Part shown: in pieces, positions 1-30,037 of the stretch
Layout of the letters: each line of letters opens with the position of its first letter
How positions within the stretch are numbered: the first letter of the stretch is position 1
DNA from: a virus
Strand: one strand, 5' to 3'
DNA: 30,037 nucleotides
IMG/VR virus record: IMGVR_UViG_3300025120_000331
Coordinates: 1 to 30,037 of that record
Program-made: the position numbers and the translations under genes
Notes under the pieces: generated by a model
What the model saw: only the letters and a program-made list of their open reading frames with translations
What the model was told of the DNA's origin: nothing
Database searches by the model: none

Positions 1-103
1 TTTCAACTGAAGCAGCTTTAAAAACGGCTTTTGCTGATGCTTCTGGAGCAGATGCTTCAATAGCTACTACATAAGGTTTTTCTTTTCCTTTCATAATGTA
101 ATT
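1..103. repeat. Left copy of near-identical end repeat
   Basis: These bases repeat 29936-30037 almost exactly. The differences seen are three third-codon-position changes inside the shared reading frame, a one-base indel that turns stop TAA into TAG, and the last two bases. The simplest reading is that the contig is a circular or circularly permuted genome whose ends overlap, with the copies taken from slightly different population members. A true short terminal repeat is the alternative. Confidence 0.85.
3..74 (+). CDS. 3' end of probable major tail protein gene (partial copy)
   Basis: The reading frame TCA ACT GAA GCA ... ACA TAA encodes the same last 23 residues as the complete gene at 29437-30009 (ending DASGADASIATT). 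All base differences from that copy are silent. The 5' part lies outside the window, so this is the overlap of the circular map and not a second gene or a decayed one. Confidence 0.8.
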   Translation, partial: STEAALKTAFADASGADASIATT

Positions 104-129
104 AGGCACTTTTCGGAGTGCCTTTTTTT
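104..129 (+). terminator. Intrinsic terminator before the portal block
   Basis: AGGCACT (104-110), a six-base loop TTTCGG and AGTGCCT (117-123) form a perfect 7-bp stem followed by a run of T. It lies after the tail-protein gene once the circle is closed, and before the gene starting at 187. The open frame that begins at 118 lies inside this hairpin, so 118 is not the real start of that gene. Confidence 0.9.
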
Positions 130-161
130 ATGCTTCAAAAACACGAAATAAAAACAAAAAA

Positions 162-180
162 ACGAAAAAAAAGTTATTAT
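162..180 (+). promoter_or_regulatory. Late-block motif, copy A
   Basis: ACGAA (162-166), six A and GTTATTA (173-179) stand 7 bases before the ATG at 187. Similar arrangements occur before 18662, 26425 and 27758, all structural genes. Because a strong terminator lies just upstream at 104-129 and no TAnnTTTG box is present between them, this is the best candidate for the start signal of the portal block. It could instead be a translation signal. Confidence 0.45.
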
Positions 181-186
181 AGTAGA

Positions 187-519
187 ATGATTATTTTAAC
201 AACAAGTGGAGTACAACAAACGTTTAGTTTCATACCAAGAAGCCAAACCTACGACACTTTAAATTTAACAGACGAACAACTAAATACAACCGTAGCCGTA
301 ACAATCCAAGCAAGTACAAATGGCGATTATTACGATACAATTAGTGCCGTGTTCGTACTAAAAGAAGGACACTTCTATAAGCTTGAATTAAAAAACGGTA
401 GTACGGTAGTTCATAAAGACAGAGTATTTTGCACCGATCAACCTGTAGCAACTTATTCAGTAAACAACGGACAATACACAAGCCAAGCATCGAATAACGA
501 ATTTATAATTTATGAGTAA
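187..519 (+). CDS. Small hypothetical structural-region protein
   Basis: This gene encodes 110 residues with no signal peptide or membrane segment; the sequence is rich in Thr, Ser and Asn and looks like an all-beta fold. I chose ATG 187 because the earlier in-frame start at 118 is inside the terminator hairpin. It is the first gene after the terminator and motif A, and its last 8 bases overlap the portal gene. Its place between the tail-tube/capsid end of the map and the portal suggests a virion or assembly role, for example a head or neck accessory protein. I do not recognise a named family, and no catalytic motif is visible. Confidence 0.75.
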   Translation: MIILTTSGVQQTFSFIPRSQTYDTLNLTDEQLNTTVAVTIQASTNGDYYDTISAVFVLKEGHFYKLELKNGSTVVHKDRVFCTDQPVATYSVNNGQYTSQASNNEFIIYE

Positions 520-2293
520 GGACATACACATATTAGAATTAGCTGCCTACGAGCAACCAACTATTACAGAAAGTAAACGTGAAGATTGGGTTGAATTTGG
601 CGAATCAAATGATTACTATTCTTTTTTGATTGATTGCTACACAAATAGCACGACACAGAACGCTATTGTAAACAACACGAATCGTTTAGTATACGGAAAG
701 GGCTTAAGTGCATCAGACGCGTCAAGAAAGCCAAATGAGTACGCTTCTATGATGGCTTTGTTTAGTAAGAAATGCACACGACACCTTGTAAGCGACTTAA
801 AGCTCTTAGGTCAATGCGCTATGCAAGTTATTTACACAAAAGACAGAAAAAAAATAGCACAAGTTGAACACATACCTGTACAACTTTTAAGGGCTGAAAA
901 GTGCAACGAAGAAGGCGTAGTAGAAGCTTATTATTATAGTGATGATTGGACAGATACTAAAAACTATAAGCCACAAAGAATACCAGCTTTTAATACTTCA
1001 AAAGAACCGATTGAAATTTATTTTGTCAAGCCGTATAGTGTAGGTTTAAAGTACTATGCTTTGCCCGATTACATCGGTTGTTTACCTTATTGCACACTTG
1101 AAGAATCAATCAGTGAGTATCTAATCAATGAAGTAAATAATGGGTTCAGCAGTAGGAGTGTTATCAACTTCAACAACGGGCAACCAAGCGAAGAACAACA
1201 AAGACTAATAAAAAACAAAGTTTTAAATCAACTTACAGGAACAAACGGAAGCAAGGTCATTGTTAGTTTTAACAACAACGCAGAAAGCAAAACGACTGTT
1301 GACGCAATGCCAGTTAATGATGCTCCAGACTTGTACTCTACACTTGCAGAAGAATGCTTAAGAAAGATAATGCTTGGAAATAACGTAACAAGCCCTTTAT
1401 TATTTGGAATTGCAAGCAGTAACGGCTTTAGTTCTAACGCTGATGAATTAAAGGACTCTTTCGTTCTTTTTGACAATATGGTAATTCGACCAATGCAAGA
1501 ACTTTTATTAGATGCGTTTGATGAGCTACTTGCTTATAACGGCGTATCTTTAAACTTGTACTTTAAAACGTTAAAGCCTTTAGAATTTACAGATTTGAGT
1601 GGTATAATGAACGAAGAGCAAATTGAAGAAGAAACAGGTTTAGAATTAAGTGAAGATACAAGGCCTGTATTGAGTGATGAATCTGGCGAATTGATTTTAG
1701 ACCATTTAAAAGGCGAAATAGTAAATCAAGAATGGGAAGAGGTTGATGAATTAGACAGCGAAAACACGGATTTGACCGATGAGGAATGGGCTGCTTTGTG
1801 TATTAAGGAAAATAAAAGCTTACTAACTAAGCTAAAAGATGAAATATACAGCACTAATAACGGCAGCGCGTTCAGTTATTTAGATTCTAAAAACTACAAG
1901 ATAAGATACAGGTATGCTGTAGGCTCAAGGAAGGCGCTAAAAAAAGGTAATAAGTCAAGGCCATTTTGCCAAAATATGATGAGGCTGTCGAATAGCGGTA
2001 TTGTATACAGGCTAGAAGACATTGACAGAGCGTCGAGAGAAGGTGTAAATATGCAGCTTGGACATAAAGGGCAGCCGTATGATTTATTTAAGTACAAAGG
2101 CGGTGTTTACTGCCGCCATATATGGAAGAAAGTGCTTTTCAGATTAAAGAAAAACACAGAACCAAGTGGAGACTTACTAGATTACAAGCGAACAAGAGAA
2201 ATACCTAAAACGTATAATAAAAACCCAAGAGGAACGGCTCAAAGCGTAGTCGCTCCAGTTAATATGCCTAATCAAGGCGCATATCCTAAATAA
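512..2293 (+). CDS. Portal protein with C-terminal extension
   Basis: At 593 residues it has the size and composition of a phage portal protein: the dodecameric ring at the capsid vertex through which DNA is packaged and to which the connector binds. The first ~420 residues hold the portal-like part, including the stretch around SISEYLINEVNNGFSS and a long helical tract near residues 215-330. A very acidic linker (about 370-430) follows. The last ~160 residues form a separate domain with an FCQNMM motif, YRLEDID and YDLFKYKGGVYCRHIW. That tail domain recurs in Bacteroidota phage structural proteins and resembles minor-head or morphogenesis modules, so this may be a fusion of portal and minor head functions. 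It is followed by a 166-residue connector. Family assignment is from recognition of the sequence pattern, not from a search. Confidence 0.75.
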   Translation: MSKDIHILELAAYEQPTITESKREDWVEFGESNDYYSFLIDCYTNSTTQNAIVNNTNRLVYGKGLSASDASRKPNEYASMMALFSKKCTRHLVSDLKLLGQCAMQVIYTKDRKKIAQVEHIPVQLLRAEKCNEEGVVEAYYYSDDWTDTKNYKPQRIPAFNTSKEPIEIYFVKPYSVGLKYYALPDYIGCLPYCTLEESISEYLINEVNNGFSSRSVINFNNGQPSEEQQRLIKNKVLNQLTGTNGSKVIVSFNNNAESKTTVDAMPVNDAPDLYSTLAEECLRKIMLGNNVTSPLLFGIASSNGFSSNADELKDSFVLFDNMVIRPMQELLLDAFDELLAYNGVSLNLYFKTLKPLEFTDLSGIMNEEQIEEETGLELSEDTRPVLSDESGELILDHLKGEIVNQEWEEVDELDSENTDLTDEEWAALCIKENKSLLTKLKDEIYSTNNGSAFSYLDSKNYKIRYRYAVGSRKALKKGNKSRPFCQNMMRLSNSGIVYRLEDIDRASREGVNMQLGHKGQPYDLFKYKGGVYCRHIWKKVLFRLKKNTEPSGDLLDYKRTREIPKTYNKNPRGTAQSVVAPVNMPNQGAYPK

Positions 2294-2299
2294 AAAACT

Positions 2300-2800
2300 A
2301 TGGCGACGGCATTATTAATTACAAGAGACGATATAGTAAGGTTTACAAACGTGAATGGGAATGTGGATGTTGATAAATTCATTCAGTTTTGCCTCATATC
2401 GCAAGATATTCATATTCAATCTATGCTTGGCACAAAGCTACTTGAAAAGATACAAGCAGACATAATTGCTGGTAGTTTAGCAAATCCGTATTTAAACTTA
2501 CTTACCAAATACATAAAACCTGTTCAAATCCATTTCGCAATGGTAGAATACTTGCCTTACGCAGCTTATACGGTGGCAAATAAAGGCGTATATAAACACG
2601 GAGCAGAAAATAGTGAAACCGTAAGCAAAGACGAAGTAGATTTTATGATTGAAAAACAACGTCAAACTGCTATGCACTACAAAGAAAGATTTGTAGACTA
2701 TATTTGTAACAATAGTTCATTGTTTCCAGAGTATAGCGACAACGATGCAGAAGATATGTTCCCTAATAACGATACAAACTTCACGGGTTGGTGTTTATGA
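2300..2800 (+). CDS. Head-tail connector (DUF6712-like)
   Basis: This is a 166-residue, mostly helical protein. The opening (LLITRDDIVRFTNVNGNVDV) and the stretch DIHIQSMLGTKLLEKI fit the small adaptor proteins that dock on the portal ring in Bacteroidota siphophages, often annotated DUF6712. It lies 6 bases after the portal stop, as expected for a head-completion protein. It ends in a short acidic Asn-rich tail with a Trp-Cys-Leu C terminus. The ATG is preceded by an A-rich run and no Shine-Dalgarno sequence, as elsewhere in this genome. The role is inferred from position and general pattern; no enzymatic motif is visible. Confidence 0.65.
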   Translation: MATALLITRDDIVRFTNVNGNVDVDKFIQFCLISQDIHIQSMLGTKLLEKIQADIIAGSLANPYLNLLTKYIKPVQIHFAMVEYLPYAAYTVANKGVYKHGAENSETVSKDEVDFMIEKQRQTAMHYKERFVDYICNNSSLFPEYSDNDAEDMFPNNDTNFTGWCL

Positions 2801-2913
2801 AGAAAAGAAAGTATACTATAAAAAAACGAAACATAATTCGTTTAGAAAAGTTTTTAAACAAAATAGAAGATGGCAGACATAAAGATAAGTGCGCTAACGG
2901 CAAAGGGTGCTAA
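2797..2913 (+). CDS. Possible 38-residue basic peptide
   Basis: An ATG overlapping the connector stop (ATGA) opens a frame of 38 residues beginning MKKRKYTIKKRNIIRLEKF, very rich in Lys and Arg. It fills the 69-base gap before 2870 and runs 44 bases into the next gene in another frame. ATGA coupling is common here, which favours translation, but the overlap with a well-supported gene and the lack of a recognised family leave it uncertain. It may be only a leader for 2870. Confidence 0.3.
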   Translation: MKKRKYTIKKRNIIRLEKFLNKIEDGRHKDKCANGKGC

Positions 2914-3322
2914 TTTAGCAACTACAGACCGTTTTGCAATAGCAGAAGTAGGTGGTGGCTCTTTCAATAGTAAGCACGTTACTGGCGAAGAAATTATAAC
3001 TGCTGCTAATTTAGTTACTGCTCGCGCAGTATCTACTACATCACATACATTAGCTTTAGCAGATGCACATAAGTTTATTCAGTTTGATAATGGTAGTGCA
3101 ATAGCTGTGACAGTGCCTACAAATGCATCGGTGGCTTTCTCAACAGGCACACAAATATTATTTAGTCAGCACGGTGCTGGTCAAGTGACGTTTGCAGCTG
3201 CTGGTGGTGTAACTGTTAGGGCTGCTGGAGGTAAATTAAAAACAACGGCACAATATAGTATGGGTAGTTTGATTAAGATAGCTACAGATGAATGGTATAT
3301 AACAGGAGATTTAACAACGTAA
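2870..3322 (+). CDS. Tail fibre / virion surface protein
   Basis: This 150-residue protein starts with the MADIKISALTAKGANLATTD pattern found at the N terminus of many phage fibre proteins. It continues with a Gly/Ala-rich beta module containing FSQHGAGQVTFAAAGGVTV and DEWYITGDLTT. The latter module is common at the end of phage tail-fibre or tip proteins and is probably a trimeric beta structure. It directly precedes two LamG proteins; the three probably make up the host-contact apparatus. The stop overlaps the next ATG (TAATG). The assignment as a fibre part is by pattern and neighbourhood; a capsid decoration role is possible. Confidence 0.65.
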   Translation: MADIKISALTAKGANLATTDRFAIAEVGGGSFNSKHVTGEEIITAANLVTARAVSTTSHTLALADAHKFIQFDNGSAIAVTVPTNASVAFSTGTQILFSQHGAGQVTFAAAGGVTVRAAGGKLKTTAQYSMGSLIKIATDEWYITGDLTT

Positions 3323-4077
3323 TGCAGATAGCAACACACGGAATATTAGCATCAAGTGCAAGTGCAGTAGCAAGTTTCAGTAATGTAAAAAGCTTGGTCT
3401 TTGATGGTGTAGACGATTTTGTAAATATAGCTGATAATGACAATTTATCTTTTGGAGATGGCTCAAACGATTCTGCCTTTTCTATAAGTGCGTGGATTAA
3501 AGCAACAGTTAAGAACTTTATAATAGTTTCTAAAGATGTCAGCGGAGCAGACGAATATTTATTTTATATTAATTCGCTAAATCAACTTTCTTTAGTTCTT
3601 TGCGATAATACAATTTCAAATAGACGCAGTCGCAATAGCGGAAATATTAGTTCAAATTACAATAATTGGATTCACGTTGTGGCTACTTACAATGGTGTTG
3701 GAGGCACAAACGCAGACAATGGAATAAAACTATATTTAAATGCAGTACAAGTTGATTCTGGTACTAATAATGGTGGCTCATATACTGCTATGCACAACGG
3801 AAGCGCACCTGTAACTATAGGCAACTACAATTCTTCTTTATTTGCCAACGGTCACATTGACGAAGTAGCAATATTTAATTCAGAATTAAGCGCAAGTAAT
3901 GTAACAAACATATATAATAGTGGGAACCCAGCCGATTTAACAAGTTTATCACCAATTAGCTGGTATAGAAATGGAGATGGTGACACATTTGCAACTTTGA
4001 ATGATAACGGTAGTGCATCCAACAACGGAACAATGACTAATATGACAAGTGGTGACATAGTAACTGATGTACCATAA
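3322..4077 (+). CDS. LamG / concanavalin A-like receptor-binding protein 1
   Basis: The gene encodes 251 residues. The start chosen is ATG 3322, which overlaps the upstream stop; an upstream in-frame start at 3292 would lie inside the previous gene. The body is one LamG (concanavalin A-like lectin/glucanase) domain: SLVFDGVDDFVNIADNDNLS, then FSISAWIKA, NWIHVVATYNG, IKLYLNAVQVDSG and GHIDEVAIFNSELS. These are the standard strands of the family, which binds glycans or proteins. A tail follows with WYRNGDGDTFATLNDNG and NGTMTNMTSGD. It probably recognises a surface sugar of the host at the tail tip. It is a clear paralogue of the next gene, with less N-terminal sequence. Confidence 0.8.
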   Translation: MQIATHGILASSASAVASFSNVKSLVFDGVDDFVNIADNDNLSFGDGSNDSAFSISAWIKATVKNFIIVSKDVSGADEYLFYINSLNQLSLVLCDNTISNRRSRNSGNISSNYNNWIHVVATYNGVGGTNADNGIKLYLNAVQVDSGTNNGGSYTAMHNGSAPVTIGNYNSSLFANGHIDEVAIFNSELSASNVTNIYNSGNPADLTSLSPISWYRNGDGDTFATLNDNGSASNNGTMTNMTSGDIVTDVP

Positions 4078-4098
4078 ACAACAAAAAAACGAATTAAA

Positions 4099-4950
4099 AT
4101 GGCAGTAACAAACGGATGGGGACAAGCAGCAGTAAATAATACCATTGACTATGGCAAAGGTAAAACTACGGCTACAAACGATTGGGGCAAAATATACGAT
4201 TCAAGCGCAAGTGGTGATACAAGTTTAGGAACGGCAACGACATTTCCAAATACCAAGAGTATATTGCTGGATGGAGTGGATGACTTTGTAGACTGTGGCG
4301 ACAATAACAATTTAAGTTTTGGAGATGGTTCTAATGATTCACCATTTAGCATTTCTTTATGGGTGAAGTTAAGCGGCACAAACTTTATAGAAGCGGCTTT
4401 GTCAAAGTATGGAATATCAAGCAAAAGAGAATATATCGTTTATATAGTCAATCAAAAAGTAAGATTATTAATTATAGATGCATCAGCAACAGCACATAGA
4501 CTTGTAGAAACAAGCAATGCGATTAGCGTTGGTTCTTGGGTAAATATAGTTTGTGTGTATAATGGTGTGGGTGGAAACAATGCTGAGAACGGAATAAAAA
4601 TATATATAAATGGAAGTTTATCAAGTACAACTTCATCAAAAGGTGGTACTTATGTAGCTATGGAAAACACATCGCAGCCATTTCAGATTGGAAGATATTT
4701 TAACGGCGCCCAATATTTTGCAGGAAATATGGACGAGGTTGCGGTATTTAATTCAGAACTTTCTTTAAGTGATGTGACTGCAATTTACAATTCAGGCGTT
4801 CCTGCTTCGCTTTCAAGCTATTCAAGCTTGGTTTCTTGGTGGAGATGCGGGGACAATGATACTTCGCCAACACTTACTGACAATGGTTCGGGAGGCAATA
4901 ACGGAACAATGACAAACTTTACGGCATTTTCAACAGATGTACCAACTTAA
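4099..4950 (+). CDS. LamG / concanavalin A-like receptor-binding protein 2
   Basis: This 283-residue protein has an extra ~45-residue N terminus (NGWGQAAVNN and NDWGKIYDSSASGDTSL) of a kind seen at the start of phage structural proteins in this group, probably the attachment end. A LamG domain paralogous to the preceding gene follows: SILLDGVDDFVDCGDNNNLS, FSISLWVKL, SWVNIVCVYNG, IKIYINGSLS, GNMDEVAVFNSELS. The same tail motif then appears (WWRCGDNDTSPTLTDNG, NGTMTNFTAFSTDVP). Shared patches are visible at DNA level (TTTTGGAGATGG; TATTTAATTCAGAA), but the two are well diverged, so the duplication is not recent. It is likely a tail fibre or tip lectin. Confidence 0.8.
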   Translation: MAVTNGWGQAAVNNTIDYGKGKTTATNDWGKIYDSSASGDTSLGTATTFPNTKSILLDGVDDFVDCGDNNNLSFGDGSNDSPFSISLWVKLSGTNFIEAALSKYGISSKREYIVYIVNQKVRLLIIDASATAHRLVETSNAISVGSWVNIVCVYNGVGGNNAENGIKIYINGSLSSTTSSKGGTYVAMENTSQPFQIGRYFNGAQYFAGNMDEVAVFNSELSLSDVTAIYNSGVPASLSSYSSLVSWWRCGDNDTSPTLTDNGSGGNNGTMTNFTAFSTDVPT

Positions 4951-4955
4951 ATAAT

Positions 4956-5207
4956 ATGAAAAAACAAGCAGAAACATACGCAATAATTAACATCGCAGAT
5001 TTATCAAACATCGACTTTTCGCAAGTAGGTGAAAACAACGAAAACACGATTAGAAAATCTATTGACGAATCGCAGTTTGTAATTAAGTGGAATACAACAC
5101 CTACATTTATAACAGATGGCACGGTAACACCATTGCAAACTTTAAACCATTCAGAAGCACTTACTTTAATGGCTACAGAAGCTTGGAGTGAACCTATAGA
5201 AATATAA
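4956..5207 (+). CDS. Hypothetical protein between fibre and lysis genes
   Basis: This 83-residue soluble protein has no Cys motif, membrane segment or catalytic signature. It starts 5 bases after the second LamG gene, so it is translated with the fibre genes. Proteins of this size in this position often help fold or cap fibres, but nothing in the sequence proves that. Two patches, FVIKWNTTPTFITDG and LMATEAWSEPIEI, look like ordered beta and helix segments. I do not recognise a family. Confidence 0.6.
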   Translation: MKKQAETYAIINIADLSNIDFSQVGENNENTIRKSIDESQFVIKWNTTPTFITDGTVTPLQTLNHSEALTLMATEAWSEPIEI

Positions 5208-5209
5208 TA

Positions 5210-5365
5210 ATGAGACACACAAACATACTTGCCGTATTATATTTTTTTAGTGGTTACTTTGCTGCTATAACAATGTTGTTTAGTGCGCAATTACACTTAC
5301 AAGCCTTTGCGGTTTTCTTTGTAATTTACTTAACTTATATGCTTGTAGAACAACTTGAACAATGA
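5210..5365 (+). CDS. Small two-helix membrane protein of the lysis cassette
   Basis: This is a 51-residue frame starting 2 bases after the previous stop and ending in an ATGA overlap with the holin gene. Two hydrophobic segments (about residues 6-24 and 30-46) are joined by a short SAQLHLQ turn, with a charged N terminus (MRHTN) and an acidic C terminus (VEQLEQ). That is the shape of a small class II holin or of a holin partner or antiholin. Its tight coupling to the holin-like gene supports a lysis role. No family is recognised. Confidence 0.6.
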   Translation: MRHTNILAVLYFFSGYFAAITMLFSAQLHLQAFAVFFVIYLTYMLVEQLEQ

Positions 5366-5835
5366 AAGAACAGTTACTTTTGCTGATAACTAAAACTAAA
5401 CTATATTCAATGCAACTATTAACCGTTGTTAGCAGCTTCTTTTTGCCTATTTATGGCATATTAATTTTAATCTTTTTTTGTATTGTATTTGATACAATCA
5501 CAGGAATTTGGAAAGCCAAAAAAACGAAAACACCCGTAACCAGCCGTAGACTTTCGGCAATTATTTCGAAAATACTTTTGTACGAAGCAACCGTAATGCT
5601 TTTTTATTTAATGGACTATTACTTACTAAATGATATTGTATTAACGTTCTTTAGTATTGAGTTACTAACTACTAAAATATTGGCTTTAGTTCTTGTTTCT
5701 GTAGAATTAATTTCTATAAACGAAAACTACAAAGCCGTGAAAGGAATCGACTTGTGGGCTTCACTTAAAAACTTATTTGCACGAGCAAAAGAAGTAACAA
5801 GCGACTTTAAAAACATTAATGAGAAAAATAAATAA
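5362..5835 (+). CDS. Holin (phage holin 4 / TcdE-like)
   Basis: This 157-residue inner-membrane protein has about four hydrophobic segments (roughly residues 17-42, 60-85, 87-100 and 102-114). It carries the family features VFDTITGIWKAKK and, after the last helix, SVELISINENYKAV. Phage holin 4 (TcdE/TMP21-like) proteins show the same D..TG..KA and S..EN patterns. It would open or depolarise the inner membrane to start lysis. It overlaps the small membrane protein upstream by 4 bases and the amidase downstream by 17 bases, a compact lysis operon. A soluble Lys-rich C-terminal tail is present. Confidence 0.75.
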   Translation: MKEQLLLLITKTKLYSMQLLTVVSSFFLPIYGILILIFFCIVFDTITGIWKAKKTKTPVTSRRLSAIISKILLYEATVMLFYLMDYYLLNDIVLTFFSIELLTTKILALVLVSVELISINENYKAVKGIDLWASLKNLFARAKEVTSDFKNINEKNK

Positions 5836-6232
5836 AATCATTGTTCATTGTACTGCTACACCAGAAGGACGGCATCACGACGTAGAAGATGTTAGACGTT
5901 GGCATTTGGCACGAGGGTTTAACGACATAGGCTATCACTACTTAATACATCTTGACGGCTTTATTGAAGCTGGAAGACCTGTAGAAAAAAAAGGCGCACA
6001 TTGTGCTTATCAAAATAGTGATTCGATTGGTATTTGTTACGTAGGTGGAATGACTAAAGATATGAAGCATCCTAAAGACACAAGAACGGATGCACAAAAA
6101 AATTCTTTGATTGAATTGATGCAAGAGTTAATGTATAAATACAATAAGGATATGACTATACACGGTCACAACGAATTTGCTAATAAAGCTTGCCCGTGTT
6201 TTAATGTAAAAACAGAATATGCGATTATTTAG
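5819..6232 (+). CDS. Endolysin, N-acetylmuramoyl-L-alanine amidase (T7 lysozyme-like)
   Basis: This 137-residue single-domain amidase cuts the bond between MurNAc and L-Ala of peptidoglycan. It follows T7 lysozyme closely: VHCTAT with zinc ligand His10, RRWHLARGFNDIGYHY with the catalytic-site Tyr39, SIGICYVGG, and HGHNEFANKACPCF supplying His117, Lys123 and zinc ligand Cys125. All residues known to be needed in T7 lysozyme are present. No signal peptide is seen, so the holin must release it to the periplasm. Whether it also binds an RNA polymerase, as T7 lysozyme does, cannot be told. It overlaps the holin gene by 17 bases and the spanin gene by 14. Confidence 0.93.
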   Translation: MRKINKIIVHCTATPEGRHHDVEDVRRWHLARGFNDIGYHYLIHLDGFIEAGRPVEKKGAHCAYQNSDSIGICYVGGMTKDMKHPKDTRTDAQKNSLIELMQELMYKYNKDMTIHGHNEFANKACPCFNVKTEYAII

Positions 6233-6641
6233 TTTATTTTTGATTTTAGGGCTTTATTCGTGTTCAGCGAAGTATCACTATAGGAAAGCACTTAAAAAGG
6301 GCTTAGAAGTGCTTAAAACAAGCGACACGATACGAATTAGCACAATAGATTCTATTCCTGTAATAAAACACGACACAATAGTTTACCAAAAGTTCTTTAG
6401 TTCTAAAGATACCGTAGTAATGTATAAGAATGTTTTTGTACCTCAAACACGTTTAGAAACACGAATAGAATATAAGCTAAAGCGTGACACTTTAAAAATG
6501 ATTACAAGAGTAGAAGTACACAAAGCAAAAGCAGATGCCAAAATAAACAAGAAGCCAAACTATTGGGGTATGCTTATATTTATTGCTTGTGTTTTTCTTG
6601 TTGGTTTGTTTGGCACTAAGTTGCTAAAGAAATACTTATGA
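6219..6641 (+). CDS. Probable unimolecular spanin (u-spanin)
   Basis: The 140-residue protein has a lipoprotein signal at its N terminus (MRLFSLFLILGLYSC, lipid-bearing Cys15; the relaxed LYSC box is acceptable in Bacteroidota). Its C-terminal transmembrane helix covers about 116-133 (WGMLIFIACVFLVGLFG), followed by a basic tail KLLKKYL. The middle is a periplasmic stretch rich in Thr, Val and Lys, likely beta and extended. One protein anchored in both membranes is the architecture of the T1 gp11 u-spanin, which fuses the outer and inner membranes in the last lysis step. The gene follows holin and endolysin with overlaps, exactly where a spanin belongs. Known u-spanins share topology more than sequence, so the call rests on topology and context. 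Confidence 0.75.
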   Translation: MRLFSLFLILGLYSCSAKYHYRKALKKGLEVLKTSDTIRISTIDSIPVIKHDTIVYQKFFSSKDTVVMYKNVFVPQTRLETRIEYKLKRDTLKMITRVEVHKAKADAKINKKPNYWGMLIFIACVFLVGLFGTKLLKKYL

Positions 6642-7672
6642 CAAATAAGAGGTTTAGATTAACACCAGACGAAGCAGAAATACTATTTAAATACAGAGGT
6701 TTAAAAGAAGCTGCACAAGAAGCTGGTGTAGGTGTAGAAAGTGTTAAACACGGATGGCTTAAAACTAAACAAGCAAGTTTATTTTTTAAGAACCCACTAC
6801 ATAAAGACGAAGCAGAAAACAAGCTTGAAGAATTAAGTAAAAAACTTGTAGAAGACTTAAAAGAATTTGCACCAAACTTTCCAAAGTTAGTACGACAAGA
6901 AAAGCAAAAAGAGTATTTACTCGTAATTGACCCAGCAGATATACACATAGGTAAACTTGCAGATTCATTTGAAACAGGCGAAGACTATAATAACCAAATA
7001 GCAGTTAAACGAGTAAAAGACGGGGTACAAGGCATCTTAAACAAAGCCAAAGGGTTTCCAATAGAAAAGATTTTGTTTATAGGTGGCAACGATATTCTTC
7101 ACATAGATACACCGACAAGAAATACAACAGGTGGCACACCACAAGACACGGATGGAATGTGGTATAGTAATTTTTTAATAGCGAAGCAACTTTATGTAGA
7201 TATTCTTATGCAGCTTATTTCAGTAGCAGACGTTCATTTTACATTTAATCCAAGTAACCACGACTACCAAACAGGATTTTTCTTGTCCGATGTCATAAAA
7301 ACGTATTTTAGAAACTGCCAAAACATAAGCTTCGATTGTTCAATAGCACATCGTAAAGGTTATAAATACGGAAAAAACTTAATAGGAACTACACACGGAG
7401 ACGGTGCTAAACATCAAGATTTGCCGTTGTTAATGGCTCAAGAATTTCCGATTGAATGGAGTGAAACACGATATAGATACGTTTACACGCACCACGTTCA
7501 CCACAAAACAAGTAAAGACTACATCGGAGTAACCGTTGAAAGCTTACGTTCACCAAGCGGCACGGATTCTTGGCATCACAAAAAAGGCTATCAACACGCA
7601 CCTAAAGCCGTTGAGGGGTTTATACACCACAAAGAAGACGGACAAGTAGCCAGATTAACACATTTATTTTAA
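6638..7672 (+). CDS. Calcineurin-like metallophosphoesterase with N-terminal HTH
   Basis: This 344-residue protein has a complete metallophosphoesterase core: D101-I-H103, GGND (149-152), NHD (207-209), THGD (252-255) and THHVHH (284-289), the five motifs that bind two metal ions. The first ~45 residues look like a helix-turn-helix (LKEAAQEAGVGVESVKHGWL), and a helical linker (55-90) joins it to the core. Family members act as nucleases, phosphodiesterases or phosphatases; the HTH suggests a nucleic-acid substrate. The gene overlaps the spanin by 4 bases and ends the late transcript, before a 128-base gap with an early promoter. The substrate is not known, and nothing shows a role in lysis. 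Confidence 0.85.
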   Translation: MTNKRFRLTPDEAEILFKYRGLKEAAQEAGVGVESVKHGWLKTKQASLFFKNPLHKDEAENKLEELSKKLVEDLKEFAPNFPKLVRQEKQKEYLLVIDPADIHIGKLADSFETGEDYNNQIAVKRVKDGVQGILNKAKGFPIEKILFIGGNDILHIDTPTRNTTGGTPQDTDGMWYSNFLIAKQLYVDILMQLISVADVHFTFNPSNHDYQTGFFLSDVIKTYFRNCQNISFDCSIAHRKGYKYGKNLIGTTHGDGAKHQDLPLLMAQEFPIEWSETRYRYVYTHHVHHKTSKDYIGVTVESLRSPSGTDSWHHKKGYQHAPKAVEGFIHHKEDGQVARLTHLF

Positions 7673-7742
7673 AACATAACTTGTTGTTTTATAGAACATT
7701 ATAAAATAATTGTAACTTTTATTGTTAAAAAGTTTAATAAAA

Positions 7743-7786
7743 TTGTTAATTAATAGAAAAAGATTATTATATTTGTGTATACAAAT
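7743..7786 (+). promoter_or_regulatory. Early promoter P1 with palindromic operator
   Basis: A TTG box (7743-7745) and TATATTTG (7768-7775), 22 bases apart, fit the Bacteroidota -33/-7 promoter. The near-palindrome ATTTGTGTATACAAAT (7771-7786) overlaps the -7 box and the expected start point, so a bound repressor would block initiation. The same sequence recurs at 13.84 kb and, slightly altered, at 15.75 kb. The rest of the 7673-7800 gap holds only an AT-only inverted repeat. Confidence 0.8.
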
Positions 7787-7800
7787 TAATTAAAACACTT

Positions 7801-8019
7801 ATGAAAACACGAATGGAAAAATTAGAAATTTTAGTAGGACTTGAAGAGGGCATACAATCTTTTAAAGACCGAATAGAACTAAAGCACGATAGTATTAACG
7901 GACAAGGTGGTACGTTTAAAGAATTGCGTGACAAATACACGGATGATATACACACGTATAAGCTATGTATTAAACGATTAGAACAACGATTTAACAAAGT
8001 AAGAAAAACACTTAAATAA
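7801..8019 (+). CDS. Early hypothetical coiled-coil protein
   Basis: This 72-residue charged protein, probably helical throughout, is the first gene after promoter P1. Lys, Arg and Glu are abundant, with heptad-like spacing near residues 1-30 and 45-70 (YKLCIKRLEQRFNKVRKTL), so a short dimeric coiled coil is likely. A middle loop contains NGQGGTFKELRDKY. Being first in an early operon suggests a host-takeover or regulatory job, but nothing in it identifies a function. It is separated by 5 bases from the next small gene. Confidence 0.65.
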   Translation: MKTRMEKLEILVGLEEGIQSFKDRIELKHDSINGQGGTFKELRDKYTDDIHTYKLCIKRLEQRFNKVRKTLK

Positions 8020-8024
8020 GAAAT

Positions 8025-8135
8025 ATGAATAAGCAAGAAAGAAAAGAAGCAAAAACAGAATTGATTACAAGTGCCATTTTTATATGGTCGTGCTTTATTG
8101 GTTATTATTTAATTATGAAAATTATTACGCTATGA
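8025..8135 (+). CDS. 36-residue single-pass membrane peptide
   Basis: A short frame fills the gap between its neighbours: it starts 5 bases after the previous stop and overlaps the next ATG as ATGA. The N-terminal 11 residues are basic (MNKQERKEAKT), followed by one hydrophobic helix (SAIFIWSCFIGYYLIMKII). Basic end first suggests the N terminus stays in the cytoplasm. Small single-helix proteins in early phage operons often act on membrane proteins or exclude other phages; here this is only a possibility. Confidence 0.5.
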   Translation: MNKQERKEAKTELITSAIFIWSCFIGYYLIMKIITL

Positions 8136-8326
8136 GTAAAGAAATAAGAAAACGATTACAAGACATAAATACGTTTATGAGTACAACTACAAACGAAACG
8201 TACTTTGTAGGAAAAGACGAACAAGGCACAGAATTTAATATTGTATTTAACACTGTAGAATTGTTAGAGTGGCTTGATATTGATTATATGAAAGACGCAA
8301 CCAAGAAATACATTGAAAATTTATAA
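8132..8326 (+). CDS. Early hypothetical acidic protein
   Basis: The gene encodes 64 residues from ATG 8132, preferred over an upstream frame start at 8084 because that would lie across the membrane-peptide gene and because ATGA coupling is the rule in this operon. The N terminus is basic (MSKEIRKRLQDI), then a small alpha/beta-like body (TYFVGKDEQGTEFNIVFN) and an acidic helix (TVELLEWLDIDYMKDATKK). No family is recognised. Confidence 0.6.
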   Translation: MSKEIRKRLQDINTFMSTTTNETYFVGKDEQGTEFNIVFNTVELLEWLDIDYMKDATKKYIENL

Positions 8327-8329
8327 GCT

Positions 8330-8599
8330 ATGAGTTACGAAATACAAATAGATCATAAAGACGATGAAATTGTAGCCTTTACAATTAACGATACACCGTG
8401 TCAAGTAGAAATAGAAGTAGAAATAGGCTCTGAACAATATCCTGTAAGCTACAATAGCTTTACAGATGACATAACGTATGCAGAAAGCGATACGATTTAT
8501 TACCACGTTAAATGCGAAACTTTGCTATGTGCTGGACTTGTTTACTATAACGACAAAGATATTTGCACGGCTTTAGAACAACAATTAAATATAGTATGA
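8330..8599 (+). CDS. Early hypothetical acidic protein
   Basis: This 89-residue strongly acidic, probably all-beta protein (EIVAFTINDTPCQVEIEVEI) has four Cys residues that do not form a clear zinc pattern. It starts 3 bases after the previous stop and overlaps the next ATG by ATGA. Its charge resembles DNA-mimic or antidefence proteins, but that is a general impression only; no family is recognised. Confidence 0.65.
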   Translation: MSYEIQIDHKDDEIVAFTINDTPCQVEIEVEIGSEQYPVSYNSFTDDITYAESDTIYYHVKCETLLCAGLVYYNDKDICTALEQQLNIV

Positions 8600-8802
8600 A
8601 CGACATACGCATAACATATACTGAGCATAAAATTGGCAATAGTAAAAGTGTAGTGCGTAAAGTTTTAAATGTACACAACAAAGTTATGGGACATAAAGAC
8701 GAACAATATTACAAAACAGAATTAGAAATGCTAAAGATTAAAAAATACGATTACGAATCTTTAAGCGAAGACGAAAAAATAATTTATAACAAAAACAAAT
8801 AA
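8596..8802 (+). CDS. Early hypothetical protein
   Basis: The gene encodes 68 residues from ATG 8596, which overlaps the upstream stop; the longer frame from 8563 is unlikely because it would sit inside the previous gene. The beginning is beta-like (DIRITYTEHKIGN), then comes a basic middle (KSVVRKVLNVHNKVMGHK) and a helical, Lys-rich end. The net charge is basic, unlike its acidic neighbours. No family is recognised. Confidence 0.6.
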   Translation: MNDIRITYTEHKIGNSKSVVRKVLNVHNKVMGHKDEQYYKTELEMLKIKKYDYESLSEDEKIIYNKNK

Positions 8803-8805
8803 ACA

Positions 8806-9033
8806 ATGAGTATAAGCAATCCAATTTTTGAGTATTATCGAAAACAACAAGCGAAGATTCAAGAAGCAAAGCAGCTACTTGAAAAAAACGGATTTACCGT
8901 AGATGAAAAAGACAAAGCGATTAATCAAGAAATACACCGACTAAAAAGCCAACTAACTGGCAACGTGTCGGAAGACGTAAACACGAATAAAGATATTGCA
9001 AGATTAAACCGAATTAAATTACAAGGCGAATGA
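8806..9033 (+). CDS. Early hypothetical helical protein
   Basis: The 75 residues are predicted to be almost all helix, with EYYRKQQAKIQEAKQLLEK and a second helix INQEIHRLKSQL. It may form a coiled coil. It begins 3 bases after the previous stop and overlaps the next gene by 4. No motif gives a function. Confidence 0.6.
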   Translation: MSISNPIFEYYRKQQAKIQEAKQLLEKNGFTVDEKDKAINQEIHRLKSQLTGNVSEDVNTNKDIARLNRIKLQGE

Positions 9034-9278
9034 TGACAATGGAAGCACTTAAATTGGAGTTCTGGGATAGTTTCAACGAAGAACTATATTGCAATTACTT
9101 AATACAAAAAGACGAACGAATGAACACTTATAAAATAATATACAAATATTACAAAGGCAGCGACACAAGCGCAGAAATGTGCCACGCAATTAAATACGTT
9201 CAAGCAGATGATAGGCAAGAAGCAATAAAAGCTTTTGGCTTGTGGGAAAAGTTAATCATAAGCATAGAAAAAGTATGA
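9030..9278 (+). CDS. Early hypothetical protein
   Basis: This 82-residue protein could start at ATG 9030, 9033 or 9039. The first fits the ATGA coupling with the upstream stop. The C-terminal two thirds (YKIIYKYYKGSDTSAEMCHA, then VQADDRQEAIKAFGLWEKL) looks like a small alpha/beta domain. No family is recognised. A 21-codon frame at 9275-9340 follows with an ATGA overlap but is too short to judge. Confidence 0.6.
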   Translation: MMTMEALKLEFWDSFNEELYCNYLIQKDERMNTYKIIYKYYKGSDTSAEMCHAIKYVQADDRQEAIKAFGLWEKLIISIEKV

Positions 9279-9323
9279 AGAAATGTTTTGAATATATTTA
9301 CACGCTTATAATCAATCTACTTT

Positions 9324-9701
9324 ATGGAAGACTTAATTAGAAAAGTGAAACATCACATACGAAAAGACGGACTAAAATCTAAATGTAGAAAGCCATACTA
9401 TACACATCGAAGAATGTACCTTTTTAATCTTTTAAGAAACGCTGGTGTAACTTATAGCCGTATAGCTGAATTATTTGATTTAAACCACGCTACGATCATT
9501 CACGGTATAAAACGATATGAGAATCTTAAACAAACACGAGACGCGTTCTTATTGCTTGACATAGCCGATTACGATGGCAAGTTTCAACTACATAAACACG
9601 AATACAATTTGAAACGTGATATTTTAAAATCTACTACAATAAGAGATTTAGAAATAATAAAAGGAAGAACAGAAAAAGGGCTATATAAAGAATTAATTTA
9701 A
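9324..9701 (+). CDS. DnaA domain IV-like DNA-binding protein
   Basis: This 125-residue basic protein has a helix-turn-helix near residues 40-65, TYSRIAELFDLNHATIIHGI. It matches the DNA-binding end of DnaA (domain IV), where a signature like DHTTVLHA reads bases in DnaA boxes. No ATPase domain is present, so it cannot act as a full initiator. It may bind origin sequences, compete with host DnaA or regulate transcription. It is the last gene of the first early operon; its stop codon is followed at once by promoter P2. The C-terminal half (80-125) is helical and unassigned. Confidence 0.7.
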   Translation: MEDLIRKVKHHIRKDGLKSKCRKPYYTHRRMYLFNLLRNAGVTYSRIAELFDLNHATIIHGIKRYENLKQTRDAFLLLDIADYDGKFQLHKHEYNLKRDILKSTTIRDLEIIKGRTEKGLYKELI

Positions 9702-9709
9702 TATATTTG
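9702..9709 (+). promoter_or_regulatory. Promoter P2 (-7 box) of the nucleotide cassette
   Basis: TATATTTG fits the Bacteroidota -7 consensus and begins directly after the stop of the DnaA-like gene. Transcription would start near 9714-9717, at the base of the hairpin described next. No good TTG box is seen at the usual distance upstream, so it may need an activator. It lacks the full palindrome of P1, P3 and P4. Confidence 0.6.
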
Positions 9710-9716
9710 TACAGTC

Positions 9717-9766
9717 GGCGGGACAATCAAAATTTTTTAAGTGTGACGTTAGTAGGAAATCCCGCC
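9717..9766 (+). other. Structured 5' leader of the nucleotide cassette
   Basis: GGCGGGA (9717-9723) pairs perfectly with TCCCGCC (9760-9766) across a 36-base loop. This G+C-rich stem stands out in an AT-rich genome. GTGTGACG (9741-9748) in the loop can pair partly with CGTTGCAC (9776-9783) outside it, which would make a pseudoknot or a competing fold. A run of nine T follows at 9785-9793, before the ATG at 9802. A cis-acting RNA (riboswitch, attenuator or protein-binding leader) is possible; I do not recognise a known class. Confidence 0.5.
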
Positions 9767-9801
9767 TTCCGAAAGCGTTGCACTATTTTTTTTATAATAC
9801 T

Positions 9802-10068
9802 ATGAACATTTTGAAAAAAGCAAATGAGATTGTAAATAAACGGTCTGAAGAAAAAGAAAGGCAATACGGTGATTTTATTGAGTGCATGACAAAAACAGCG
9901 CGGATAGCGTCTGAATTATCAAATAAAAACATTACAACAAACGATGCTTATAACGTTTTGATTGCACTAAAATTGGCAAGGCAATCGCATTGCCATAAAG
10001 AAGATAATTTATTAGATGCAGTTGCATATCTTGGTTCATTGAATGAATTCTTAAATAAAAAATTATGA
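9802..10068 (+). CDS. DUF6378-like protein
   Basis: The gene encodes 88 residues from ATG 9802; a longer frame with a TTG start at 9778 would reach into the leader hairpin region and is rejected. The pattern R..EKERQYGDF near the start, ITTNDAYNVLIALKLAR in the middle and KEDNLLDAVAYLG near the end fits the DUF6378 family. These small helical phage proteins keep Asp/Asn residues reminiscent of MazG-type metal sites. No biochemical role is established that I can name. It lies in front of the dCMP-type synthase and a MazG-like gene with 4-base overlaps, so a job in nucleotide pools is likely. Confidence 0.65.
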   Translation: MNILKKANEIVNKRSEEKERQYGDFIECMTKTARIASELSNKNITTNDAYNVLIALKLARQSHCHKEDNLLDAVAYLGSLNEFLNKKL

Positions 10069-10823
10069 GCAATATATTTGAAACAGAATACAAACAGCTT
10101 TTAATGCGTTGTTTATTAAAAGGAGAAATTATTGAAAATCGAACGGCTGTAAAAACGCATAGTTTATTTAATCAAAATATAAACATAGATTTAAAATACG
10201 GTTTTCCTATTGTTACTGGTAAAAAAATATTTTTTCAAAAAGCGTTAAGTGAGTTTAAATGGATATATGAAGGCCGCGTTGATTTAGATTATTTAAATAA
10301 AAATAATATTAATTGGTGGAATGATTTTGCAAAAAACGGTAAACTAGGCAAAATATATGGCTATCAAATACGAAAATTTAATGGAGTTTTTGATCAAGTA
10401 AAATACGTAATAAATGAAATTAACAATAATTCAAGAAGAGCTTTAATAACATTATGGAACCCAACTGACCTTAAAGAGCAAGCGTTGCCTTGTTGTTATA
10501 CGCAATTAAACTTTGTACGTATTAATAATAAATTAAATATGTCAATTAATTTTAGATCATCAGATTTGTTTTTAGGCTTGCCTTACGATATAATATTTGC
10601 GGCTTTGTTTTTATATACAATTGCTAACGAATGTAATTTAGTGCCAGCAAATTTAGGTTTAAATATAGCAAATGCGCATATTTATATAAATCACGAAAAA
10701 GCAGTTCAAGAGTATTACAGAAAACCGGTTTATAATTTACCGGAATTAAAAGGAACATACAATAATTATGAATTAAAAAATTATAAATCAGGAGAATTAA
10801 TAAAAGCAAAATTAGTATTATGA
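10065..10823 (+). CDS. Thymidylate synthase homologue, probable dCMP (hydroxy)methyltransferase
   Basis: This 252-residue protein is full length for the ThyA fold. Visible are NRT (phosphate loop, Arg26), TGKKIFFQKALSEF (Glu63), W84-W85, IYGYQ (Tyr99), the nucleophile in LPCC (Cys143), FRSSD (Arg164, Asp167), LGLPYD (170-175) and NAHIY (His205, Tyr207). The residue that selects the base, Asn177 of E. coli ThyA in LGLPFN, is Asp175 here. T4 dCMP hydroxymethylase has Asp at this place, and Asn-to-Asp changes in ThyA move preference to dCMP. The likely product is therefore 5-hydroxymethyl- or 5-methyl-dCMP from methylene-tetrahydrofolate. The PCH motif is PCC. The retained Trp leaves methyl versus hydroxymethyl open. 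It is flanked by DUF6378 and MazG genes with 4-base overlaps. Confidence 0.85.
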   Translation: MSNIFETEYKQLLMRCLLKGEIIENRTAVKTHSLFNQNINIDLKYGFPIVTGKKIFFQKALSEFKWIYEGRVDLDYLNKNNINWWNDFAKNGKLGKIYGYQIRKFNGVFDQVKYVINEINNNSRRALITLWNPTDLKEQALPCCYTQLNFVRINNKLNMSINFRSSDLFLGLPYDIIFAALFLYTIANECNLVPANLGLNIANAHIYINHEKAVQEYYRKPVYNLPELKGTYNNYELKNYKSGELIKAKLVL

Positions 10824-11116
10824 ATAGATTTGAATTAATAAGGCAATGGGCAAACGCTAAAGGGATATATACGAAAGGTGACCCAAAAACACAAACTTTA
10901 AAATTATTAGAAGAATCAGGTGAATTAGCAAAAGCTATTTTAAATAACGACCAAGACGAAGTAATAGACGCTATAGGGGATTGTGTTGTAGTTTTAACAA
11001 GCATAGCGCACATGAGAGGTGTTACTATTGAGCAATGTATTGATGAGGCTTATAATGTAATATCAAAAAGGAAAGGTAAAATGATTAACGGAACATTTGT
11101 AAAAGAAAAAAAATGA
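10820..11116 (+). CDS. MazG-like nucleotide pyrophosphohydrolase
   Basis: This is a 98-residue all-helical protein with the MazG metal site: E31-E32-xx-E35 in LLEESGELAKAI and E47-xx-D50 plus Asp54 in EVIDAIGDCVVVL. Such enzymes split nucleoside triphosphates to monophosphate and pyrophosphate. Directly behind a predicted dCMP-acting synthase, the natural substrate would be dCTP: hydrolysis would supply dCMP and keep plain dCTP out of DNA, as T4 gp56 does. General MazG house-cleaning or alarmone degradation are alternatives. The gene overlaps both neighbours by 4 bases, so translation is coupled. Confidence 0.8.
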   Translation: MNRFELIRQWANAKGIYTKGDPKTQTLKLLEESGELAKAILNNDQDEVIDAIGDCVVVLTSIAHMRGVTIEQCIDEAYNVISKRKGKMINGTFVKEKK

Positions 11117-11529
11117 GAACATATAAAGCAAAAATTAAAATGAAGGATGACTGGAAAATACAAAATACCGGTTTATTAGGAGAAAAAATATTCAATCTTT
11201 GGTTTAATTCAAATTATGAAACTGAAAAATTATTTAAACAATGCGCTGATCGTGATTACGAAGGAATTGATTTTGCAGATGAAAAAGGTTATACGTATCA
11301 AGTTAAAGCGACAAGGGCTCGTAGTTATACGTTTAATTGCTATTTAGATGACCTTAACGAGCATTTAAAAAGTGATATATATGTTTTTATACAAATACAT
11401 GAAAAGTATGCTTATATTGAAAGTTTATATAATAAAAATGAAATACTTAATTTAGCCAGGCAAAGTTTCAAAGAACAAAAATCTTGTTTTGTATACGCTA
11501 AAGACTTATTACAGCAAAAATTATTTTAA
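11113..11529 (+). CDS. PD-(D/E)XK-like nuclease
   Basis: This 138-residue protein carries a core resembling restriction-type nucleases: Glu24 in GLLGEKIF, Asp53 in EGIDF and Gln63-Val-Lys65 in TYQVKAT, spaced as E...D...QxK, a known variant of the PD-(D/E)XK motif. The motif residues are placed on predicted strands after a first helix. The family covers endonucleases that cut or nick DNA. No DNA-recognition domain is seen beyond the core. The gene is coupled to the MazG gene by ATGA. In T4, endonucleases that attack unmodified cytosine DNA work with dCMP hydroxymethylase; a parallel here is attractive but unproven. A resolvase or repair nuclease is also possible. Confidence 0.6.
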
Positions 11530-11531
11530 TT

Positions 11532-12146
11532 ATGGAAGGGTGGGTAAAATTACATCGTAAATTTCTTGAGTGGGAATGGTACGATAAATCAGAAACAGTG
11601 CATTTATTTCTTCACTGCTTGTTAAAAGCAAATCATAAAAATAAAAACTATAGAGGTAAAATTGTAAATAGAGGCAGTTTTTTAACTAGTCGTGAATTGC
11701 TAAGTAAAGAACTAGGATTGACAGAACGACAAATAAGAACATCGTTAAATAGGTTGAAACTGACCAAAGAACTGACCGTTAAATCAAGCAGACAAGGTAC
11801 TGAAATTCATATAGTTAACTATAGTAAATACCAAATACAGTCCAACAAAGAGTCGAACAGTAGACCAACAACAGACCAACAACAGACCAGTAACAATAAT
11901 GTTAATAATGAAAATATATACAGATCATTTGAGCATTTGTTTATAACACATGGTCAGTATGAAAAGCTTTTACAATACAATTCTAAAAAACAAATTGATG
12001 AGATCTTAGATTCTATAGAAAACTATAAGGCAAATAAGAATTATAAATCGTTATATTTAACAGCTAAAAATTGGCTAAAAAAAGTACCAAAAGAAGAAGA
12101 AGATAAATTAGTAGCACAAGCAAAGAAGCATGGTTATGTTAAGTAA
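11532..12146 (+). CDS. Winged-helix replication initiator / replisome organiser
   Basis: This 204-residue protein opens with [20 protein letters not shown] and a hydrophobic [14 protein letters not shown] stretch, then a winged helix (about 65-110: [34 protein letters not shown]). That N terminus is typical of phage replication proteins related to DnaD and lambda O types. A Gln/Asn-rich linker (112-128) leads to a helical C-terminal domain (130-204) likely to touch the helicase. The next gene, a RecA-fold ATPase, overlaps it by 17 bases, as expected for an initiator and its helicase partner. The origin is not identified. Confidence 0.75.
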
Positions 12147-12990
12147 AGGAATACACACTAAATATTTATTAGACTATAAACACGGCAGAATAAAACAAGG
12201 TTTGCCTATTAATTGTAAGTTAGATGATCACATAGTATTTAAACCTAAACAACTTAATATAATTCTTGGACATGATAACGTAGGAAAAAGTTATTTTGTT
12301 TTTTGGTATTTTTTAACACTTGCATTAAAGCACGATTTAAAGTTTTGTTTATGGGCAGGAGAAAATCAGTACGGTCAAATTATGCGTGATATGATTCAGA
12401 TGTATACAGGTATACCGTTTAAAGAATTACACGATTCACAAATACGCAGCTACTCAACACATCTTGAACAGTACTTTGACTTTGTAGATAATTCAAGACT
12501 ATACACGCCACAAGAACTTTTAGAAGCTTTTAAAAACACGGATGCAGATTGTTGTTTGATTGATCCATTTACAGGTTTAAGCCGTGAGTATGGATATGAA
12601 GGCAATTACAAGTTTTTAAATATGGCACGACAATTTGTAAACGAAACAGGAAAAACAATATACATTAGTACGCATCCAACAAGTGAAAGCGGTAGGCAGG
12701 GTAATTTGTTTCCCAAAGGACATATGTGGGATGGTCATTTAAAACCACCTATGGCAGCTTACGTTGAAGGTGGTAAAAGTTTTCTAAATCGTTGCGATGA
12801 TTTTATTACAGTGCATCGCTTAGTAAAACACGAAACTATGAAATATGTTACTTTAATAAGCGTTGATAAAATTAAAGATCGAGACACAGGTGGTGAACAA
12901 ACACTTTTAGAAGATTATATTTTTTGTGACTTCAATAGTGGTTTAGGTTTTGAGTTGTACGGTGAAAACCCTTTAAAAAAATTAAGATAA
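12130..12990 (+). CDS. RecA-fold ATPase, probable replicative helicase
   Basis: This 286-residue protein has a Walker A motif GHDNVGKS (47-54), an acidic GE after the second strand (AGENQYGQ, 76-83), a Walker B CCLIDP with Asp145 and a third motif YISTHP. This order fits the RecA/DnaB-like core. It lacks the DnaB N-terminal domain, so it is shorter than host DnaB (about 450 residues) and resembles single-domain phage helicases or AAA_25-type ATPases. The neighbouring initiator supports a role in fork loading. ATG 12130 or ATG 12136 could be the start; both overlap the initiator. A recombination or loader ATPase is the other option. Confidence 0.75.
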
Positions 12991-13284
12991 ATGGAAAGTT
13001 TAGATATATTAAAAGCAAAGATAAACTTACAAACTACGATTATTAAGTTTACAAGTAGTATTGAAGAATTACAAAAGAAGCATCCAGAGCGACACGATTT
13101 AATTAATTCAATGCTTGAAAGTTTAGAAGATGTAGCAGAATTTCAATCCGTGTTTATGCAGTTAGAAGAAGAATTTATTTTAGAGTGCAAAACCAATCTA
13201 CGTTTACAGATGCAAATAAGCGAACAGAAACACGAAATAGATAAATTAAATATTTTAGTAAAAAACTTAAAAGAAGGTATTTAA
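12991..13284 (+). CDS. Hypothetical coiled-coil protein
   Basis: The 97 residues are almost all helical. Two heptad-rich parts (IIKFTSSIEELQKKHPERHD and MQISEQKHEIDKLNILVKNL) point to a dimeric coiled coil. It starts on the base after the helicase stop and overlaps the NinG start by one base. This place between helicase and NinG suggests a replication or recombination accessory, but no family is recognised. Confidence 0.65.
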   Translation: MESLDILKAKINLQTTIIKFTSSIEELQKKHPERHDLINSMLESLEDVAEFQSVFMQLEEEFILECKTNLRLQMQISEQKHEIDKLNILVKNLKEGI

Positions 13285-13802
13285 TGCCACGATGTAAACA
13301 TTGCAAAGAAAAGTTTGAAGCTAAACACTTTAACCAAAAATACTGCTTTAAAAGTGAGTGTGTTCGTGTTTGGGTAGAATCGGCAAAAGTAAAGAATTGG
13401 AAGAAAGAAAAGAAGCGACTGAAAGACGAATTAGAAACGGTGCAAAGCTTAACTAAAAAAGCACAAACATACTTTAACGCATATATAAGAGAACGTGATC
13501 AACATAAACCTTGTGTAAGTTGTAATAAGCCATTAGGTACAAAGTTCGATGCTGGTCACTACTTTAGTACAAGCCACAAGAACGTAACTTTTGATGAGAA
13601 TAATGTTCACGGTCAATGCGTTGCCTGTAACCAACATAAACACGGAAACCTACTAAACTATCAAATAGGCATAGAAAAAAGAATAGGTGGCGAAGAACTA
13701 ATAAAACTACACGAACAAGCACACAAGATAAGAAAGTTTACACGTGAAGAATTAAAAGAAATAATAGAACTATACAAACAAAGGAAAAAAAATTTAAAAT
13801 AA
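13284..13802 (+). CDS. ninG: NinG-like recombination protein (HNH fold)
   Basis: This 172-residue protein matches the lambda NinG/Rap family from end to end. It has an N-terminal zinc finger (Cys4, Cys7, Cys21, Cys26; CKHCKEKF, NQKYCF), a basic helical linker and the pattern QTYFNAYIRERD. A second metal-binding HNH-like core follows: PCVSC (77, 80), DAGHYF (His92), NNVHGQC (His109, Cys112), ACNQHKHGN (Cys115). NinG acts on Holliday junctions or branched DNA in phage recombination. It closes the replication operon. After the stop there are 75 bases with promoter P3. Confidence 0.88.
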   Translation: MPRCKHCKEKFEAKHFNQKYCFKSECVRVWVESAKVKNWKKEKKRLKDELETVQSLTKKAQTYFNAYIRERDQHKPCVSCNKPLGTKFDAGHYFSTSHKNVTFDENNVHGQCVACNQHKHGNLLNYQIGIEKRIGGEELIKLHEQAHKIRKFTREELKEIIELYKQRKKNLK

Positions 13803-13815
13803 TTTCATTTTATAG

Positions 13816-13856
13816 TTGTATGTACAAAATAAAGTATTATATTTGTGTATACAAAT
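13816..13856 (+). promoter_or_regulatory. Early promoter P3 with two inverted repeats
   Basis: A TTG (13816-13818) and TATATTTG (13838-13845), 19 bases apart, make a good Bacteroidota promoter. The near-palindrome ATTTGTGTATACAAAT (13841-13856) is identical to that of P1. A second inverted repeat TTGTA-TG-TACAA (13816-13827) covers the -33 box. Two operator-like sites 27 bases apart, about 2.5 helical turns, suggest a dimeric regulator. Confidence 0.8.
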
Positions 13857-13877
13857 TAATTAACACACAAAAACATT

Positions 13878-14051
13878 ATGAAAAAGTACAAGCAAAATTT
13901 AAGATTAGAAGGAAACAAAGTAATAAGCTATACAACACACGTTGCAACTATTAAAGGAAACGAACTACAGCAGCTTGGTTACTGGTCAATGACTACTCAA
14001 AAGCACATAAATTATGTAGCTAAAGAACTTAATTTAAATTTAATCAAATAA
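13878..14051 (+). CDS. Small conserved-type hypothetical protein
   Basis: This 57-residue frame is the first gene behind promoter P3 and lies 7 bases before the Erf gene. The sequence VISYTTHVATIKGNELQQLG and GYWSMTTQKHINYVAKEL has the look of a short protein often found in Bacteroidota phages and hosts (DUF8033-like), with a beta-hairpin and one helix. The role is unknown; being first in the recombination operon, it could be regulatory. Confidence 0.65.
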   Translation: MKKYKQNLRLEGNKVISYTTHVATIKGNELQQLGYWSMTTQKHINYVAKELNLNLIK

Positions 14052-14058
14052 ATACATT

Positions 14059-14595
14059 ATGAAAAACACACTAATCGAAAGACTGAATATTATTCAGCAA
14101 GAACTAAAAGCACCAAAGAATCAATTTAACAAGTTTGGCAATTACAAATACAGAAGTTGTGAGGATATTATGCTAGCCGTAAAGCCATTATTAAATGGTT
14201 TGGTGTTGAACTTAACAGATGAAGTAAAAGAAGCTGCTGGATATATGTATATTGAAGCCACGGCTATGATAACCGATGGCAACAAAGTACAAGCAGTAAA
14301 AGCACAAGCTGGAATCAATCCAGATCGTAAAGGAATGGACATAGCACAAAGCTTTGGTAGTTCGTCAAGCTATGCAAGAAAGTATGCGCTTAACGGTTTG
14401 TTTTTAATTGACGATACGAAAGATGCAGATGTTACAAATACACACGGCAAGGAGAAAAACACGAAGAAAACTTTAACTAAAGCAAGGTTTCAAGATGCAC
14501 TAAAAGCAGTGCAAGAAGGTACATACACTAAAGACCAACTTAAAAGCCAATACGATTTAAGTGACTTACAACTTAAAGCACTTAAAATATGTTAA
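14059..14595 (+). CDS. erf: Erf-family single-strand annealing protein
   Basis: This 178-residue protein belongs to the ERF recombinases that pair single-stranded DNA. Evidence: LIERLNIIQQELKAPKN, FGNYKYRSCEDIMLAVKPLL, then the family core AQSFGSSSSYARKYALNGLF and LIDDTKDAD. After a Lys-rich linker (about 130-140) a short helical end follows. The gene overlaps the exonuclease by 7 bases; annealing protein plus exonuclease is the standard phage recombination pair. This may serve concatemer formation, genome circularisation and exchange with other phages. Confidence 0.9.
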   Translation: MKNTLIERLNIIQQELKAPKNQFNKFGNYKYRSCEDIMLAVKPLLNGLVLNLTDEVKEAAGYMYIEATAMITDGNKVQAVKAQAGINPDRKGMDIAQSFGSSSSYARKYALNGLFLIDDTKDADVTNTHGKEKNTKKTLTKARFQDALKAVQEGTYTKDQLKSQYDLSDLQLKALKIC

Positions 14596-15257
14596 AAATA
14601 AGATGCAGTGCGTTAGGTAAAATAATGACTAACGCAAGGGGCAAGTCAGAAGTATTGAGTAAAACTTGCAAAACGTATTTACAAGAATTAGCAATAGAAG
14701 AAATGTACGGCATTAAGAAAGAGTTTTCAAGCCGTTACACCGACAAAGGCAATATAGTTGAGCAAGAATCAATAGAACTTGCACAAGAGGTTTTAGATCT
14801 AGGTTTTATGCATAAAAACGAAGAACACTTTAACAACGATTACTTAACGGGTACGCCAGACGTAAACACGAACGATATACTTTTAGATGTTAAGAGTAGT
14901 TACGATGGTAATACGTTTCCATTCTTTGCAGAAGAAATACCAACTAAAGACTATTACTATCAACTTATGGGCTATATGGCACTAACTGGCAAGACTGAAA
15001 GCTTACTTGTTTACTGCTTAACAAACACACCAAGCGAAATAATAGAAGACGAAGTAAGGCGTGAACATTGGAAGAATCATTTAATTGATGAAAGCGAAGA
15101 ACTACGGCAAGAAGTAGAAGCCAAACACAACTTTGACCACATACCTACAGAAAAACGAATCAAGACGTTTGAAGTAAACTATGATGAAGAAGTAATACAA
15201 GCAATTTACAAACGCGTAGAAGAATGCAGAGAATACTATAATACTTTAATACAATGA
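14589..15257 (+). CDS. YqaJ-like viral exonuclease
   Basis: This 222-residue PD-(D/E)XK exonuclease has an N-terminal RCSALGKIM, Glu58 (GNIVEQES), Asp91 in GTPDV, Asp100-x-Lys102 in LLDVKSS and Gln125 in YYYQLMGYM. These are the catalytic residues of the YqaJ/lambda Exo family, which digests one strand of double-stranded DNA to give tails for annealing. It forms a pair with the Erf gene, which it overlaps, and is coupled to the ribbon-helix-helix gene by ATGA. The C-terminal part is helical and acidic. Confidence 0.87.
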   Translation: MLKIRCSALGKIMTNARGKSEVLSKTCKTYLQELAIEEMYGIKKEFSSRYTDKGNIVEQESIELAQEVLDLGFMHKNEEHFNNDYLTGTPDVNTNDILLDVKSSYDGNTFPFFAEEIPTKDYYYQLMGYMALTGKTESLLVYCLTNTPSEIIEDEVRREHWKNHLIDESEELRQEVEAKHNFDHIPTEKRIKTFEVNYDEEVIQAIYKRVEECREYYNTLIQ

Positions 15258-15388
15258 AAACACGAAAAAATGACATCGTTACAATAAGAGTAACACAAGA
15301 AGAAAAAAAGCTTTTAAAAGAAAAAGCAAGGCGAGAACGAAAGACGTTAAGCGCATATATTTTAAGTGAAACAATAAATAATAAATAA
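15254..15388 (+). CDS. Ribbon-helix-helix DNA-binding protein
   Basis: This 44-residue protein has the compact ribbon-helix-helix shape: a beta strand DIVTIRVT, a first helix EEKKLLKEKARRER and a second helix TLSAYILSETI. CopG/Arc/MobC-type proteins of this form bind palindromic operators as dimers. ATGA couples it to the exonuclease, and the next ATG follows its stop directly. It is a reasonable candidate for the regulator that reads the TTTGTnTATACAAA palindromes, since no other small repressor was found. Confidence 0.7.
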   Translation: MKTRKNDIVTIRVTQEEKKLLKEKARRERKTLSAYILSETINNK

Positions 15389-15631
15389 ATGGAACAGAAA
15401 GACAACAGTGGTGCAATCTTCAAAAACGATTACAAAAAGACGGAAACGCAACCAGATTACAAAGGCAAAGCAATGGTAGATGGTAAAGAAAAAGAATTAG
15501 CTATGTGGCTAAACGAATCTAAAAACGGTAAGAAGTATTTTAGTGTTAAGTTTTCAGAACCGTACCAAGCAGAAGTAGAAGCTGGTTACGGACACAAACC
15601 AAAAGAAGATAAAAACGATTTACCGTTTTAA
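15389..15631 (+). CDS. SSB-like / DUF736-like small protein
   Basis: This 80-residue protein has KGKAMVDGKEKELAMWLNES, NGKKYFSVKFSEPYQ and an acidic C-terminal tail ending KNDLPF. An OB-like small beta fold and an acidic tail ending in Leu-Pro-Phe are features of single-stranded DNA-binding proteins (host SSB ends in ..DIPF). In this operon it would coat strands made by the exonuclease. It is shorter than typical SSB, so this is a likely functional analogue, not a proven member. A terminator follows 41 bases later. Confidence 0.65.
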   Translation: MEQKDNSGAIFKNDYKKTETQPDYKGKAMVDGKEKELAMWLNESKNGKKYFSVKFSEPYQAEVEAGYGHKPKEDKNDLPF

Positions 15632-15672
15632 TTTGTATCTTTGATTTTTGATTAGGTTAATTTGTATAAGGT

Positions 15673-15704
15673 AAGCACTCAGCGATGGGTGCTTTTCTTT
15701 TTTT
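15673..15704 (+). terminator. Intrinsic terminator after the recombination operon
   Basis: AAGCACTC (15673-15680), loop AGCGAT, and GGGTGCTT (15687-15694) form an 8-bp stem with one G-T pair, followed by TTCTTTTTTT. It ends the 13.88-15.63 kb operon and insulates promoter P4. Confidence 0.88.
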
Positions 15705-15722
15705 AAAAAAAAAACTGTAAAA

Positions 15723-15766
15723 ATGTGTATACAATTAAAAAAAAGTATTATATTTGTATATACAAA
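15723..15766 (+). promoter_or_regulatory. Early promoter P4 with operators
   Basis: TATATTTG (15749-15756) is the -7 box. TTTGTATATACAAA (15753-15766) is a perfect 14-bp palindrome overlapping it. A half-matching site ATGTGTATACAA (15723-15734) covers the -33 region, centre to centre 31 bases away. A plain TTG is missing at -33, so it may be weak or regulated. Confidence 0.75.
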
Positions 15767-15779
15767 AAAACAAAACATT

Positions 15780-16016
15780 ATGAATTACTTTTGGAATTAC
15801 GATTACAGACACACAATGAGAGACTTAAAAGACAGTGTAAAAAAAGAAGTCTATAACACGCTTATAGAATTCGATTTAGAGCTTAATGGTAAATCAGATT
15901 TACACTTTGAATTGATTTGTGAAGTTATTGGTGACTACACAATACAAGGTGAGCCAAAAAACGCAAGAAAAATAAGATTACAAAATTCATATATTCAAGG
16001 TCTTATCAACGGATAA
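15780..16016 (+). CDS. Hypothetical protein, monocistronic
   Basis: The gene encodes 78 residues from ATG 15780. A longer frame beginning at 15723 would start upstream of the P4 -7 box and is rejected. The sequence starts MNYFWNYDYRHTMRD and continues as a helix-rich acidic body with FELICEVIGDYTIQGEPKN. It has its own promoter and lies between two terminators, so it is made separately from both neighbours. Such isolation suits a regulator, but no DNA-binding motif is clear and no family is recognised. Confidence 0.65.
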   Translation: MNYFWNYDYRHTMRDLKDSVKKEVYNTLIEFDLELNGKSDLHFELICEVIGDYTIQGEPKNARKIRLQNSYIQGLING

Positions 16017-16030
16017 GTATAACACAAACA

Positions 16031-16064
16031 AAAAAGAGAGCGTTCAGAGATGAGCGCTTTTTTT
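16031..16064 (+). terminator. Intrinsic terminator before the sigma factor gene
   Basis: AGCGTTC (16039-16045), loop AGAGAT and GAGCGCT (16052-16058) form a 7-bp stem with one G-T pair. It is flanked by A-rich sequence and followed by seven T, so the stem can extend and may work in both directions. The loop resembles that of the terminator at 15673. Confidence 0.87.
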
Positions 16065-16086
16065 ATGCACAACTATTTTTTAAAAG

Positions 16087-16124
16087 TTTGTTTATACATT
16101 ATTAGAAAATAATCATTACATTTG
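16087..16124 (+). promoter_or_regulatory. Promoter P5 of the sigma factor / terminase operon
   Basis: TACATTTG (16117-16124) fits the -7 box. Upstream, TTTGTTTATACATT (16087-16100) resembles one half of the P1/P3/P4 palindrome and may give the -33 element, though at 26 bases the spacing is long. The ATG of the sigma gene is 16 bases after the -7 box, so the leader is very short. Confidence 0.6.
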
Positions 16125-16139
16125 TTTAGATACTAATCA

Positions 16140-16673
16140 ATGAACTGGCTTAAAAAAGTTGCAAAATTTCACGATGACTATGTGCGCATAGTTAGAAGTT
16201 ATGGCGAAGAACTTTACGCTGAAGACATAGTTCAAGAAATGTATTTAAGGCTTGAAAAATATTCGAGCCCTTCAAAAATTTTACGAAAAGACGGAACAGT
16301 TAATCGTGCATATATTCATTTTACATTAAGAAATATATTTTTGACTTTAATAAAACAAAGAAAGAAACATCAAAAAGTAAATATAAATGAATGTAGAAAC
16401 TTAGGTGTTGAATACGAGTATATCGAAAAGCAAGATGCCGAAATGATTTTAGAGGCAAGAATACAAGCTGAAGTAAACACCTGGCATTGGTTCGACCAGC
16501 GCATATTTAATATTTATCGAAACGACAAAATATCAATGCGTGAGTTAAGTAAGCAAACACGAATAGGCACAAGCACAATATTTCACACGATTAAGTATTG
16601 TAAAGAAAGAATAAAAGAAAACATAGCAGAAGATTACGAAGATTACATAAATAAAGATTACGAAAAGATATGA
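16140..16673 (+). CDS. Phage RNA polymerase sigma factor (sigma-70 family)
   Basis: This 177-residue protein has a region 2-like part, YAEDIVQEMYLRLEKY (26-41), where ED..QE is the family signature for core polymerase and -10 contact, and a second helix IHFTLRNIFLTLIKQRKKH. The C-terminal region 4-like helix-turn-helix is at about 130-158 (ISMRELSKQTRIGTSTIFHT). Size and lack of regions 1 and 3 fit ECF-type sigma factors. It would redirect host polymerase, and its position just before terminase suggests a middle/late switch. The GTTATTA motif at structural blocks is a candidate target. The gene overlaps the next by 4 bases. Confidence 0.82.
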   Translation: MNWLKKVAKFHDDYVRIVRSYGEELYAEDIVQEMYLRLEKYSSPSKILRKDGTVNRAYIHFTLRNIFLTLIKQRKKHQKVNINECRNLGVEYEYIEKQDAEMILEARIQAEVNTWHWFDQRIFNIYRNDKISMRELSKQTRIGTSTIFHTIKYCKERIKENIAEDYEDYINKDYEKI

Positions 16674-17071
16674 GCGAACCAAAAAAGAAAACGAGAAAAA
16701 AACGAACTACTAAAAAGAAAGAGCCAAAAGGAGTAGGCGACATAGTAGAAACAGTACTTGAGAAAACAGGAGTAGCAGCAGTTGCAAAGTTTGTACTTGG
16801 TGAAGATTGTGGGTGTGAAGAACGTAAGCAAAAGCTAAACGAATTATTTAGCAGAACACGAAAGCCAGAGTGCCTACAGGAAGACGAATACAAATGGCTG
16901 CACGAATGGTTTACAATAGAAAGAAACACTATTAAGCCAACAGAACAACAAGCACTACTAAAAATATACAACAGAATTTTTAAAGTAAAGCAAAACGCTA
17001 CAAGTTGTGCGAGTTGTGTTCGTGAAATTATAGAGAAAATGAGAAAAGTTTATTTAACATACGAAGACTAA
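16670..17071 (+). CDS. Conserved-type hypothetical protein with two Cys pairs
   Basis: This 133-residue protein begins with a very basic tail (PKKKTRKKRTTKKKEPKG). Then comes GVGDIVETVLEKTGVAAVAK and GEDCGCEERKQKLN, followed by KPECLQEDEYKWLHEWF and a final ATSCASCVREIIEKMRKVY. The CGC and CASC pairs could bind metal together. Proteins with the GEDCGC..RK..LN pattern are common next to terminase genes in Bacteroidota phages, but I know no assigned role. The basic tail suggests nucleic-acid contact, perhaps in packaging. It lies 1 base before the small terminase gene. Confidence 0.7.
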   Translation: MSEPKKKTRKKRTTKKKEPKGVGDIVETVLEKTGVAAVAKFVLGEDCGCEERKQKLNELFSRTRKPECLQEDEYKWLHEWFTIERNTIKPTEQQALLKIYNRIFKVKQNATSCASCVREIIEKMRKVYLTYED

Positions 17072-17072
17072 T

Positions 17073-17492
17073 ATGCGACCAAAAAAAATCAAAGACCCAA
17101 AAGAATTAGAAGAAATATTTAATAAGTATAAAAGCTACACAAAAACGAATCCAAGATTTAAATATCACCTTAACCAAAGAACAGGTGACATGGTAGGAGA
17201 ACCACTAGAAGTACCATTAACAATAGAAGGGTTTGAAATCTTCTGCCACGATAAATATAACTTTACTGCAAAGCATTATTTAGAGAATAGTAATAAAGCT
17301 TACGAAGAATTTTGTACTATCGCTACACGCATACGTAAAGAAATACGTGATGATCAGATTAAAGGTGGTATGGTAGGGCAGTACAACCCAAGCATAACTG
17401 CAAGGCTAAACGCACTAAAAGAGCAAATAGAACAAACTAATATTGAGCAGCCATTATTCCCAGATGTTTCAAAGGACGACAGCAATAAATAA
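17073..17492 (+). CDS. terS: Terminase small subunit
   Basis: This 139-residue protein has the pattern PLTIEGFEIFCHDKY, a helical middle (NSNKAYEEFCTIATRIRKEI) and QYNPSITARLNALKEQIEQ, typical of small terminase subunits in this phage group. These form a ring that recognises the packaging site. It overlaps the large subunit by 29 bases, the usual arrangement. The DNA-binding end is likely the N-terminal basic part. The call is by pattern and place. Confidence 0.8.
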   Translation: MRPKKIKDPKELEEIFNKYKSYTKTNPRFKYHLNQRTGDMVGEPLEVPLTIEGFEIFCHDKYNFTAKHYLENSNKAYEEFCTIATRIRKEIRDDQIKGGMVGQYNPSITARLNALKEQIEQTNIEQPLFPDVSKDDSNK

Positions 17493-18624
17493 AATACTTG
17501 CGTTAAAAAAACGAATCAAGATTGTTCAAGGGGGCACGTCTGCAGGAAAAACCTACGGCATACTTCCTATCTTAATAGACCGCGCTGCTAAAACACCAAA
17601 CACAGAAATTAGCGTAGTAGCTGAATCAATACCCCATCTTCGTAGGGGTGCTTTACGTGACTTCTTAAAGATTATGAAGGCGATTCATAGGTTTGTAGAT
17701 GAGCGCTATAATAAAAGCCTTTTAAAATACGAATTCTCAAACGGTAGCTTTATAGAATTTTTTAGTGCTGACGATGCAAGTAAGCTTCGCGGTGGGCGTA
17801 GAAGTATCTTATACATCAATGAGTGCAATAGTGTATCGTTTGAATCTTACAACGAATTATCTATACGAACAAAAGACGAAGTATTTTTAGATTACAACCC
17901 AACGGCAGAATTTTGGGTGCAAACAGAATTAGAAGGTCAAGAAGATGCAGATAAAATAATCTTAACATACAAAGATAATGAAGCACTTGATATTGGTATT
18001 ATAAGCCAAATCGAAAAGAACATAAAGAAAGCAGCTACAAGCAACTATTGGAAGAATTGGGTTCGTGTTTATGTAGATGGCGAAATGGGTCAACTTGAAG
18101 GCGTTGTATTTAGTAATTGGAAACGAATTGACACAATACCAACTGAAGCAAGATTAATCGGTATCGGAATGGACTTTGGATATACGAATGATCCTACTTC
18201 TATAATCGAAGTATACAAACTTAACGAAACACGAATACTAAACGAAATAACATACCAAACAGGTTTACTAAATAGCGACATAGCAAAACTACTTCCTAAA
18301 AACGTACCTGTTTATGCAGATAGTGCTGAGCCAAAAAGTATAAGAACAATTCAATTAGCTGGTATTACAATCAAAGGTGTAACAAAAGGCAAAGATTCAA
18401 TCAACTACGGTATTGACGTTATGCAACGTGAAGATTATTTAGTAACATCACAAAGCACGAACTTGATAAAAGAGTTAAGAAGTTACTGCTGGGACACCGA
18501 CAAGACAGGTAAACGACTAAACAAACCGATTGACAATTTTAACCACGCTATTGATGCAGTACGGTATCACGAAATGGAAACTTTGGGTATGAATAAGAAT
18601 TATGGTTCGTATTCAATTTTATAG
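17464..18624 (+). CDS. terL: Terminase large subunit
   Basis: The gene encodes 386 residues from ATG 17464; an earlier TTG at 17443 is possible but less likely. The ATPase part has Walker A GGTSAGKT (about 23-30), an HLRRGALRDF adenine-side motif and Walker B ILYINE (115-120, catalytic Glu). The nuclease part shows GIGMDFGYTNDPTS, VYADSAEPKSIRTI and NHAIDAVRYHEME, with the three Asp of an RNase H-like site. All motifs needed to pump and cut DNA are present. It is the usual length for phages of this size. Confidence 0.95.
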   Translation: MFQRTTAINKILALKKRIKIVQGGTSAGKTYGILPILIDRAAKTPNTEISVVAESIPHLRRGALRDFLKIMKAIHRFVDERYNKSLLKYEFSNGSFIEFFSADDASKLRGGRRSILYINECNSVSFESYNELSIRTKDEVFLDYNPTAEFWVQTELEGQEDADKIILTYKDNEALDIGIISQIEKNIKKAATSNYWKNWVRVYVDGEMGQLEGVVFSNWKRIDTIPTEARLIGIGMDFGYTNDPTSIIEVYKLNETRILNEITYQTGLLNSDIAKLLPKNVPVYADSAEPKSIRTIQLAGITIKGVTKGKDSINYGIDVMQREDYLVTSQSTNLIKELRSYCWDTDKTGKRLNKPIDNFNHAIDAVRYHEMETLGMNKNYGSYSIL

Positions 18625-18639
18625 CACTATTACAAAAAC

Positions 18640-18657
18640 ACGAAAAATAAGTTATTA
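18640..18657 (+). promoter_or_regulatory. Late-block motif, copy B
   Basis: ACGAA (18640-18644), AAATAA and GTTATTA (18651-18657) end 4 bases before the ATG of the tail-chaperone gene, in the 37-base gap after terL. The layout equals copies A and C. No terminator or TAnnTTTG box lies in the gap. Confidence 0.4.
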
Positions 18658-18661
18658 ATAT

Positions 18662-19411
18662 ATGAAGTTAGATTTACTCTTACCGACATCATTAAGCGAA
18701 ATACCATTGTCAAGGTATCAAGAATTTATAAAGACAAAAGAAGCATCAAACGATGATGAATTTATTGCACAAAAGATGATTCAAATATTTTGTGGCATAG
18801 ATTTGAAAGATGTAGGCAAGATAAAAATGAAGCACTTAAACGAACTGATTACACATTTTACAAAAGTGTTTAGTGAAAAGCCTAAACTTATCACTCGCTT
18901 TCATATTGAAAATATTGAGTTTGGCTTCATACCAAAACTTGATGAAATTACATTTGGCGAATACGTAGATTTAGAAAACCACTTGCAAAACTGGGAAACA
19001 TACCATAAAGCTTTAGCAGTTATGTACCGACCAATAAAAGATCAATACAAAGACAAGTATAGTATTGTGGACTACGAACCAAACGAAGATATGCAAGACC
19101 TAATGAAGTTTGCGCCTTTAAATGTAGCAATAAGCAGCTCGGTTTTTTTTTGGATTTTAGGAAGCGAATTAATGAATCTTACAATCAATTATTTACAGAA
19201 AGAACTGAAGACGATGACTTCCAGCAGTATAGCGAAAGACAAAACTTTTCAAGACAATGGGGATGGTATAATTCAATCTATGCACTCGCTAAAGGAGATG
19301 TTACCAGATTTGACGAAGTTACAAGCTACCGACTTACTAAATGTCTCACCTATCTTACATTCGAAAAGCAAAAAAACGAAATCGAAGCAAACGAACTTAA
19401 ACAACAAATGA
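18662..19411 (+). CDS. Tail assembly chaperone, zero-frame product
   Basis: The gene reads 249 residues in one frame. The N-terminal part (to about residue 163) is well ordered: KLDLLLPTSLSEIPLSRYQE, FGFIPKLDEITFGEYVDLEN, ETYHKALAVMYRPIKDQYKD. This pattern is seen in Bacteroidota phage tail-chaperone proteins. At codons 161-163 lies a run of nine T (19143-19151). Past it the zero frame (WILGSELMNLTINYLQKELK ... KSKKTKSKQT) competes with the -1 frame at 19150, which looks more like real protein. So the last 86 residues may be a minor or spurious product. It is the first gene of the tail block, behind motif B. Confidence 0.7.
   Translation: MKLDLLLPTSLSEIPLSRYQEFIKTKEASNDDEFIAQKMIQIFCGIDLKDVGKIKMKHLNELITHFTKVFSEKPKLITRFHIENIEFGFIPKLDEITFGEYVDLENHLQNWETYHKALAVMYRPIKDQYKDKYSIVDYEPNEDMQDLMKFAPLNVAISSSVFFWILGSELMNLTINYLQKELKTMTSSSIAKDKTFQDNGDGIIQSMHSLKEMLPDLTKLQATDLLNVSPILHSKSKKTKSKQTNLNNK
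19143..19151 (+). other. Slippery T run for -1 frameshift (or homopolymer error)
   Basis: In the zero frame it reads GTT TTT TTT TGG. Tandem slippage by one base on T-TTT-TTT enters the frame at 19150 (TTG GAT TTT AGG). Lambda-type tail chaperones G and GT use such a shift. An undercounted T in the assembly would create the same picture. Confidence 0.6.
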
Positions 19412-19419
19412 GAAGATGA
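19150..19419 (+). CDS. Tail assembly chaperone, -1 frame extension
   Basis: This frame adds 89 residues after Phe163 of the preceding gene: a 252-residue fusion if read through by -1 slippage. It holds RQWGWYNSIYALAKGDVTRF and KCLTYLTFEKQKNEIEANEL, a pattern typical of the C-terminal part of tail chaperones, with codon choice like the genome. Its stop overlaps the next gene's ATG as ATGA, as many gene pairs here do, which argues that this frame is translated. There is no independent start codon; the TTG at 19150 is within the slip site. It could also be part of a single longer gene broken by a one-base assembly error. Confidence 0.75.
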   Translation: MDFRKRINESYNQLFTERTEDDDFQQYSERQNFSRQWGWYNSIYALAKGDVTRFDEVTSYRLTKCLTYLTFEKQKNEIEANELKQQMRR

Positions 19420-19868
19420 ATTATTTTGATATTATAGACAAACTAAAAGCACACTTTGACGCAGACGAATTAGTAAACACGGTTACACAAGGCGATATAT
19501 TCGAAGTGGACTTGTCAAAACAAACTATTTTCCCCTTAGTTCACTTGATCGTAAACACGGCAACTTTTGAGGATAACGTAATAAGATACAACATTAGCAT
19601 TTTAGCTATGGATATTGTCGACATAACAAAAGACGAAACCACAAATAAGTTTGAAGGCAACGATAACGAACTATACATAATTAATACACAGTTAGCCGTT
19701 CTTAACAGGTGTTATGAGTTGTTAAGACGTGGCACACTATACACCGATGCGTTTCAAGTAGATGGTAATCCAAGTGCTGAATTTTTTACAGAACGATTTG
19801 AAAATAAGTTAGCTGGTGCAACATTGACCGTAGATATTTTAGTAGGTAATTCAATGACTATTTGCTAA
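19416..19868 (+). CDS. Probable tail terminator / head-tail joining protein
   Basis: This 150-residue protein has NTVTQGDIFEVDLSKQTIFP, VHLIVNTATFEDN, ILAMDIVDITKDE and FFTERFENKLAGATLTVDI. It is a mixed alpha/beta protein of the sort found near HK97 gp10-like genes, where tail terminators and completion proteins lie. Its start overlaps the chaperone -1 frame, and its stop overlaps the next ATG (TAATG). The specific joining role is inferred. Confidence 0.6.
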   Translation: MNYFDIIDKLKAHFDADELVNTVTQGDIFEVDLSKQTIFPLVHLIVNTATFEDNVIRYNISILAMDIVDITKDETTNKFEGNDNELYIINTQLAVLNRCYELLRRGTLYTDAFQVDGNPSAEFFTERFENKLAGATLTVDILVGNSMTIC

Positions 19869-20398
19869 TGGCAGAATTTGAAAACATACAAGATTTATTA
19901 AACGACTTTAGAAGCAACGTGATTCGTGAAGCTAAAAGAAACTTAACAAGCCAAAACACTTCTGGTAGATTAAGCAAAAGTTTAAATAGCGTTGTTAAAG
20001 AATCTAAAAACAGTATTCAGATTAGTTTTGAGATGGAAGATTACGGCTTTTATCAAGATAGAGGGGTACAAGGTACGAAAGGTGGTAAAAGTTTAGATGG
20101 CTACAAATACACGAACAAAATGCCACCACCAAAAGCATTCGATAAGTGGATAGTCAAGAAAGGTTTTAATGATACAATTAGAGATAAGAAAGGTAGATTC
20201 GTAAAGCGAAAAGGTTTAGCTTTTATAATAGCAAGAAGCATATTTGAGAAAGGCATAAAGCCAACACTATTTTTTACAAAACCATTTGAAAAATTTTACA
20301 AGCGACTGCCAGATGAGTTGGTAGAAAAATACGGACTAGATATGGAAAAACTATTTACACAAATAACAGACGAAAACTTTAAAAGACTAAGCAAATGA
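19868..20398 (+). CDS. HK97 gp10-like tail completion protein
   Basis: The gene encodes 176 residues from ATG 19868; an upstream TTG at 19862 is rejected because TAATG coupling is the rule here. Features of the gp10 family: a helical start (LLNDFRSNVIREAKRNL), GRLSKSLNSVVKES, the central YGFYQDRGVQGTKGGKS and a basic C-terminal half with RSIFEKGIKPTLFFTKPFEK. Gp10-like proteins sit at the head-tail interface. The gene overlaps the next by 4 bases. Confidence 0.75.
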   Translation: MAEFENIQDLLNDFRSNVIREAKRNLTSQNTSGRLSKSLNSVVKESKNSIQISFEMEDYGFYQDRGVQGTKGGKSLDGYKYTNKMPPPKAFDKWIVKKGFNDTIRDKKGRFVKRKGLAFIIARSIFEKGIKPTLFFTKPFEKFYKRLPDELVEKYGLDMEKLFTQITDENFKRLSK

Positions 20399-21483
20399 AT
20401 TTAGCACGATCACCGTTTATTGTAGAAATTTCCGAAAGTGGGCAAACAGGTTCTAAAATAGAATTGTTTTTATGGACTACAGGAAGCCAACCAGCATCAC
20501 CACAATACACACTTGAAAAACTTATACCAGCATCTAACAACGTAAAGACGTTCTACAATGTTTCACCGTACGTTCGTGAGTATTTTACAATGGGTGGCTA
20601 TAACTACGACACGGCAAACTTTTTTGACACGGCAACGAGTACAAGCTATCTTGTAAACTATGCAATAAAAAGATACAAAAATGTAAGTGGCACTTATACA
20701 CTTTTAGGAACAGACACAGGTCAATTTGTAAATGGCTATAGTGAATATATGGAAGGGCAAAACACGGTCAAGCAAGATGTTCTATTAGACGAAGGCACAT
20801 ACTTATATCACTACGATAGTTCGTTTAGTACAACGCAAAGAAACGCACTTGCTGGAAGCTTTGATGCTGATTTAGCAGTAGGCGAAAAAATAAAGTACAC
20901 AAATCTAAGAACAGGAGCAACGCAAATTTATACAATAAGTGCAGCTGGTGTAAAAGTATTCGGAAGAATTTATACAGGCAATCTTGCAGACGGTAACAAG
21001 GTAGAAATGATTAACACAAGTGCAGCCGTAGTTTGGACTGCTACATTCAAACCTGTATGTGAGCCAAAGTATAGTCCTATTGTAGTGGACTTTGTAAACA
21101 AGTACGGTAGTTGGTCACGAATGTTCTTTATGAAAGTAAACAAAAGAACAACGGCAGTAAAAAGCAACGAATACAAATTTAATCCACAATCATTGCCGTA
21201 TAGTGCTACGCAAGGTGGTGGTCAAATAAAGCAGTTTAACAAAACAGGAAACGAAAGCATAAAGCTAAATAGTGGCTTTGTAAACGATGGCTACGCAGAA
21301 TACATACAACAACTAATGTTAAGTGAACACGTAACTGTTTTAGATTTTGACACAAACACGAACGCTTTTCCAAGCAAGGTTAAAACTCAATCACTTGTAA
21401 AGCAAACAGGTTTAAACGATGGCACTATGAATTATACACTTGACTTTGATTTTGCTTTTGATCTTATAAACAACGTAACGTAA
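20395..21483 (+). CDS. Tail structural protein
   Basis: This 362-residue protein is rich in Thr, Ser, Asn, Tyr and Gly and probably mainly beta. It starts MNLARSPFIVEISESGQTGS and has PASNNVKTFYNVSPYVREYF and DFVNKYGSWSRMFFMKVNKR. It is of a type seen in tail regions of Bacteroidota phages. It lies between the gp10-like protein and an 800-residue tail protein, upstream of the tape measure. A distal tail or baseplate part is likely; a tail-tube role is less likely. The precise family is not recognised. Confidence 0.65.
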   Translation: MNLARSPFIVEISESGQTGSKIELFLWTTGSQPASPQYTLEKLIPASNNVKTFYNVSPYVREYFTMGGYNYDTANFFDTATSTSYLVNYAIKRYKNVSGTYTLLGTDTGQFVNGYSEYMEGQNTVKQDVLLDEGTYLYHYDSSFSTTQRNALAGSFDADLAVGEKIKYTNLRTGATQIYTISAAGVKVFGRIYTGNLADGNKVEMINTSAAVVWTATFKPVCEPKYSPIVVDFVNKYGSWSRMFFMKVNKRTTAVKSNEYKFNPQSLPYSATQGGGQIKQFNKTGNESIKLNSGFVNDGYAEYIQQLMLSEHVTVLDFDTNTNAFPSKVKTQSLVKQTGLNDGTMNYTLDFDFAFDLINNVT

Positions 21484-23885
21484 TGAGAGGTGTATCGGTT
21501 TACATAGAGGGTGTTAAATTAGATTTGTTTCAAGACGAACAAATTAACGTAACATCTATACAACAAAATGTGCAAGATATAAGCAAAGTTTTTACCGACT
21601 TTAGTCAGTCTTTTTCTTGTCCAGCTACTCCGAACAACAACCAAGTATTTGAACACTTTTACCAAAACGATGTAAACGCAACGATTGATTTTAACGTAAG
21701 GCGTGAAGCTTTAATAGAAATAGATTTAACTACATTTAGAAGGGGTAAAATAAGCCTTGAAAAAACGGAAGTAAAAAACAACGAACCATATAGCTACCAA
21801 ATTACTTTTTATGGTGATGTAGCAAGTTTAAAAGATACGTTTGGCGAATCTAAACTTGTAGATATTACTGCATTAAGTAGTACTGATATGAGTTACACAT
21901 TTGCACAAGTAAGCGCACGAATTACAGATGATGCAACCGAGTACCCTATAAGATTTCCTTTAATAGTTGGCAGAAATTTAACGTATGGCGATGGTGCAAG
22001 TACCGATATTAGCCACGGCGCAAGTGGTTCTATACTTTACAATGAGTTGTTTCCAGCAATAGCAGTTTATCAAATATTTAACGCAATACAATCACAATAC
22101 AATATTACATTTAATGGTTTGTTTTTATCAAATGAAAGATTTAGAAGGGCATTTTTATATTGTCAAAATGCTGAAACGTTTACTTTCAATACTAAGCCTT
22201 TGCTTGTCGATATTGCATCGGCAACTGCATTTGCATTTAATAATAATACCTCGTTACTTGCATCTGATTATTTTAGTTTAGCAAACGATACTTTAACACT
22301 ATCTCAATACGTACCTTCAGTAACTTTCCCAACGGTCACTTCAGCTGGTGGCACCTATGTTAATGCTAAGCACATAATAAATTTATCACTAACAAATGCA
22401 ACGGCTGGTGTAGATGCATTTATTGACGTTTACGAAAACGGCAGCTTAATAAATTCGTATGATGTTAGTTCAAGTAGTGCTTTACAAATTCAGCGTAGTA
22501 ATGATAATTTAAATACTTCAAGAGAATTTAAGTTTTTTATACGTTCTACGGCACCAATGACAGGCATTATGCTTATACAATACAAACAAAGTGCAACGTA
22601 TTTTTATAGTGGTGGTTCGGATTTAGTTAGCAATCAATTTACAGCAACGGCATCTGTGGCAACTACGGCAACTTTAAGCGTATTAAACTACTTGCCAGAT
22701 ATGAAAGTAGTAGACTTCTTTAAAGGGATTCTACAGATGTTTAATTTAACTTGTTACGGCACTTCTAAAGACGTTTATCAAATAGAACCCTTAGATGACT
22801 GGTATCAAAAAGGTGCTATTGTAGATATCACAGAATTTACCGATATAAAAAGTATTAATCTTGACCGTGTTAAGCTATTTAAAAACATTAGCTTTAAATA
22901 TCAAGAAAGTGAATCAGCAACCAACGAAGCGTTTAGAGATATTACAGGTGGACGCGACTATGGAAACACAAGCGAGTTATTTGATTACGATGGGGGCGAA
23001 TATAAAATAGATTTGCCGTTTGAAAATATGATGATGCACAAATTTACCGATACTGATTTGCAAGTAGGTAAAAGATTGAATACGGATATTGAAACATATA
23101 TACCAAAGCCAATGATTATGTACGCTTATGACACTACCAGCGCACAATGGAATTTTAACGATGGCAGTTCAATTACTGCAATGAATACATATATACCTTT
23201 CGGACAAGATCTACGGTTAGGCACTACAGACTTTACACTAAACTTTAACGCCGATATAAGCACGTTTCTTTTAGAGCCTGTACAACAAACTTTATTTGCA
23301 GTTTATTATGCTCAGTATTTAAGCAACTTATACAACCTTAAAAACAGAAGAACCAACGTAAAAACGAATCTACCTATAAGCCTACTTACAGGACTTGAAC
23401 TAAACGACCGTGTGATAATTCGTGACAAGCGTTATATGATCGAATCAATGAAAAGCAACTTAAACACAGGTGATGTTGATTTAGTTTTGATTAACGACTT
23501 CAGAGAATTAATTGCAGATGGTGGCATAGTGCCAGAAGTAATAATTCCAGATAATAGCGCGCAATGTTTAAACATAGATATACTATTTCCAAACGATGCA
23601 GTAAGTGCTACGGTAACAACAACGACAAGTGGTGTAACAATAACACCAAGCACTTTTACAAGCGAAGGTAGAACGCGAGTTTGTTTACCTGTAAATACGG
23701 CTACTGATGTATTCGTAACAGAAGACGGAACAGATGACATTACAGATGAAAACTCAGGTAGTATCGCAACTAAACAATTAAGAACTGAGGGTGCAAATGA
23801 CACCGTAATTATCTTAGTAGTTACATATACATTTAGCAACGGCACAACGGCAGCAAATCAAATATTTATACAACAAGAAGGATAA
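21483..23885 (+). CDS. Large tail / baseplate protein
   Basis: This 800-residue protein opens with MRGVSVYIEGVKLDLFQDEQ and KVFTDFSQSFSCPATPNNNQ, then a long mostly-beta middle. A helical patch FFKGILQMFNLTCYGTSKDV at about 420 is followed by an ordered VLLEPV-type region, and the C-terminal ~120 residues form a Thr-rich Ig-like module (TVTTTTSGVTITPSTF). The opening and the FKGILQMFNL stretch recall tail-tip/hub-like proteins of Bacteroidota phages. It overlaps the previous gene by one base. Roles such as baseplate hub or tip are plausible. No lysin motif is seen. Confidence 0.65.
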   Translation: MRGVSVYIEGVKLDLFQDEQINVTSIQQNVQDISKVFTDFSQSFSCPATPNNNQVFEHFYQNDVNATIDFNVRREALIEIDLTTFRRGKISLEKTEVKNNEPYSYQITFYGDVASLKDTFGESKLVDITALSSTDMSYTFAQVSARITDDATEYPIRFPLIVGRNLTYGDGASTDISHGASGSILYNELFPAIAVYQIFNAIQSQYNITFNGLFLSNERFRRAFLYCQNAETFTFNTKPLLVDIASATAFAFNNNTSLLASDYFSLANDTLTLSQYVPSVTFPTVTSAGGTYVNAKHIINLSLTNATAGVDAFIDVYENGSLINSYDVSSSSALQIQRSNDNLNTSREFKFFIRSTAPMTGIMLIQYKQSATYFYSGGSDLVSNQFTATASVATTATLSVLNYLPDMKVVDFFKGILQMFNLTCYGTSKDVYQIEPLDDWYQKGAIVDITEFTDIKSINLDRVKLFKNISFKYQESESATNEAFRDITGGRDYGNTSELFDYDGGEYKIDLPFENMMMHKFTDTDLQVGKRLNTDIETYIPKPMIMYAYDTTSAQWNFNDGSSITAMNTYIPFGQDLRLGTTDFTLNFNADISTFLLEPVQQTLFAVYYAQYLSNLYNLKNRRTNVKTNLPISLLTGLELNDRVIIRDKRYMIESMKSNLNTGDVDLVLINDFRELIADGGIVPEVIIPDNSAQCLNIDILFPNDAVSATVTTTTSGVTITPSTFTSEGRTRVCLPVNTATDVFVTEDGTDDITDENSGSIATKQLRTEGANDTVIILVVTYTFSNGTTAANQIFIQQEG

Positions 23886-24052
23886 TGTTAAAACACATAA
23901 TAGATTTACTACAAATAGACGAATTTTACGAAGGCAGTCACGATGTACAAATAGCAAAGGGATTGTATCATTATGAAACAGGAATAAAGGCGATATACAA
24001 GCAAAAGAAAAGAAAGCAACTTTTAAAAAACAAGAATAAAAAAGATTCATAA
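23885..24052 (+). CDS. Small basic protein before the tape measure
   Basis: This 55-residue frame overlaps both neighbours by one base (TAATG). The first half, LKHIIDLLQIDEFYEGSHDV then AKGLYHYETGIKAIYKQ, is ordered; the end is a Lys/Arg-rich tail. Perfect packing between two tail genes supports a real gene. The position would suit an assembly helper or tape-measure partner. No family is recognised. Confidence 0.6.
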   Translation: MLKHIIDLLQIDEFYEGSHDVQIAKGLYHYETGIKAIYKQKKRKQLLKNKNKKDS

Positions 24053-26403
24053 TGGCTACAAAAAGAACAGTTCAAATTGACATTGAAAACAATGCAAACA
24101 AGACCACAAAGGATATTAATAATTTAAACAAAAGTTTAAATAATAGTAAGAAAGCCTATGATGCTGTTTTAAAAAGTGGAGATAGCTATGAAAAGCAATT
24201 AAAAGATATTGACAAAATTGTCAAAACAGTGCCTCTGAATGTGAGGGATATGAATAAGCAAATACAAGCTTATCAATCTATTGCGTTAAGTGCCGGTAGA
24301 GAAACCCCTATAGGTCGTGAAGCTTTAGAAAAAGCGTCTCAGTTAAGAGATAAATACGTTGATATTCAAAACGAAACTAAACGGCTTGCTGATGACCATA
24401 GAAACTTAAATGGTGTAATGGAGTTAGCTTCTATTGGGGTTGCTGGTTATGGAGCAGTGCAAGGAGCAATGGCTTTGACAGGTGTTGAATCTGAAGCACT
24501 TCAGAAATCAATGCAAAAATTAATGGCTGCTCAAACACTATTAAACTCTGTTAATACAATAGCAAAATCACTTGAGAAAGAAAGTGCTTCAATGCTATTA
24601 TTAAAGGACCTAAGACTAAAAGCCTTAACAGTGTCTCAGACTATATACACAGCCGTAACAGGCAAGTCTACTCAGGCAACTAAATTGTTCAAAATAGCCT
24701 TAGCTAGTACAGGAATAGGTCTTGTCGTTGTAGCAATAGGATTGCTTATAGCTAACTTTGATAAGTTACTAGGTATATTCACACCTGTTATTCAGAAGTT
24801 TAAAGACTTAGGGGATGCAATAGGATTGAGTGACTTTGCAGGAGAGGAAAGGTTTGAGGCTGAACAAAAAAGACATAAGCAAAGCATGGCTAATGCCACT
24901 AATGAGATAGCCAAAATAGATGCTGTTATAAGCAAAGAAAAGGAACGTCAGGGACAAATTGAGTCAGTCTTTGCATTAGAGCTAAAGAGAGCAAAAGGCA
25001 ACGCAAATGAGATAGCCAGAATTGAGGGTGAACTTAATCAATCCAGGCTAGACAGTTTGGATGAGACAGAAAAGCAAACTAGAGATAAGATTAAGGCACG
25101 TATAAAGCAGGAAGAATCAGGCTTAGCAGTGTTTCAAAGTATTGTAGATAGGCAACGTGAGATAGGAAGAACTGACCATGCAAAAGAATTAAGCGAAATA
25201 TCAAAAAGGTCTCAGGTCATTAAGAAGCTCAAGAAAGGACTTGCATCGGGTGAATTGGCTGAGTTAGTTAATCTTAATGTAGAGAGAGGCAATATTGAAG
25301 TTGATTATCAACAGGGTGTTATTGAGCGTCAAAAAGAAGCTAACGACAAATATAAAAAAGGACTTCAGGACAGGGCTAATGCTGAAAAAAGAATAAGAGA
25401 CTTAGAAAATCAGCTTTTAGAGGATGGCATTAATAAGGAAATTCAAATTAATGAAGATAAATTCAAAAGATTAAGAGAAAACACAAATAAAAATGTCAAT
25501 CTTAATGCAGCTGAAAAAAAGAAGCTTGTTGAATTATTAACAGAACAAGAGGAGAAAGCTGTTCAAAAAATTAAAGACAAATACGACAAAATTGACAGTG
25601 ACAGAGAAAAGAAACGTCTTGCAAATATTGAAAAGCAAAACAATGACTTTTTAGATACCATTGAAGCAATACAAGAGCAGAATTATCAAAACACATTATC
25701 AGACCAAGAGAGAGAATTATTAGCAGTCCAGGACAAATATTTTGCACTTGAAGAGGCAGCTCAAGGAAATGCAGATGCTTTAAATGCAATAGAGATAGCG
25801 CGACTTAATGAGGAAAATGATATATATAATAAATTTCAAAAACCACTAGATGATAAAAAGATTGCAGATGAAAAGGCAGTTGCAGATGCAAAAAATACAA
25901 TACGAGACAAACAAATTGCAAACGTAGAGGCTGGCATTTCTTTATTAAAAGATGTTGCAGGAAAAAATAATAAACTTCAAGCTTTGGCAATAGCAGCGGA
26001 AAATGCAGTTGGTATTGCTAAAATAATTATAAGCACACAAGCAGCAAATGCAGCAGCTAAATTAAAATACGCGGCCATTCCAGGTGGTTTAGCTTTGGCA
26101 GCAGCAGAAATAACAGCAAACAAAGTAAGTGCTGGAATTGGTATTGCAGCATCAGTGGCAGCAGCAGCAAAAGGAATCGCATCCTTAAAAGCAAGTGCAA
26201 GTTTAGATAGTGGTGGCAATTTAGGTGGTGATGGAGCGGGGGGTGGCGCAGCAGTTGCACCATCTTTCAACGTAGTAGGTGATTCAGGAATCAATCAAAT
26301 CGCTTCACTACAACAGCAGCCCGTTCAGGCTTTTGTAGTAAGTGGCGAAGTAACTACAAGTCAAGCTTTAGACAGAAACAGAGTTGAAAATGCAACATTA
26401 TAA
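24052..26403 (+). CDS. Tape measure protein
   Basis: This 783-residue protein is helical for almost its full length: coiled coils at about 10-120 and 265-600, a central hydrophobic helix (LASTGIGLVVVAIGLLIANF, about 215-240), and an Ala-rich C-terminal part (NAVGIAKIIISTQAANAAAK) ending in a Gly-rich hinge (SLDSGGNLGGDGAGGGAAV). This is the classical tape measure, setting tail length and entering the cell envelope with the DNA. By length the tail would be about 110-120 nm, using 1.5 angstrom per residue. Codon and word use from the start to about 25.8 kb differ from the flanks (few CGA codons, more CAG and AGG), pointing to an exchanged segment. Confidence 0.88.
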   Translation: MATKRTVQIDIENNANKTTKDINNLNKSLNNSKKAYDAVLKSGDSYEKQLKDIDKIVKTVPLNVRDMNKQIQAYQSIALSAGRETPIGREALEKASQLRDKYVDIQNETKRLADDHRNLNGVMELASIGVAGYGAVQGAMALTGVESEALQKSMQKLMAAQTLLNSVNTIAKSLEKESASMLLLKDLRLKALTVSQTIYTAVTGKSTQATKLFKIALASTGIGLVVVAIGLLIANFDKLLGIFTPVIQKFKDLGDAIGLSDFAGEERFEAEQKRHKQSMANATNEIAKIDAVISKEKERQGQIESVFALELKRAKGNANEIARIEGELNQSRLDSLDETEKQTRDKIKARIKQEESGLAVFQSIVDRQREIGRTDHAKELSEISKRSQVIKKLKKGLASGELAELVNLNVERGNIEVDYQQGVIERQKEANDKYKKGLQDRANAEKRIRDLENQLLEDGINKEIQINEDKFKRLRENTNKNVNLNAAEKKKLVELLTEQEEKAVQKIKDKYDKIDSDREKKRLANIEKQNNDFLDTIEAIQEQNYQNTLSDQERELLAVQDKYFALEEAAQGNADALNAIEIARLNEENDIYNKFQKPLDDKKIADEKAVADAKNTIRDKQIANVEAGISLLKDVAGKNNKLQALAIAAENAVGIAKIIISTQAANAAAKLKYAAIPGGLALAAAEITANKVSAGIGIAASVAAAAKGIASLKASASLDSGGNLGGDGAGGGAAVAPSFNVVGDSGINQIASLQQQPVQAFVVSGEVTTSQALDRNRVENATL

Positions 26404-26420
26404 ACGAATAAAAGTTATTA
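26404..26420 (+). promoter_or_regulatory. Late-block motif, copy C
   Basis: ACGAA (26404-26408), TAAAA and GTTATTA (26414-26420) end 4 bases before ATG 26425 of the protease gene, in the gap behind the tape measure. Confidence 0.4.
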
Positions 26421-26424
26421 TAAT

Positions 26425-27558
26425 ATGAGAATAGTTGAATTAATTATTGATGAATCAGATGAGCAAAGTGGAATTGAGGCGGTGTCGCTTGTACATTCAC
26501 CAGCAATAGAAGAAAACTTTATTGCATTGAATAAGCAAGAGGTACTACTCAAAGAAGTAGACAAAGAAAAGCGTATTCTTATGGGTGCTGCTTTAGTGCC
26601 TAATAAACAAATCTATCGCAAGAACGATAAAACAAACGATGAGTATTATATCTACTTTAGTGCTGACACGGTGCGCAAAGCCTCAGAACTATTTTTTAAG
26701 CGTTCTAACCATCAAAACGCAACCTACGAGCATAAACAAAACATTAACGGAACTACAATTGTCGAGAGTTGGATCGTTGAATCCACGAAAAAAGATAAAA
26801 GCGCACACTACGGTTTAAACGTGCCAGAAGGTACTTGGATGATCAGTATGAAGATTGATGACGAGCAACTATACAAAGAGGCGAAAGAGGGTACTATAAA
26901 AGGCTTTAGTATAGAGGGTTATTTTGCAGATAAATACGATATGACTAAAGAAGAAACCTTTGAAGACTTTGAAAAAGAAATTGTAATAGACGAATTAAAA
27001 GAATTACTACAAAAACAAGAATTAGAATCATATAGCGATTATCCACAGAGCGTAAGAAATAATGCAAAGCGTGGTATAAAATTAAATGAAGCTGTAAACA
27101 ATAAATGTGCTACTCAGGTTGGAAAAGTTCGTGCACAGCAGTTAGCTAATGGCGAACCTGTAAGCGAAAAAACTATTAAGCGTATGTTTTCGTATTTAAG
27201 TAGGGCAGAAACTTACTACGATGCAGGTGACAAAGAATCGTGCGGTTATATTTCTTATTTGCTATGGGGTGGCAAATCGGCAAAGACTTGGGCTGAATCT
27301 AAAATTAAACAAATAGAGCGTGAAGACTTAGCAAGTATGTTAGTAGATGAAGACTTTGCAATTATAGATGACCGTTTAGCTTATTCATCTAAAGACAAGG
27401 CAGAAGAAGCTGCAAAAGATTTAGGTGTTGAGGGTGTACACGAACACGAATACGAAGGCAAGACTTGGTATATGGTAGGCGAAACGCATAACGTTGATAT
27501 GTATGATGATTGCCCAGAAGGCTATGAAAAGGTAAATGGCAAATGTGTTAAGAAATGA
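26425..27558 (+). CDS. XkdF-like prohead protease, multi-domain
   Basis: This 377-residue protein begins with a well-kept XkdF-type putative serine protease domain (residues ~1-175): SGIEAVSLVHSPAIEENF, KRILMGAALVPNKQIYRK, HYGLNVPEGTWMISMKI, GTIKGFSIEGYFADKYD. A helical region follows (about 205-295: KCATQVGKVRAQQLANGEPV, KRMFSYLSRAETYYDAGD, YLLWGGKSAKTWAESKIKQ), a module seen in protease and portal polyproteins of this group. The end has two small segments (AEEAAKDLGVEGVHEHEYEG and CPEGYEKVNGKCVKK). Cleavage of scaffold or capsid is the likely job; the gene order protease-scaffold-capsid supports this. The catalytic triad is not obvious by eye. Confidence 0.8.
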   Translation: MRIVELIIDESDEQSGIEAVSLVHSPAIEENFIALNKQEVLLKEVDKEKRILMGAALVPNKQIYRKNDKTNDEYYIYFSADTVRKASELFFKRSNHQNATYEHKQNINGTTIVESWIVESTKKDKSAHYGLNVPEGTWMISMKIDDEQLYKEAKEGTIKGFSIEGYFADKYDMTKEETFEDFEKEIVIDELKELLQKQELESYSDYPQSVRNNAKRGIKLNEAVNNKCATQVGKVRAQQLANGEPVSEKTIKRMFSYLSRAETYYDAGDKESCGYISYLLWGGKSAKTWAESKIKQIEREDLASMLVDEDFAIIDDRLAYSSKDKAEEAAKDLGVEGVHEHEYEGKTWYMVGETHNVDMYDDCPEGYEKVNGKCVKK

Positions 27559-27695
27559 AAAAAAAACGAACGAAAGAAACACAAGGTAAATCAAGCCCAA
27601 AAGGCGGCAAAAGAGGTTGCTTATGTAAAGACAATACATACTCTTCAAAGTGTTGTGATGGCACACTTAGAGCACAGGGGATAGGCAAGGTTTAA
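27555..27695 (+). CDS. Small Cys-rich conserved-type protein
   Basis: This 46-residue frame overlaps the protease stop by ATGA. After a basic start (MKKKRTKETQGKSSPKGG) comes GCLCKDNTYSSKCCDGTLRA and an end GIGKV. CxC and CC make a plausible zinc or disulphide site. Proteins with CLCKD.TYS.KCCDG are familiar from Bacteroidota phage and prophage structural regions, though I know of no role. The 62-base gap after it holds motif copy D. Confidence 0.65.
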   Translation: MKKKRTKETQGKSSPKGGKRGCLCKDNTYSSKCCDGTLRAQGIGKV

Positions 27696-27721
27696 AACAA
27701 AAATGAAACAAACAATTTAAT

Positions 27722-27736
27722 AAAAAGTTATTATAA
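27722..27736 (+). promoter_or_regulatory. Late-block motif, copy D
   Basis: AAAAAGTTATTATAA matches the core of copies A-C (GTTATTA at 27727-27733), without ACGAA and 24 bases further from the ATG at 27758. It may be the start signal of scaffold and capsid genes. Confidence 0.35.
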
Positions 27737-27757
27737 AAAGACTAATAAATAAAAAAG

Positions 27758-28411
27758 ATGAAAGATAATTCAATATTAAACAAGGTAAGAGAACTTCTTG
27801 GAATGGAAGTTAAATTAGGCACACGAAAATTAGATGATGGTGTAACAACTATTGAAGCAGAAGAATTTGAAGCTGGTTTTCAAGTTGTAATTGTAACAGA
27901 AGACGAACAAAAAATTCCATTACCTGTAGGCGAATACAAATTAGAAGATGGCTTGATGCTTGTTGTAGCTGAAGAAGGTTTAATTGCTGAAATCAAAGAA
28001 GCTCAAGAAGAAGTTGTAGAAGAGGTTGTTGAAGAAGAAGTGGTTGAAGAAGAAGTTGAAGCATCTGTAGAAGAAGCTAAACCAATTAAGAAAACAGTTG
28101 AATCAATCGTGAAAGAAACTTTCTTTTCTGAAATAGAAACTTTGAAAAAAGAAAACGAAGAATTGAAATCTAAATTAGAAAAATTCTCTAAAGTAGAAAA
28201 CAACGAAAACACGAATGAAGAAGTAGTTGTAGAAACTAAAGAAGAAGTTGTTGAACTATCTGAAGAAAAAGAAGTAGAAGCAGCAGCTAAACCAATAGTA
28301 CACAATCCAGAAAACAAAGAAGCGAAAATAGGCAAAACAATTTCACCAAATCGCAAACGTACAATTATGGACACCGTATTATCAAAAATAAATAACGCAA
28401 ATAATAATTAA
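27758..28411 (+). CDS. Capsid scaffolding protein
   Basis: This 217-residue acidic protein has a first domain of about 90 residues, probably beta (TTIEAEEFEAGFQVVIVTED, KIPLPVGEYKLEDGLMLVV). A low-complexity Glu/Val stretch and a coiled coil (IETLKKENEELKSKLEKF) follow, then a basic C-terminal patch (SPNRKRTIMDTVLSKI) suited to bind the capsid subunit. Acid-rich coiled coil and basic C-terminal helix just before the capsid gene are hallmarks of scaffolds. It is likely removed by the XkdF-like protease. Confidence 0.75.
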   Translation: MKDNSILNKVRELLGMEVKLGTRKLDDGVTTIEAEEFEAGFQVVIVTEDEQKIPLPVGEYKLEDGLMLVVAEEGLIAEIKEAQEEVVEEVVEEEVVEEEVEASVEEAKPIKKTVESIVKETFFSEIETLKKENEELKSKLEKFSKVENNENTNEEVVVETKEEVVELSEEKEVEAAAKPIVHNPENKEAKIGKTISPNRKRTIMDTVLSKINNANNN

Positions 28412-28429
28412 TAATTAAATAATAGAAAT

Positions 28430-29365
28430 ATGGCTAATACCGTAACAGGAAGCACTTATGCTGGAGATTTCGCTGGACAATTTGTAGCAGCAGCTCTTTT
28501 AAGTGCACCGACAATCGAACAAGGGTTAATTACTGTTCTCCCGAACATTCATTACAAAAGGGTAATGAAGAAAATCAGTACAACAGGAAACGTATTGGTA
28601 AACGCAACTTGCGACTTCGACCACAATATGGATGTCGATGTGGCAGAACGAGTTCTTACTCTCAAGGAGGTACAAAGCAACGTGCAATTGTGTAAAAAAG
28701 ACTACCACCAGGATTGGATTGCTGCTCAAGCTGGATATTCAGCTTACGAAGATTTACCAGCAGACTTCAAATCATTTATGTTAGCACACGTTGCTGGAAT
28801 GGCTGCTGCTTCTATCGAGACATCGATTTGGGAGGGTGCTTCTGGAACAAGTGGACAATTCGATGGTTTAGTTCCATTGGCTTTGGCTGATGCAACTGTT
28901 GTTGATGTAGCGTCTCACGCTGCCGTAACTGCTGCAAACGTAATCGATAAATTAGGATCTATTGTAGATGCAATTCCTTCTACAGTTTATGGTGCTTCTG
29001 ACTTGACTCTTTATGTATCAAGAAATATCGCTAAAGCTTACATCCGTGCTTTGGGTGGATTTGCTACTGGTGGTTTAGGCGCTAATGGTGTTGACGGAAA
29101 AGGAACAACTTTCTTTGCTGGTCAAAACCTATCTTTCGATGGTATTCCTGTAGTTGTTGCTAACGGAATGGCAGATGATACTGCTATGGCTGCTCAAACT
29201 TCAAACTTGTTCTTCGGATGTGGTTTGTTAAGTGACATTAACGCTGAAGCTAAATATATCGATATGGCAGAAATTGACGGTTCGCAAAATTGCCGAATCA
29301 TTCTTCGTATGTCAGCTGGTGTTCAGTATGCAATTGGTTCAGACGTAGTTCTATACCACGCATAA
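28430..29365 (+). CDS. Major capsid protein
   Basis: This 311-residue protein has size, position and composition of an HK97-fold capsid subunit. The start is MANTVTGSTYAGDFAGQF, then PNIHYKRVMKKISTTGNVLV, SIETSIWEGASGTSGQFDG (the family E-loop-like part), TLYVSRNIAKAYIRALGG and the closing RIILRMSAGVQYAIGSDVV. It lies behind protease and scaffold and ahead of a strong terminator. Codon use is shifted (more GCT, GTT and TTC) compared with neighbours, in keeping with very high expression. The gap before it has no Shine-Dalgarno sequence. Confidence 0.85.
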   Translation: MANTVTGSTYAGDFAGQFVAAALLSAPTIEQGLITVLPNIHYKRVMKKISTTGNVLVNATCDFDHNMDVDVAERVLTLKEVQSNVQLCKKDYHQDWIAAQAGYSAYEDLPADFKSFMLAHVAGMAAASIETSIWEGASGTSGQFDGLVPLALADATVVDVASHAAVTAANVIDKLGSIVDAIPSTVYGASDLTLYVSRNIAKAYIRALGGFATGGLGANGVDGKGTTFFAGQNLSFDGIPVVVANGMADDTAMAAQTSNLFFGCGLLSDINAEAKYIDMAEIDGSQNCRIILRMSAGVQYAIGSDVVLYHA

Positions 29366-29385
29366 TAATATAAACTAGAATTAAG

Positions 29386-29416
29386 AAAGGGTGGGTAAAA
29401 TTGCCTACCCTTTTTT
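29386..29416 (+). terminator. Intrinsic terminator after the capsid gene
   Basis: AAAGGGTGGG (29386-29395) and CCTACCCTTT (29404-29413) pair over 10 bp with one G-T, loop TAAAATTG, then T tail. It likely limits read-through, and gives capsid RNA more than the next gene. Confidence 0.88.
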
Positions 29417-29436
29417 ATTCATAAAAATTAAAAAAA

Positions 29437-30009
29437 ATGAGTTGTGATATTACAAATGGTCGTGTAGAAGAATGTAAAGATAGTGTATCAGGTTTAAAAG
29501 CCATCTACTTTGCAAACTTTGACGACCTTGACACAGACAACATCACTTACGATGCTACAAACACGGACACCATAGATACTTGGGTTCCCGCTTCACTTAT
29601 TACTCTATACAAGTACGAACTAAAGTCAAACGAAAATTCGTTCACGACTGCCGTTCAAACTTCACGTGACAATGGAACGACATTCTTTGAGCAAACACTT
29701 GCTATTTCTTTAAAGAAACAAGACCAAGCTATGCACAAGAATATTAAGTTACTTGCTTACGGTAGACCAAGAATTATTGTTCGCACTATGACAGACCAAT
29801 TTTTCTTAATGGGACTTGCACAGGGTTGCGATACAACTGCTGGAGAAATTAGCAGTGGTGCGGCTTTGGGAGATTTTAATGGGTACAAATTGACCTTCGT
29901 TGCAAGTGAGGTTCTACCATCCAATTTTATTGATGTTTCTACGGAAGCAGCTTTAAAAACAGCTTTTGCTGATGCTTCTGGAGCAGATGCTTCAATAGCT
30001 ACTACATAG
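29437..30009 (+). CDS. Probable major tail protein
   Basis: This 190-residue protein has MSCDITNGRVEECKDSVSGL, KAIYFANFDDLDTDNITYD, SRDNGTTFFEQTLAISLKKQ and GDFNGYKLTFVASEVLPSNF. The same pattern is frequent in Bacteroidota siphophages directly after capsid genes. Size and predicted beta structure suit the tail tube subunit; capsid cement is a second option. The final residues are Ala-rich (AALKTAFADASGADASIATT). The gene starts 20 bases after the terminator and so needs a signal there, or read-through. The end is also present at 3-74. Confidence 0.65.
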   Translation: MSCDITNGRVEECKDSVSGLKAIYFANFDDLDTDNITYDATNTDTIDTWVPASLITLYKYELKSNENSFTTAVQTSRDNGTTFFEQTLAISLKKQDQAMHKNIKLLAYGRPRIIVRTMTDQFFLMGLAQGCDTTAGEISSGAALGDFNGYKLTFVASEVLPSNFIDVSTEAALKTAFADASGADASIATT

Positions 30010-30037
30010 GTTTTTCTTTTCCTTTCATAATGTAAGA
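29936..30037. repeat. Right copy of near-identical end repeat
   Basis: This equals bases 1-103 apart from silent changes, a TAA/TAG stop difference caused by a one-base indel, and the last two bases. Merging the copies gives a genome of about 29.93 kb and places the terminator at 104-129 behind this tail gene. Confidence 0.85.

Follow-up and report, generated by a model that had tools for sequence, protein, structure and literature searches.

Several described systems bear on the locus examined here. In phage T4, the jobs considered below are carried out by a different set of proteins, namely gp42, gp56, DenA, and DenB (PMC8056088). Phage cassettes for modified cytosine, as described in the MetaGPA report, encode a thymidylate synthase (TS) with Asp177, a PRA-PH domain that co-occurs with TS in the modified-cytosine contigs, and a carbamoyltransferase; TS positions 177 and 147 were the top two linked to phage contigs with experimentally modified cytosine (PMC8670742). 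Work on MilA associated Asp with recognition of cytosine and Ser/Arg with recognition of deoxyribose (PMC5175136). Mom-REase fusions of jumbo phages may, according to one proposal, target the DNA of the host or of competitors, and the review describing them already raises the possibility that MazG removes unmodified nucleotides (PMC7824862). Finally, restriction enzymes of the BisI family (Eco15I and NhoI) cut DNA that contains 5mC or 5hmC but not plain DNA, and Eco15I requires residues E49, D69, Q79, and K81 (PMC11347163).

Here, a four-gene cassette is examined in the window, meaning the whole stretch of DNA analyzed, which is an entire IMG/VR virus record of 30,037 bases that is linear and perhaps a fragment. 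Its virus likely has a flavobacterial host because its terminase is 56% identical to terminases of Flavobacterium psychrophilum phages. The cassette (positions 9802-11529) consists of four plus-strand open reading frames that encode an 88 aa DUF6378 protein (9802-10068; PF19905 E=1.7e-12), a TS-superfamily enzyme (10065-10823; PF00303 E=2.4e-60), a MazG-like pyrophosphohydrolase (10820-11116; PF03819 E=1.6e-8, PRA-PH PF01503 E=1.8e-6, and phrog_1992 E=4e-36), and a 138 aa protein with an E..D..QxK motif (11113-11529) that matches no family above cut-off and is predicted to be a PD-QxK nuclease from an AlphaFold2 (AF2) model searched with Foldseek. The original prediction, made from the letters of the sequence, described four such genes joined by 4-base ATGA overlaps; the overlaps are present at 10065, 10820, and 11113, the first three proteins have Pfam matches, and the residues E24, D53, Q63, and K65 of the fourth are present as described. 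On one side the cassette is flanked by a plus-strand gene for a DnaA C-terminal-like helix-turn-helix (HTH) protein (9324-9701; Bac_DnaA_C E=5.5e-6, under its cut-off) and on the other by a plus-strand gene for a DnaD-like helicase loader (11532-12146; phrog_2514 E=7.7e-24) and by helicase and NinG genes. The HTH and DnaD-like genes form the left and right borders of an insertion site. Near the structural genes, the window additionally encodes a protein with a PNGase F N-terminal-like domain (118-516; E=3.3e-5) and a Laminin_G_3/concanavalin-like protein (3292-4074; E=7.7e-21), which perhaps bind glycans at the virion surface. We consider it reasonably probable that the cassette is a phage-borne system for cytosine replacement and self/non-self discrimination, with a nuclease that cuts unmodified DNA.

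Like T4, the cassette encodes a dCMP-type TS-superfamily enzyme that carries the Asp for cytosine specificity, a pyrophosphohydrolase predicted to fill the role of gp56, and a nuclease linked to modification, and a homolog of the T4 alpha-glucosyltransferase (AGT) is encoded by two relatives (L091 and L094). Unlike T4, it has MazG in place of gp56, its nuclease is a predicted PvuII/BisI-like PD-QxK enzyme whereas DenA is a GIY-YIG enzyme, and it is a compact, overlapping operon in a phage of ~30 kb with swapped modules, with DUF6378, and with no gp1-like kinase found. With the MetaGPA cassettes it shares a TS with Asp177 and an altered position 147, a PRA-PH/MazG partner, and a further enzyme possibly decorating hmC; the nuclease and DUF6378 are not reported in the available portion of that study (PMC8670742), and the module types found here include AGT, asparagine-synthase-like, and PLP enzymes. 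The Mom-REase fusions are the nearest proposed analog of modification-nuclease coupling, in that a phage modification is coupled physically to a REase-fold nuclease (PMC7824862), but they concern adenine momylation of finished DNA, whereas the cassette is predicted to act on cytosine at the nucleotide level and through separate genes. The open-licence literature yielded no DUF6378/TS/MazG/PD-QxK unit; the original prediction had likewise called this combination with DUF6378 and the nuclease one not known as a described system.

Residues of the window TS were assigned by alignment with T2 td (thymidylate synthase), a T4-type gp42, and a dUMP hydroxymethylase. The enzyme carries a catalytic C144, Asp175 (equivalent to E. 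coli N177), Tyr145 (equivalent to H147), and deoxyribose Ser165; thus, in this alignment the catalytic Cys is retained, as are the Ser and Arg associated with deoxyribose, and Asp replaces the Asn of dUMP enzymes, Asn being present at position 177 in both T2 td and the dUMP hydroxymethylase. The TS fold, catalytic Cys, and Asp at N177 place it with the dCMP-specific members of the superfamily (T4 gp42 and Xp12 methylase), and it is predicted to methylate or hydroxymethylate C5 of dCMP. Asp177 was present in 154/154 TS-superfamily proteins of the collected cassettes, a set that spans at least four divergent subfamilies and includes gp42-like, amidotransferase-linked, and glucosyltransferase-linked types. 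Together with the literature on this residue (PMC8670742, PMC5175136) and with the relatives that bear AGT, this supports the earlier reading of a dCMP-type synthase. Moreover, the PRA-PH domain matched by the window MazG (PF01503) is the TS partner domain of MetaGPA. A reading of the cassette as ordinary nucleotide-pool genes, in which TS makes dTMP, MazG is a housekeeping enzyme, and the nuclease is an unrelated neighbor, could appeal to the co-occurrence of TS, MazG, and dCMP deaminase in other phages such as Votkovvirus S28C10; Asp177 in every cassette protein along with Tyr147, the exchange of TS for modules with a gp42-like enzyme and AGT, and a nuclease that never occurs without a module all speak against it and make it highly improbable. 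The modification part of the favored reading, that the phage DNA contains modified cytosine, is by comparison very probable.

As for the C5 product, hydroxymethyl is somewhat favored over methyl. The H147Y replacement and the loss of W83 in the window TS appear to resemble hydroxymethylases, and window-type TS proteins (CCY, WWNDF) have lost features that are likewise missing from gp42-like enzymes. A sister TS subfamily (259 aa, e.g., L085), in which PPCH and both tryptophans are kept, may be a methylase. Comparison of GC content between cassette-bearing and empty relatives, as a check for deamination bias, gave no clear signal. Among named relatives, the nearest to the window TS (55% identity, with Asp177 and CCY) comes from Votkovvirus S28C10 (L095; AP013540.1), a pelagic autographivirus in which TS adjoins MazG-like, kinase-like, and dCMP-deaminase genes (5170-7191) and which may likewise have modified cytosine.

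The MazG protein is predicted to convert dCTP to dCMP. Its motif (EExxE...ExxD) is intact and E31, E32, E35, E47, and D50 are invariant; MazG is absent beside some TS-nuclease pairs (L109-L112, L152, and L154). A phage dNMP kinase for the modified nucleotide, the role of gp1 in T4, was not found as a match to PF21448 or PF02223 in the window and 24 related, possibly incomplete records (25 records in all).

The association of the nuclease with cytosine modification was examined with searches that start from different genes. Viral contigs searched with a nuclease profile, blind to TS, yielded 131 relatives, and a cytosine-type TS module was found upstream of 72/72 distinct nucleases, nearly always in the order TS-MazG-nuclease; the three nuclease loci that lack TS are truncated by the end of their contig. 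A helicase profile search, which retrieves related phages regardless of the cassette, gave 55 phages with a complete interval, of which 49 had neither TS nor nuclease, 6 had both, and none had one alone (Fisher p=3.4e-8, with relatives treated as independent and kinship uncorrected). One of the empty sites (L229) occurs in a phage whose helicase is 96% identical to that of the window. The nuclease is thus genetically tied to a cytosine-modification module, as in a T4-type system. TS modules without a nuclease are common, with 53 TS loci in one survey and 42 loci in another, so that dependence is one-way: the nuclease implies the module but the module does not imply the nuclease. Such one-way dependence would be expected if the nuclease were lethal without modification. 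Conserved co-occurrence of the cassette genes in relatives, proposed earlier as a check, was therefore strongly upheld (72/72 for the nuclease; 6 both, 49 neither, and 0 single at the insertion site; and 52/53 for the DUF6378 loci considered below).

The interval between DUF6378 and the MazG-nuclease pair holds a varying cytosine module. Types include an Asp-type TS alone, a gp42-like enzyme alone, and a gp42-like enzyme together with AGT (L091; Pfam AGT E=5.7e-15, phrog_2888 E=5.7e-65). That the same nuclease family occurs beside both a gp42-like enzyme and an AGT of the T4 type lends substance to the analogy with T4 logic that was drawn originally. On the nuclease tree, at least 26 module changes are required where 6 would be the minimum, and nucleases that are 95-99% identical are found beside different modules (L013/L159, L089/L090, L149/L157, and L146/L154). 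Near-identical nucleases with swapped modules indicate that the nuclease does not depend on one particular adduct, and sensing of bare cytosine by the nuclease fits best.

Other modules were observed at this position. One recurrent type combines two uncharacterized proteins (~315 and ~300 aa) with a PLP-fold enzyme and a gp42-like enzyme (L077:2342-5070, L081, L089, L102, L105, L113, L149, and L159); the two uncharacterized proteins have no Pfam match and are fused as a 639 aa protein in L159. This module is a candidate for a new cytosine hypermodification pathway. Assignment of the c17 proteins as alpha-glutamyl/putrescinyl-thymine pyrophosphorylases was dropped, as Pfam and PHROGs do not confirm it. 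A divergent TS with an FRND motif adjoins an asparagine-synthase-like amidotransferase in other loci (L079:2176-5101, L086:3543-5569, L115, and L121), in L079 also with a DNA methylase, and is a candidate for a further modification pathway. In one nuclease-bearing cassette, a SAM-dependent methyltransferase (L257:4220-5023; Methyltransf_23 E=7.7e-17) lies between DUF6378 and the gp42-like gene.

The AF2 model of the nuclease (pLDDT 84.8) has Eco15I, NhoI, and PvuII at the top of its Foldseek matches (E=1.9e-4 to 4e-3, prob 0.99-1.00, TM about 0.45-0.55), and a PvuII/BisI-like PD-QxK fold with an E24-D53-Q63-K65 active site is predicted, as in PD-(D/E)XK enzymes with an E-D-(E/Q)xK site. Across 76 distinct nuclease relatives, D53, Q63, and K65 are invariant, and residue 24 is Glu in 71 and Gln in the remaining 5. 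Of the 39 codon differences between the window and L008 nucleases, 32 are silent. The D-x9-Q-x-K spacing and the QVK motif are identical to those of Eco15I (D69/Q79/K81). Despite the shared predicted fold and E...D-x9-QxK site, there is no detectable sequence homology to BisI-family enzymes or PvuII, and the partner is a nucleotide-level modification system and not a DNA methyltransferase. A profile search of PDB sequences gave no homology to BisI, NhoI, or Eco15I up to E=10. No match above cut-off was obtained for the nuclease sequence in Pfam, PHROG, PADLOC, or PDB, and no copy was found in 84,980 bacterial genomes or in 50,697 phage records; weak matches to DUF6998/SMEK_N were set aside.

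Since BisI-family enzymes cut modified DNA and PvuII cuts plain DNA, the fold does not fix the polarity of the nuclease. The best fold matches, Eco15I and NhoI, need 5mC/5hmC and have the same QVK motif, which would suit a BisI/Mrr-like, modification-dependent enzyme that attacks modified-cytosine DNA, for example that of competing phages. Such an enzyme would cut the phage's own DNA, would leave its obligatory linkage to a modification module without a reason, and is hard to reconcile with 95-99% identical nucleases beside several different modules; this polarity is quite unlikely. Alternatively, the nuclease could process DNA in recombination, repair, or junction resolution, being adapted to the phage's own modified DNA and not a weapon against unmodified DNA. 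Such a role would also be compatible with the strict linkage and with the location of the cassette in the replication region, and the fold matches include archaeal Hjc resolvases (1gef, prob 0.95). Against this, PvuII/BisI-type enzymes outrank Hjc, the window already encodes a resolvase (NinG) and an exonuclease resembling RecE, related phages whose site is empty do without the nuclease, and many modified relatives lack it, so that a processing role appears unlikely. One-way linkage and module swapping underlie the choice of a nuclease that acts against unmodified DNA, which, given the modification part, is likely.

The favored reading, cytosine replacement with a nuclease that cuts unmodified DNA, would operate as follows. 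MazG would remove dCTP to give dCMP, to which the TS-superfamily enzyme would add, at C5, either a hydroxymethyl group, which is somewhat favored, or a methyl group. Host kinases would form the modified triphosphate, no phage kinase having been found, and this would take the place of dCTP in phage DNA. The nuclease would cut ordinary-cytosine DNA, such as the host chromosome and competing phages. Any C5 substitution would block it, and it could therefore remain unchanged while the modification module is swapped between phages. The chances are about even for the more general form of this proposal, in which DUF6378, MazG, and the nuclease are a fixed frame around an exchangeable cytosine-chemistry module and the small nuclease, by sensing bare C5, enforces any modification. 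If true, the cassette would be a virus-carried restriction-modification system with interchangeable chemistry, a version of the T4 strategy that small flavobacterial phages assemble from different components and either carry whole or lack entirely. Modified cytosine would be predicted in hundreds of uncultured phages, the PLP enzyme with its two uncharacterized proteins and the asparagine-synthase-like enzyme may represent new hypermodification pathways, and a small nuclease that may tell bare from C5-substituted cytosine would be a useful reagent.

A parallel in line with the favored reading was observed in relatives that lack the PD-QxK nuclease, where often a GIY-YIG-like domain, the enzyme class of T4 DenA, (T5orf172/MUG113) and an uncharacterized domain of ~90 aa are fused to MazG beside an Asp-type TS (L022:5702-6442, L041, L043, L050, and others). 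Matches to T5orf172/MUG113 are sub-threshold in 3/3 fusions tested, with invariant Y, R, and E. The fusion (36 TS loci) and the PD-QxK nuclease (103 loci) never occur together and belong to different phage clades; in another 17 TS loci, some of them truncated by contig ends, both nuclease types are absent.

The DUF6378 protein scores 47.9 bits against a Pfam cut-off of 27.1 (PF19905) and is thus a member of that family. Charged residues are conserved, and the AF2 model is all-helical (pLDDT 85.9) with no PDB fold match at E below 2. The possibility that it is a second MazG was rejected on this result and on a profile comparison (prob 1.5). A DUF6378 profile search yielded 58 new loci, and a TS-superfamily gene was present within 6 kb in 52 of these; of the other six, five are cut short, such that 52/53 informative loci have a TS module. 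DUF6378 is not confined to such cassettes, given that homologs occur in ordinary replication regions of Dhillonvirus, Gordonia, and Mycobacterium phages. No open-licence literature linking DUF6378, dCMP hydroxymethylase, and MazG was found. The protein, which here gains its first strong functional context, would appear to be a fixed accessory to the modification step.

The cassette was originally described as a unit behind its own promoter. The unit holds, since the cassette is present all-or-none at one site, but the promoter is not its own: the leader (9702-9801, plus strand), comprising a promoter-like TATATTTG box (9702-9709) and a pseudoknot RNA of ~90 nt with a U8 end, also lies directly before the DnaD-like gene in cassette-less relatives, and the HTH gene is immediately 5' of the leader in both cassette-bearing and empty relatives. 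The leader therefore belongs to the insertion site and not to the cassette. Sigma-70-like sites were not in excess (12 found versus 18.6 expected). The RNA has stems P1 (9717-9723/9760-9766), P2 (9740-9750/9774-9784), and P3 (9755-9758/9767-9770), followed by U8. Covariation is strong: in 15 sequences, 95.1% of cells pair and 13/22 pairs are changed on both sides, a level reached by 0/500 shuffles, and slid versions collapse. The RNA has no Rfam match at the gathering threshold, and cmsearch matches occur at the same place in relatives, between the HTH and replication genes (L229:6347-6447, L234, L237, L241, L243, L245, and L246). It could be an attenuator or a small RNA. In some cassette-less relatives (L232:4744-6346, L239:4713-6268, L242:439-2020, and L244:4859-6345), the HTH gene is followed by MT-A70 or N6/N4 DNA methyltransferases, and the small proteins encoded behind them differ, some having weak VRR_NUC/Hjc/TnsA similarity, suggestive of methyltransferase-nuclease-like pairs. 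These adenine methyltransferase and small nuclease-like genes follow the HTH gene and precede the RNA, such that modification genes are taken up into the interval both 5' and 3' of the RNA.

Follow-up and report, generated by a model that had tools for sequence, protein, structure and literature searches.

Phage-encoded homologues of thymidylate synthase (TS) with aspartate in place of Asn177 of Escherichia coli ThyA (EcThyA) have already been linked in print to cytosine-modified phage DNA (PMC8670742). That MetaGPA study ties the Asn177-to-Asp change to formation of 5-methyl-dCMP; of all TS positions, 177 and 147 show the strongest association there with cytosine-modified phage contigs, on which TS also co-occurs with a PF01503 pyrophosphohydrolase. 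The dCMP hydroxymethylases, exemplified by T4 gp42, are described in PMC6400193 as having a signature made up of an acidic residue (Asp or Glu) three positions ahead of the Cys, a Ser/Thr-x-Tyr motif (Ser94 and Tyr96) and no C-terminal tail, and the CMP hydroxymethylase MilA/BcmA has Lys and Ala at its ribose-selecting positions (PMC5175136). The dCMP methyltransferase of phage Xp12 is judged here from its relatives AXL1, DoCa6 and PaMx74. We describe a further TS homologue, from an uncultured virus (IMG/VR record IMGVR_UViG_3300025120_000331, of which the 30,037 nucleotides analysed are referred to as the window); our searches of the open-access literature found no report of its clade, active-site code or operon.

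The gene occupies positions 10065..10823 on the plus strand and encodes a protein of 252 aa, a predicted dCMP C5-methyltransferase that Pfam PF00303 places in the thymidylate-synthase superfamily (204.4 bits, cut-off 24.3). An AF2 model derived from 15 clade sequences (pLDDT 85, pTM 0.86, with low confidence of about 61 at the C-terminal tail) finds thymidylate synthases as its best PDB matches, end to end and including the tail, at Z of about 31 (ThyA 4fog: Z 31.3, 245 residues, rmsd 1.7); T4 gp42 is not among the 50 VIA-align rows for this model, which excludes nothing. Alignment of the LPCCYT motif (Leu141 to Thr146, 10485..10502, plus strand) to EcThyA places Leu141 at Leu143, Cys143 at Pro145, Cys144 at the nucleophile Cys146 and Tyr145 at His147, so that the nucleophile is Cys144 and not Cys143, as an earlier sequence-only reading had it. 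The same reading held that the other catalytic residues are kept, which is true of Arg26, Arg164, Ser165, Asp167, His205 and Tyr207, together with Glu63, Trp85, Tyr98 and Arg124/125, but not of His147 and Trp83, replaced by Tyr145 and Phe88. The tail, IKAKLVL (10800..10820, plus strand), is the counterpart of EcThyA IKAPVAI and is absent in T4 gp42. Leu143, Trp80, the tail and most catalytic residues are common to EcThyA and the window protein, whereas two marks of a thymidylate synthase, Asn177 and His147, are missing. Changes near the base and cofactor that run through the whole clade are Pro145 to Cys, Trp83 to Phe, Phe176 to Tyr, and His147 to Tyr or Phe.

The base-selecting position is Asp175, encoded by GAT at 10587..10589 (plus strand) in the context FLGLPYDII of the translated ORF 10065-10823. 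In MAFFT alignments it shares a column with EcThyA Asn177, T4 gp42 Asp179 and the Asn of SPO1 gp29, which bears out the original identification of an Asp codon at the ThyA Asn position and its placement against both E. coli ThyA and T4 gp42. Six patterns that leave out the Asp site, scanned against viral sequences, recovered 72 loci, two of which (L070 and L072) stop before the codon; all 70 that reach it, at protein identities of 59-100%, have Asp there, so a chance or sequencing variant does not account for it. Of 66 distinct clade proteins, 55 use GAT for this residue and 11 use GAC, a silent change only, and no other residue occurs. Part of these 66 come from a second scan (354 viral relatives matched, the best 80 kept) whose pattern contains the Asp and which therefore counts for abundance only; the unbiased count is 70/70.

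The residues at EcThyA positions 143, 145, 146, 147 and 177, counted over distinct proteins, distinguish the TS classes. The window clade reads LCCYD in 59 of 66 proteins, LCCFD in six and ICCYD in one; Xp12-like proteins read NPCPD (10/10), gp42-like proteins D[MIV]CTD (55/56, the remaining one being NPCND) and EcThyA-like proteins LPCHN (74/76), and SPO1 gp29, a dUMP hydroxymethylase by annotation, reads DPCNN. Among the annotated phages sampled, Asp177 also occurs with other codes in Dickeya phage Amaethon (LCCHD) and Microbacterium phage Stromboli (IPCMD). Position 143 is Asp in both hydroxymethylases and a different residue in the methylases, position 177 is Asp where the base is cytosine and Asn where it is uracil, and together the two give a two-by-two table. 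To our knowledge, the Leu/Asp corner of this table, filled by the window protein, is otherwise represented by laboratory mutants alone. Those mutants of E. coli ThyA share the Leu/Asp pairing with the window enzyme, which differs in being natural and in having Cys143, Tyr145, Phe88, Tyr174 and others changed as well.

The Xp12 type resembles the window protein in Asp177 (10/10 distinct Xp12-like proteins and the window), the GLPYD motif, the TS fold and an adjacent pyrophosphohydrolase gene of the PRA-PH/MazG type. It differs in its N-P-C-P-D code against the window's L-C-C-Y-D, in a longer protein with a different tail, in having dCMP deaminase and dihydrofolate reductase (DHFR) as TS neighbours, and in the fusion of its pyrophosphohydrolase to an Nmad1-type domain; in AXL1 and PaMx74 the gene order is pyrophosphohydrolase, TS, dCMP deaminase, DHFR. 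Given the different code, the window enzyme may work like that of Xp12 but lies outside its clade, and the Asn at 143 in the Xp12 type indicates that Leu is not required for methylation. A tree of 65 rows, from which columns 143, 145, 147 and 177 had been removed, implies at least four Asn/Asp changes, subject to a long-branch warning, and joins the window and Xp12-like clades weakly (92/69); descent of the window clade from the Xp12 type is not claimed. T4 gp42 shares with the window protein the Asp at the base-selecting position and the TS fold, and differs by its Asp145 and Ser94 signature, its lost tail and its D-M-C-T-D code. Among the annotated matches listed, the closest relative, the thyA of AP013540 (Votkovvirus S28C10), has 55% identity and the same L-C-C-Y-D code, but belongs to an Autographivirus in which the neighbours are PRA-PH, a kinase-like protein and dCMP deaminase, and DUF6378 was not found. 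The cassette of this uncultured Autographivirus (L074) spans 19170-21191 and consists of PRA-PH pyrophosphohydrolase, kinase-like protein, Asp177 TS and dCMP deaminase. The MetaGPA homologues, by their description in the accessible part of PMC8670742, have Asp177, a change at 147 and a co-occurring pyrophosphohydrolase as in the window; DUF6378 is not mentioned with them in that part.

In the window the TS homologue lies in the middle of a tightly packed trio with an ATGA overlap at both joints. Upstream is the gene of an 87 aa DUF6378 protein (9805..10068, plus strand; PF19905, 47.9 bits, cut-off 27.1), and downstream that of a 98 aa MazG-like all-alpha NTP pyrophosphohydrolase, a candidate dCTPase (10820..11116, plus strand; PF03819, 35.1 bits, cut-off 22; PF01503, 28.7 bits, cut-off 21.3). 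DUF6378 precedes TS in 69 of the 72 loci, the exceptions being L051, where the contig begins at this point, L053 and L054; MazG follows TS in 69 of 72, being missing from L044, L070 and L072, whose contigs end there or shortly after. Many loci encode a MazG protein extended at its N terminus by about 150 aa. The gene that follows MazG in the window (11113-11529) encodes a 138-aa protein shared by the closest relatives of the window (20 of 72 loci), which by eye reads like a PD-(D/E)XK nuclease and has no Pfam match above cut-off.

The predicted fold of DUF6378 consists of five helices, and neither its model nor its profile resembles a solved structure (E 1.8 at best, and 0.89). We rejected the idea that it is a form of Nmad1 (DUF1599), match probabilities to the two contexts of that domain being 1.7% and 0.7%, and take its PHROG name 'phosphofructokinase' to be a misannotation. 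The lone Nmad1/DUF1599 domain found before some gp42-like genes does match the end of the Xp12-type pyrophosphohydrolase (99% probability); such ends or lone domains lie at 9561-10334 in L078, 41389-42126 in L080 and 2173-2514 in L152.

Single-pass searches found MazG or PRA-PH within 2.5 kb of TS in 26/26 clade representatives, 6/6 Xp12-like loci and AP013540 (1/1), and in 10/22 gp42-like and 5/50 EcThyA-like Asn177 loci, the last two counts being lower bounds because the queries came from the clade, Xp12-like phages, AP013540, Amaethon and T4 gp56. The counts include rows that match themselves as queries, namely Amaethon, AP013540, two in the Xp12-like set of six and two in the clade; six TS rows with 600-base flanks (0/6) and SPO1, L304, L313 and L314 (0/4) were left out of the comparison. 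An iterated search (18/22 gp42-like, 9/50 Asn177) drifted and was set aside in favour of the single-pass counts; when ten of its matches were checked against Pfam, three were MazG or PRA-PH, one was DUF1599 and six had no match. Two findings weigh against the link: Stromboli has Asp177 but no MazG gene was found within 1.5 kb of it, and none of the clade ORFs had T4 gp56 as its best query, so that a dCTPase role for MazG is not demonstrable by this means.

These observations argue that the TS homologue is quite probably a dCMP methylase. That it acts on dCMP, as first proposed from the sequence, draws support from the invariant Asp, the change at 147, the linked pyrophosphohydrolase and the association published in PMC8670742, and its deoxy-sugar residues, by alignment to EcThyA, are Arg124/Arg125 and Ser165 rather than the Lys and Ala of the ribonucleotide enzyme MilA. 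The accompanying suggestion of a 5-hydroxymethyl product finds no such support, since every mark of the signature given in PMC6400193 is absent: Leu141 stands for Asp145, Lys96-Ile-Tyr98 for Ser94-x-Tyr96, and the tail is present. We therefore dropped hydroxymethylation as the first-choice reading and consider 5-methyl-dCMP, not 5-hydroxymethyl-dCMP, the likely product. An enzyme that hydroxymethylates dCMP as in T4, giving 5-hydroxymethylcytosine in DNA, would share the Asp at 177 with gp42 and could also be expected beside a pyrophosphohydrolase, given the gp42-like loci that have one nearby; it is nevertheless very unlikely, as gp42-like proteins have Asp where the window has Leu141, the tail is kept and Ser94 is missing, even the T4 D145N mutant makes no product (PMC6400193), and the scanned window ORFs yielded neither a glycosyltransferase nor a carbamoyltransferase domain. 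Equally improbable is that the protein still acts on dUMP as a thymidylate synthase, or has lost activity. While it resembles a TS in fold, tail and most of its catalytic residues and its closest solved structures are thymidylate synthases, Asn177 occurs in 79/79 EcThyA-like proteins against Asp in 67/67 clade proteins (the latter partly pattern-selected), and the conservation of the catalytic residues speaks against a dead enzyme.

For the dCMP methylase, we propose that the MazG-like neighbour would hydrolyse dCTP to dCMP, that Asp175 would recognise cytosine and protonate its N3, as described for Asp179 of T4 gp42, and that Cys144 would attack C6 while methylene-tetrahydrofolate supplies the C1 unit. 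With Leu141, Trp85 and the C-terminal tail all in place, the reaction would be completed by hydride transfer, yielding 5-methyl-dCMP and dihydrofolate, and host kinases would convert 5-methyl-dCMP to 5-methyl-dCTP, which would go wholly or partly into the phage DNA. Against the proposal, the scanned ORFs of the window include no recognised deoxynucleotide kinase. Taken as a whole, a dCMP-specific C5-methyltransferase of TS fold that is supplied with dCMP by MazG, and whose product goes to phage DNA in whole or part, is a likely explanation of the locus.

Whether the product mainly ends as 5-methylcytosine in virion DNA is less clear, and we regard this as slightly short of an even prospect. 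Of 218 Type II enzymes, 196 fail on the fully methylated DNA of Xp12 (PMC7653180); were every cytosine methylated, avoidance of C-containing palindromes should therefore relax. We compared observed with expected C-containing 4-mer palindromes using second-order Markov simulations, 25 per record. The window has a ratio of 0.68, and six related records have 0.62, 0.69, 0.64, 0.70, 0.98 and 0.75. Avoidance is as strong in four Flavobacteriia phages that lack an annotated TS (0.82, 0.68, 0.63 and 0.79), whereas the ratio is 1.04 and 1.01 for a pair of Xp12 relatives, 0.99 for AP013540 and 0.81 for 50 kb of T4. For 25 clade contigs of at least 9 kb the median is 0.75 (0.51-1.02), and for 13 control chunks 0.71 (0.58-0.88); clade record G006, without 4-mer avoidance, and contigs L006 (1.01) and L049 (1.02) are exceptions. 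A version of the test with expectations from a formula gives the same picture, and in either version hosts, restriction systems and G+C differ between the groups and the Flavobacteriia controls are four genomes. There is thus no sign, in the window or the clade, of the relaxed avoidance of C-containing restriction sites seen in the Xp12 relatives. This speaks, indirectly, against complete protective replacement of cytosine; it is, again indirectly, compatible with partial methylation or with enzymes blind to 5-methylcytosine. Each related record (L316-L327 and the window) avoids its own set of 4-mer palindromes, GATC and CCGG being at 0.00 in G001 and CATG at 0.00 in G002 and G005, a pattern suggestive of host restriction that differs from record to record.

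The undiminished avoidance leaves as a serious competitor, and the main rival, a route in which dCMP is methylated but a host deaminase turns 5-methyl-dCMP into dTMP, providing thymidylate from dCTP without dUMP. It would account for avoidance of C-containing sites with no sign of protected DNA, a dCMP deaminase gene stands beside TS in AP013540 and the Xp12 relatives, and there is a precedent for Xp12, to go by the title of a paper. Even so we think it unlikely, since no dCMP deaminase (PF00383) was found in the window and ten related records searched (0/11; some records may be incomplete), and an ordinary Asn177 TS with a host dCMP deaminase would do the same job, which leaves the strict Asp unexplained. 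DHFR is likewise absent from these records (0/11).

The sequence-only reading had expected such an enzyme to be unusual for a 30-kb Bacteroidota siphophage. This holds for annotated phages, 3643 records of which match: among the matches listed AP013540 alone exceeds 40%, and no other is above 37.4%. The enzyme is nevertheless typical of a clade of uncultured phages of similar size. The host is probably a member of the Flavobacteriia, an inference to which several proteins are relevant: the terminase shares 56% identity with its counterpart in Flavobacterium psychrophilum phages, and the candidate capsid protein has matches in Nonlabens phages P12024S and L alone (34%), of which P12024S is of similar size and has an ERF protein like the window's and a DNA methyltransferase, with no annotated TS. 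A long tail is likewise presumed. Adjacent similar proteins at window positions 3292-4077 and 4099-4950 read by eye like tandem tail proteins of the LamG/concanavalin type, and the product of 9324-9701 has a weak match to the DnaA C-terminal helix-turn-helix (26.7 bits, below the cut-off of 31.5). A search of bacterial and archaeal genomes for host or prophage copies gave nine candidate stretches and no relative.

We suggest, tentatively and as a somewhat unlikely reading in its entirety, that these proteins form a natural Leu/Asp class of dCMP methylases of compact Flavobacteria phages, acting with MazG and DUF6378, whose product is not a restriction shield but a dUMP-free source of dTMP or a partial or signalling methylation, the genome staying exposed to host restriction. 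If the dCMP methylase is real, the classic Asn177-to-Asp TS mutants would have a natural counterpart with a distinct active-site code, encoded in a minimal three-gene cassette within a compact phage genome of about 30 kb, and DUF6378, a domain of unknown function, would be tied to the predicted dCMP methylation chemistry. Because the active site is that expected of a dCMP methylase while restriction sites are avoided as strongly as in phages without the gene, what the product is for can be tested directly.
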